This document shows positions 1 to 35,964 of a stretch of 35,964 nt of DNA, piece after piece. A program made the translations under genes and the position numbers. Source of the stretch: a virus; IMG/VR virus record IMGVR_UViG_3300026521_000100, positions 1 to 35,964 of that record; one strand, given 5' to 3'. The notes beneath the pieces were generated by a model, which was given only the letters and a program-made list of their open reading frames with translations, was not told the origin of the DNA and searched no databases. Numbering within the stretch: the stretch's first letter is position 1; the number at the start of each line of letters is the position of its first letter.

Positions 1-19
1 ATTTTTCTTCTGGTGTCAT
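1..19 (-). CDS. Start of a leftward CDS, truncated by the window edge
   Basis: An ATG at 17-19 on the minus strand follows the stop of the next upstream gene by one base (TAA-T-ATG) and opens a frame reading M-T-P-E-E-K before the window ends. The tight spacing is typical of this leftward operon. Only six codons are visible, so no function can be suggested and the call rests on context alone. Confidence 0.3.
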
Positions 20-20
20 A

Positions 21-332
21 TTATATCTCAGCTTTAAAAATAGGTTCAAAGAATTTATAATCTTTTTCTTTATATTTTTCATATAAATTATTAGTAGAAT
101 AATCTCTAAGTTTTTTTTCTATTTCATCTGAATTATTCATTGTCATAAATTCAATACCAAATATAGATTTAGGCCCTCTATAACTAAATTTTCCTGTATG
201 AGTATAATAATATGTTTCAATTATTAAGCATTTATAGCCACCTGTCACTTGTTCAAATAAAAAACTCAACGTATGGTTTTCCTTATCTAAAGGAAAATCT
301 AATTTTTCTACATATTTTCTTTTAGCTTTCAT
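21..332 (-). CDS. Hypothetical protein, 103 aa
   Basis: Unrecognised small protein. It starts with a basic stretch (MKAKRKYVEKLDFPL), has a central Tyr-rich segment (ETYYYTHTGKF) and ends in a Lys/Tyr/Phe-rich tail. It has no signal peptide, membrane segment or cysteines. A good ribosome site (AAAGGAGATAA) lies just before the ATG, and the gene follows the MazG-like gene by three bases, so the two are probably co-translated. It belongs to the far end of the DNA polymerase operon, so a role in nucleotide or DNA metabolism is only a guess from context. Confidence 0.75.
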   Translation of the reverse strand: MKAKRKYVEKLDFPLDKENHTLSFLFEQVTGGYKCLIIETYYYTHTGKFSYRGPKSIFGIEFMTMNNSDEIEKKLRDYSTNNLYEKYKEKDYKFFEPIFKAEI

Positions 333-335
333 TAT

Positions 336-866
336 TTATCTCCTTTCACATTTAGAAAAATCTGCTTTATACCATTTAGCTTGAGCTTCTGGTGATTTAT
401 CTTTTACAAATTTTCCATCAATAATTTTTCCAATTCTTGATGAAATTTCTTTAATTACTTCTTTCATAACACACTCTGGATCATAACCTAATTTAAGTAA
501 TGAACCAGTAGCAAATACAATAATATCTGCATATGCATCAGCTAATATTTCTTTATTTACTGATACTTTATCTTTAAAATAAGTATCATAAATAAAATTA
601 GCTTGATTTCTTGCTTTTTCTGATTCAATATCTTTCATTTCGATCAATTCTTCAAGAATATGTTTAATTTCTACACTTGGTTCAAATCTTTGTTTATCAA
701 GTAATCTTTCTTTATTCCACTCTACAATACTATTTAAAATAGATTTTTCTTTAAATTGTAAATCATCAGCAATTTTTCTTAAAGTATCTACTTGATTATC
801 ATATACACTACATTCTAAAAAATCAGCCATATCTCTTAATTCATTTATCATTTGTTGTTTATTCAT
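336..866 (-). CDS. MazG-like all-alpha NTP pyrophosphohydrolase
   Basis: Predicted cytoplasmic all-alpha nucleoside triphosphate pyrophosphohydrolase. The Mg-binding helix pair of the MazG/dUTPase-2 superfamily can be seen: EELIE at residues 72-76 with E81/E83 on the following helix, and D110/D114 in DAYADIIVF. The C-terminal segment SRIGKIIDGKFVKDKSPEAQ and the WYKADFSKC that follows resemble phage MazG-like proteins. The N-terminal ~60 residues form a helical region found in only part of the family. Such phage enzymes hydrolyse (d)NTPs or alarmone-related nucleotides; the substrate here cannot be read from the sequence. It overlaps the next upstream gene by 8 bases and sits in the DNA polymerase operon, which fits a nucleotide-pool role. 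Confidence 0.75.
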   Translation of the reverse strand: MNKQQMINELRDMADFLECSVYDNQVDTLRKIADDLQFKEKSILNSIVEWNKERLLDKQRFEPSVEIKHILEELIEMKDIESEKARNQANFIYDTYFKDKVSVNKEILADAYADIIVFATGSLLKLGYDPECVMKEVIKEISSRIGKIIDGKFVKDKSPEAQAKWYKADFSKCERR

Positions 867-1227
867 TTAAACTCCTTATAATTGTTTTACTATGCTTCTG
901 AAATAATTCTGTCATAGTTACTATGTCATCAAATTCAGTATCATTAATTTGATCAAATAACCATTTCCATGTGTTATTTAATACATATAGTTCTGGTCTA
1001 TATTTTTTAGCAAATATCACATAACCACGACATACTTTTATTTCTTTTAATTTTTCTACACCTTGATTCTCTGAACCAGTAACCTTTTTTAATTCCATAT
1101 GACAAGGAAATATAATACCTTTTAATAAATACTCTAAAGTTTCCTGATATAAAGTATTATCTATACTTTTTGGTGCAAATCCACATTCAATACACATTTT
1201 TTTACATATAGATATTTTAGGTTTCAT
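859..1227 (-). CDS. Hypothetical cysteine-containing protein, 122 aa
   Basis: Unrecognised. The N-terminus carries three cysteines close together (C8, C12, C15 in CKKMCIECGF) and two more follow (FPCHMEL and KVCRGYVIF), a pattern compatible with metal binding, although no standard zinc-finger spacing is matched. A segment VTGSENQGVEKLKEIKVC separates the last two. The gene overlaps both neighbours by a few bases (8 bases with the MazG-like gene, 4 with the gene upstream), so it is translated as part of the polymerase operon. A DNA-binding or redox role would be speculation. Confidence 0.7.
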   Translation of the reverse strand: MKPKISICKKMCIECGFAPKSIDNTLYQETLEYLLKGIIFPCHMELKKVTGSENQGVEKLKEIKVCRGYVIFAKKYRPELYVLNNTWKWLFDQINDTEFDDIVTMTELFQKHSKTIIRSLNE

Positions 1228-1592
1228 ATTAAATAATCTCCATATTTATCTAAAAATTCTATTTGTAAATATTTTGGTAATTTTAATACAAATAAAGATG
1301 CATTAGATTGATTAAAATATGGGTGTGGATAATATTTTCCTTTTTTATTTAATATAAATTTTTCATTAAATAACGCTAATGTTTTAGTATTTATTTGATG
1401 AATTAATACATAAATATTATCATCTACTTCTAAATCGTAAATATGATTAAAAATATCTTTAATAGTAAAATTAAAATTTACAGAAATCATATATTTTAAA
1501 ATTTCTGCTGATAAACTATTATAATTAAATTTTTTAATTTGTTCACCATTCAAATAAAAATACCCATTTCTTAATTCAACATCTAATTTCAT
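1224..1592 (-). CDS. Hypothetical protein, 122 aa
   Basis: Unrecognised protein. The start is fixed by a 4-base overlap with the end of the DNA polymerase exon 2. The sequence alternates short beta-like segments (NGYFYLNGEQIKKFNY) with hydrophobic helices (AEILKYMISVNFNFTIKDIF), without cysteine clusters or membrane spans. Lying directly behind the replicative polymerase and translationally coupled to it, it may be a replication accessory factor, but this is inference from position only. Confidence 0.7.
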   Translation of the reverse strand: MKLDVELRNGYFYLNGEQIKKFNYNSLSAEILKYMISVNFNFTIKDIFNHIYDLEVDDNIYVLIHQINTKTLALFNEKFILNKKGKYYPHPYFNQSNASLFVLKLPKYLQIEFLDKYGDYLI

Positions 1593-2402
1593 TCTAATTC
1601 CTTTATCGTATCTTGTATAACTTCTATACTTATAGCATTTTTTAATGTTTTTTGTTTATCCCAACTATTTCCTATATCTAATTCTGCTTCTAGTTTTACT
1701 GGTGCATCTATTAACTGTGGTTCATCCATAATACACATAGTATTAATTAAATTTTCATTAACCCATTTAACTATTTCTGGATCATTTTTAACTAATAAAT
1801 ATATAGCATCATGAATTTGATTCATTAAAAAGATGTCATATTTATATGGTGATCTTTCTAAGATATCTTGAAATCTTGCTCCTGCTACAGTAGTTAATAT
1901 TCCATAACTCTGAGTAATAGCATTATTAGCAGATCTAAATTCTGCTTTTACAGCAGATGGAGTCATAGATGAATTAATAAAACTCCTTTGAATTAATGGT
2001 GTTTTAACTCTATGTCCCCAACATCCAGTTACATATCCATCTTTTTGCATTTGTTTTTTATTTGCTTCATTCCATTCCACTAAAACTTTATAAGTTTTTT
2101 TATATCCTTCAACTATTTTTTTAGCTTTTTCTAAGGGAATACCTTGCTTCTTAGCCATTCCTGGAGCTTCTTGTCCATAATTCATACCAAAAGTGTATGA
2201 TTTACTATCTTGTCTTAAATCACTTGCTAATTTCTTTACTGAATTTATACTTTCTGGATCATTCATATCTATAAAAATATTACGTTCTTCTAATTCTTCT
2301 TTAAAATATCCAGCAGCATTTAGGCTATGCCCGTCAATACCTTTAGTAAATACACCCATTTTCATCGGATCTTTACTTAAATTAGCAACTATCCTATCTT
2401 CG
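1589..2402 (-). CDS. DNA polymerase (family A), 3' exon
   Basis: This exon encodes the palm/fingers remainder of the phage replicative DNA polymerase. Joined to exon 1 (3269-4860), it gives an 801-residue protein. The first exon-2 codons complete motif A (DFSAL + EDRIVANLSKDP). Fingers motif B (RQDSKSYTFGMNYG, about residues 594-607, with the conserved R, K and YG) and palm motif C (QIHDAIYLL, His728-Asp729) are intact. The reading frame is open upstream of the first in-frame ATG as far as 2402, and the codons from 2402 read E-D-R-I-V-A-N-L exactly where polymerase I proteins continue. The exon on its own lacks a ribosome site, so it is probably translated only from spliced RNA. The 3' end overlaps the next gene by four bases. 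Confidence 0.88.
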
Positions 2403-3268
2403 CAATCAGTTACGACAGACGCTACTCTGTCTCTTCAGTTTCCTGAAGTGTCGGACTATATCTTTATCTTCAGCTTTATCTGTTAAGATAGGTACCGTTT
2501 CGAGAAGTCAATAACTTACTTCCCTACTCTCCGTATGGAGATAGTCTCTGCACCTTACTTAAATTCCCAAAAATAACCTCCAGCATGTTTGCGTAAACCT
2601 CTTAAAACTTTACTTATATTCTGATGAGCAATTCCAGTAATTCTATTAGCTTCTCTTGCTGATTCAAATTCTGCAATAACATTTCCAGTATTTAAATCTA
2701 TTTGCTTTATAGCTTTTTTACTTGCTTCACCTGGTTTACTTAATCCTAATTTAATAGCATGTCTTGTATTCTCTCCTGGAGTTACCCATTCAAGATTACT
2801 TAAATCATTATTTTCTTTATTACCGTCAATATGATTTACATGTTTATATTTTTTAGGATCTGAATTAGGAATAAATGATTCCATTAAAAGTCTATGAATA
2901 AATTTATTAGTTCTTTTTTTAGTTATTGGATGAACCAAAGTAACTAAATAATAACCAATATGTTTATCTAAAACCCATTTTAATTTAGTCCATTTACTCC
3001 ATATTTTTCCTGTTTTTGGTTTATACTTAGTATATACATTACCTTTATCATCTATTTTATATATACCATCATAACCATCAATTAATTTTTCTGCCATTAT
3101 CTATCCTTTGCATTAGTGTAATCAATTATGATTGTACACTAAAAGAAGATAGAAGTCAATAAAGAATTTAAGTCTTGGCTCAGGATTAGCATATCTTACA
3201 ACTTAGCTTTCCCTGAATTAGATACCATTATTACCTAAATATTTCTATTTAGGACCCCCGATATGTTA
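2403..3268 (-). other. Group I self-splicing intron in the DNA polymerase gene
   Basis: Intron of 866 nt interrupting polymerase motif A. The predicted 5' exon ends GCCCU at 3269 and pairs with GGGGU just inside the intron, giving a P1 helix with the required U-G wobble at the splice site and a nine-base loop. The intron ends in G at 2403. Splicing there restores GCC-CTC-GAA-GAT (A-L-E-D), the polymerase motif A sequence. Near the 3' end, on the minus strand, GTGCAGAGACTA (2542-2553) and AAGATATAGTCC (2453-2464) match the paired core elements (P7 region) of T4/SPO1-type group I introns. The homing endonuclease gene lies inside. Splice sites are deduced, not tested, but the rules (U before, G last) and frame all agree. 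Confidence 0.88.
2555..3097 (-). CDS. Intron-encoded HNH homing endonuclease
   Basis: 180-residue protein with a NUMOD4-like N-terminus (GYDGIYKIDDKGNVY), a central HNH core (VNHIDGNKENNDLSNLEWVT, about residues 88-107) and a C-terminal NUMOD1/IENR1 DNA-binding module (IKQIDLNTGNVIAEFESARE, then ISKVLRGLRKHAGGYFW). This is the layout of I-HmuI-type enzymes, which nick intron-less polymerase alleles to spread their group I intron. Its ribosome site (AAAGGATAATG) lies within the intron. The stop codon sits next to the intron's conserved 3' core, so translation and RNA folding may compete. Family assignment is confident; cleavage specificity is unknown. Confidence 0.92.
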   Translation of the reverse strand: MAEKLIDGYDGIYKIDDKGNVYTKYKPKTGKIWSKWTKLKWVLDKHIGYYLVTLVHPITKKRTNKFIHRLLMESFIPNSDPKKYKHVNHIDGNKENNDLSNLEWVTPGENTRHAIKLGLSKPGEASKKAIKQIDLNTGNVIAEFESAREANRITGIAHQNISKVLRGLRKHAGGYFWEFK

Positions 3269-4860
3269 AGGGCTGAAAAATCAGATCCACAGAATAACCA
3301 ACCTTCTGGTGCTTGAAAAATACTTTTAATTAATTTACCATATTTACTGTTACTTGGTAGATTAGCTAAGTTTGGTTCTTTACTTGACAATCTTCCAGAT
3401 ACAGTACCACCTAAAACATGATTTCCTGTTAACCATGCTGTCTCACCACGCCTAAAATAATATGTTTCAAATGGCTCAATAAATCCTGTAAGAATCTTTT
3501 CAATATCTTTAAAATCTTTTACATTAGTTAAAAATTCTTTAATATCTTTATCGTCAGTATGTCTTTCAGCAAGTAATTTTAAAGTATCTCCACTTGTAGA
3601 TGGTTGTTTACTTTTAGTTAATTCTACAACTGGTAATCCTAGTTGATTATAAATAAAATTACTTAACTGTTTAGAGGAGCTAACGTTAAAATCAAAATCT
3701 CCAACATAATTAAGTATTTTAAATAATACATTCTTCCTAGCATCTTCTAATTCCATCCTTGCTCTATCTAATTTTTTTTCACTTAATGGTAGTCCAACTA
3801 TCATTAATTCAATTAAATAATATATACTTTCTATGTTTTTAGTATATATCATCTCTACTTCTTTAATTTTCTTTTTATATTCTTCATATAATAGTGCTGT
3901 AGCTAATGTGTCTATTGCATTATATTCAAGTATCTCTTTTGGAGTTACTGAACTAGAATCAATAGCTTTAGCAATGTCTTTTACATCAATAGCATAATTC
4001 CCAGTCCATTTTAATGCATTAAATTTTAACCCTAATTCATTACCTTGAGTATTATTAGTTACATTATAAACCATAATCATAGTATCATCTATAGTTATAT
4101 TTTCTTTAAGCCAGATAATACCATCTCTCATACCATATAAATCTCTATGATCATACATAAATAAATTAGTAATTAAAATCTTTAAATCAAATAATGCATT
4201 ATGAAAAATTATATGTTTACCTTTTAGAAATTCTTTTAATTGAATTTTCATCCACGGCTCATATAAGAATGTAATAGTATTTTTATTTTCAACTTCTGTT
4301 ATAGAAATACTATATATTTTAGCATTTTCTGCTCTAACACCTAAAGTTTCTAAGTCTATAACAATATTTTTAGATTTTATATCATTTAATAATTTTGTAA
4401 ATTCATATTCATTATTTATTTTTTCCTTTATATTTACTTTTTTTTGGTCTATAAATTCCCATATTCTTACTGGATCTTGTTTATTAAAATATCTATTTAT
4501 ATTATTTAATGATAAATCATAAAGATATTTTTCTTTTTCAAGATATAATCTATCTAATTTATGTCCTTGAATAACAGTTACACCATCATATTCAAATCTT
4601 TCAGTTTGATAATTTCCTGCTTTTTTAACTTTACTCATAAATTTAAATAATTCAGTTCCTATTACAATTATAAGATTATACCTTTCTTTAATATAATACC
4701 AATATTGTTTCATAAAAGCATTAAACTCTTTCTTTGATAAAGTTTTTCCTTTAAATTCTAATTGAATACCATCTACATTATAAGTATTTTCTAAATTATC
4801 AATACTCTCTGTAGATAATACTAAATATTTAGAATTTAATTCTATTGCTTTTCTTATCAT
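3269..4860 (-). CDS. DNA polymerase (family A), 5' exon with 3'-5' exonuclease
   Basis: First 530 codons of the replicative polymerase. The N-terminal ~130 residues are not assignable; the segment IIVIGTELFKFM followed by GVTVIQGHKLDRLY is only loosely reminiscent of nucleotide-glycosylase-like folds. The 3'-5' proofreading exonuclease follows, with all acidic residues present: Exo I VIDLET (D169, E171), Exo II HNALFD (D225) and Exo III YNAIDT (D317). The thumb/palm start leads to GRLSSKEPNLANLPS and motif A Asp527 in GSDFSAL. Without splicing, translation would run about 10 codons into the intron and stop at 3235, giving an inactive 541-residue product. The start codon lies one base after the upstream gene's stop. 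Confidence 0.9.
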
Positions 4861-4861
4861 T

Positions 4862-5182
4862 TTATTTACCTTTTAATTCTCTAATTAAATTAGAATATTT
4901 TAACTGAATGCCTTTTTGAGTTTTACCTATCGAGTTAGAGTATTCATACTCTTTGCCGATAAAAGTAATAATTTTACCTTGTAATTTTTTATTTATTTTT
5001 TTATTAGTACAATCCATCCAGAAATGATCTCTTTCATATTTAATCCATTTATTGCTTTCTGGATCATATATTTCTGGATCTTGAATTAACATAATCTCTT
5101 TAATTCCAACATACCTAAAACAAGCTAATTTTCCTTTAAATCTATTAAATCCTAAATCTTCTACTTTATTAATATCTAACAT
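4862..5182 (-). CDS. Hypothetical protein, 106 aa
   Basis: Unrecognised small soluble protein, Lys/Tyr-rich with a C-terminal beta-like segment (GKIITFIGKEYEYSNS, then KGIQLKYSNL) that could form a small barrel. Two cysteines (CFRYVG and DCTNKK) are far apart. A ribosome site (AAAGGGAAAAA) precedes the ATG. Directly upstream of, and nearly touching, the DNA polymerase gene, it is likely co-expressed with it. No function is claimed. Confidence 0.72.
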   Translation of the reverse strand: MLDINKVEDLGFNRFKGKLACFRYVGIKEIMLIQDPEIYDPESNKWIKYERDHFWMDCTNKKINKKLQGKIITFIGKEYEYSNSIGKTQKGIQLKYSNLIRELKGK

Positions 5183-5251
5183 TTTTTCCCTTTAATTTTG
5201 ATTTATTGAATAGTTTTTCTTCATATTCAGGAAGTTTATTAAATATTTAAT

Positions 5252-5416
5252 TTATAAAACTAATACTTTATTTTCATGATTTAGACTAAATGATCTCCAT
5301 ACATTAAAATTAACTTCAATTAATCCTAATTCTTTAGCAATATACCTTGTTTCTTTAATATAATTAGTAATAATTACTATAGCTGTTTTTCCTGGTTTAA
5401 TAAAATATCTTTTCAT
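5252..5416 (-). CDS. Small hypothetical protein, 54 aa
   Basis: Short frame MKRYFIKPGKTAIVIITNYI... ending in LNHENKVLVL, with a clear ribosome site (TAAAGGAAAAAATT-ATG). It overlaps the end of the preceding tiny gene by 20 bases in another frame, as expected for coupled phage genes. The hydrophobic stretch TAIVIITNYI is too short for a membrane span. Function unknown. Support comes from the ribosome site, amino-acid make-up like its neighbours and tight packing. Confidence 0.55.
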   Translation of the reverse strand: MKRYFIKPGKTAIVIITNYIKETRYIAKELGLIEVNFNVWRSFSLNHENKVLVL

Positions 5417-5528
5417 AATTTTTTCCTTTATGTTTAATTTTTCTTGTATATTTATTTTTCTTTTTAGTTACTTTACTATTTAAATTAATTTCTCTTTTAT
5501 ATGAGAGAAGTATATTTCTATCTCTCAT
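5397..5528 (-). CDS. Small basic hypothetical protein, 43 aa
   Basis: Frame opening with MRDRNILLSYKREINLNSKV and ending in a very lysine-rich tail. Its ATG overlaps the stop of the preceding membrane peptide in an ATGA junction, a classic translational-coupling arrangement, so it needs no separate ribosome site. It could be a small nucleic-acid-binding peptide given its charge, but nothing specific is recognised. Low complexity makes the call moderate. Confidence 0.45.
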   Translation of the reverse strand: MRDRNILLSYKREINLNSKVTKKKNKYTRKIKHKGKNYEKIFY

Positions 5529-5647
5529 AGTTTTTCCTTAACCCCTAATCTAGTCGCTGCATCTTCAACTACATCCATTGAATTAGTAGCTGCTTTTTTA
5601 AAAAAACCTAAACTTAAAAATCCAATAACCCAATAAATTGCATCCAT
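5525..5647 (-). CDS. Small membrane protein, 40 aa (paralogue of 11585-11704)
   Basis: 40-residue peptide with an N-terminal hydrophobic helix (IYWVIGFLSLGFF, residues 4-16), a basic turn (KKAATNS) and an amphipathic tail (MDVVEDAATRLGVKEKL). It closely matches the 39-residue peptide at 11585-11704: both share VIGFLSLG-F-K, a following NS, then D-V-EDAA-RLG. The start codon overlaps the stop of the MYG1-like gene (TAATG), so it is translated by coupling. A single-span inner-membrane peptide is likely. The role is unknown; candidates are lysis inhibition, superinfection exclusion or membrane anchoring of replication. Confidence 0.7.
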   Translation of the reverse strand: MDAIYWVIGFLSLGFFKKAATNSMDVVEDAATRLGVKEKL

Positions 5648-6459
5648 TATAACTCCTTTATTTTATTACTACATTCAATTAATTTTAATAAACCTTCTTT
5701 CGATCCAACTGCAAAGAATTTAGCATTATGCACAAACTCTACTTCATTATTTTTACATTCTGGTTCAAGAGTATAGGCACTTTCAAATGAATCTAAATGT
5801 TTAGGAACCACTTGTACTTTCCATATATTCTGGTTTTTATCAAACCACATAAAATAACCTATTTTAGACCCAACTAATACACTTTGCCATTCTGGTATAA
5901 ATTGAGAACTAATAATAATATTATCTTTTATTTCACAACACTCTAATTGATATTTAGCTTTACTTTTTAATTCATCTTTACCCTTTAACTTAATAATATA
6001 TTTACTAATAGTATCTGTAGCATATAAAAATGAATTATATTGTTCTACAGAATAAATATTACTTTCATTTAAATGTTTAATTAGATCGATAATACTAAAT
6101 TGATCTGCTTTTAATTGACCTATATCATTTAAATCTACTTGTTCAATAAACTTACTAATACTTGGATAAGCTTCATCAATACATATTTTATCAAATTTAG
6201 CTGCTATATAATTCCAAATTAATCCAGCACTTGCTATTTGTTGTTCTTCTGGATCTATATGATGATGATCAAACCATTTTTCAGTATCATATTTCTGACC
6301 TATATCAATAATAAAATCATAATCTTGAGGATTTTCAATAACTTCATTATGACTTACCCTATCTATTTCTAATTCTGGATCAATAAATACTTTAATTAAT
6401 GCTATTGCTGTTACCTCATCTGCATGAAATATTCCATTATGTGTTAATATTCTTTTCAT
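5647..6459 (-). CDS. MYG1/UPF0160-family metal-dependent hydrolase
   Basis: 270-residue protein with the hallmark motifs of the UPF0160/MYG1 family of DHH-type phosphoesterases: THNGIFHADEVTA at residues 6-18 (H7, H12, D14), a metal-binding Asp in DFIIDIG (D52) and WFDHHHID (D64-H67). The C-terminal half has family-like segments (EWQSVLVGSK, FVHNAKFFAVGSKEGLL). MYG1 proteins act as 3'-5' RNA exonucleases or are uncharacterised hydrolases. The bacterial role is not settled, and a phage copy could process RNA or recycle nucleotides. It has its own leader (6460-6689) with a promoter-like element and a good ribosome site (AAAGGAATAAA). Slightly shorter than typical ~300-residue members. Confidence 0.85.
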   Translation of the reverse strand: MKRILTHNGIFHADEVTAIALIKVFIDPELEIDRVSHNEVIENPQDYDFIIDIGQKYDTEKWFDHHHIDPEEQQIASAGLIWNYIAAKFDKICIDEAYPSISKFIEQVDLNDIGQLKADQFSIIDLIKHLNESNIYSVEQYNSFLYATDTISKYIIKLKGKDELKSKAKYQLECCEIKDNIIISSQFIPEWQSVLVGSKIGYFMWFDKNQNIWKVQVVPKHLDSFESAYTLEPECKNNEVEFVHNAKFFAVGSKEGLLKLIECSNKIKEL

Positions 6460-6539
6460 TTTATTCCTTTATTTTTAAATTCACAAGACAAGATATATAA
6501 AATATTCTATCCTATCTCTTTAGATTTTCACAAAACAAG

Positions 6540-6552
6540 TATATTAGTATAA
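6540..6552 (-). promoter_or_regulatory. Promoter-like element TTATACTAATATA upstream of the MYG1-like gene
   Basis: Minus-strand TTATACTAATATA is identical over 13 bases to the element at 7177-7189 upstream of the winged-helix gene. It contains a -10-like TATACT and sits in an imperfect inverted repeat (AGTATTAG...CTAATATACT). Whether host polymerase or the phage's own two-subunit polymerase uses it cannot be told. Confidence 0.4.
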
Positions 6553-6689
6553 TTACCTAATACTTTAATTTTAAGCAACAAATAAAAGCTTAAGTATATT
6601 TACCTATATTTTTAATATTTATTACTCTATGAGCCTTATTTAATCAATAAAACTCATAAAACAAACTGAACGAGCTTGCGAGTGAAGAA

Positions 6690-6745
6690 AAAAATAAAAA
6701 AAAAATAAAAAAAGAACCAAAGAAATTAAATATTTATTTCTCTGG
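6690..6745 (-). terminator. Rho-independent terminator after the winged-helix gene
   Basis: On the minus strand CCAGAGAAAT (6736-6745) pairs with ATTTCTTTGG (6717-6726), ten base pairs with one G-U, and is followed by a long T/A-rich run rich in T (6690-6716). The stop codon of the winged-helix gene lies in the hairpin loop region, so the gene ends inside its terminator. Confidence 0.7.
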
Positions 6746-7145
6746 ATCCAACAAAATAATCCCATTGAATTTGATCTTGTATTTGTTCACTAAAAGTAGC
6801 TTTTCTAAGAACTGCATATGGATTAACATATATTCTAAATCTATCTTTAGAATATATAATATTCTCTTTTAACCATTGTTTTTTAATTCTTGATATTTGC
6901 ATATAACTTATGCTTATATCTTTAAATACATCATTCCACACTATCTCTATTGAACCAGAAGTACTAATAGTATTAATTAAATATTTAATATATTTTACAT
7001 ATTTACTTTCTAATACTTCTGGATATATTTTTATTAATCCTGATTTAACATATCTCTTTCCATTTTCTTTTACATATGCTTGATGAGTTTCTATCTCACC
7101 TGTTTCTGGATTAATAATATTTAATGGTATTGAAAAATCTTTCAT
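6726..7145 (-). CDS. Winged-helix DNA-binding protein (RepL-like)
   Basis: 139-residue protein. The N-terminus (NIINPETGEIETHQAYVKEN) is followed by a helical part and a winged-helix segment at about residues 62-113: IEIVWNDVFKDISISYMQIS, RIKKQWLKENIIYS, then RFRIYVNPYAVLRK. The ending, a beta wing followed by an Asn-Pro motif, is typical of RepL-like plasmid replication initiators and related phage regulators. It is transcribed as a single-gene unit between an operator-like palindrome (7173-7192) and a terminator (6690-6745). It could regulate its own promoter and the similar element at 6540, or bind an origin. Specific family membership is inferred from motif style only. Confidence 0.6.
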   Translation of the reverse strand: MKDFSIPLNIINPETGEIETHQAYVKENGKRYVKSGLIKIYPEVLESKYVKYIKYLINTISTSGSIEIVWNDVFKDISISYMQISRIKKQWLKENIIYSKDRFRIYVNPYAVLRKATFSEQIQDQIQWDYFVGSREINI

Positions 7146-7172
7146 AAATACTCCTTTATTTATATATCAAAA

Positions 7173-7192
7173 ATGTTATATTAGTATAACAT
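7173..7192 (-). promoter_or_regulatory. Operator-like palindrome overlapping a promoter
   Basis: Perfect 8+8 inverted repeat ATGTTATA-TTAG-TATAACAT, with a third half-site-like TTGTTATA at 7196-7203. On the minus strand it contains TGTTATACT, an extended -10-like box placed about 30 bases before the winged-helix start codon. The overlap of a palindrome with a -10 suggests repression, plausibly autoregulation by the winged-helix protein. Confidence 0.5.
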
Positions 7193-7219
7193 AATTGTTA
7201 TATAAAATCAACTCTTAAA

Positions 7220-7233
7220 ACCTTAAATAAGGT
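7220..7233 (-). terminator. Weak hairpin after the RNA polymerase operon
   Basis: ACCTTA-AA-TAAGGT forms a 6-bp hairpin between the end of the RNAP large-part gene and the winged-helix promoter. On the minus strand it is followed only by TTTAAG, and on the plus strand by ATTTATTATTTTTTC. It could be a weak bidirectional terminator. Confidence 0.3.
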
Positions 7234-7275
7234 ATTTATTATTTTTTCACTATATATAGTATATAAATAAAACAA

Positions 7276-8250
7276 TTAAGAAAGCATATATTCACTTTCT
7301 TTAATTGCTTTAATCATTACTTCTTTCTTTTCTGGAGTATAATTAATTTTAACTCCATATAAATCATTCATAATCTTAGGGAATAGTTCATCTTTTATCA
7401 TTACTGTAAATGCTTCTTTATAAACATCTATTAAATCATTAGCTTTAGATACTGGCACTTGAAATGAGTCATGTATAGTATGTACTGTTATTCCTTTTTT
7501 ATGTAATTTCTTAACTACATACCTAAGTATCCATGCATCTAAACTATGAACTATATTCGGAACTATTCCTCTCCATTGATTTTTATCTTCCTGATTCACT
7601 TTATAAGTAAATGGTACTTCTACATCTTTAAATTTAAGGTTCTCAGTAACACTTACTTCTACAGGAATAGATACTTTTAAATCAGGTAATTGCCATCCAT
7701 ATACTTTAGTTGGTTTATAAAATTTATTTACAGTGTCTAATACTTTCTGAGGTCCTTTAAATTCCTCTTGCATAAACTCAAAGAACATTTCAGCCATTTC
7801 TTCTCCAAAGTAATCTTCTATATTTTTTCTTGAGTTATAAAAGTATGTCATCAATGGTTTTTTAATATGTTCTCTTTCGATGTTTAATCCAAACATCTTA
7901 CTAAAATCTTTAGCAACTTCAGTATAAATGTCCATTCTTTTATCACTACCGATATTTACTCTTTTACCTGCTTCAATATCTAAACTAATAGCAGATAATA
8001 TTTGTAACCCTGATGCTGTAGCATCAAGATATATATTAGGCTCTTGAGTAGCTGAACCATCTAATAGTTCTACTACTTCATTAAGTCTTTTAATTAATAA
8101 ATAGTCTTGTTTTTCTGGCTTAAATGAACTATTAAGATAAGAATTTATAATTTCCTTACCTTTAATAATTCTATCATTCCATGATAACTTATCATATCCT
8201 GCTTCATTTGCTATACTTATCATTATCCATTCATATTTGTTAAATTTCAT
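7276..8250 (-). CDS. T7-like RNA polymerase, catalytic subunit (N4 RNAP2-like)
   Basis: C-terminal, catalytic part of a single-subunit-type RNA polymerase encoded as a separate gene. Motif A is LDATASGLQILSA (catalytic D76). Motif B is KKPLMTYFYNS (K130 or K131, M134 and Y138, spaced as T7 K631, M635 and Y639). Motif C is TIHDSFQV (D261), preceded by PNIVHSLDA. The start region (WIMISIANEAGYDKLSWNDR) matches the T7 segment before motif A. All catalytic residues are present, so the heterodimer with the upstream gene should be active. In N4 the corresponding RNAPII transcribes middle genes and needs a single-stranded-DNA-binding partner. Shorter than N4 p7 (324 against about 404 residues). Confidence 0.92.
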   Translation of the reverse strand: MKFNKYEWIMISIANEAGYDKLSWNDRIIKGKEIINSYLNSSFKPEKQDYLLIKRLNEVVELLDGSATQEPNIYLDATASGLQILSAISLDIEAGKRVNIGSDKRMDIYTEVAKDFSKMFGLNIEREHIKKPLMTYFYNSRKNIEDYFGEEMAEMFFEFMQEEFKGPQKVLDTVNKFYKPTKVYGWQLPDLKVSIPVEVSVTENLKFKDVEVPFTYKVNQEDKNQWRGIVPNIVHSLDAWILRYVVKKLHKKGITVHTIHDSFQVPVSKANDLIDVYKEAFTVMIKDELFPKIMNDLYGVKINYTPEKKEVMIKAIKESEYMLS

Positions 8251-8272
8251 ATTTATATCCTTTATATCTAAT

Positions 8273-9019
8273 TTATTTTAATAACTCTTTTAAGTTATTT
8301 GTATCTTCTTGGTTCCATTGAGTATTATTTATCATTGTTAATGATGCTTTTTTATACTTAGTCCCTTGAGGGTTTATATGATAACCTCTACTATATATTC
8401 TACCTCTTGTATCATAGAAATGTCTAAAGTTAAATTTTTTATTTTTCCATTTCTGACACATTTGCTTAGCTCTTGATAATTCTAAATGTTTATGTTCAGA
8501 TTTATCATAACTATTATCTTCATATCTTAATATATTATCATCAAGCTTAAACTTAACACTATTCAATATATCAAGAGAATGTAAATCTAAACTTAATAAT
8601 TTACCATTCCAAAATCTTTTATGAATTAAATCTTTTCTAGTATATTCTAAATCTGTAGTTACTTCTGGTTCAATCTTTTTTTCTTCGAGTTCATTTTCAA
8701 TATAAACTTGAGGTAATACAACTACAGATGGTATACCTTCATCAGTATAGCCTATTCTAAAACCTACTAGTTTCTTAGGCAATATTTCTAAGAACCTTAT
8801 ACCTTGATAAGCTACCTCTAAGTCATTAGGTAATTCCATATCAAAGTCTCTAACTAATTTTTTACCTATAAGATTAGCAACGTGTTGTAAAGCCCAACTT
8901 TCCTGAGTAAATAATAACTCAGAAAAATATTTATCAAGTTGTTTTTTATTTTCAAAATCAAACCCTACTATAGATAATCTATATCTAAGTAAGGCAAATG
9001 TAGAGTCTTTCATTGCCAT
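8273..9019 (-). CDS. T7-like RNA polymerase, N-terminal subunit (N4 RNAP1-like)
   Basis: N-terminal partner of the split RNA polymerase, 248 residues (N4 p4 is about 269). The diagnostic segment FRHFYDTRGRIYSRGYHINP with QG following (residues 199-219) matches T7 RNAP FPYNMDWRGRVYAVSMFNPQG. Upstream, SRAKQMCQKWKNKK is the helix that precedes it in T7-like enzymes. The protein ends soon after this motif, and the next gene begins 22 bases later with the following block of the polymerase. The gap is too short for an intron and each gene has its own ribosome site, so this is a true two-gene polymerase as in N4-like phages. Confidence 0.9.
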   Translation of the reverse strand: MAMKDSTFALLRYRLSIVGFDFENKKQLDKYFSELLFTQESWALQHVANLIGKKLVRDFDMELPNDLEVAYQGIRFLEILPKKLVGFRIGYTDEGIPSVVVLPQVYIENELEEKKIEPEVTTDLEYTRKDLIHKRFWNGKLLSLDLHSLDILNSVKFKLDDNILRYEDNSYDKSEHKHLELSRAKQMCQKWKNKKFNFRHFYDTRGRIYSRGYHINPQGTKYKKASLTMINNTQWNQEDTNNLKELLK

Positions 9020-9029
9020 AATTAATCCT

Positions 9030-9353
9030 TTATATTAAATCTAATGTCAAAACTTCATTAATTGTAGGTGCTTTATTATATTTCCACCATTCACTGCTAT
9101 TATACTCTTCTCTATTTAACCAACTATTGTCATTAAATAATATAATTCCTTCAATTTCTTGAGTCCCATAAGTATTATCATATAGAATATCTAAATTTTT
9201 AAATATTTTATTATTTACTTTATCTGTTTTTAATAGTATTTCATATTCTTCTGTTTCTAAATTAAATTTATAAATATTAATAGCTATTATATCTTCAATA
9301 GTTTTATCTACATTACTAATTTGTGCTATTGTTTCTTTTAATAAATTTATCAT
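9030..9353 (-). CDS. Hypothetical protein upstream of the RNA polymerase, 107 aa
   Basis: Acidic 107-residue protein of unknown function. The C-terminal half carries an aromatic-rich block (EGIILFNDNSWLNREEYNSS, then EWWKYNKAP) of a type common in small phage proteins with an 'SWL-R-EYDGSEWW' pattern. It is the first gene of the RNAP operon, 10 bases before RNAP1, and follows two CGGAG elements and the terminator of the large non-coding RNA. It is probably an early protein. No membrane or DNA-binding motif is seen. Confidence 0.72.
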   Translation of the reverse strand: MINLLKETIAQISNVDKTIEDIIAINIYKFNLETEEYEILLKTDKVNNKIFKNLDILYDNTYGTQEIEGIILFNDNSWLNREEYNSSEWWKYNKAPTINEVLTLDLI

Positions 9354-9401
9354 TTATAATCCTTTAATTTTAATTTAGTAGTAATTAAATACTACATAAT
9401 A

Positions 9402-9432
9402 ACACCATACGGAGAAAAGAACCAAACGGAGT
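9402..9432 (-). promoter_or_regulatory. Two tandem ACC-N3-CGGAG elements before the RNAP operon
   Basis: The plus (template) strand holds ACACCATACGGAG (9402-9414) and AACCAAACGGAGT (9420-9432). They share the ACC-N3-CGGAG core with the hairpin elements at 10475-10861 but have only 1-2 base pairs around the GGA loop, so they are weaker or degenerate versions. Their position directly upstream of the RNAP operon suits an early promoter. Confidence 0.35.
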
Positions 9433-9469
9433 GAAAAAGAGTAAATAACCTATCTCTTAATAAGAATAA

Positions 9470-9504
9470 AAAATAAAAAAAATAATTTTACACCTAACAA
9501 GGTG
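9470..9504 (-). terminator. Terminator of the large non-coding RNA
   Basis: Minus-strand CACCT-TGTT-AGGTG hairpin (9491-9504) followed by TAAAATTATTTTTTTTATTTTT. The T run begins seven bases after the stem, so it is a slightly relaxed but plausible Rho-independent terminator. It marks the 3' end of the structured RNA and separates it from the RNAP operon. Confidence 0.6.
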
Positions 9505-9541
9505 GGTGTTTCGCGACTTTTCCTTGTCGGGAGACTATTAA
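9503..9541 (-). repeat. 3' copy of the RNA-terminal hairpin module
   Basis: Minus strand TTAATAGTCTCCCGAC-AAGGAAAA-GTCG, then CGAAACACCC. It aligns with the copy at 10158-10193, with the stem changed from CGTC/GACG to CGAC/GTCG while the loop AAGGAAAA is unchanged. Confidence 0.75.
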
Positions 9542-10157
9542 GTTTTTACTCCGATTGCTCACAAAATATAATCTTACGATTATATTGGCGACCATCTATC
9601 CTATGGGTCTGCAAGTTAAAGCGTCTTATAGGCTACTTGCTCCCTCGTATAGGTTTACTATTCCTATACGACCTATAGACACTGCTGTTTCGACCCTTTC
9701 TGGCGTAGCCTTATTAGGTGCTACGCTTCTCGCATTAATATATCACAGCTAATATACTAAGCGATACCCGTTAGCCAAACGAGTCTTTTTCACACGGACC
9801 GGACATGCTATTCCTCCGGGTTATGCCGTTTGGTTCATTCGTCTTATACAGTTACCTATATAAGACTCACGAGACTCCTTAGCATCTTTCGACCTAAGGA
9901 CTCATCTCAGCGAACCAAAGTTCTTACCATATCCTTTCGGACTTAGGCTTTGTCTTTCGACTGGAAGCGACTTTCTCAAACTTTCAGGCTCCCATTTCAG
10001 TAACTTTTCACCTTAATGGCTTATAGTTACCTACACCGTGACTGCTCACCATATCCCTTTTAGGACTTAGGCTTCTTTGTGTTTTTACGGATATCTCCCA
10101 CGGTCGAGTATATCCAACTAATATCTTTATTTTACTTTGCAATATTAGACTACAAAG

Positions 10158-10193
10158 GGTTTTAACGTCTTTTCCTTGACGTGAGATTATTAA
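10158..10193 (-). repeat. 5' copy of the RNA-terminal hairpin module
   Basis: Minus strand TTAATAATCTCACGTC-AAGGAAAA-GACG, then TTAAAACCC. It begins inside the stop codon of the 77-aa gene, implying that the RNA is either cut from a joint transcript or starts at that gene's end. Confidence 0.75.
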
Positions 10194-10423
10194 TAAGTAA
10201 CCTCTTTATCTTCAGATTGAGTTTCCGAAGAAGATTTACCAATCAGTTCTAATAATTTAGAATTAGTTGGTTTATCAGTTACAACCTCTATAGATGCGCC
10301 TGCACCTATAGATTTCTCAAGAAGCATTAAAGCCTCTTGAGAATTGATATCAAGTGGAGTATTAAAATACCCTACTAACTCTCTATCGAGAGTTATTCTA
10401 AATTTATTAAATTGTTTAGCCAT
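10190..10423 (-). CDS. Hypothetical protein, 77 aa
   Basis: Small protein with an N-terminal basic strand (MAKQFNKFRITLDRELVGYF), a middle helix (SQEALMLLEKSIGAGAS), a strand (IEVVTDKP) and an acidic Ser/Glu-rich tail. Not recognised. A good ribosome site (AAAGGAGAAATT) precedes the ATG. It lies directly upstream of the large structured RNA, with its stop codon inside the RNA's first repeat module, so the two share a transcript. A role in binding that RNA is an attractive but untested idea. Confidence 0.75.
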   Translation of the reverse strand: MAKQFNKFRITLDRELVGYFNTPLDINSQEALMLLEKSIGAGASIEVVTDKPTNSKLLELIGKSSSETQSEDKEVTY

Positions 10424-10474
10424 AATTTCTCCTTTATTTTAATTTATTTGGGTTATGGCAAACCCTCTATAAAA

Positions 10475-10486
10475 CCTAACGGAGTT
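10475..10486 (-). promoter_or_regulatory. AACC-N3-CGGAG element, candidate early promoter
   Basis: Plus (template) strand AACCTAACGGAGTT: the AAC-GGA-GTT core makes a 3-bp stem with a GGA triloop. It lies about 60 bases upstream of the 77-aa gene and continues the series at 10529, 10614 and 10845. A weaker hairpin than the others. Confidence 0.4.
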
Positions 10487-10488
10487 TA

Positions 10489-10525
10489 AAACTAACTAAA
10501 CTAACTAACTAAAACTAAAACTAAA
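10489..10525. repeat. CTAA-rich simple repeat
   Basis: Irregular tandem ACTA/CTAAAA units (actaactaaactaactaa and similar) in the leader of the 77-aa gene. A short version, ACTAACTGACTAACTAAAG, recurs near 10890. Possibly leader RNA spacing or protein-binding sequence; no function can be given. Confidence 0.5.
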
Positions 10526-10528
10526 GAA

Positions 10529-10543
10529 CCAATCGGAGATTGG
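10529..10543 (-). promoter_or_regulatory. C-GGA-G triloop hairpin, candidate virion-RNAP promoter
   Basis: Plus strand CCAATC-GGA-GATTGG: a perfect 6-bp stem with a GGA triloop closed by C-G, the same loop and closing pair as the N4 early promoter P2 hairpin (GAAGC-GGA-GCTTC on the template strand). As in N4, the hairpin is on the template strand of the genes it precedes (leftward). Confidence 0.55.
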
Positions 10544-10613
10544 AGAGAAAAGGAGAAGAAAGAAGAATTAAGAAGAAATTAGGAAAATTAAGAAGTATTC
10601 TATTATATAACCT

Positions 10614-10626
10614 ATATCGGAGATAT
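10614..10626 (-). promoter_or_regulatory. C-GGA-G triloop hairpin, candidate virion-RNAP promoter
   Basis: Plus strand ATATC-GGA-GATAT, 5 bp, preceded by AACCT. It lies between the terminator of the 43-aa gene (10660-10712) and the 77-aa gene, the expected place for a fresh leftward promoter. Confidence 0.55.
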
Positions 10627-10659
10627 TAAATAAAAAAATAAAATAATCTCTTTAATAAA

Positions 10660-10712
10660 TGAAAAATAAAAAGACTTTAGAAAGGGAAGTATTCACTCCC
10701 CTCCCCAAAGTC
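10660..10712 (-). terminator. Rho-independent terminator overlapping the end of the 43-aa gene
   Basis: Minus strand: GACTTT (10707-10712) pairs with AAAGTC (10673-10678), enclosing a GC-rich stem (AGGGGAGT with ACTTCCCT, one G-U, loop GAAT). A run CTTTTTATTTTT follows. The last codons and stop of the 43-aa gene lie in the stem, so coding and termination are superimposed. Confidence 0.75.
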
Positions 10713-10808
10713 ATTAATAATGAAAGAAATAACATCTCCTTTATCATTAAATTCTGCTTCTATAAGCAAATTTTCATTGATATTTAAAACATTTAGAAAG
10801 TAAAACAT
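10677..10808 (-). CDS. Small protein, 43 aa
   Basis: Frame starting MFYFLNVLNINENLLIEAEF and ending in an acidic/aromatic tail (DFGEGSEYFPF). It is preceded by a perfect ribosome site (AAAGGAGAAACAA-ATG) and is closed by a terminator overlapping its stop. With the hairpin element at 10845-10861 upstream, it forms a complete promoter-gene-terminator unit. It is predicted to fold as two short strands and a helix at most, with no membrane span. Function unknown; the position suggests an early host-takeover peptide. Confidence 0.65.
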   Translation of the reverse strand: MFYFLNVLNINENLLIEAEFNDKGDVISFIINDFGEGSEYFPF

Positions 10809-10844
10809 TTGTTTCTCCTTTAAGTTTAATTTATGCAATATAAC

Positions 10845-10861
10845 CATTAACGGAGTTAATG
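10845..10861 (-). promoter_or_regulatory. C-GGA-G triloop hairpin, candidate virion-RNAP promoter
   Basis: Plus strand CATTAAC-GGA-GTTAATG: a perfect 7-bp stem with a GGA triloop, the strongest of the series. It is preceded by AAC and lies 37 bases upstream of the start of the 43-aa gene on the opposite (leftward) strand, with the hairpin on the template strand as in N4. Confidence 0.6.
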
Positions 10862-11045
10862 TATTACTAAATTATTAGAAATAATTAAAACTAACTGACT
10901 AACTAAAGATGAATAAAAATATATAACCACTACTAGTTAAATAAAGTAAGATAGATAGGTTAGAAATAAGTAAAGTAAATAAGGTAATTGTTAATTGACA
11001 AATGTCCATAACTATGCTTTTCTAATAAAATAACTTATAAAAGAC

Positions 11046-11073
11046 TTGACAAATTTAAAAAATATAGTATAAT
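11046..11073 (+). promoter_or_regulatory. Consensus sigma70-like promoter
   Basis: TTGACA (11046-11051), a 16-base spacer and TATAAT (11068-11073). This is the only fully consensus -35/-10 pair seen in the window. The -10 lies inside the left arm of the long inverted repeat 11066-11130. No gene follows for about 900 bases, so it may make a leader or regulatory RNA, or prime replication. Confidence 0.6.
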
Positions 11074-11130
11074 TTCAAGAAATTTCCTTGAAAGAAATTC
11101 TTTCAGAGAAAGTTTCTTAGAAATTATACT
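11066..11130. repeat. Long imperfect inverted repeat over the promoter
   Basis: AGTATAATTTC (11066-11076) is matched exactly by GAAATTATACT (11120-11130), and the stem continues inward (AAGAAA with TTTCTT, one bulged T). Nested inside is TGAAAG-AAATT-CTTTCA. The whole could form a cruciform or a 65-nt RNA hairpin directly downstream of the transcription start. Confidence 0.75.
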
Positions 11131-11321
11131 ACTTTAGAGTTTTTTAATTAATCAAATCCCATAAATAAGGACTTCTAATAATTACTAATCACTAAAATCT
11201 ATTAAAATTACTATATTTTTACTAATTTTTAAGTAAAACTTAAAATAATACATCTCTAATACCTTTTAGTCATATAGACTCAAGGTTAATATCAACTAGT
11301 ATTAAAGAGGCTTATGTCATC
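11131..11321. other. AT-rich non-coding stretch
   Basis: About 190 bases with no frame with a ribosome site, no clear hairpin and no promoter match. It lies between the long inverted repeat and the direct-repeat array, within the gap 10862-11578 that separates the 43-aa and 39-aa genes. Confidence 0.5.
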
Positions 11322-11405
11322 TGGTTCATAAATATTACCTGATTCATAGATATCTCTATTACCCTTGATTCATCTATGTAATATCTACTGGTTCAATAAA
11401 GATAT
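11322..11405 (+). repeat. Four degenerate direct repeats TGRTTCAT(A)-(A/T)-rich
   Basis: TGGTTCATAAATAT (11322-11335), TGATTCATAGATAT (11340-11353), TGATTCATCTATGT (11366-11379) and TGGTTCAATAAAGATAT (11389-11405). They are the same orientation, with starts spaced 18-26 bases. Iteron-like arrays of this kind can bind replication initiators or regulators. The copies are too short and too divergent for CRISPR. Confidence 0.55.
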
Positions 11406-11427
11406 AAATACACTCATAAATATATCT

Positions 11428-11506
11428 ATCTTTTGATTTAAGAAGACTTTATTAAAAATATATCCTGATATACTACAAGACTATAAAATACTCTTAAATC
11501 AAAGAT
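11428..11506. repeat. 15-bp inverted repeat with 48-base spacer
   Basis: ATCTTTTGATTTAAGA (11428-11443) pairs with TCTTAAATCAAAGAT (11492-11506), all bases except one bulged T. The spacer contains further symmetric AT-rich sequence (TATATCctGATATA). Could form a cruciform or a long RNA stem beside the direct-repeat array. Confidence 0.65.
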
Positions 11507-11562
11507 ATGAAAGATATAGGAACCAATAAGTATAAACCTATCTAAGACTATACTACTACTGA

Positions 11563-11608
11563 CTAAAAAAAAATAAATAAGAGATTAGTCTTTTAATCCT
11601 AATCTCTT
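11563..11608 (-). terminator. Rho-independent terminator after the 39-aa peptide gene
   Basis: Minus strand AAGAGATTAG (11599-11608) pairs perfectly with CTAATCTCTT (11579-11588), 10 bp with a 10-base loop, followed by ATTTATTTTTTTTT. The stop codon of the 39-aa gene is inside the hairpin. Confidence 0.8.
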
Positions 11609-11704
11609 AGCTGCGTCTTCGATAACATCTAAACTGTTAGACGCTTGTCTCTTAAATAGGCCTAATGATAAGAATCCTATTACATACCAAATTGTATCAC
11701 TCAT
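11585..11704 (-). CDS. Small membrane protein, 39 aa (paralogue of 5525-5647)
   Basis: A 39-residue peptide with an N-terminal membrane-type helix (IWYVIGFLSLGLF, residues 5-17), a basic turn (KRQASNS) and an amphipathic tail (LDVIEDAAKRLGLKD). It is clearly the same family as the 40-residue peptide in the MYG1 operon; the common core is VIGFLSLG-F-K, then NS, D-V, EDAA, RLG. It has a strong ribosome site (TAAGGAG) and its own terminator. The codons differ widely from the paralogue, so the duplication is old. A leader on its upstream side contains AAACCATAGGGGGGG. Role unknown. Confidence 0.75.
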   Translation of the reverse strand: MSDTIWYVIGFLSLGLFKRQASNSLDVIEDAAKRLGLKD

Positions 11705-11954
11705 AATAACTCCTTATAATTTAATTTCTGCTATAAAACCATAGGGGGGGATACTCGAAAACTTAATTCGGATATATAGAATTACTACACTTACACTAAA
11801 TTATTATATCTATATTAAAGCTCTACACTTATACTAAATCATTAAAAATTATATAAAGCTCTTTATTTAAATTCATGTCTTAATTAAAATTATCTATTAA
11901 AGGCTGAGATTTGCTTATATTTTAATAGTTTTTAGTTTTATATAATTTTATACA

Positions 11955-11963
11955 TGCTATAAT
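11955..11963 (+). promoter_or_regulatory. Extended -10 promoter TGCTATAAT
   Basis: TGC-TATAAT preceded by T-rich AT sequence and no -35 match. It lies 43 bases upstream of the 23-aa basic peptide and the tRNA cluster. The same extended -10 pattern recurs before several rightward genes. Confidence 0.65.
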
Positions 11964-12005
11964 TAAAAACGCTTATATAGCAAATATTAAGTAAGGAGAG
12001 ATGTG

Positions 12006-12077
12006 ATGGCTTGTAAGAAGAAATCAGGTGCTAAGAGAAGTACTAAAAGAACAACAAGAAAAAGAAAGATGAAATAA
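12006..12077 (+). CDS. Very basic peptide, 23 aa
   Basis: Short frame M-A-C then KKKSGAKRSTKRTTRKRKMK: 14 of 23 residues are Lys or Arg, with one Cys at position 3. An excellent ribosome site (AAGGAGAGATGTG-ATG) and an extended -10 promoter at the proper distance support real expression despite the size. It is the first gene of the rightward unit, ahead of the tRNAs. A protamine-like or RNA-binding role fits its charge, but no family is recognised. Confidence 0.6.
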   Translation: MACKKKSGAKRSTKRTTRKRKMK

Positions 12078-12134
12078 TTGTTCTTTCTGGTTCAATTAAG
12101 TTAAATTTAAGTTATATTTATATATAATTCTAAT

Positions 12135-12167
12135 ACCTATCTAATAGGTTAATCTTTTCATTTTTTC
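12135..12167 (+). terminator. Weak terminator between basic peptide and tRNAs
   Basis: ACCTAT-CTA-ATAGGT followed by TAATCTTTTCATTTTTTC. A short 6-bp stem with a T-rich tail; it may attenuate rather than stop transcription into the tRNA cluster. Confidence 0.35.
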
Positions 12168-12176
12168 ATATACCCT

Positions 12177-12205
12177 TATAGAGAGTTTAACTCTTTCTCT
12201 CTATA
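12177..12205 (+). other. Hairpin just upstream of the tRNA cluster
   Basis: TATAGAGAG (12177-12185) pairs perfectly with CTCTCTATA (12197-12205), seven bases before tRNA-Asn. Without a T run, it looks more like an RNA-processing or 5'-boundary structure than a terminator. Confidence 0.5.
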
Positions 12206-12211
12206 AATTAA

Positions 12212-12287
12212 TTACCCATAGTTCAGTTGGTAGAACATCTGGCTGTTAACCAGAATGTCCCAGGTTCGAGTCCTGGTGGGTAAGCCA
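12212..12287 (+). tRNA. tRNA-Asn (GTT)
   Basis: Full cloverleaf with encoded CCA: acceptor TTACCCA/TGGGTAA, D-arm around AGTTCAGTTGGTAGAAC, anticodon stem CTGG with loop CTGTTAA (anticodon GTT), T-arm CCAGG-TTCGAGT-CCTGG, discriminator G. First of four clustered tRNAs. It reads AAY, the codons most heavily used in the late structural genes. Confidence 0.95.
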
Positions 12288-12290
12288 TTT

Positions 12291-12377
12291 GGAGTGATGT
12301 GCTGAATTGGTAAGGCAGCAGACTGTAAATCTGTGGATATAAGGATCATGATAGTTCGAATCTATCTCACTCCACCA
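12291..12377 (+). tRNA. tRNA-Tyr (GTA)
   Basis: Class II tRNA of 87 nt with a long variable arm and encoded CCA: acceptor GGAGTGA/TCACTCC, anticodon loop CTGTAAA (GTA), T-arm ATAG-TTCGAAT-CTAT, discriminator A. Three bases separate it from tRNA-Asn, so both come from one precursor. Confidence 0.95.
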
Positions 12378-12383
12378 TTACAT

Positions 12384-12459
12384 TACAGGGTAGAGCAGAA
12401 GGTAGCTTACTTGGTTCATGCCCAAGAGGTCGCTGGTTCGAGTCCAGCCTCTGTAACCA
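12384..12459 (+). tRNA. tRNA-Met (CAT), initiator-like
   Basis: 76 nt with encoded CCA: acceptor TACAGGG/CTCTGTA (one G-U), anticodon stem CTTGG/CCAAG, loop TTCATGC (CAT), T-arm GCTGG-TTCGAGT-CCAGC. The body (GAGCAG-GGTAGCT, AGGTCG-GGTTC and A73-CCA) follows bacterial initiator tRNA. Position 1 is U facing A72 (initiators normally carry the C1/A72 mismatch) and the anticodon stem has two rather than three G-C pairs. Base 37 is G, which is unusual for CAT anticodons. It could be an initiator, an elongator Met or a lysidine-modified Ile tRNA; the initiator reading fits best. Confidence 0.85.
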
Positions 12460-12478
12460 TTTTATATTTTAATTATAA

Positions 12479-12552
12479 TCTGGAGTCGTCTAATGGTAGG
12501 ACAACTGGTTTTGAACCAGTTAATCGAGGTTCGATCCCTTGCTCTAGAACCA
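12479..12552 (+). tRNA. tRNA-Gln (TTG)
   Basis: 74 nt with encoded CCA: acceptor TCTGGAG/CTCTAGA (one G-U), anticodon stem ACTGG/CCAGT with loop TTTTGAA (anticodon TTG), T-arm CGAGG-TTCGATC-CCTTG. It reads CAA, which is abundant in the portal and other late genes. Confidence 0.95.
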
Positions 12553-12571
12553 AATACAAATTAAGCAAATA

Positions 12572-12697
12572 TTAAGGAATTATTTTATATAATTCTAACT
12601 GCAAGTTAAATTCTTGCACAGATTTCATTTCGACCTTTTACACAACTTTTACTGGTTTACTTTTGGTGGTGCTTTTGTAAGTCGCATTGGTTGTCAT
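12572..12697 (-). CDS. Possible leftward micro-ORF pair (19 and 18 aa)
   Basis: On the minus strand, AAAAGGAAAACC-ATG opens a 19-residue frame (MTTNATYKSTTKSKPVKVV, 12638-12697). After its stop, AAGGTCGAA-ATG opens an 18-residue frame (MKSVQEFNLQLELYKIIP, 12572-12628) in the same phase. The minus strand is purine-rich here, as sense strands are elsewhere in this genome. The pair could be two tiny peptides or a remnant split by a stop. It would run against the tRNA transcript, which weakens the case. Confidence 0.22.
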
Positions 12698-12870
12698 GGT
12701 TTTCCTTTTAATTTAAGTGAGATAGTTCTCTAGCGATTAACCTTGCAAGGTATTTTTAAGTTTTTTGGTATTCTTTTGGAATAAACTTTTGTGAATTTAT
12801 TTTTTAGGAACTGTTTGCATATCCAACTTCTACAAACAATTTTTAACTTTAAAATTCATATACTCCTTTC
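12698..12870. other. Non-coding stretch after the tRNA cluster
   Basis: No supported gene. The plus strand is pyrimidine-rich; the minus strand has an AAAGGAG followed by a nine-codon frame only. It probably forms the 3' tail of the tRNA precursor, ending at the terminator at 12871-12892. Confidence 0.4.
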
Positions 12871-12892
12871 CCCTCGGATAGAGGGATTTTTT
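12871..12892 (+). terminator. Rho-independent terminator of the tRNA transcript
   Basis: CCCTC-GGATA-GAGGG stem with ATTTTTT directly after: a compact GC-rich hairpin in a very AT-rich context, on the same strand as the tRNAs. Confidence 0.8.
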
Positions 12893-12915
12893 CAACTATA
12901 TAAAATTTATAAATC

Positions 12916-12924
12916 TGTTATAAT
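12916..12924 (+). promoter_or_regulatory. Extended -10 promoter TGTTATAAT
   Basis: TGT-TATAAT directly after the tRNA terminator and 8 bases before the inverted-repeat RNA at 12932. It matches the other extended -10 sites of the rightward block. Confidence 0.6.
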
Positions 12925-12931
12925 TTTCATT

Positions 12932-13038
12932 GAAGCAAATAGGTTTTTCCTACATGTTCTTTGTCCTTTGAAGATAATTAAATAGATTTATAAATTTTTA
13001 TTAGGTTTTACTATTTGCTTCTTTCTTCCTTTTTTTAC
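12932..13038 (+). ncRNA. Candidate small RNA closed by an 11-bp stem
   Basis: GAAGCAAATAG (12932-12942) pairs perfectly with CTATTTGCTTC (13011-13021), enclosing about 68 bases with smaller hairpins (TAGG-TTTTT-CCTA, partly inside the left arm, and ATAAA-TT-TTTAT). The right arm is followed by TTTCTTCCTTTTTTT, a terminator-like tail. With the extended -10 box just upstream, this forms a complete promoter-RNA-terminator unit of about 105 nt. No protein frame with a ribosome site fits. Target or function unknown. Confidence 0.55.
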
Positions 13039-13048
13039 CTCTATAAGA

Positions 13049-13054
13049 TATAAT
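13049..13054 (+). promoter_or_regulatory. -10 box TATAAT before the packaging operon
   Basis: TATAAT 30 bases upstream of the first packaging gene, preceded by a T-rich stretch but without the TG extension. A likely late promoter. Confidence 0.5.
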
Positions 13055-13084
13055 AACTATTAAAAACTAATAAAGGACTAATAT

Positions 13085-13801
13085 ATGGATAATCCAGTTA
13101 AACAAGCTAAAGATGCTATTAAGTTAGGTGAAAACAATAAAGTAAGAACTGCTTCAGTATCTTTAGAATCTTTTATAAAACACTTACCTAAAAAAGCTAA
13201 AAGATTAGCTCCAGAAGTTAAAGAATATTATCTAAAAGTATTAGAAGATGAACCAGATATAGGTGATGATCTTATATCTTACACTAAAGTACTTGAAGAA
13301 GGTAGATTCAGTGTCGATCAATATATTAATGCTGTTAGATTTGTAAGTTATCAGATGATGGGATATAACAATACTGAAAGTTATTTAAAAGTATTCCCCG
13401 AGAAGTTAGGAACATTACATGTAGATAAGTATGCTGCTAAATACAATAAAAGTAAATTAGTAACAGAGTTACATAAGTTAGTAGTCGTACCAGAATATTT
13501 AACTCATATCCATCTTAGAAATCAAGCATTAAAAGTGCAGACTGACTTAATGATGAGTGCCAAAAGTGAAATGGTCAAACATTTAGCAAGTAAAACTATA
13601 TTAGAGATGACTAAACCACCTGAAGAGAACTATATGCAAGTAGATGTAAATGTTAAGAAAGATGATTCTATTGAAGCAATAGAGCAAGCATTATATCAAA
13701 CAGCACATAAATTGGTTCAAGGTATTCATGATAAACAAGTTACAGCTAAAGAAATACTTGAAGCTGATATAATGGATGTTGACTATGAAGAAAGTAATTG
13801 A
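13085..13801 (+). CDS. Terminase-associated protein (N4 gp69-like, probable small subunit)
   Basis: 238-residue, mostly helical protein directly before, and overlapping by 26 bases, the large terminase gene. In N4-like phages this place is held by gp69, thought to be the small terminase subunit that recognises DNA. The middle contains a helix-turn-helix-like stretch (VSYQMMGYNNTESYLKVFPE). The acidic C-terminus (EADIMDVDYEESN) could contact the large subunit. The ribosome site is AAAGGACTAAT. Assignment rests on position and size, not on a recognised domain. Confidence 0.6.
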   Translation: MDNPVKQAKDAIKLGENNKVRTASVSLESFIKHLPKKAKRLAPEVKEYYLKVLEDEPDIGDDLISYTKVLEEGRFSVDQYINAVRFVSYQMMGYNNTESYLKVFPEKLGTLHVDKYAAKYNKSKLVTELHKLVVVPEYLTHIHLRNQALKVQTDLMMSAKSEMVKHLASKTILEMTKPPEENYMQVDVNVKKDDSIEAIEQALYQTAHKLVQGIHDKQVTAKEILEADIMDVDYEESN

Positions 13802-15338
13802 TTATTTAAAAGAAGTTGATTATAAATCACCTTATCTTCCTTCACCCGAAGCTATTGCATTTGTAAATTTTATAAAATTAGTTGAAGGTGGTGAACCAGA
13901 AAATAAAACACCTGTGGTACATCTTAAGATATTAGATAATATTTTTAGTAAACATAAAAGACATGCTATTATGTCTCATAGGGGTATTGCTAAAACTACA
14001 TTAATAGCTGAGTATTTATTTTTATATATTGCTGTATTTAATAAAATACCTAACTTTGGTGAAGTAAATTTAGCAATGTATGTAGCTGATAGTGCTGAAG
14101 GTGGTGCTAAAAACTTAAGAAAAAATATAGAACATAGATATAATCAATCTGACTTCCTACAACAAATGATACCTGAGATAGCTTTTACTGATACAAGATT
14201 ATATTTTAAAAATAAAAAAAATAAAGAGTTTGTAGTTAAATTATATGGTGGACAACAGAATATTAGAGGTACTAAAGAATTAGGTATAAGACCTCAATTA
14301 GTTGTAATGGATGATATGTTAGGCGATCAAGATGCTAAATCTCCTACAGTATTAGAAAATATAGAGAATAATATTAATAAAGCAATATCTAAAGCCTTAC
14401 ATCCTACAAGACATAAAATGATTCTTATTGGTACTCCTTTCCATGAAAATGATCCATTATATAGAAGAGTTGAAAGTGGAGAATGGAATGCTTCAGTATA
14501 TCCTATATGTGAAAAATTTCCTTGTGAAAAACATGAATTCTCTGGTTCATGGGAAGATAGATTTCCCTATGAATATGTAGTAGATATGTATAATGAAGCT
14601 AAAGCTACTGGTTCATTAGATGGTTTTTATCAAGAATTAATGTTACAAGTTAAATCTGAGGAAGATAGAGTTTTATCTGATGATGAGATTGATTTTATTA
14701 GAGTCAATAAGAGCAGTTTTATATCTTATTATATAACTACTGACTTTGCTACAAGTGAAAAAGAAGCTGCTGACTATAGTGTTATCTCTGTTTGGGGAAT
14801 TACACAAAATAATAAAAAAGTATTAATTGATGGGATATGTGAAAAAAGATTAATGGATAAAAATATAGAAGATTTATTTAGATTAGTATCTAAGTATAAA
14901 CCTTTACAAGTAGGTATAGAAGTAACTGGGCAACAAGGTGGTTTTGTTTCTTGGATCCAAAAAGAAATGATAACGAGACATACTTGGTTTAATTTGAAAG
15001 AAATTAGACCTACCAAAAACAAAATGACTAGATTTATGGAAGTTTTGCCTGAGTTTAAAAAAAATTCTATTCTATTTAGTAAAGATTTAGATAAAAATTT
15101 TATACAAGAAATTTACGAAGAATTAAGTGGTATAACTTCTAAAAAATTTACTAGTAAACATGACGATGTTATAGATACTATTACTCAACTATTTTTATTA
15201 GATAATGTTTTTGGATATAACTCTCAAACAGATGATGAATTATTTAATAAAAAATATATAGATACATTATTAGATCCTATATATAATATAAATGATAATA
15301 TTGATAAACAAATAAATGAATTATTTGATGAAATATAA
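13776..15338 (+). CDS. terL: Terminase large subunit (N4 gp68-like)
   Basis: DNA-packaging motor ATPase and nuclease, 520 residues (N4 gp68 is about 530). The ATPase has a deviant Walker A (SHRGIAKTT, residues 67-75), Walker B LVVMDD (D179-D180) and the coupling segment LIGTPFHENDPLYR. The RNase H-like nuclease has YITTDFATS (D323), GIEVTGQQGG (about 380-389) and KHDDVIDTI (D463, D464, D467). The first ATG (13776) lies inside the upstream gene. The ATG at 13785 (MKKVIDYL) is equally possible, and neither has a good ribosome site, so translation is probably coupled. Confidence 0.93.
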   Translation: MLTMKKVIDYLKEVDYKSPYLPSPEAIAFVNFIKLVEGGEPENKTPVVHLKILDNIFSKHKRHAIMSHRGIAKTTLIAEYLFLYIAVFNKIPNFGEVNLAMYVADSAEGGAKNLRKNIEHRYNQSDFLQQMIPEIAFTDTRLYFKNKKNKEFVVKLYGGQQNIRGTKELGIRPQLVVMDDMLGDQDAKSPTVLENIENNINKAISKALHPTRHKMILIGTPFHENDPLYRRVESGEWNASVYPICEKFPCEKHEFSGSWEDRFPYEYVVDMYNEAKATGSLDGFYQELMLQVKSEEDRVLSDDEIDFIRVNKSSFISYYITTDFATSEKEAADYSVISVWGITQNNKKVLIDGICEKRLMDKNIEDLFRLVSKYKPLQVGIEVTGQQGGFVSWIQKEMITRHTWFNLKEIRPTKNKMTRFMEVLPEFKKNSILFSKDLDKNFIQEIYEELSGITSKKFTSKHDDVIDTITQLFLLDNVFGYNSQTDDELFNKKYIDTLLDPIYNINDNIDKQINELFDEI

Positions 15339-15405
15339 ATAATATCTAATCTAATATATCTATAAGTATACATAAAGTAAATTAATTAATATAAAGCTTT
15401 ATTAA

Positions 15406-15414
15406 TGTTATAAT
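15406..15414 (+). promoter_or_regulatory. Extended -10 promoter TGTTATAAT before the tailspike
   Basis: TGT-TATAAT 28 bases upstream of the tailspike start, in the 104-base gap after the terminase gene. Confidence 0.6.
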
Positions 15415-15442
15415 AACTTAAATAATTTTTAGGAGAGAATTT

Positions 15443-18421
15443 ATGGATATAGAAATGTATAATAAATTAGTAGAATATATAAATTTATTAGTTACTGGAA
15501 AAACTAATCTTAATCAATTACCAGATAATTTCGAAGACACTTTACGTGATTTTTTACAAAAAAATTTTTCAAGTTATTTTACTAAAGAATTTAATATTAA
15601 ATTTCCTATTGCTTTAAAAGATGCATTAAGTAACTATCCTTTTGTAAATATTACTTCAGTAAATACTGTAGATGATTTAAAATCTATTGATACTACGAAA
15701 TATATAATTAGTATTGTTACTGATTTAGATAGAGGAGGAATTTTTATATTTAACAAAGATAAACAATCTCTAACAGATGATGGTTTAATTTTTAATGGTT
15801 GGGAAAGATTAATTAATACAAAACAATATAATGTAAAATGGTTTGGCGCAAAAGGAGATGGTATTACCGACGATACTATAGCTATTCAAAAAGCAATTGA
15901 TATTGGTGGTAAAAACACTATTATATTTTTTCCAAAAGGAGATTATTATATTACTGGACAATTATATCCAAAAGCATATACTACATGGCAAGGTGAAGGA
16001 TCATTAGATTTTCAAGATTTATTTTATAATGTAAATAGTATTACTTGTGATCATGATAAATATTATTGGGTACATTTTAATACAGATGAAAATCTTAATA
16101 AATTTATTAAAGGGGATCAAATATTTTTATCTGGTTTCGCTAATAAATTAACAAATAAACCTCATGAAATTTCTCAAATAGATAATAAAAATAAAAAAAT
16201 ATTAATTATACATTCTTATTATACTGGATCTGATTATGATGAAGACAATGTAAATGGTACAGCAAGAATACCTTTTATAATTGGTGGTTCAGCAATAAGA
16301 CATAGGGCATTAAATGGTAGATTAACTATTGGTAAATGGTTTATACATTCAGAAGATTTAGATTATTTTAGTTTACAAGATATTGGTTTTGTAGGTGCAG
16401 GAATTAATCAATCCTCTGGATCAGAAATTAAAATAGTTAGAAATGAAAATGGGGCAATGGAAGGATTTCAGTGGAATAATGTGTCATGGATGGATATACC
16501 AGGAAATGCTATTACAATAGAAGCCCCAATTAATAGTTCATTTACTAATATTAGGATTAAGAAATGTGCATTTGATGCTATTAAATTTATTTCTATAAAT
16601 GGATCAGCAATGACGTCTACAACTGTACGAAATGTTTATATAACTTCAGCAAGGAGAGGATTTTATATTGATACTGCTGTATATAATGTATTTGAGAGTA
16701 TTGTTATAGAAGGCGCAGCTATTGCTTTTCATGGAAAAGTTATGAATTCAAATACTTTTAATTCTATTTCTACAGAAACCGTAAAATATAGAACTTTTAG
16801 AGGTGGGCAAGGTTTATCATTCTTAATAGAGAATGGTTATGGAAATGTATTTAATTCTCCATCAGTTATTTATAATAGTGAACCGTATGAATGGGTAAAA
16901 GGTGCTTTTATGTTTTTAGGGCATTCATATGCGACTTTACCTACAGCTATAATTAACGGTGGTAGAGTTCATAATTCATTAAATTATGCACATCCTTTAT
17001 TGACATATGAACAAGGGTCTGACAGTACTGAAAGACTTTATTATGTAGATGTATTAGAAGATACTTTAAGAAATGAATATACAAAACCAGGAAGATTTAT
17101 TGGTGTACATAGAAAAGATTATAATACTCAAGAATCTACGCAAATAGAACGATATAGAATTTTAGAAATATTTTCAGGATGTACTGATTGTATTCAAACA
17201 GATAATACTGAATATAATAAAGATACAGATCCGACACAAAACGATGATGCAGATGCTGGATATAATGTTGGAGATTTATGGACTAATACTGATACAAATA
17301 TTACTTATTTATGTGTAGATAATACTAATGATAATGCCGTATGGAAAAACTTCGATAATATTACAGTATTAAAAGTACAAGTAGATCATACAGAAACTAT
17401 TAATATGAAAACAGCTACTGATTTAGCTATAACAAAAATTGGAAGATCGGTAGGAAATGATATATATACAACTATGGGGTATAAAGTGTATCAATATGAA
17501 TATAATTCATCTGATAAAGAATTATATTTATGGTTAGATATATATGATAGATTTCCTACTTTATATTTACATAAAGCACATTTAGATAGTGATAATAAAG
17601 CTTTTAATAGTGAATTATTATGTAGTAAATATGAATTAGTAACTATTAATGATATTGACTATTTACAAATAGTATTTAAAGCATCAAAATTAATTAAAGA
17701 ATCATCAAATTTTAATTGGCATGATTCTGAAATACAACAAAATGATGGAACAGTATATTTAAGTAATACTTATGATTATATTGATAATATAAAAGAAGAT
17801 TTAATTGCAACTAAATATCAATGGGATAAAGACACTAGTAAATTAAATTTTATTTTTACTCCTACTAGATTTATAAAAGATAATACTACTATTACAGTGT
17901 ATAATAATTTAAATCCATTAATAAATGGAGAATATATTATTGATAGTGTACTTGGGTGGGAGCAATTAGATAATTTCCATAAAAACCCTATTACTATTAA
18001 AGTGAAAATTAATATTGATTTAGGGATTGATTATGATTTAAATGTTTCTGAAAGTTTAGGGTGTTATACATTAACAAATAGTTTAACAAATGCACCTAGT
18101 TTAACCCCTTCTCCTGGTCAAATTATTTTAAATGGATCTCCTATATATAGGATAATTGATCCATTTAATAATATAACAAGAAATAATATAATAAATTATT
18201 CTATTACAATACCAGAAAATGAAACCCAAATTGAATTACCTATTCCATTAAGTTATGATTTTACTTATTTATGTAATTTAACAAATGTAACTATAACTAT
18301 TACTAATACTTCTGTTATAATTAAAAGATCTGATGATTCAACAAATGAATTAAATGGTATTTTAATTGGTTACCCAAAAGCAAATAGATTATTTGTAGGT
18401 ACATTACAAGAAGGAGTCTAA
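15443..18421 (+). CDS. Tailspike with pectate-lyase-type beta-helix
   Basis: 992-residue receptor-binding/depolymerase protein. Residues 1-20 form an anchor-like segment (MDIEMYNKLVEYINLLVTGK) that resembles the start of the GH18 protein downstream. At about residues 130-170 is the typical entry to a pectate-lyase-3 beta-helix (VKWFGAKGDGITDDTIAIQK, then FFPKGDYYITGQ), followed by helix rungs to about residue 480. The segment YNVGDLWTNTDTNITYLCVD near residue 600 is a small carbohydrate/fibre module. The C-terminal ~300 residues are beta-rich and unassigned. It probably degrades or binds host surface polysaccharide. A good ribosome site (TTAGGAGAGAATTT) and its own promoter are present. Confidence 0.85.
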   Translation: MDIEMYNKLVEYINLLVTGKTNLNQLPDNFEDTLRDFLQKNFSSYFTKEFNIKFPIALKDALSNYPFVNITSVNTVDDLKSIDTTKYIISIVTDLDRGGIFIFNKDKQSLTDDGLIFNGWERLINTKQYNVKWFGAKGDGITDDTIAIQKAIDIGGKNTIIFFPKGDYYITGQLYPKAYTTWQGEGSLDFQDLFYNVNSITCDHDKYYWVHFNTDENLNKFIKGDQIFLSGFANKLTNKPHEISQIDNKNKKILIIHSYYTGSDYDEDNVNGTARIPFIIGGSAIRHRALNGRLTIGKWFIHSEDLDYFSLQDIGFVGAGINQSSGSEIKIVRNENGAMEGFQWNNVSWMDIPGNAITIEAPINSSFTNIRIKKCAFDAIKFISINGSAMTSTTVRNVYITSARRGFYIDTAVYNVFESIVIEGAAIAFHGKVMNSNTFNSISTETVKYRTFRGGQGLSFLIENGYGNVFNSPSVIYNSEPYEWVKGAFMFLGHSYATLPTAIINGGRVHNSLNYAHPLLTYEQGSDSTERLYYVDVLEDTLRNEYTKPGRFIGVHRKDYNTQESTQIERYRILEIFSGCTDCIQTDNTEYNKDTDPTQNDDADAGYNVGDLWTNTDTNITYLCVDNTNDNAVWKNFDNITVLKVQVDHTETINMKTATDLAITKIGRSVGNDIYTTMGYKVYQYEYNSSDKELYLWLDIYDRFPTLYLHKAHLDSDNKAFNSELLCSKYELVTINDIDYLQIVFKASKLIKESSNFNWHDSEIQQNDGTVYLSNTYDYIDNIKEDLIATKYQWDKDTSKLNFIFTPTRFIKDNTTITVYNNLNPLINGEYIIDSVLGWEQLDNFHKNPITIKVKINIDLGIDYDLNVSESLGCYTLTNSLTNAPSLTPSPGQIILNGSPIYRIIDPFNNITRNNIINYSITIPENETQIELPIPLSYDFTYLCNLTNVTITITNTSVIIKRSDDSTNELNGILIGYPKANRLFVGTLQEGV

Positions 18422-19165
18422 ATGAATATAAATGATTATAAAATCTTTATTAGAGATATGAATATCTCTGATGAAGAATTAACTAATTTAATACAACAAA
18501 TTATAATAGAAATAAGCCATAATACTAAAATTTTTAGAAATACAATAGGTATAACTATTAGTCATTGTTTAGAGCAATATAATATTAAAGATATTTATAA
18601 TTTATCAAGTGCTGTAGATGAACAAATATCTAATATAACTTTTATAGAAAATACAAATTATGAATTATCTAATGAAGAATGTAATTTACAATCACCTATA
18701 TTGACAGAACTTACGACTGATACAGCTGATACTACTTTTTTAGGATTATTAAGTCTATTAAAAGTATACTCTAATATAGAAGATGCTTATAAACATGGTT
18801 CTACGACTTTAAATGAAGATATAACGTATAAATATTTCATTAAAATAAATGATGTAACATTTATAACTAAAACAGATTATTTAAAAACTTTATATGGTGA
18901 TAAATATACTTTTGATATATTAGCTAATTGCATATATGCACCGTCACCCTCTAAAATAACAACAGAAGAAGAGATTATTATTAAGCCGGCTATTATTGCT
19001 GGTTTAAAATATTATTTATCAGATACATATTTAAATACTACAAATGAACAAGTAAGTAATTTACTATATCAAAGATATTGGTCGACACAAAAACAAATAA
19101 GAAATAATCATCCACAACTAATAGATGTAGTTAGTGAATTTAAAATGGATACATGGAATAAATAA
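18422..19165 (+). CDS. Virion/tail protein, 247 aa, unassigned
   Basis: Begins at the base after the tailspike stop, with ribosome site AAGGAGTCTA inside the end of that gene, so expression is coupled. Mixed alpha/beta, acidic, with a C-terminal helical segment (EIIIKPAIIAGLKYYLSDTY, then RYWSTQKQIRNNHP). Helical-bundle proteins of this size are often head-tail adaptors or tail-appendage connectors. Its place between two enzymatic spikes makes a connector or chaperone plausible. No family is recognised. Confidence 0.7.
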   Translation: MNINDYKIFIRDMNISDEELTNLIQQIIIEISHNTKIFRNTIGITISHCLEQYNIKDIYNLSSAVDEQISNITFIENTNYELSNEECNLQSPILTELTTDTADTTFLGLLSLLKVYSNIEDAYKHGSTTLNEDITYKYFIKINDVTFITKTDYLKTLYGDKYTFDILANCIYAPSPSKITTEEEIIIKPAIIAGLKYYLSDTYLNTTNEQVSNLLYQRYWSTQKQIRNNHPQLIDVVSEFKMDTWNK

Positions 19166-19175
19166 AGGAGCTTTA

Positions 19176-20780
19176 ATGAATATTCAAGTATATAATAAAT
19201 TAAAACAATATATTGATTTAGTAGTAAAAAAATTATATGGAAATATAATACAATATATCGATGACAAATTTTCACAAATAGAAACTTCTGCAGTAACTAA
19301 TAACACTATTGATATATTAGAATTATTTAAAATTAAATTTAATACTTTATATCAATATGATAATAAAGGTAGATTAACTACAAAAGAATGTTTAGGTATA
19401 GATATTTATGATCCGTATCAAGTCGTGTTTTTGGATCCAACTACAAATAAAAAACAACTCCCGTCTGAATATGTACAAATTGGTGAATGGGAAAATCATG
19501 AATGCCCTACTACAGAGTATGATTTAATCTCTCCACATACTATTAGTACTTATTTTTCTGAATGGAGTGTATATAGTGAAGAATTTTTTTTAAAATATAT
19601 GCCTATAGAAGATTTAACTCATATATATTATTCATTTGTAGGAATTAAAGGAATGATGTCTCCTTTTTCTTGGATGCCTAGTTATAATAGTGAATCAATT
19701 AATAGAGATTTATATAGTATATTAATTTTAGATAGATATGCAAGTATACAAATGTATTTAGATAATACAGATGATTATGAGCATAATTGTAAAGGTAATT
19801 TTGCAGAATTAATTAGAATAAAAAAGAAATTTCCAGATAAAAAAATTATTTTATCTATTGGTGGATGGAGTATGTCTGATTCATGGCATTATATTATCAC
19901 AAATGAATGTAATATGAAAAAATTTACAGATAATGTTGTTAAATTTTTAGAAGTATTTGATTTCTTTGATGGTATTGATATTGATTATGAGTTTCCTATG
20001 GGAGAAGGTTTAACTGAATACTTGGGGGAAGATAATCCAAATGAGATGATTAATTATTCTATGTTAGTATCTATGTTACTCGATAGATTAACGCCATTAG
20101 GTAAAACAGTAAGTATGACTTTAGGTGTAGATTATAAACATATTTATCAACTGGATCCAGCTATTTTAAATAAATGTGATGCCGTACAATTAATGACATA
20201 TGACTTTTATGGTACATGGAGTTTATCAGAATTTGGATTTAACTCATCTTTATATGCTTATCCTACTTTAAATCAACAATTTTGTGTAGATTGGGTAGTT
20301 AATTATTTAATAAATAAAGGTGTTAATAGAAATCAATTAGCTATAGGGATTGCTGCTTATGGTAGAGGGTGGCAAGGATTAAAGCCTATTGAAGGTAAAG
20401 ACAAATTAACGTTAGAAGATATTTTATCAGGTAATGTAGATACTTCAGAAGTAATACCATTTCAATATGGTACATTAGATATTCCCACTTCTGAAGAAGG
20501 ATTTGCCTCATTGACTGCTATTTTAGATGGAATAGAAGCAAATAAAGATAGAGATGGTTTTGAGTATGGCGAAGATAAAGAGTACTCTAAATCTGGATAT
20601 TTTATCGATCAAGATACTGGATCATTTATGACATATGATACTAAATATACAGCTGAAGAAAAAGCTAAATATGTAAAAGCTAATAATTTAAAAGGATGTT
20701 TTTATTGGGAAGCGCAAACAGATAAGAAATTTGATATAATTAATGGAATTAACATAGGATTAGAAAATCCAAGTAAATAA
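19176..20780 (+). CDS. GH18 chitinase-like tail protein
   Basis: 534-residue protein. The start at 19176 has a strong ribosome site (AAAGGAGCTTTA); an upstream in-frame ATG at 19134 lies within the previous gene. Residues 1-20 (MNIQVYNKLKQYIDLVVKKL) resemble the tailspike start. From about residue 140 it is a glycoside hydrolase family 18 TIM barrel: KKIILSIGGWS (222-232), the catalytic FDGIDIDYEFP (D265, D268, D270 and acid E272 intact), QLMTYDFYGTWS, LAIGIAAYGRGW and a final GCFYWEAQTD. GH18 enzymes cut beta-1,4-GlcNAc polymers or N-glycan chitobiose. In a phage tail it should hydrolyse a GlcNAc-containing surface glycan or biofilm matrix. The active site is complete. Confidence 0.9.
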   Translation: MNIQVYNKLKQYIDLVVKKLYGNIIQYIDDKFSQIETSAVTNNTIDILELFKIKFNTLYQYDNKGRLTTKECLGIDIYDPYQVVFLDPTTNKKQLPSEYVQIGEWENHECPTTEYDLISPHTISTYFSEWSVYSEEFFLKYMPIEDLTHIYYSFVGIKGMMSPFSWMPSYNSESINRDLYSILILDRYASIQMYLDNTDDYEHNCKGNFAELIRIKKKFPDKKIILSIGGWSMSDSWHYIITNECNMKKFTDNVVKFLEVFDFFDGIDIDYEFPMGEGLTEYLGEDNPNEMINYSMLVSMLLDRLTPLGKTVSMTLGVDYKHIYQLDPAILNKCDAVQLMTYDFYGTWSLSEFGFNSSLYAYPTLNQQFCVDWVVNYLINKGVNRNQLAIGIAAYGRGWQGLKPIEGKDKLTLEDILSGNVDTSEVIPFQYGTLDIPTSEEGFASLTAILDGIEANKDRDGFEYGEDKEYSKSGYFIDQDTGSFMTYDTKYTAEEKAKYVKANNLKGCFYWEAQTDKKFDIINGINIGLENPSK

Positions 20781-20792
20781 AAGGATGATTAA

Positions 20793-21794
20793 ATGAGTGA
20801 TATTATAGAAAAACCAATTACAGAATTAGATAGATTTAGTAATAATTTAGAAGAATTATTAACAAGTATTGCAGCATTATATAGTGATCAACCAATGTCT
20901 ATTAATGTTAGATATTGGAAACCTAATGCTACTGAACCAACAATAAAATTATTTAAAAATCCAGCACAATATAAATCAGAAATATTAGATGTATTTACAA
21001 TGGATACAGCTTTATTTTTTAGAGAAGTATATATTGATTCAGAAAATGGGGATGACAGTAATACTGGTAATGGAGATGAACCAGTGGCAACTATTAGAGA
21101 AGCTTTTTCAAGATTAAATAATGCTACTCATGGTAGAATTATATTTGCTAATGATTATGAATGGAAAGCTTCAGAATGGAGAAGATGTTTTATTAAAGGT
21201 AAACATATTGAATTATGTAGTTCAACTAATAATAATGATGTCAAATTAACTTTTAATATAAATGAATTTGATTATGATACATTAGGATGTATGATAGAAG
21301 TATTTCCTGGTTCAAGTTTAACTATAGGATTAGATATAGAAGTATTTAATAATTATGATGGAGACCAAGGAGAAGAAATTAAATATGCTATAGGATTAAA
21401 CGGAGGATCATTTTATCAATCAATTAATTATGGTAAATTACAAGCTACAAATAATGATGAAGCTACAGTTATAACATGTAATGATAAAGCAGGAGCTGTA
21501 TATTCATTAGGAGGGGCTTATATTGCAGATTATTTAAAAGCTACAATGAATAACACAGATACATCAAGATTGATTGGTATGACTAAAAATCCAACATCTA
21601 TTATAGTTAAAGCAGCTGATTTATCATCAATTAATGGTGAAAATTTATTAGATAAAGGTATTTTAGCTAAATGGGTAATTACATATCTTGAAAATAATGA
21701 CCCACAAAATGGATTTATATTAAGTCCTAACGATGATACAAGAGCAATTAATGCTGTGTGTAGAGATGAATTCTTACAAAAAGCTTCAGAATAA
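20793..21794 (+). CDS. Beta-helix tail-fibre protein, 333 aa
   Basis: After an alpha-helical N-terminus (residues 1-75) comes the entry motif of a right-handed beta-helix, REVYIDSENGDDSNTGNGDE followed by PVATIREAF (about 84-112), the DUF1565-like 'YVDAxNGDDxNxG...P..TI..A' pattern. The same motif opens the helix of the protein at 23180-24154, so the two are paralogous fibre modules. The middle is Gly/Asn-rich rungs, the end is helical (LLDKGILAKWVITYLENN). Its likely role is a structural arm or receptor-binding fibre; no catalytic residues are recognised. Ribosome site AAAGGATGATTAA. Confidence 0.75.
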   Translation: MSDIIEKPITELDRFSNNLEELLTSIAALYSDQPMSINVRYWKPNATEPTIKLFKNPAQYKSEILDVFTMDTALFFREVYIDSENGDDSNTGNGDEPVATIREAFSRLNNATHGRIIFANDYEWKASEWRRCFIKGKHIELCSSTNNNDVKLTFNINEFDYDTLGCMIEVFPGSSLTIGLDIEVFNNYDGDQGEEIKYAIGLNGGSFYQSINYGKLQATNNDEATVITCNDKAGAVYSLGGAYIADYLKATMNNTDTSRLIGMTKNPTSIIVKAADLSSINGENLLDKGILAKWVITYLENNDPQNGFILSPNDDTRAINAVCRDEFLQKASE

Positions 21795-21810
21795 GGTTAA
21801 GGAGAATTAA

Positions 21811-23178
21811 ATGAATAAAACTATTAAAAAAATAACTGATAATTTTTTTATAGGTACTATAAATCCATTATATAGTACTATTAAATTACCATTAAATAGT
21901 ATTTATATAAATACTATTACTGGAGATATGTATAGGTATGAAGATAAAACTTTTAATAAATTAATGACTTTAAATAATAAAAATTTTACAATTGATTTAT
22001 TAGAAAAACCGGTTGCACCTAAAAAACTATTAATTTATTATGGAGATCCTATTGCTTATAAAGATTTATATAATACTAAATTGATTGCTGATGAAATAAG
22101 TCAATATAACTTATGGGTATGTGGTGATGGATATCAAGATCCTACTCATGAAGCATATAAAACAACTGTACAAATAATTAAACAAGTACGTACAAATGGT
22201 ACTAAAGTGTATGGGTATATTCCTATTGGAGTAAATACTTATAATAGATCTTTAGATGAATTATATACAGCAATTGATAATTGGATTAAAATAGGTGTTG
22301 ATGGTATTTTTATAGATGAGTTTGGATTTGATTATGAAGTATCAAGAGAAAGACAAGTTTCTGTAGTAAATTATATACATAAAAATAAATTACCATATAT
22401 AGCAAATGCTTGGGTATGGGAAGATGTTAATATTGATAATGTAAATGATTTACCTTCAGATTGGGAGAGTGATGATTGGAGAATAGAAAATTACAAAAAA
22501 TATAATCCTAATAATATACCATTACCTAAAACAACTCAAGATGGTTATCTTATTGAAGATTTTTGTATTTCAGAAGAAGGTCCTACTTCAATATGGGATT
22601 TACATGAAAGAGTCTCACATATTATTAATACAAACAAATATAATATGACTATACTAGCAGAAGCTGTTTTACCTGAAAAAAATAATACTATTGATTTCTC
22701 TAAATTAAAAGACTTAACTAATATAGATAAAATCTCTTTATACGTTGGTGCAACAGCAATTTTATATAATTTAGATTATTATGGTATTAATGGATTTTAT
22801 TTTGGGTCAAATGGAATAAATACTTATGATTTTAATTTAATAACATTACCAGATAATATTTATAAAAAAAATTTTACATCGACTGTATACAGTAATTATA
22901 ATATAGGTGAATTTCAAAGAGTGTTTAATAATTTAATATTAAAAGTTATTACTCAAGAAGATACACATACTGTAATAGTTACTGGTTTAAATGATTTAAA
23001 TACAACTAATATATTAAATACAATAACTGATAATTTTTTACATAATGATGGAGATACTATTACTGGTGATTTAATTTACATAAATAATGATAATGGACCT
23101 ATATTAATCGATAGAAAAAATAATAAACAATATAGATTATATATAGAAGATAATACATTAGGTATAGAGGAGGTATAA
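21811..23178 (+). CDS. TIM-barrel glycosidase-like fibre (Spherulin-4/GH114-like)
   Basis: 455 residues. From about residue 70 a TIM barrel of the Spherulation-specific family 4 / GH114 type is suggested: KKLLIYYGDP, YNLWVCGDGYQD, TKVYGYIPIG, VDGIFIDEFGFDY (acidic cluster D/E in the expected position) and ILAEAVLP. GH114-type enzymes cut alpha-1,4-galactosamine polymers; the substrate here is unknown. The C-terminal ~70 residues hold a fibre-type stretch (NDGDTITGDLIY) common in tail-fibre attachment regions. Together with the GH18 protein two gene places upstream, it suggests enzymatic removal of a complex surface glycan. Ribosome site AAGGAGAATTAA. Confidence 0.7.
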   Translation: MNKTIKKITDNFFIGTINPLYSTIKLPLNSIYINTITGDMYRYEDKTFNKLMTLNNKNFTIDLLEKPVAPKKLLIYYGDPIAYKDLYNTKLIADEISQYNLWVCGDGYQDPTHEAYKTTVQIIKQVRTNGTKVYGYIPIGVNTYNRSLDELYTAIDNWIKIGVDGIFIDEFGFDYEVSRERQVSVVNYIHKNKLPYIANAWVWEDVNIDNVNDLPSDWESDDWRIENYKKYNPNNIPLPKTTQDGYLIEDFCISEEGPTSIWDLHERVSHIINTNKYNMTILAEAVLPEKNNTIDFSKLKDLTNIDKISLYVGATAILYNLDYYGINGFYFGSNGINTYDFNLITLPDNIYKKNFTSTVYSNYNIGEFQRVFNNLILKVITQEDTHTVIVTGLNDLNTTNILNTITDNFLHNDGDTITGDLIYINNDNGPILIDRKNNKQYRLYIEDNTLGIEEV

Positions 23179-23179
23179 T

Positions 23180-24154
23180 ATGGCTAGTGGAGATAAATTA
23201 ACAATATTTGATATGATAAAAAATCTAGACGGCGAAGGTAGTGGATTAGATGCTGATAAAATAGATGCCATTGATAGTACACAATTTATTAGAAGCGACA
23301 TTAATGACGTCGTTAATGGTATATTAACATTTAAACAAAGTAGTAATTATACTACTTTTACTCCTATAAGAGTTTTTGGACAAGATTTAATGTATAGAAC
23401 TTTTTATGTTGATGCTGAAAATGGGGATGATACAAATGATGGAAGTTCATCAGCTCCTTTTAAAACGATAGGTAAAGCATTTAATGCTACTCCTATAGGA
23501 GGATTTTCAGAAATAACTATAATTGGAGATTATACTTTAGAAAAAAATGAATATGTTGGAATAAATAAAACAATATTAATTGTTATTAGTGATGGACATA
23601 AATTTACTGCGAAATGGTACGAATATAATGATACTGCTGCATTATATCATATTGATTTTTCTTATTCTTCGTTAGGAATTAGATTAGTTCAAACTGATAC
23701 CAATGGGGATAATCCTTCTCAAATTGTCATTCCTGAAAATGACACTGGTAAAGATAAATCAATATATCTTAGAGATTTATTTCATTTAACTACTTATTAC
23801 AAAACACATACTTCTAATTTACTTATTCAAACATATAGTGTTGTAAGTGGGACTGTAATAGAGATAAATGATGGAGTATTTACGAGTGTATATAAAAGCA
23901 ATTATAATTGGGGAAATTTTTCTTTTGGTTTTACATTACATTCTAATGTAGATATAGTAGTAAATACAGCTAATAATGCTTTATTAGCTGATTTTGGTAA
24001 TAAAACAGGAATTTTACAATTTGCTACACAAGGTAGTATTAAAAATCAAGATGGAGATAGTATAACTTTAAAAGATATTGTTTCTGGAATAGTAAAAGAT
24101 GCAGATAGTGGTAATCCTATAAATTTAATTAGTAATTTTAATTTCAGTGATTAA
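23180..24154 (+). CDS. Tail-fibre protein with beta-helix, 324 aa
   Basis: N-terminal fibre-type repeat (GSGLDADKIDAIDSTQFIRS, then VVNGILTF) as in many phage tail fibres, followed by the DUF1565-like beta-helix entry FYVDAENGDDTNDGSSSAPF with KTIGKAF (about residues 73-100). It is paralogous to 20793-21794 in this module but has a different N-terminal attachment region. The start codon is placed by GAGGAGGTATAAT-ATG, one base after the previous stop. It probably forms the outer part of a branched fibre. Confidence 0.75.
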   Translation: MASGDKLTIFDMIKNLDGEGSGLDADKIDAIDSTQFIRSDINDVVNGILTFKQSSNYTTFTPIRVFGQDLMYRTFYVDAENGDDTNDGSSSAPFKTIGKAFNATPIGGFSEITIIGDYTLEKNEYVGINKTILIVISDGHKFTAKWYEYNDTAALYHIDFSYSSLGIRLVQTDTNGDNPSQIVIPENDTGKDKSIYLRDLFHLTTYYKTHTSNLLIQTYSVVSGTVIEINDGVFTSVYKSNYNWGNFSFGFTLHSNVDIVVNTANNALLADFGNKTGILQFATQGSIKNQDGDSITLKDIVSGIVKDADSGNPINLISNFNFSD

Positions 24155-24165
24155 GGAGAAATAGA

Positions 24166-24612
24166 ATGATTAAACAAATAAAAATAAACAATCAAATACA
24201 CACAAACATAGAATCTTATTATATAGACGAAGAAGGGAATAAAATTTGGAATATTCCTTCTGATTTAGAAACTTTAAGAACAGCTACAATAGATACTTTT
24301 AATTGGCTAATACAAAGAGCTGTTAAAAAAACAGCTGAAAGTCAGGCAGGTTTATCTGCTTCTAATTCAAAAGCGATAGCACTTGTAATTAAACTTCTTG
24401 ATGCTCAAAACCCAGACACAAGCACTTTAACAGATTTAGAAAAAAGTGCTTACGATAAAATGCTTAATTTAGCAAATGCTGGATATAGCGATAGCGAACT
24501 TTTAAATAATGTTTTAGATGCTGTAACTACAAATATTACAGAGTATTCAGAAAAAATAGATGCAGCAGTTAAAGCTGAGAGTGTAGATGAACTTATAGGA
24601 CTTTTAAGTTGA
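24166..24612 (+). CDS. Hypothetical helical protein, 148 aa (fibre/lysis junction)
   Basis: The start (MIKQIKINNQIHTNIESYYI) is polar; from residue 35 it is helical and Ala/Leu-rich (VKKTAESQAGLSASNSKAIA, TLTDLEKSAYDKMLNLANAG). The ribosome site is AAGGAGAAATAG. Codon choice (more CTT, GCT, AGC, GCG) differs visibly from the upstream fibre genes and resembles the next few lysis genes, suggesting that this block came from another genome, for example a prophage of the host. It may be a fibre-assembly or hinge protein; unrecognised. Confidence 0.65.
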   Translation: MIKQIKINNQIHTNIESYYIDEEGNKIWNIPSDLETLRTATIDTFNWLIQRAVKKTAESQAGLSASNSKAIALVIKLLDAQNPDTSTLTDLEKSAYDKMLNLANAGYSDSELLNNVLDAVTTNITEYSEKIDAAVKAESVDELIGLLS

Positions 24613-24938
24613 AATATAGCGATGTAGTTTTACAACCTTTAAGAGAACATAAATTTAAACTTATAAAAGATTTAAAGTATAAAGATGTTATAATCAAAAA
24701 AGGTTTTAGAACAGATGGAGCAAGTGTCCCAAGAATTTTTTGGTTCTTATTTCCTCCAAATCGCACAGACTACTTACCATGTGCAATTATACATGATTAT
24801 CTTTGTGATAAAGAGGAATATAAAAAAGCAGATAAATGCTTTAAGCAATGTTTAGAAGAATTAAAAGTAGATAAATTTAGTAGAACTTTAATGTATTGGG
24901 CTGTTAGAATTTATCATAAAATTAAATATGGAGTTTAA
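24609..24938 (+). CDS. DUF1353-family protein
   Basis: 109 residues. The DUF1353 signature is clear: GFRTDGASVPRIFWFLFPPN (residues 32-51) and AIIHDYLCDKEEYKKADKCF (59-78), with a conserved His-Asp. The start is TTG (overlapping the previous stop as TTGA); no ATG would keep the conserved N-terminus. DUF1353 proteins are common in phage lysis/tail modules; their biochemistry is unknown, though a hydrolase-like HD arrangement has been noted by motif. Confidence 0.85.
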   Translation: MKYSDVVLQPLREHKFKLIKDLKYKDVIIKKGFRTDGASVPRIFWFLFPPNRTDYLPCAIIHDYLCDKEEYKKADKCFKQCLEELKVDKFSRTLMYWAVRIYHKIKYGV

Positions 24939-25052
24939 ATGTCAGAATATGATTTAATTATTTGGGAATTTGTTATTTTAATAATATTAATTTTATTTCA
25001 CACTTTAATATGTATTATATGTAAATTTAATAAAAAGGGTTTAAATGGTTAA
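24939..25052 (+). CDS. Single-span membrane peptide, 37 aa
   Basis: Frame MSEYDLIIWEFVILIILILF followed by HTLICIICKFNKKG: a polar N-terminus, one strongly hydrophobic span (residues 6-28) and a basic cytoplasmic-type end, with two Cys. It starts on the last base of the DUF1353 stop codon region (TAAATG) and overlaps the next gene by 8 bases. In the lysis cassette it could be a pinholin, antiholin or spanin-like part. Confidence 0.6.
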   Translation: MSEYDLIIWEFVILIILILFHTLICIICKFNKKGLNG

Positions 25053-25407
25053 ATATGAACAAATAAAAGATATACCAATAACTCTATATATTATAGTTTT
25101 CGGTTTTGGTATATGGGGAGCAATATTAAATTATTTTAAAAGAGAACAAGATGGTATAGATAGAACTATCGCTCAGAAAATAGGTAATTTTCTTTTAGAT
25201 ATGATTAGTTCTATGGGACTTAGTGTTTTAAGTTTCTTGAGCCTTATAGGGCTTGGATTTAATGAAATAGTAGCAGTAGCTTTTTCAGGATGGATAGCAC
25301 ATCAAGGAACTAGAGCAGTTTATTTAATAGAGTTACTCATAGCAGAGAAAGTTGGTTCTAAAAAACTACAAGAAGAAGCAAACAATAAATTTAAAAAGGA
25401 AAAATAA
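25045..25407 (+). CDS. Holin-like membrane protein, 120 aa
   Basis: Three hydrophobic segments (about residues 9-29, 46-66, 70-95), a polar N-terminus and a lysine-rich tail, resembling the LydA/phage_holin_3 group of inner-membrane pore formers. The motif GLGFNEIVAVAFSGWIAHQG in the last span is characteristic of this group. The ribosome site AAAGGG lies in the previous gene. It sits with a second holin-like gene and an endolysin. A holin or antiholin role is inferred from topology and context. Confidence 0.75.
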   Translation: MVKYEQIKDIPITLYIIVFGFGIWGAILNYFKREQDGIDRTIAQKIGNFLLDMISSMGLSVLSFLSLIGLGFNEIVAVAFSGWIAHQGTRAVYLIELLIAEKVGSKKLQEEANNKFKKEK

Positions 25408-25408
25408 A

Positions 25409-25801
25409 ATGGGTGGTATATTAGCAAGTTTAGTCCCTAATATTGTAAATAAAGCAATGGACTATATTGGGGATAAATTTAAAAGTGATGAAGAAAAACA
25501 AGCAGTTAAAACAAAGTTAGAAATGGAAGTAAAACAGCAAATTCAAACTGCTTGGCAGCAAGAACAAGAACAACTTACCAAAAGATTACAACTTGATATG
25601 GAGTCTGATAGTTGGTTATCTAAAAATGTAAGACCTTTAACTCTTATTTATTTAATGATTTTATTTACATTAGCCTTTTTTAGAAATGTTCCTGAACAAA
25701 CATTACAATTATTACAGAACTTATTAATGACTGTATTTGTTTTTTACTTTGGTTCTAGAACATTAGAAAAAATTACTAAAATAGTTAAAAAAGGAGTTTA
25801 A
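25409..25801 (+). CDS. 3-TM-family holin-like protein, 130 aa
   Basis: The start at 25409 has the ribosome site AAAAAGGAAAAATAAA; a longer frame from 25352 runs through the previous gene and is not used. The N-terminus is amphipathic (GGILASLVPNIVNKAMDYIG), followed by a charged Gln/Glu-rich helix (residues 25-65), SWLSKNVRPLTLIYLMILF and a last span LLQNLLMTVFVFYFGSRTLE. This is the layout of the 'holin of 3TMs' family. With the preceding holin-like gene it may work as a holin/antiholin pair. Confidence 0.75.
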   Translation: MGGILASLVPNIVNKAMDYIGDKFKSDEEKQAVKTKLEMEVKQQIQTAWQQEQEQLTKRLQLDMESDSWLSKNVRPLTLIYLMILFTLAFFRNVPEQTLQLLQNLLMTVFVFYFGSRTLEKITKIVKKGV

Positions 25802-25802
25802 A

Positions 25803-26210
25803 ATGAAAAGTAAATATTTTAAAATATATGAATTAGTTCCTGAACATATTTATAAAAAGTTTGGTGAAAAAGCATGGATGTTTATTGATCCAAGATTAAT
25901 AGAAATGATAGATTTATTAAAAGAAGATTTTCCTAAAGGAACTATTACAATAAATAATTATTTCTGGAAAGGAAAAAGAAACTGGTCAGGACTTAGAGTT
26001 GCTGGATGTCCTTATTATTCTGAAACTAGTCAACATTCTTTCGGTAGAGCTGTAGACTGTATCTTCAGCACTTATGATGTAGAAGATGTAAGAAAACACA
26101 TTATGGACAATCTAGATAGATATAAATATATAAAAGGTATCGAACTGGATGTAAGTTGGCTACATATAGATGTAAGAAATACAGATAAGTTAATAACTTT
26201 TAAAGCTTAA
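25803..26210 (+). CDS. Endolysin, M15-type peptidase
   Basis: 135-residue zinc peptidase domain: TSQHSFGRAVDCIF (about residues 76-89, the S-x-H-x-x-G-x-A-x-D metal site with H79 and D86) and ELDVSWLHIDVRNT near the end (catalytic acid and the third ligand His). M15 enzymes cut peptide bonds in the peptidoglycan stem. There is no signal peptide and no separate binding domain, so it needs the holins to reach the wall. It starts one base after the previous gene's stop with AAAGGAGTTTAAA. Confidence 0.88.
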   Translation: MKSKYFKIYELVPEHIYKKFGEKAWMFIDPRLIEMIDLLKEDFPKGTITINNYFWKGKRNWSGLRVAGCPYYSETSQHSFGRAVDCIFSTYDVEDVRKHIMDNLDRYKYIKGIELDVSWLHIDVRNTDKLITFKA

Positions 26211-26221
26211 AGGAGATATAA

Positions 26222-27100
26222 ATGGGTTTAAAAATAGGTTATGAACCAAAGATATATGGATTACATCCTAATATTATTTCTCTTGGTTCATTCGAAAGAG
26301 ATGGATCGTATCCTTATGTTTACAATAATGAACAAGCAGCAATTATTTTAGAAGATTTAGATACTAATTTTAAGTGTATTATTAATAATAATATAACTGC
26401 ATTTAAAAAAGTACAATATAAAGGACAATTTTATACTGTTCCTGTAGTTACTAATCAAATAGAATATACTATTTTAAATGATATTGCTAAAAATAATAAT
26501 GCTAAATTATCTATTTTAAATGTTATGCAAATATATAAAGCAATAGCTACTGGGTTAGATATTAATGGTATGTTACTATTTGGATTTAGATATGATCAAG
26601 ATCCTGAGAAAGATTATAAATTTAAAACTATTGGGTTAAGAGGTATTTATGGAAATAATAATAATCAATATGGTGTTTTCTTATGGGGTGAAGCATTACA
26701 ATATAATAAACTTGACTCAGATGGTAATGAATCTGAAGATGGAGAAGTTACAATTACTTCATTAACTAAAACAACTAAATCTTTTTATACATATGATTAT
26801 TCATTAGAATATTTAACTATGATGACTACTTTTGAATATGATTCTACTAATAACCAATTAAATATCGAATATGCTTCTGTAGAAAAACAACCTACAGGTG
26901 AAAGATTAATTGATTTACAATTAGCGTTAAATTGTGATAGTGATAATGCTGACTTTGATCCAAGTAAAATATTTAAATTTATAACTATGCCTGAATTACA
27001 TAATAAAATGGATTATAGTTATTATCATATTAAAACATTTGGAGATAAATTAGATTTTTCAACTTTAGAACATCAATCAAATATTATTGTAGCATTATGA
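26222..27100 (+). CDS. Virion protein, 292 aa, unassigned
   Basis: Beta-rich protein with aromatic strands (FGFRYDQDPEKDYKFKTIGL, NQYGVFLWGEALQYNK). No catalytic motif, membrane span or coiled coil is seen. Strong ribosome site (AAAGGAGATATAA). Placed after the lysis block and before the coiled-coil and GNAT-like proteins, it is probably a tail-tube or appendage part comparable to N4 gp65-gp66 in position, but similarity cannot be confirmed. Confidence 0.7.
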   Translation: MGLKIGYEPKIYGLHPNIISLGSFERDGSYPYVYNNEQAAIILEDLDTNFKCIINNNITAFKKVQYKGQFYTVPVVTNQIEYTILNDIAKNNNAKLSILNVMQIYKAIATGLDINGMLLFGFRYDQDPEKDYKFKTIGLRGIYGNNNNQYGVFLWGEALQYNKLDSDGNESEDGEVTITSLTKTTKSFYTYDYSLEYLTMMTTFEYDSTNNQLNIEYASVEKQPTGERLIDLQLALNCDSDNADFDPSKIFKFITMPELHNKMDYSYYHIKTFGDKLDFSTLEHQSNIIVAL

Positions 27101-27106
27101 TATAAT
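27098..27106 (+). promoter_or_regulatory. Extended -10 promoter TGATATAAT
   Basis: TGA-TATAAT overlapping the stop codon of the previous gene, 20 bases before the coiled-coil protein. The spacing to the start codon is short, so the leader would be only ~12 bases. Confidence 0.45.
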
Positions 27107-27126
27107 AAGAATAAAAAGGATTTATA

Positions 27127-27636
27127 ATGGCATATGATATAGATCAAGTTTTAGATGTATTTGATAAATTAGCAGATAAAGTTACAAGTCATTTAGATAT
27201 TCAATTTAATAAAAATAGAATTAAAGGTACTGAATATGCAAGTGTATATAGCACTTTAATGAATACTATACTACAATTAAGTATTGATACTCCTATTAAA
27301 GAATTACAAGTTGAAAATAGTAAAAAAGATTTAGATGTAAAAACTAAACAAATTGAGGTTAATGATTCTCAAATACATTTATACCAAGCTGAAACAATGC
27401 ATTTTAATAAACAAGATAAGTTTATAGACAAACAAATGACTCAAATTGATAAAGACATTGAAGTAAAAGATAGACAAATTGAAGGATTTAATGATAGAAT
27501 GAAATTAGATTTATTTAAATCACAATTAGATTCTTGGTCAATGATGTTTTCATCTGGTATGTTAGACACTAAACCAAATATTATTAGTAATGACGAAGTA
27601 TCTTCTTTATATAATGATATTAAAGCAGGAATATAA
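27127..27636 (+). CDS. Coiled-coil virion protein, 169 aa
   Basis: Helical throughout, with a long heptad-type region (residues 60-140) rich in Gln, Lys and Asp (KKDLDVKTKQIEVNDSQIHL, DKDIEVKDRQIEGFNDRMKL). The repeating 'K-x-Q-I-x-V/G' pattern resembles N4- and T7-type internal/neck proteins made of long helices. Ribosome site AAAAAGGATTTATA. It is likely a structural or ejected protein; no enzyme motif. Confidence 0.7.
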   Translation: MAYDIDQVLDVFDKLADKVTSHLDIQFNKNRIKGTEYASVYSTLMNTILQLSIDTPIKELQVENSKKDLDVKTKQIEVNDSQIHLYQAETMHFNKQDKFIDKQMTQIDKDIEVKDRQIEGFNDRMKLDLFKSQLDSWSMMFSSGMLDTKPNIISNDEVSSLYNDIKAGI

Positions 27637-27638
27637 AT

Positions 27639-28106
27639 ATGACAGTAGAATATACTGAAGACAGTGAATATTTTTTAAATATCGTTAAAGGATTAGAATA
27701 TAAAGAAAATGATATAAAAGAAGCTCAAGAATTACTTTACCCTAAATTAGACGTTCAAGTATATGATGTCTTAATATCAGCTCCTAATAGGTGGGCTGAT
27801 CATTACTTGATTAAAGACGATAATAATGATGATAAAATAGTGTGTACTATTACTTTAGATCGTAATAATAATTTACATTATTTTGTTACTAAAGATTTAA
27901 CTACAGCAAATGCATTATCATTTGTAAAAACTATTAAAACTTTAGCTGATAAAGTACTTGAATGTAGAAAAGTTTTATTCGTTACTACTGCTAATTGGTA
28001 TGAAGAAGCTATTAAATTTAATAAACTTATTGGATTTAAAATTTTAAAAAGTAGCAATGGTAAAGGGTTTACTACATGGTATTATGCTAAAACAGAAGGG
28101 CATTAA
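27639..28106 (+). CDS. GNAT-fold-like virion protein, 155 aa
   Basis: The order of segments follows an acetyltransferase fold: KIVCTITLDRNNNLHYFVTK, helix ANALSFVKTIKTLADKVLEC, strand RKVLFVTTANWYEEA and the terminal FNKLIGFKILK (the typical 'N/F-x-x-x-GF' GNAT end). The acetyl-CoA-binding Q/RxxGxG/A loop is not evident, so it may be inactive. T7 gp13 and related internal-virion A proteins share this acetyltransferase-like fold and the position before large virion proteins. Confidence 0.6.
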   Translation: MTVEYTEDSEYFLNIVKGLEYKENDIKEAQELLYPKLDVQVYDVLISAPNRWADHYLIKDDNNDDKIVCTITLDRNNNLHYFVTKDLTTANALSFVKTIKTLADKVLECRKVLFVTTANWYEEAIKFNKLIGFKILKSSNGKGFTTWYYAKTEGH

Positions 28107-28108
28107 AT

Positions 28109-30241
28109 ATGGGTAGTGATGGTAAAGGAGGTAAAACTCGTATATTTGAAGACGTTCAAATTTCAGCTATATTTCCTGATAGAAAAAATATTTTTAGAAA
28201 AAAGCTACTATCGTATAAAGCACAAACTCGTAATAATTTACAAACAATTAAACAATTAATTATTAATAAAACTACATTATTAAATGTTAAAAAATTACAA
28301 AAATTTGGATTTATACAAACTTATAATGGTGATATTAAACATATGTCTCGTACAGGTTTAGAATTATATTTAACTAAACATACTAAGGAAACTAATATAA
28401 AAGTACAATATAGAGTAGAAAGATACTATAAATGGTGGTTAGGGTATACAGATGGTATAAATTATCATTATAATGCTTTAGCTGATGAATATGTATGTTT
28501 TACTCCTGTTGCTTCATTTTGGAATGATAAACAAGAACATCCAGTATGTGAAGATGTAGGTTATGTTACTGGTTCTATTTGTAGACCTTACGGTCCTGAT
28601 GGTTGTATTTTAAAACGTAAACATTTACACTGTGACCCTTATTATGAATGGTATGGTCCAGTTGATTACAAAATGCCTACAGATAACGATATATTATATG
28701 AGACATTTGATTTTATTGACTGGAAAATTAAACAATATTTAGATATGTGGTATCCAGTAAAAGAGGAGCATCAACAAACTGTTTTTAAAAATATTTTAAA
28801 AAATAAATATACTGTAAATGTTATTTATAATATATATAATATAATTGAAGATAAATGGTATAAACCTATTATTGAAAATAATACTATAAAACAATATTAT
28901 GATATTATTAATGATACTATGTTTATTGATTTAATTAATATTGATGATTCAGATGATACAATTAGAATTGAATACCCTATAGATGATTCTGTATTATGTG
29001 GTGTTATTTATACTTCAGAACAAAATAAAAATCCACATGTATTTGTAGATTATTATGAAAAAGTAGCTACTGAAAATAGACAATTACACTTTTTTACTAT
29101 TCCAGTAAAACATAATGGACATATGATTCCATACAAACACAATGCAGCTGCTGTATGGTTAAATCAATTAGGTATTAAATTAGAAGGAGATCCTATTGGA
29201 TCTTCAGACGTTAAAGATGTATTATATACACTACTATCTAAATATAATGCTTCAGAAGTACCGTTATTAGATAAATATTTAAAATATATATATGGAGATT
29301 ATTTAGAACAAAAAACAGTTAAGATAGATACAGGGGCAGGAGTAATAGAATATCGCTGGAGTAGTTTACATAATTCTAACATGAAACATCCACAAATTTA
29401 TAGAGATATTTATATTAATGGATATAAATATAGTAGCGTATTAGATACTATATTAGGTGATGTAATTATACAAACAAAATATAATAATGAATATAATTGT
29501 TGTCAAACATATGGTAAAGTATCGGCGCAAACAACTGAAGAAACTCAACCAATGTATTTATTACCTATGGAATATTTAGAGACAATGCCTTTAAAAGATT
29601 TTTTTAATATTTACTATGGTATGTTATATTCTATTGCGTACGCACGTAAAGAAGTACATTTAAAATGGTATCAAACAGAATTCTTTCAATTTGTATTATT
29701 AGTCACAATATTAGTAATAGAAGCTATGACAGGTCAAGTAGAAGCTATGTTATATACAATAGCTTCTTTTGTAGGTACTCAAATGCTTATTAGTTTTGGA
29801 ATGGATCCAACTACAGCTGCAATAATAATGGCTGTAGTAACATTAGGTATGTCTTTAACATCATCTTCAGCTTCAGTAGCTGCTTCAAGTACGACATCTG
29901 CTATAGGTGCTGATTTATCTGCAGCTGCTGCAAATAGTATGCTTACTACTACTGTAAACACGTTAGCTACAGCTGTAAAATATTATACTTTATATGATAA
30001 TTATAAAAATAATAAAAAATTAAAACGATTACAACGAGAAATTAATACTATAAATACACAAATAGAAGAATTATCTAAAAAATTAGACGAAGTATTTAAA
30101 AATAGTTTTCATTGGGTACCTCGAGGTAAATTTGATATGGAATATGATTTATTATATAGTGACCCAACAATAAATCAAATAGCGTTAGATACTGCTTTAC
30201 AATATGAACAATTTGATATAATTGATAGAACATTACAATAA
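28109..30241 (+). CDS. Large virion protein with membrane segments, 710 aa
   Basis: Residues 1-510 are soluble, with Tyr/Trp-rich blocks and five cysteines in the first quarter (YVCFTPVASF, VCEDVGYVTGSICR, CILKRKHLHC). Then follow FFQFVLLVTILVIEAMTG, YTIASFVGTQMLISFGM and TAAIIMAVVTLGMSLTSSSA, two to three membrane-type spans with a Ser/Ala-rich stretch, and a coiled coil (LKRLQREINTINTQIEELSK, about residues 635-665). A soluble-hydrophobic-coiled arrangement just before the portal suggests an ejected or membrane-inserting protein that helps DNA entry, or a tail tube part. Not recognised by family. Confidence 0.7.
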   Translation: MGSDGKGGKTRIFEDVQISAIFPDRKNIFRKKLLSYKAQTRNNLQTIKQLIINKTTLLNVKKLQKFGFIQTYNGDIKHMSRTGLELYLTKHTKETNIKVQYRVERYYKWWLGYTDGINYHYNALADEYVCFTPVASFWNDKQEHPVCEDVGYVTGSICRPYGPDGCILKRKHLHCDPYYEWYGPVDYKMPTDNDILYETFDFIDWKIKQYLDMWYPVKEEHQQTVFKNILKNKYTVNVIYNIYNIIEDKWYKPIIENNTIKQYYDIINDTMFIDLINIDDSDDTIRIEYPIDDSVLCGVIYTSEQNKNPHVFVDYYEKVATENRQLHFFTIPVKHNGHMIPYKHNAAAVWLNQLGIKLEGDPIGSSDVKDVLYTLLSKYNASEVPLLDKYLKYIYGDYLEQKTVKIDTGAGVIEYRWSSLHNSNMKHPQIYRDIYINGYKYSSVLDTILGDVIIQTKYNNEYNCCQTYGKVSAQTTEETQPMYLLPMEYLETMPLKDFFNIYYGMLYSIAYARKEVHLKWYQTEFFQFVLLVTILVIEAMTGQVEAMLYTIASFVGTQMLISFGMDPTTAAIIMAVVTLGMSLTSSSASVAASSTTSAIGADLSAAAANSMLTTTVNTLATAVKYYTLYDNYKNNKKLKRLQREINTINTQIEELSKKLDEVFKNSFHWVPRGKFDMEYDLLYSDPTINQIALDTALQYEQFDIIDRTLQ

Positions 30242-30252
30242 GGAGATTTTTT

Positions 30253-32319
30253 ATGGATAATAAAAAATTATTAGATAAATTAAAAAAAGATTTAGAAGAA
30301 ACACAAGCAGTAAGGCAATCTATTATTAATTATATTACTGGAAATAGATCTTTATATGAAGGAAATGTTAATACTAAAAAAGATAAAGGTTCTACATTTA
30401 TATCTAAAGAAGTATTAAAACAAGTAGAATGGGCTAAGGTACAATATAAATACCCATTTGTAAGTAATGATACTCCTATTTCTTTGGTTCCAAGTCATGC
30501 AAAAGAAGATCAAGCTTTTTCACATCAATCTGCTATTTTATTAAATTATTTTTTTACAAAGAAATTTAATAGATTTAATTTCATTACTGATGTTATTCAT
30601 ACATTATTAGTTGAAGGTACTGCTATTATCAGAACTGGATGGGAATATGTAGGAAAAGAAATAACTGAAACACACACTATTCAACCAGAAATCCCACCTC
30701 AGTTAGAAACACAATATCAACAACTGTCGCCAGAAGAACAACAACAATTTATAGAACAAATGCCTGATAAAATTAAACAGCAATTAATACCAAAACAAGT
30801 ACAAGTACAAAAAGAGATTGCTTTAGTAAATAAACCTACTGCTGAATTAGTAAAAATTGATGATATTTATATTGATCCAACAGCTAAAAATTTAGAGGAT
30901 ATACAATTTGTAATACAAAGAAGAGAAGTTAGATTACATGATTTAGAACAAGAAGGTATTTATGAGAATTTAGATGAAGTTAAAAAAGAATTAGTAGACC
31001 CTAACAATTCTAAAGATTTATATGTATTACCTTATAAAGAAGAACAAAATCCTACATTAGCTTTTAATATGGAAGATATTGCAAGAAAAAAAGTATATAT
31101 GTTCGAGTATTGGGGTTATCAAGAAATAGATGATGAAGTTAAACCTATTGTATGTTGTTGGATAGGTGAAACTATCATTAGATTAGAAGATAATCCATAT
31201 CCAGATAAAAAAATACCTTATTTAATTTTACCTTATTTAAAAATACCTAATACTATTTGGGGTAAATCATTAGCAGAATTATTAGAAGAACATCAAAGAA
31301 TTAAAACAGGAATTATAAGAGGTATGTTTGACAATATAGCTCAAAGTAACTCTACTCAAGTTGGTGTACAAAAAGGTAATTTAGATTCATTAAATTTTAA
31401 AAGATTTATGGAAGGAAAACCATTTGAATTTAATTTAAGCCCTAATGCATTTTATCAAGGACAATATAATAGAATTCCATCTGAAGTATTTCAAGTATTA
31501 CATGATGTAGATACTGATAAACAATTATTATCTGGAGTAGTACCTATGCAAGGTGGACAAGGTTCTCAAGCTATATACGGATCTCAAGCAGCTAAATCTG
31601 GTTCAATGAATAGCTTAATGTTAAAAGAAGTAGATACTGTAAATAATATTGCAGAAAATCTTATTAAACCTATGATGTATAAATGGTTATTATATGTATA
31701 TGAAGCAATGGAACCAGAAGAGATTGAAGCAATAACTCATATACCATATGTAGAACCACATGAACAATATTTAATAGACTATGCAGATAATATGACTATT
31801 GATATTGAGACTGAACAAACTAAAACTGTAAAAGCAAGTGAGTTAGCCTTTCTATTACAAACTCTGGGTCAATCATTACCATTTGATTTAACTAAAACTA
31901 TTTTAGCAGAAATGGCAGATTTAAAATCAATGAAAAATCTTGCTGAAAAGATTAAACAGTATGAACCACAGCCAGACCCAATGCAACAACAAATGGCTCA
32001 ATTACAATTACAAAAAATGCAACTTGAACTACAAATATTACAAGGACAAGCACAAGCTGATATTCAACTTAAAACAGCTAAAGCTAAAGAAGCAGAAGCT
32101 AAAGCAACAAGTACTAATACTGGTACTATTAAACAAAAATATGGAATTGATTATCAACAAAAGTTACAAGAATTACAATTAAAACATCAATTAGAAATGC
32201 AAAAATTACAACAACAATATCAAATGAAAAAAGATGAAACATTACCTAATAATATAGGAATCTCTAAACATCAACAACAACCTTTATCTCAAAACCCTAA
32301 TACACAGCAACTTGTATAA
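30253..32319 (+). CDS. Portal protein (N4 gp59-like)
   Basis: 688 residues (N4 portal about 760). Typical portal segments: FKRFMEGKPFEFN, VNKPTAELVKIDDIYIDPTA (wing), GKSLAELLEEHQRIKTGIIR and VVPMQGGQGSQAIYGSQAAK before the long C-terminal helices. The last ~120 residues are a Gln-rich coiled coil (PDPMQQQMAQLQLQKMQLEL and similar), which fits the portal barrel. It forms the dodecameric channel at the capsid vertex. The start is supported by AAGGAGATTTTTT. Confidence 0.88.
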   Translation: MDNKKLLDKLKKDLEETQAVRQSIINYITGNRSLYEGNVNTKKDKGSTFISKEVLKQVEWAKVQYKYPFVSNDTPISLVPSHAKEDQAFSHQSAILLNYFFTKKFNRFNFITDVIHTLLVEGTAIIRTGWEYVGKEITETHTIQPEIPPQLETQYQQLSPEEQQQFIEQMPDKIKQQLIPKQVQVQKEIALVNKPTAELVKIDDIYIDPTAKNLEDIQFVIQRREVRLHDLEQEGIYENLDEVKKELVDPNNSKDLYVLPYKEEQNPTLAFNMEDIARKKVYMFEYWGYQEIDDEVKPIVCCWIGETIIRLEDNPYPDKKIPYLILPYLKIPNTIWGKSLAELLEEHQRIKTGIIRGMFDNIAQSNSTQVGVQKGNLDSLNFKRFMEGKPFEFNLSPNAFYQGQYNRIPSEVFQVLHDVDTDKQLLSGVVPMQGGQGSQAIYGSQAAKSGSMNSLMLKEVDTVNNIAENLIKPMMYKWLLYVYEAMEPEEIEAITHIPYVEPHEQYLIDYADNMTIDIETEQTKTVKASELAFLLQTLGQSLPFDLTKTILAEMADLKSMKNLAEKIKQYEPQPDPMQQQMAQLQLQKMQLELQILQGQAQADIQLKTAKAKEAEAKATSTNTGTIKQKYGIDYQQKLQELQLKHQLEMQKLQQQYQMKKDETLPNNIGISKHQQQPLSQNPNTQQLV

Positions 32320-32326
32320 CAAGTTG
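32308..32326 (+). other. Perfect 8-bp hairpin at the portal stop codon
   Basis: CAACTTGT-ATA-ACAAGTTG with the stop codon TAA straddling the loop. There is no T run after it. It may protect or process the mRNA or attenuate downstream expression. Confidence 0.55.
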
Positions 32327-32388
32327 ACTTTCTAGGGCTATTTCAGTAAAATTAACTTACATAAAATAAATAACTCAAGGAGACAAAG

Positions 32389-32697
32389 ATGAATAACGAA
32401 TTTATCGCAGGATTTGGAAATAGTAATGCTGAATTAGAAGCAAGAAAAGAATTATTAGAAATTAATAGCGTTTTAAATAGATTAGATACAAATGAAGATT
32501 TTAAAAAATTACTTACATTTATTTTAGAGACACAAGTATTACAATGGAAAACACAATTAGCTTTCACTGAACCAGAAAGAAGAATGGAAGTAATGGAAGA
32601 ATTTATGTGGAGAGCAAGTCTTGAAAAAGCATTAGACTCTTTAAGAGATGTAGATACAGTAAAACTTAATACTGAAATTGAAGAATTAAGTAAATAA
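32389..32697 (+). CDS. Hypothetical head-region protein, 102 aa
   Basis: Helical, acidic protein between portal and scaffold (ELEARKELLEINSVLNRLDT, EPERRMEVMEEFMWRASLEK). Strong ribosome site (CAAGGAGACAAAG). The N4-like phages have a small gene in this place (gp58-like). Probably a head-assembly accessory factor; no domain is recognised. Confidence 0.72.
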   Translation: MNNEFIAGFGNSNAELEARKELLEINSVLNRLDTNEDFKKLLTFILETQVLQWKTQLAFTEPERRMEVMEEFMWRASLEKALDSLRDVDTVKLNTEIEELSK

Positions 32698-32713
32698 AAA
32701 TAAAGGATAGTAG

Positions 32714-33823
32714 ATGGATTTAGATCAAATTGAAAAATCATCTACATCTACTGATGCTGTAACTAAAGAAGAAAGAGAATTAGATTCTCTTCCTGATTTA
32801 GAAGACGGTGTTTATTATGATGTTGATGAAGAAGATACACAAACAGATAATGAAGAAGATGTAGAAATTAATAATGATAATGAAAATGAAACTATTATTG
32901 AAGATATTGATCCAGACGATGAAGAGGATATAACTACAGATGAAGAAACTACTACAACTAATGAATCACAAAATGAAGATGGTAACATTGAAATTCAAGA
33001 TACTATAGATAAAACTGACGAATCAAATCCAATAGTAATTAATTTAGGTGATACACAAATTGAAGTTAATTCACCTGAAGAATTAAAACAAATTGCTGAA
33101 GCATCAGTTAAAGACAAAACTAAATTTGACAAATATAAAGATGATATTGCTATTGTTGAAGGATTAAAAGAACAAGGTGTAGAAGAAGAAGATTTATATT
33201 TATTAGCTGAAGCAAAGAAAGGAAATACTAAAGCTATTGCTAAATTATTAAAAAAAGCTAATATTGACCCATTAGATATAGATTTAGATGACGATGAAAT
33301 TACTGATTATAAACCTAATGAAGTAAAAGCTGATATGGATTACATTGAAGCTAAATCAATATTAGAAAATATTCAGAAAGATCCTCAAATAGCAACTAAA
33401 TTTGATAATTTAGTAATGAAAGAATTTAATGAAGATGCAAGACAAACTGTATTTAAAGATAGTAAAAATTTACAATTTGTTGCAGAACTTACGAGAACTG
33501 GATTATTAGATCAAATATTACCAGAATACACTAAAATGAAATTACTCGGTGAACCTGGCTCACAATTTGATTTACTAGTTAAAGCTTACGACAGTTTCAT
33601 ATCTAAAGCAACTAAAGAACAAGAACAAAAAGTTCAAGAAACTAAAACTAATATTGAACAATCTACAAAGTCTAAAGCAAATAAAAGAAAAAGAATGTCT
33701 GCTGGTTCTAAGACTAAAAATACTCCACCAAAAAAAGAAAAATCTGTTGATGAAATGACTGATGAAGAGTTTGAAGCATATTATAAAAAATTATCAGGTG
33801 CTGATGGTTTTGTAGTAGATTAA
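32714..33823 (+). CDS. Scaffold-like protein (N4 gp57 position)
   Basis: 369 residues, very acidic: residues 25-100 are an Asp/Glu/Thr-rich disordered region, followed by helical segments (NSPEELKQIAEASVKDKTKF, YLLAEAKKGNTKAIAKLLKK) and a C-terminal basic stretch (SKANKRKRMSAGSKTKN) before EMTDEEFEAYYKKL. A disordered acidic N-terminus with a helical, basic C-terminal end directly upstream of the major capsid gene is the usual makeup of a procapsid scaffold, whose C-terminus binds capsid subunits. Functional call by position and composition. Confidence 0.75.
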   Translation: MDLDQIEKSSTSTDAVTKEERELDSLPDLEDGVYYDVDEEDTQTDNEEDVEINNDNENETIIEDIDPDDEEDITTDEETTTTNESQNEDGNIEIQDTIDKTDESNPIVINLGDTQIEVNSPEELKQIAEASVKDKTKFDKYKDDIAIVEGLKEQGVEEEDLYLLAEAKKGNTKAIAKLLKKANIDPLDIDLDDDEITDYKPNEVKADMDYIEAKSILENIQKDPQIATKFDNLVMKEFNEDARQTVFKDSKNLQFVAELTRTGLLDQILPEYTKMKLLGEPGSQFDLLVKAYDSFISKATKEQEQKVQETKTNIEQSTKSKANKRKRMSAGSKTKNTPPKKEKSVDEMTDEEFEAYYKKLSGADGFVVD

Positions 33824-33851
33824 TTTCTACTACTTACCATATAATTTGATT

Positions 33852-33857
33852 TATAAT
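33852..33857 (+). promoter_or_regulatory. -10 box TATAAT before the major capsid gene
   Basis: TATAAT 80 bases upstream of the capsid start, just before the 12-bp leader hairpin. It would give the capsid gene its own strong transcript, ended by the terminator at 35143-35165. Confidence 0.5.
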
Positions 33858-33865
33858 ATTTTCGA

Positions 33866-33898
33866 TTCAGTGTATGTGTCATATGGACATATACTGAA
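33866..33898 (+). other. 12-bp hairpin in the major capsid leader
   Basis: TTCAGTGTATGT (33866-33877) pairs with ACATATACTGAA (33887-33898), one G-U pair, loop of nine bases. No T run follows and the capsid ribosome site is 22 bases further on, so it is more likely an mRNA-stabilising 5' structure or processing site than a terminator. Confidence 0.65.
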
Positions 33899-33931
33899 CA
33901 GATAATATTAATTTAAATAAGGAGTCTTTAC

Positions 33932-35137
33932 ATGGCTATTTATGTGTATAACTCTGGCGATTCTACTCAAGGTACTCAGGTACAGAATTTTTATTCAAGA
34001 ATTGCTAGAAGAAAAATTGATCAAGTTTTTAACTTTTCAAAGTTTGCAAATCTTAAAGATATGATGCAACAAGGACATGGTGAAACATTTAAAGTTAGTA
34101 CTTATTTTTGGTCTATCCATAGAGATGTAATTGATAGTACTGGCTCATACACTGGAGTTAAAGGTGGTTATATTGCTGAAAGAGATTTAGCAGCAATTAA
34201 TAAAAAACTTGATGATATGGAAGTTACGTCAGAAGGTGTAACTAATAAATCTGATATTTATCAATTAGGTACATTTAGAAAAGTTACATTCCAAACTAAA
34301 ATGAAAAAATATGCTGGAATTGTAGAACTTACTGAAGACGTAGAAACTTATTCAGAAGATCAAGTAAGAATGCTTACTGTTGAGGACGTTACTATGCAAA
34401 TGAACTTAGCATATAACGATCTAATGATGAGAGATATTCTTAATACTGATTTTATCGTTTATGGTGGTGATGCTACAAGTAGAGACGAAGTAGGTGGTAA
34501 AGATGACACTAAATCAAGAGATTATTCATTAACTCAAGCTTTAACTATTCAAGTATTTAATAAACTTGTAACAAATAAAGCTAAACCTATGAGTGCTTTA
34601 ATTGCAGGGCAAAATAGAATTGGAACTAAACCTATTCCACAATCATTCTATGTAATTGTTGGTGCAGACTTATATGGTGCTTTAATTAATGAAGATTTAT
34701 TCCCTGATTTCCAACCTATTGAAACTTATTCTGATCCAACAACTGTCGTTAAATTAGAAGGATTAGAAGAAATTGGTAGATTAGGAAGATTTAGAATTCT
34801 TTATAGTGAAACATTAGGTAATTATGCGCATCAAGGTAATTTAGTAAATGATAATGGTGATAATCCATCTGAATTCTGTTTCTCAAGTAAAAATACTGAC
34901 GGTAAATACGCTTATGATGTATATCCAGCAGTTGTTATGGCTAAAGATGCCATCAGTACTGTAGGTCTTCAAGGTAAAACTAAACAAATGATTTATACAA
35001 GATGGCCTGAAGTAGTTGATAATGGTAATCCTATTGGTGAAAGAGGTTATGTAGCATATAAATTCAGATATGCAACTGTAATTACAAGACCTGATCATCT
35101 TGCTGTAATGGAAGTTACTTGTCCTATTCCTAACTAA
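33932..35137 (+). CDS. Major capsid protein (N4 gp56-like)
   Basis: 401 residues, the size of N4 gp56 (~400), at the same place after the scaffold. The start MAIYVYNSGDSTQGTQVQNF resembles the N4 opening M-A-V-Y-V-Y-N-S. Beyond that the sequence has a HK97-type composition with a long helix (MLTVEDVTMQMNLAYNDLMM) and a C-terminal beta domain (VYPAVVMAKDAISTVGLQGK). It is GC-richer and has stronger ribosome-site features (AAGGAGTCTTTAC) than its neighbours, as expected for a highly expressed gene. Confidence 0.9.
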   Translation: MAIYVYNSGDSTQGTQVQNFYSRIARRKIDQVFNFSKFANLKDMMQQGHGETFKVSTYFWSIHRDVIDSTGSYTGVKGGYIAERDLAAINKKLDDMEVTSEGVTNKSDIYQLGTFRKVTFQTKMKKYAGIVELTEDVETYSEDQVRMLTVEDVTMQMNLAYNDLMMRDILNTDFIVYGGDATSRDEVGGKDDTKSRDYSLTQALTIQVFNKLVTNKAKPMSALIAGQNRIGTKPIPQSFYVIVGADLYGALINEDLFPDFQPIETYSDPTTVVKLEGLEEIGRLGRFRILYSETLGNYAHQGNLVNDNGDNPSEFCFSSKNTDGKYAYDVYPAVVMAKDAISTVGLQGKTKQMIYTRWPEVVDNGNPIGERGYVAYKFRYATVITRPDHLAVMEVTCPIPN

Positions 35138-35142
35138 TAATT

Positions 35143-35165
35143 AGAACCTTCTTGGTTCTTTTTAT
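35143..35165 (+). terminator. Rho-independent terminator after the major capsid gene
   Basis: AGAACC-TTCTT-GGTTCT followed by TTTTTATTT. A compact stem with a T run, five bases after the capsid stop codon. Confidence 0.85.
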
Positions 35166-35194
35166 TTAACTACTTTATTTCTCCTATTAAATTC

Positions 35195-35203
35195 TGCTAT
35201 AAT
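35195..35203 (+). promoter_or_regulatory. Extended -10 promoter TGCTATAAT
   Basis: TGC-TATAAT between the capsid terminator and the next gene, 29 bases before its start codon. It shows that a new transcript begins here. Confidence 0.65.
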
Positions 35204-35232
35204 TTATAAAACAAAATTTAAGGAGATTTATA

Positions 35233-35700
35233 ATGTCTACACAAACAACTGAAACATTAAAACAAGAGGAAAAATCAGTATTTTATTCTATGAGTTTTCA
35301 AGAATTAAAAGCTGAATGTAAAAGAAAAAATATTGAAACTACTAAATCTGATACAAAAGAAATTTTAATTAAAAAATTAGAATCATATGCTGCACAAACT
35401 GCTAAAAAAATTGGTATTAATAGTAATGTTAGAGCTAAAATGAATAAAACTAAAACATGTATTGTTACTAAAAATGATCCAGAAGATATTAGAGATAGTG
35501 CATTAATTAGTATAACAAATGTTACTGGTACATATTCACATGTAGTTCCTTTTAATGAAAAAATTGAATTACCTATTCCTATTATTAAAAAACTACAAAA
35601 CACACAAGTACAAAAATTTAAAACTGTAAATAAAGGAATCTTAGGTAATGTAGATGTACCATATACAGATAATAAATATATTGTTCAAATTATAGAATAA
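35233..35700 (+). CDS. HeH-domain virion protein (N4 gp55 position), 155 aa
   Basis: Residues 18-50 (SFQELKAECKRKNIETTKSD, TKEILIKKLESYA) form a helix-extended-loop-helix (HeH/SAP-like) motif, a small DNA- or protein-binding fold common in phage capsid-associated proteins. The rest (residues 65-155) is beta-rich (CIVTKNDPEDIRDSALISIT). It corresponds in position to N4 gp55 next to the capsid gene. Ribosome site AAGGAGATTTATA. Confidence 0.75.
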   Translation: MSTQTTETLKQEEKSVFYSMSFQELKAECKRKNIETTKSDTKEILIKKLESYAAQTAKKIGINSNVRAKMNKTKTCIVTKNDPEDIRDSALISITNVTGTYSHVVPFNEKIELPIPIIKKLQNTQVQKFKTVNKGILGNVDVPYTDNKYIVQIIE

Positions 35701-35712
35701 TAAGGATTTTTT

Positions 35713-35964
35713 ATGGCAAATTATAATTATGATTGGGGCACTTATACAATAACTGAACCAAATGGTTCAGTAATTAAATTTAATAATACAAATGATATGA
35801 CAACTTATATCCAAAAAAATATACCTAATATTCAATCAAATAATACAATAACTACATCTAATGTAAATGTTAATACTCAAACACCTGATATTGCTAATCT
35901 GCAAAATATATTTAAACAATTACAATTAAATCCTACTAACGGACAAAATATTAATGCAGTTCAT
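35713..35964 (+). CDS. Virion protein, 5' part only (N4 gp54 position)
   Basis: An ATG preceded by TAAGGATTTTTT opens an 84-codon frame running off the window: MANYNYDWGTYTITEPNGSV, then Asn/Thr-rich sequence (NVNVNTQTPDIANLQNIFKQ). The position after the HeH protein matches the N4 gp54 region, whose proteins are injected with the virion RNA polymerase. Too little is visible for a functional call. Confidence 0.65.
   Translation, partial: MANYNYDWGTYTITEPNGSVIKFNNTNDMTTYIQKNIPNIQSNNTITTSNVNVNTQTPDIANLQNIFKQLQLNPTNGQNINAVH

Follow-up and report, generated by a model that had tools for sequence, protein, structure and literature searches.

A block of about 700 nt in the genome of an N4-like podovirus very likely specifies a real structured RNA under selection. 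The phage is represented by an AT-rich IMG/VR record of 36 kb with a genome GC of about 25%, and the window (the whole stretch of DNA that was analysed) comprises 35,964 nt. The block lies at positions 9491–10193 on the minus strand, with its 5′ end near 10193 and its 3′ end near 9490. It was delimited by the lack of open reading frames, by GC content, by folding and by tetraloop receptors, and the coordinates proposed in an initial annotation proved right to within a few bases. We favor, with a rough probability of 0.55, its reading as an early-transcribed, compact RNA that acts in trans; a scaffold formed by self-association, as in GOLLD and ROOL, is our leading but tentative proposal for its role. 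None of the RNA families and sequences searched matched it, and it looks like a large structured phage RNA that is so far one of a kind.

The phage was grouped with the N4-like podoviruses (Schitoviridae) because its terminase is about 50% identical to those of this family and because genes for an N4-like two-subunit RNA polymerase, a portal and a DNA polymerase were identified in the window. The polymerases occupy the leftward half of the genome, and the terminase and structural genes the rightward half. The RNA polymerase genes are located at 7276–9019 on the minus strand (RNAP1, 8273–9019; RNAP2, 7276–8250). The initial annotation had placed the block between a 77-aa gene and this polymerase operon; the first neighbor is correct, but a 107-aa gene (9030–9353, minus strand), which covers most of the PHROG profile phrog_3972, separates the block from the polymerase genes. 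Four tRNA genes are found at 12212–12552 on the plus strand. The DNA polymerase gene is interrupted by an HNH endonuclease ORF (2365–3235), flanked by two group I intron matches on the minus strand (2432–2640 and 3091–3278). A further highly structured stretch (z −7.3) was observed at 6571–6750 on the minus strand, most of it intergenic, with the flanking genes at 6459 and 6726.

Analysis of the composition of the block bore out its description as protein-free and GC-richer. Its GC content is 0.40, versus 0.22–0.29 in the flanking sequence, and no minus-strand ORF of at least 60 aa was found between 9353 and 10190; on the plus strand, the region contains a single 65-aa ORF with a TTG start. 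The minus-strand fold of the block (731 nt) has a predicted energy of −220.9 kcal/mol (z −7.23 against dinucleotide shuffles), and none of 20 shuffled sequences was as stable. In a scan of 398 minus-strand windows of 180 nt, five of the seven windows from the block were among the eight most stable. The complementary strand gave a z value of −6.39, near that of the minus strand, so that folding energy alone cannot assign the strand. It has to be noted that other stretches of the early region, coding RNA included, are unusually structured too, and the high level of structure is therefore partly a regional property. The many perfect stems initially reported are present, yet their number alone is only moderately unusual: eight stems of at least 6 bp add up to 70 bp, against 35.8 ± 13.0 bp in shuffled sequences (maximum 85). 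The case for a structured RNA thus rests on specific motifs. The predicted structure ensemble of the block is diverse. The best inverted-repeat pair (9416–9429 with 9826–9839) was considered as a feature of the block and judged to be probably incidental.

Two exact copies of the 11-nt GAAA tetraloop receptor (CCUAAG-UCC...GGA-UAUGG) were found in the block, where 0.13 would be expected, and the rest of the window contains no further copy. Receptor 1 is located at 10049–10071 and receptor 2 at 9927–9947, the latter with flanking helices predicted at pairing probabilities of 0.76–0.96. Since the receptor motif is directional, the RNA was assigned to the minus strand. Candidate ligands are present on the same strand: a GAAA tetraloop hairpin at 9952–9961 (p 0.95) and a GAAA tetraloop at 9884–9893 (p 0.93–1.0) on top of a 10-bp hairpin (9876–9900). 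In addition, GUAA tetraloops cap an 11-bp hairpin at 9841–9866 (p 1.0) and a 9-bp hairpin at 9565–9586 (p 0.97).

The duplication of hairpin modules was also corroborated, both by the pair of receptors and by a 33-nt module repeated at the two ends of the block. The 5′ copy (10161–10193, minus strand) forms the hairpin ACGUC-AAGGAAAA-GACGU with a pairing probability of 0.94, and the 3′ copy (9509–9541, minus strand) forms CGAC-AAGGAAAA-GUCG with a probability of 0.88. The copies are identical at 27 of the 33 positions, whereas the highest value in 200 shuffles was 24. Both hairpins carry the same 8-nt loop, CAAGGAAAAG, and one stem pair is switched from U-A to A-U; this pair, within an internal repeat, is the only compensatory change available as evidence of covariation.

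At the 3′ end, the terminator predicted by the initial annotation exists as a hairpin of 5 bp (9491–9504, minus strand; −6.0 kcal/mol) followed by a U-rich run, but it is weak (z −1.4), and the terminator scan did not flag it. An alternative partner for this end was revealed by the loop–distal helix score: a 7-bp hairpin at 9703–9726 (minus strand) exposes a 10-nt loop (9710–9719) complementary to the 3′ end (9491–9502). The resulting candidate pseudoknot would comprise 10–12 bp and scores 27.5, above the maximum of 24 in 100 shuffles. The two pairings are mutually exclusive, and the terminator-like hairpin would have to compete with the better long-range one. Other candidate pseudoknots were at chance level, such as that between the loop CUAAU of the hairpin at 10157–10135 and a downstream AUUAG. 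With the receptors and this candidate pseudoknot at the 3′ end, the observation is stronger than first reported.

Directly upstream of the block lies the 77-aa ORF (10190–10423, minus strand). A good ribosome-binding site and third codon positions that are AT-rich like those of the neighboring genes (GC3 0.17 vs GC12 0.38) indicate that it is probably translated; its product had no PHROG or Pfam match. The RNA of this region is also strongly structured, with a z value of −7.2 for positions 10190–10480 of the minus strand, and the structure of the ORF exceeds codon constraint (synonymous-shuffle z −4.8). The corresponding values were −3.5 and −3.4 for the starts of RNAP1 and RNAP2, respectively, +0.7 for the 107-aa gene, and −0.6 and +0.3 for late genes. 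As the structure extends through the 77-aa ORF, the structured unit would measure about 1 kb, from approximately 10480 to 9490. An 18-bp terminator-like hairpin, strong and followed by a T-run, is found upstream of this unit (10673–10712, minus strand).

The initial annotation had regarded the position of the block as early, and the elements found around the unit agree with it. The pattern AACC-N3-5-CGGAG occurs five times, versus 0.01 expected, always on the strand that would serve as template for leftward transcription. The element nearest the 77-aa ORF (AACC-N3-CGGAG, 10473–10484, plus strand) forms a hairpin of only 3 bp and is a candidate promoter for an N4-type virion RNA polymerase. Further upstream, elements at 10527–10538, 10609–10622 and 10842–10855 (all plus strand) form hairpins of 6, 5 and 7 bp, respectively, with a GGA loop. 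The fifth (9420–9431, plus strand), with a weak hairpin, is downstream of the RNA and ahead of the 107-aa gene, and a variant element, in which a sixth CGGAG closely follows ACACC, is present at 9410 on the plus strand. The N4 virion polymerase recognizes a template-strand hairpin with a three-base loop formed by −10G, −11G and −12A (PMC4496689), and other N4-like phages carry hairpin promoters of 4–5 nt ahead of early genes (PMC3715699). In three of the present elements (at 10535, 10619 and 10852) the GGA loop is closed by a C-G pair, as in the N4 promoter; the −8G of the latter is not conserved. On the basis of these sequence features we consider the elements candidate early promoters, from which the 77-aa ORF and the RNA would be transcribed leftward. 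With such N4-type hairpins flanking the unit, very early transcription is likely.

This arrangement bears on the main rival explanation, in which the 77-aa message merely includes the structured block as a passive element, either as its 3′ untranslated region or as an intercistronic stretch, that serves message protection, processing or termination before the next unit and has no role in trans. In its favor, the block directly follows the stop codon of this ORF, which is also structured as RNA, the candidate promoters are upstream of the ORF, and a weak hairpin with a subsequent U-rich run closes the block. However, a length of 700 nt, two receptors and matching end hairpins far exceed what a stabilizer or a terminator needs, and a close relative manages without the block. 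We regard this explanation as a serious but rather unlikely one, and consider it probable that the RNA has a function of its own.

The end hairpins suggest another alternative, in which the RNA would be a sponge or decoy for a host protein, for instance a CsrA-type binder of GGA loops, through the two CAAGGAAAAG loops. A GGA within a hairpin loop resembles CsrA sites, and the loop has been kept exactly between the end hairpins although a stem pair has changed. Known Csr sponges, on the other hand, carry many more such loops than the two present in the block, which makes this role improbable.

Comparison with known RNA families was carried out with Rfam 15, as had been suggested, for the block and for the whole window. 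No match in the block was obtained at gathering scores, and none that was relevant at E ≤ 10 with permissive filters, to GOLLD, ROOL, group I or group II introns or other models. The same methods detected the tRNAs of the window and the group I introns of control loci, and the intron of the DNA polymerase gene was recovered with E values of 6.9e-10 to 8e-8. Together with the fold z value, the receptors and the candidate pseudoknot, these results uphold the description of the block as a large structured RNA that differs from the known families. The accession RF01998, initially given for GOLLD, is in fact a group II intron model; GOLLD corresponds to RF02032 and ROOL to RF03087. The GOLLD model, including its conserved 3′ region, did not match the block either in the scans with all Rfam models or in a direct search. 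The ROOL model gave no match at E ≤ 10 in the scans with all models; nor did a direct search, which is weaker evidence alone because the control genomes likewise gave no match.

The block nevertheless shares general traits with both families. ROOL is a large, protein-free and heavily paired phage or prophage RNA, often near tRNAs, that assembles into an RNA-only octameric cage. The block is similar in size (ROOL env-120 has 659 nt; PMC12286853). The tRNA genes of this phage lie at a distance of 2 kb from the block, on the opposite strand. GOLLD, whose function is unknown, is a phage RNA of large size and ornate structure that is often found close to tRNA islands. Many of its representatives are longer than 800 nt (PMC12286853), compared with about 700 nt for the likewise ornate block.

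Derivation of the block from a group I (or group II) intron or a ribozyme, by divergence or decay, is very unlikely, as no convincing match to any Rfam model was found in the block at E ≤ 10, including the group I catalytic core (RF00028) and the group II models D1–D4, and the block contains no endonuclease ORF and interrupts no gene, with the complete 77-aa ORF on one side and the 107-aa gene on the other. This is so despite a resemblance in the receptor. The same 11-nt GAAA motif occurs, with comparable flanks, in phage group I introns, and the context AGCCUAAG...UAUGGU is identical to P5 of many of them, which accounts for a short match by BLAST to Geobacillus virus E3. Furthermore, the DNA polymerase gene of this phage itself is interrupted by a group I intron carrying an HNH gene, and by context most of the non-coding viral stretches that match the receptor resemble group I introns; several were confirmed as such by Rfam, with up to 27 nt identical.

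Searches for homologues covered phages, plasmids and bacterial genomes. In IMG/VR, an exact-motif scan with the end hairpin gave 55 matches, all judged to be due to chance, and a scan with the receptor and its stem returned 96 stretches with no homologue among them, the non-coding ones being mostly group I intron-like and the remaining ones being coding matches plus one RNase P-like site. The extended receptor module gave no match in IMG/VR. The end hairpin had at least 118 matches in GTDB; among the matches listed, none had receptors nearby and one carried a second copy of the loop, inside an open frame. The BLASTN matches in GenBank phages and plasmids were all short and insignificant, the receptor-sized ones included. 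Since no homologue was found in the collections searched, the class and function of the RNA cannot be shown.

The best plasmid match came from Weissella (L354–L361, for instance L355:1–1040). A structured non-coding RNA of about 0.75–1 kb is conserved in these plasmids, some of which also carry a GH25 lysozyme gene. This RNA has no Rfam match, and a comparison of six sequences showed compensatory changes, in one or more of them, for 26 of the 224 pairs predicted. The Weissella RNA and the block share a module composed of a short hairpin, AAAG, the 11-nt receptor and GGURARAAC (84% identity over 44 nt), and no similarity was seen beyond it. A model of this module (R1) scored 31.4 bits on the window, versus at most 22.4 bits for group I controls. 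As the match was selected as the best from a 7.3-Gb search, with BLAST E values of 0.2–0.7, we do not claim common descent.

Relatives of the phage itself were sought through the neighboring genes. Single-query searches with the tail spike and RNAP1 found no relatives, and the terminase as single query found one distant relative. An alignment-based search with the terminase led to a phage (L157) with 65% identity in this protein, which was also the only one returned by the RNAP2 alignment (56% identity). This is the nearest phage found; it has the same GC content and keeps the polymerase genes and the terminase. At the place corresponding to the block it shows only an AT-rich spacer, with no receptor and no GC-rich block, and a 68-aa ORF at a like place has no similarity to the 77-aa protein. 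These observations indicate that the RNA is an accessory element of recent gain or loss, or else too diverged to be detected.

For the RNA acting in trans that we favor, the following mechanism can be proposed. The virion RNA polymerase would transcribe the block leftward, very early, from the N4-type hairpin promoters just upstream, together with the 77-aa ORF, itself structured as RNA. The two 11-nt receptors would then dock GAAA tetraloops to give a compact fold, and the pseudoknot between the loop and the 3′ end would tether this end. The matching end hairpins with their identical 8-nt loops, plus the surplus GNRA loops, may allow intermolecular contacts, and the RNA would work in trans, by analogy with GOLLD and ROOL most likely as a self-associating scaffold. 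Formation of a homo-oligomer as such is suggested only tentatively. Equally tentative is the broader proposal of a new class of tertiary-folded, probably self-assembling RNA that would be transcribed by an injected polymerase at the onset of infection and be continuous with a coding stretch selected for structure.

Few large structured RNAs are known from bacteria and phages. GOLLD, ROOL and OLE have recently been shown to form RNA-only multimers, with GOLLD and ROOL assembling into RNA cages, and the question of how widespread cages are among large RNAs in nature was left open (PMC12286853). As a candidate unrelated to these RNAs, and with two tetraloop receptors of natural origin, the block would provide an independent test case for RNA cage formation; no such RNA was found among the checked relatives in this phage family. 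GOLLD rises at lysis. The likely timing of the present RNA, with transcription presumably by the virion polymerase in the first minutes of infection, would suggest a role in takeover of the host cell and not in lysis.
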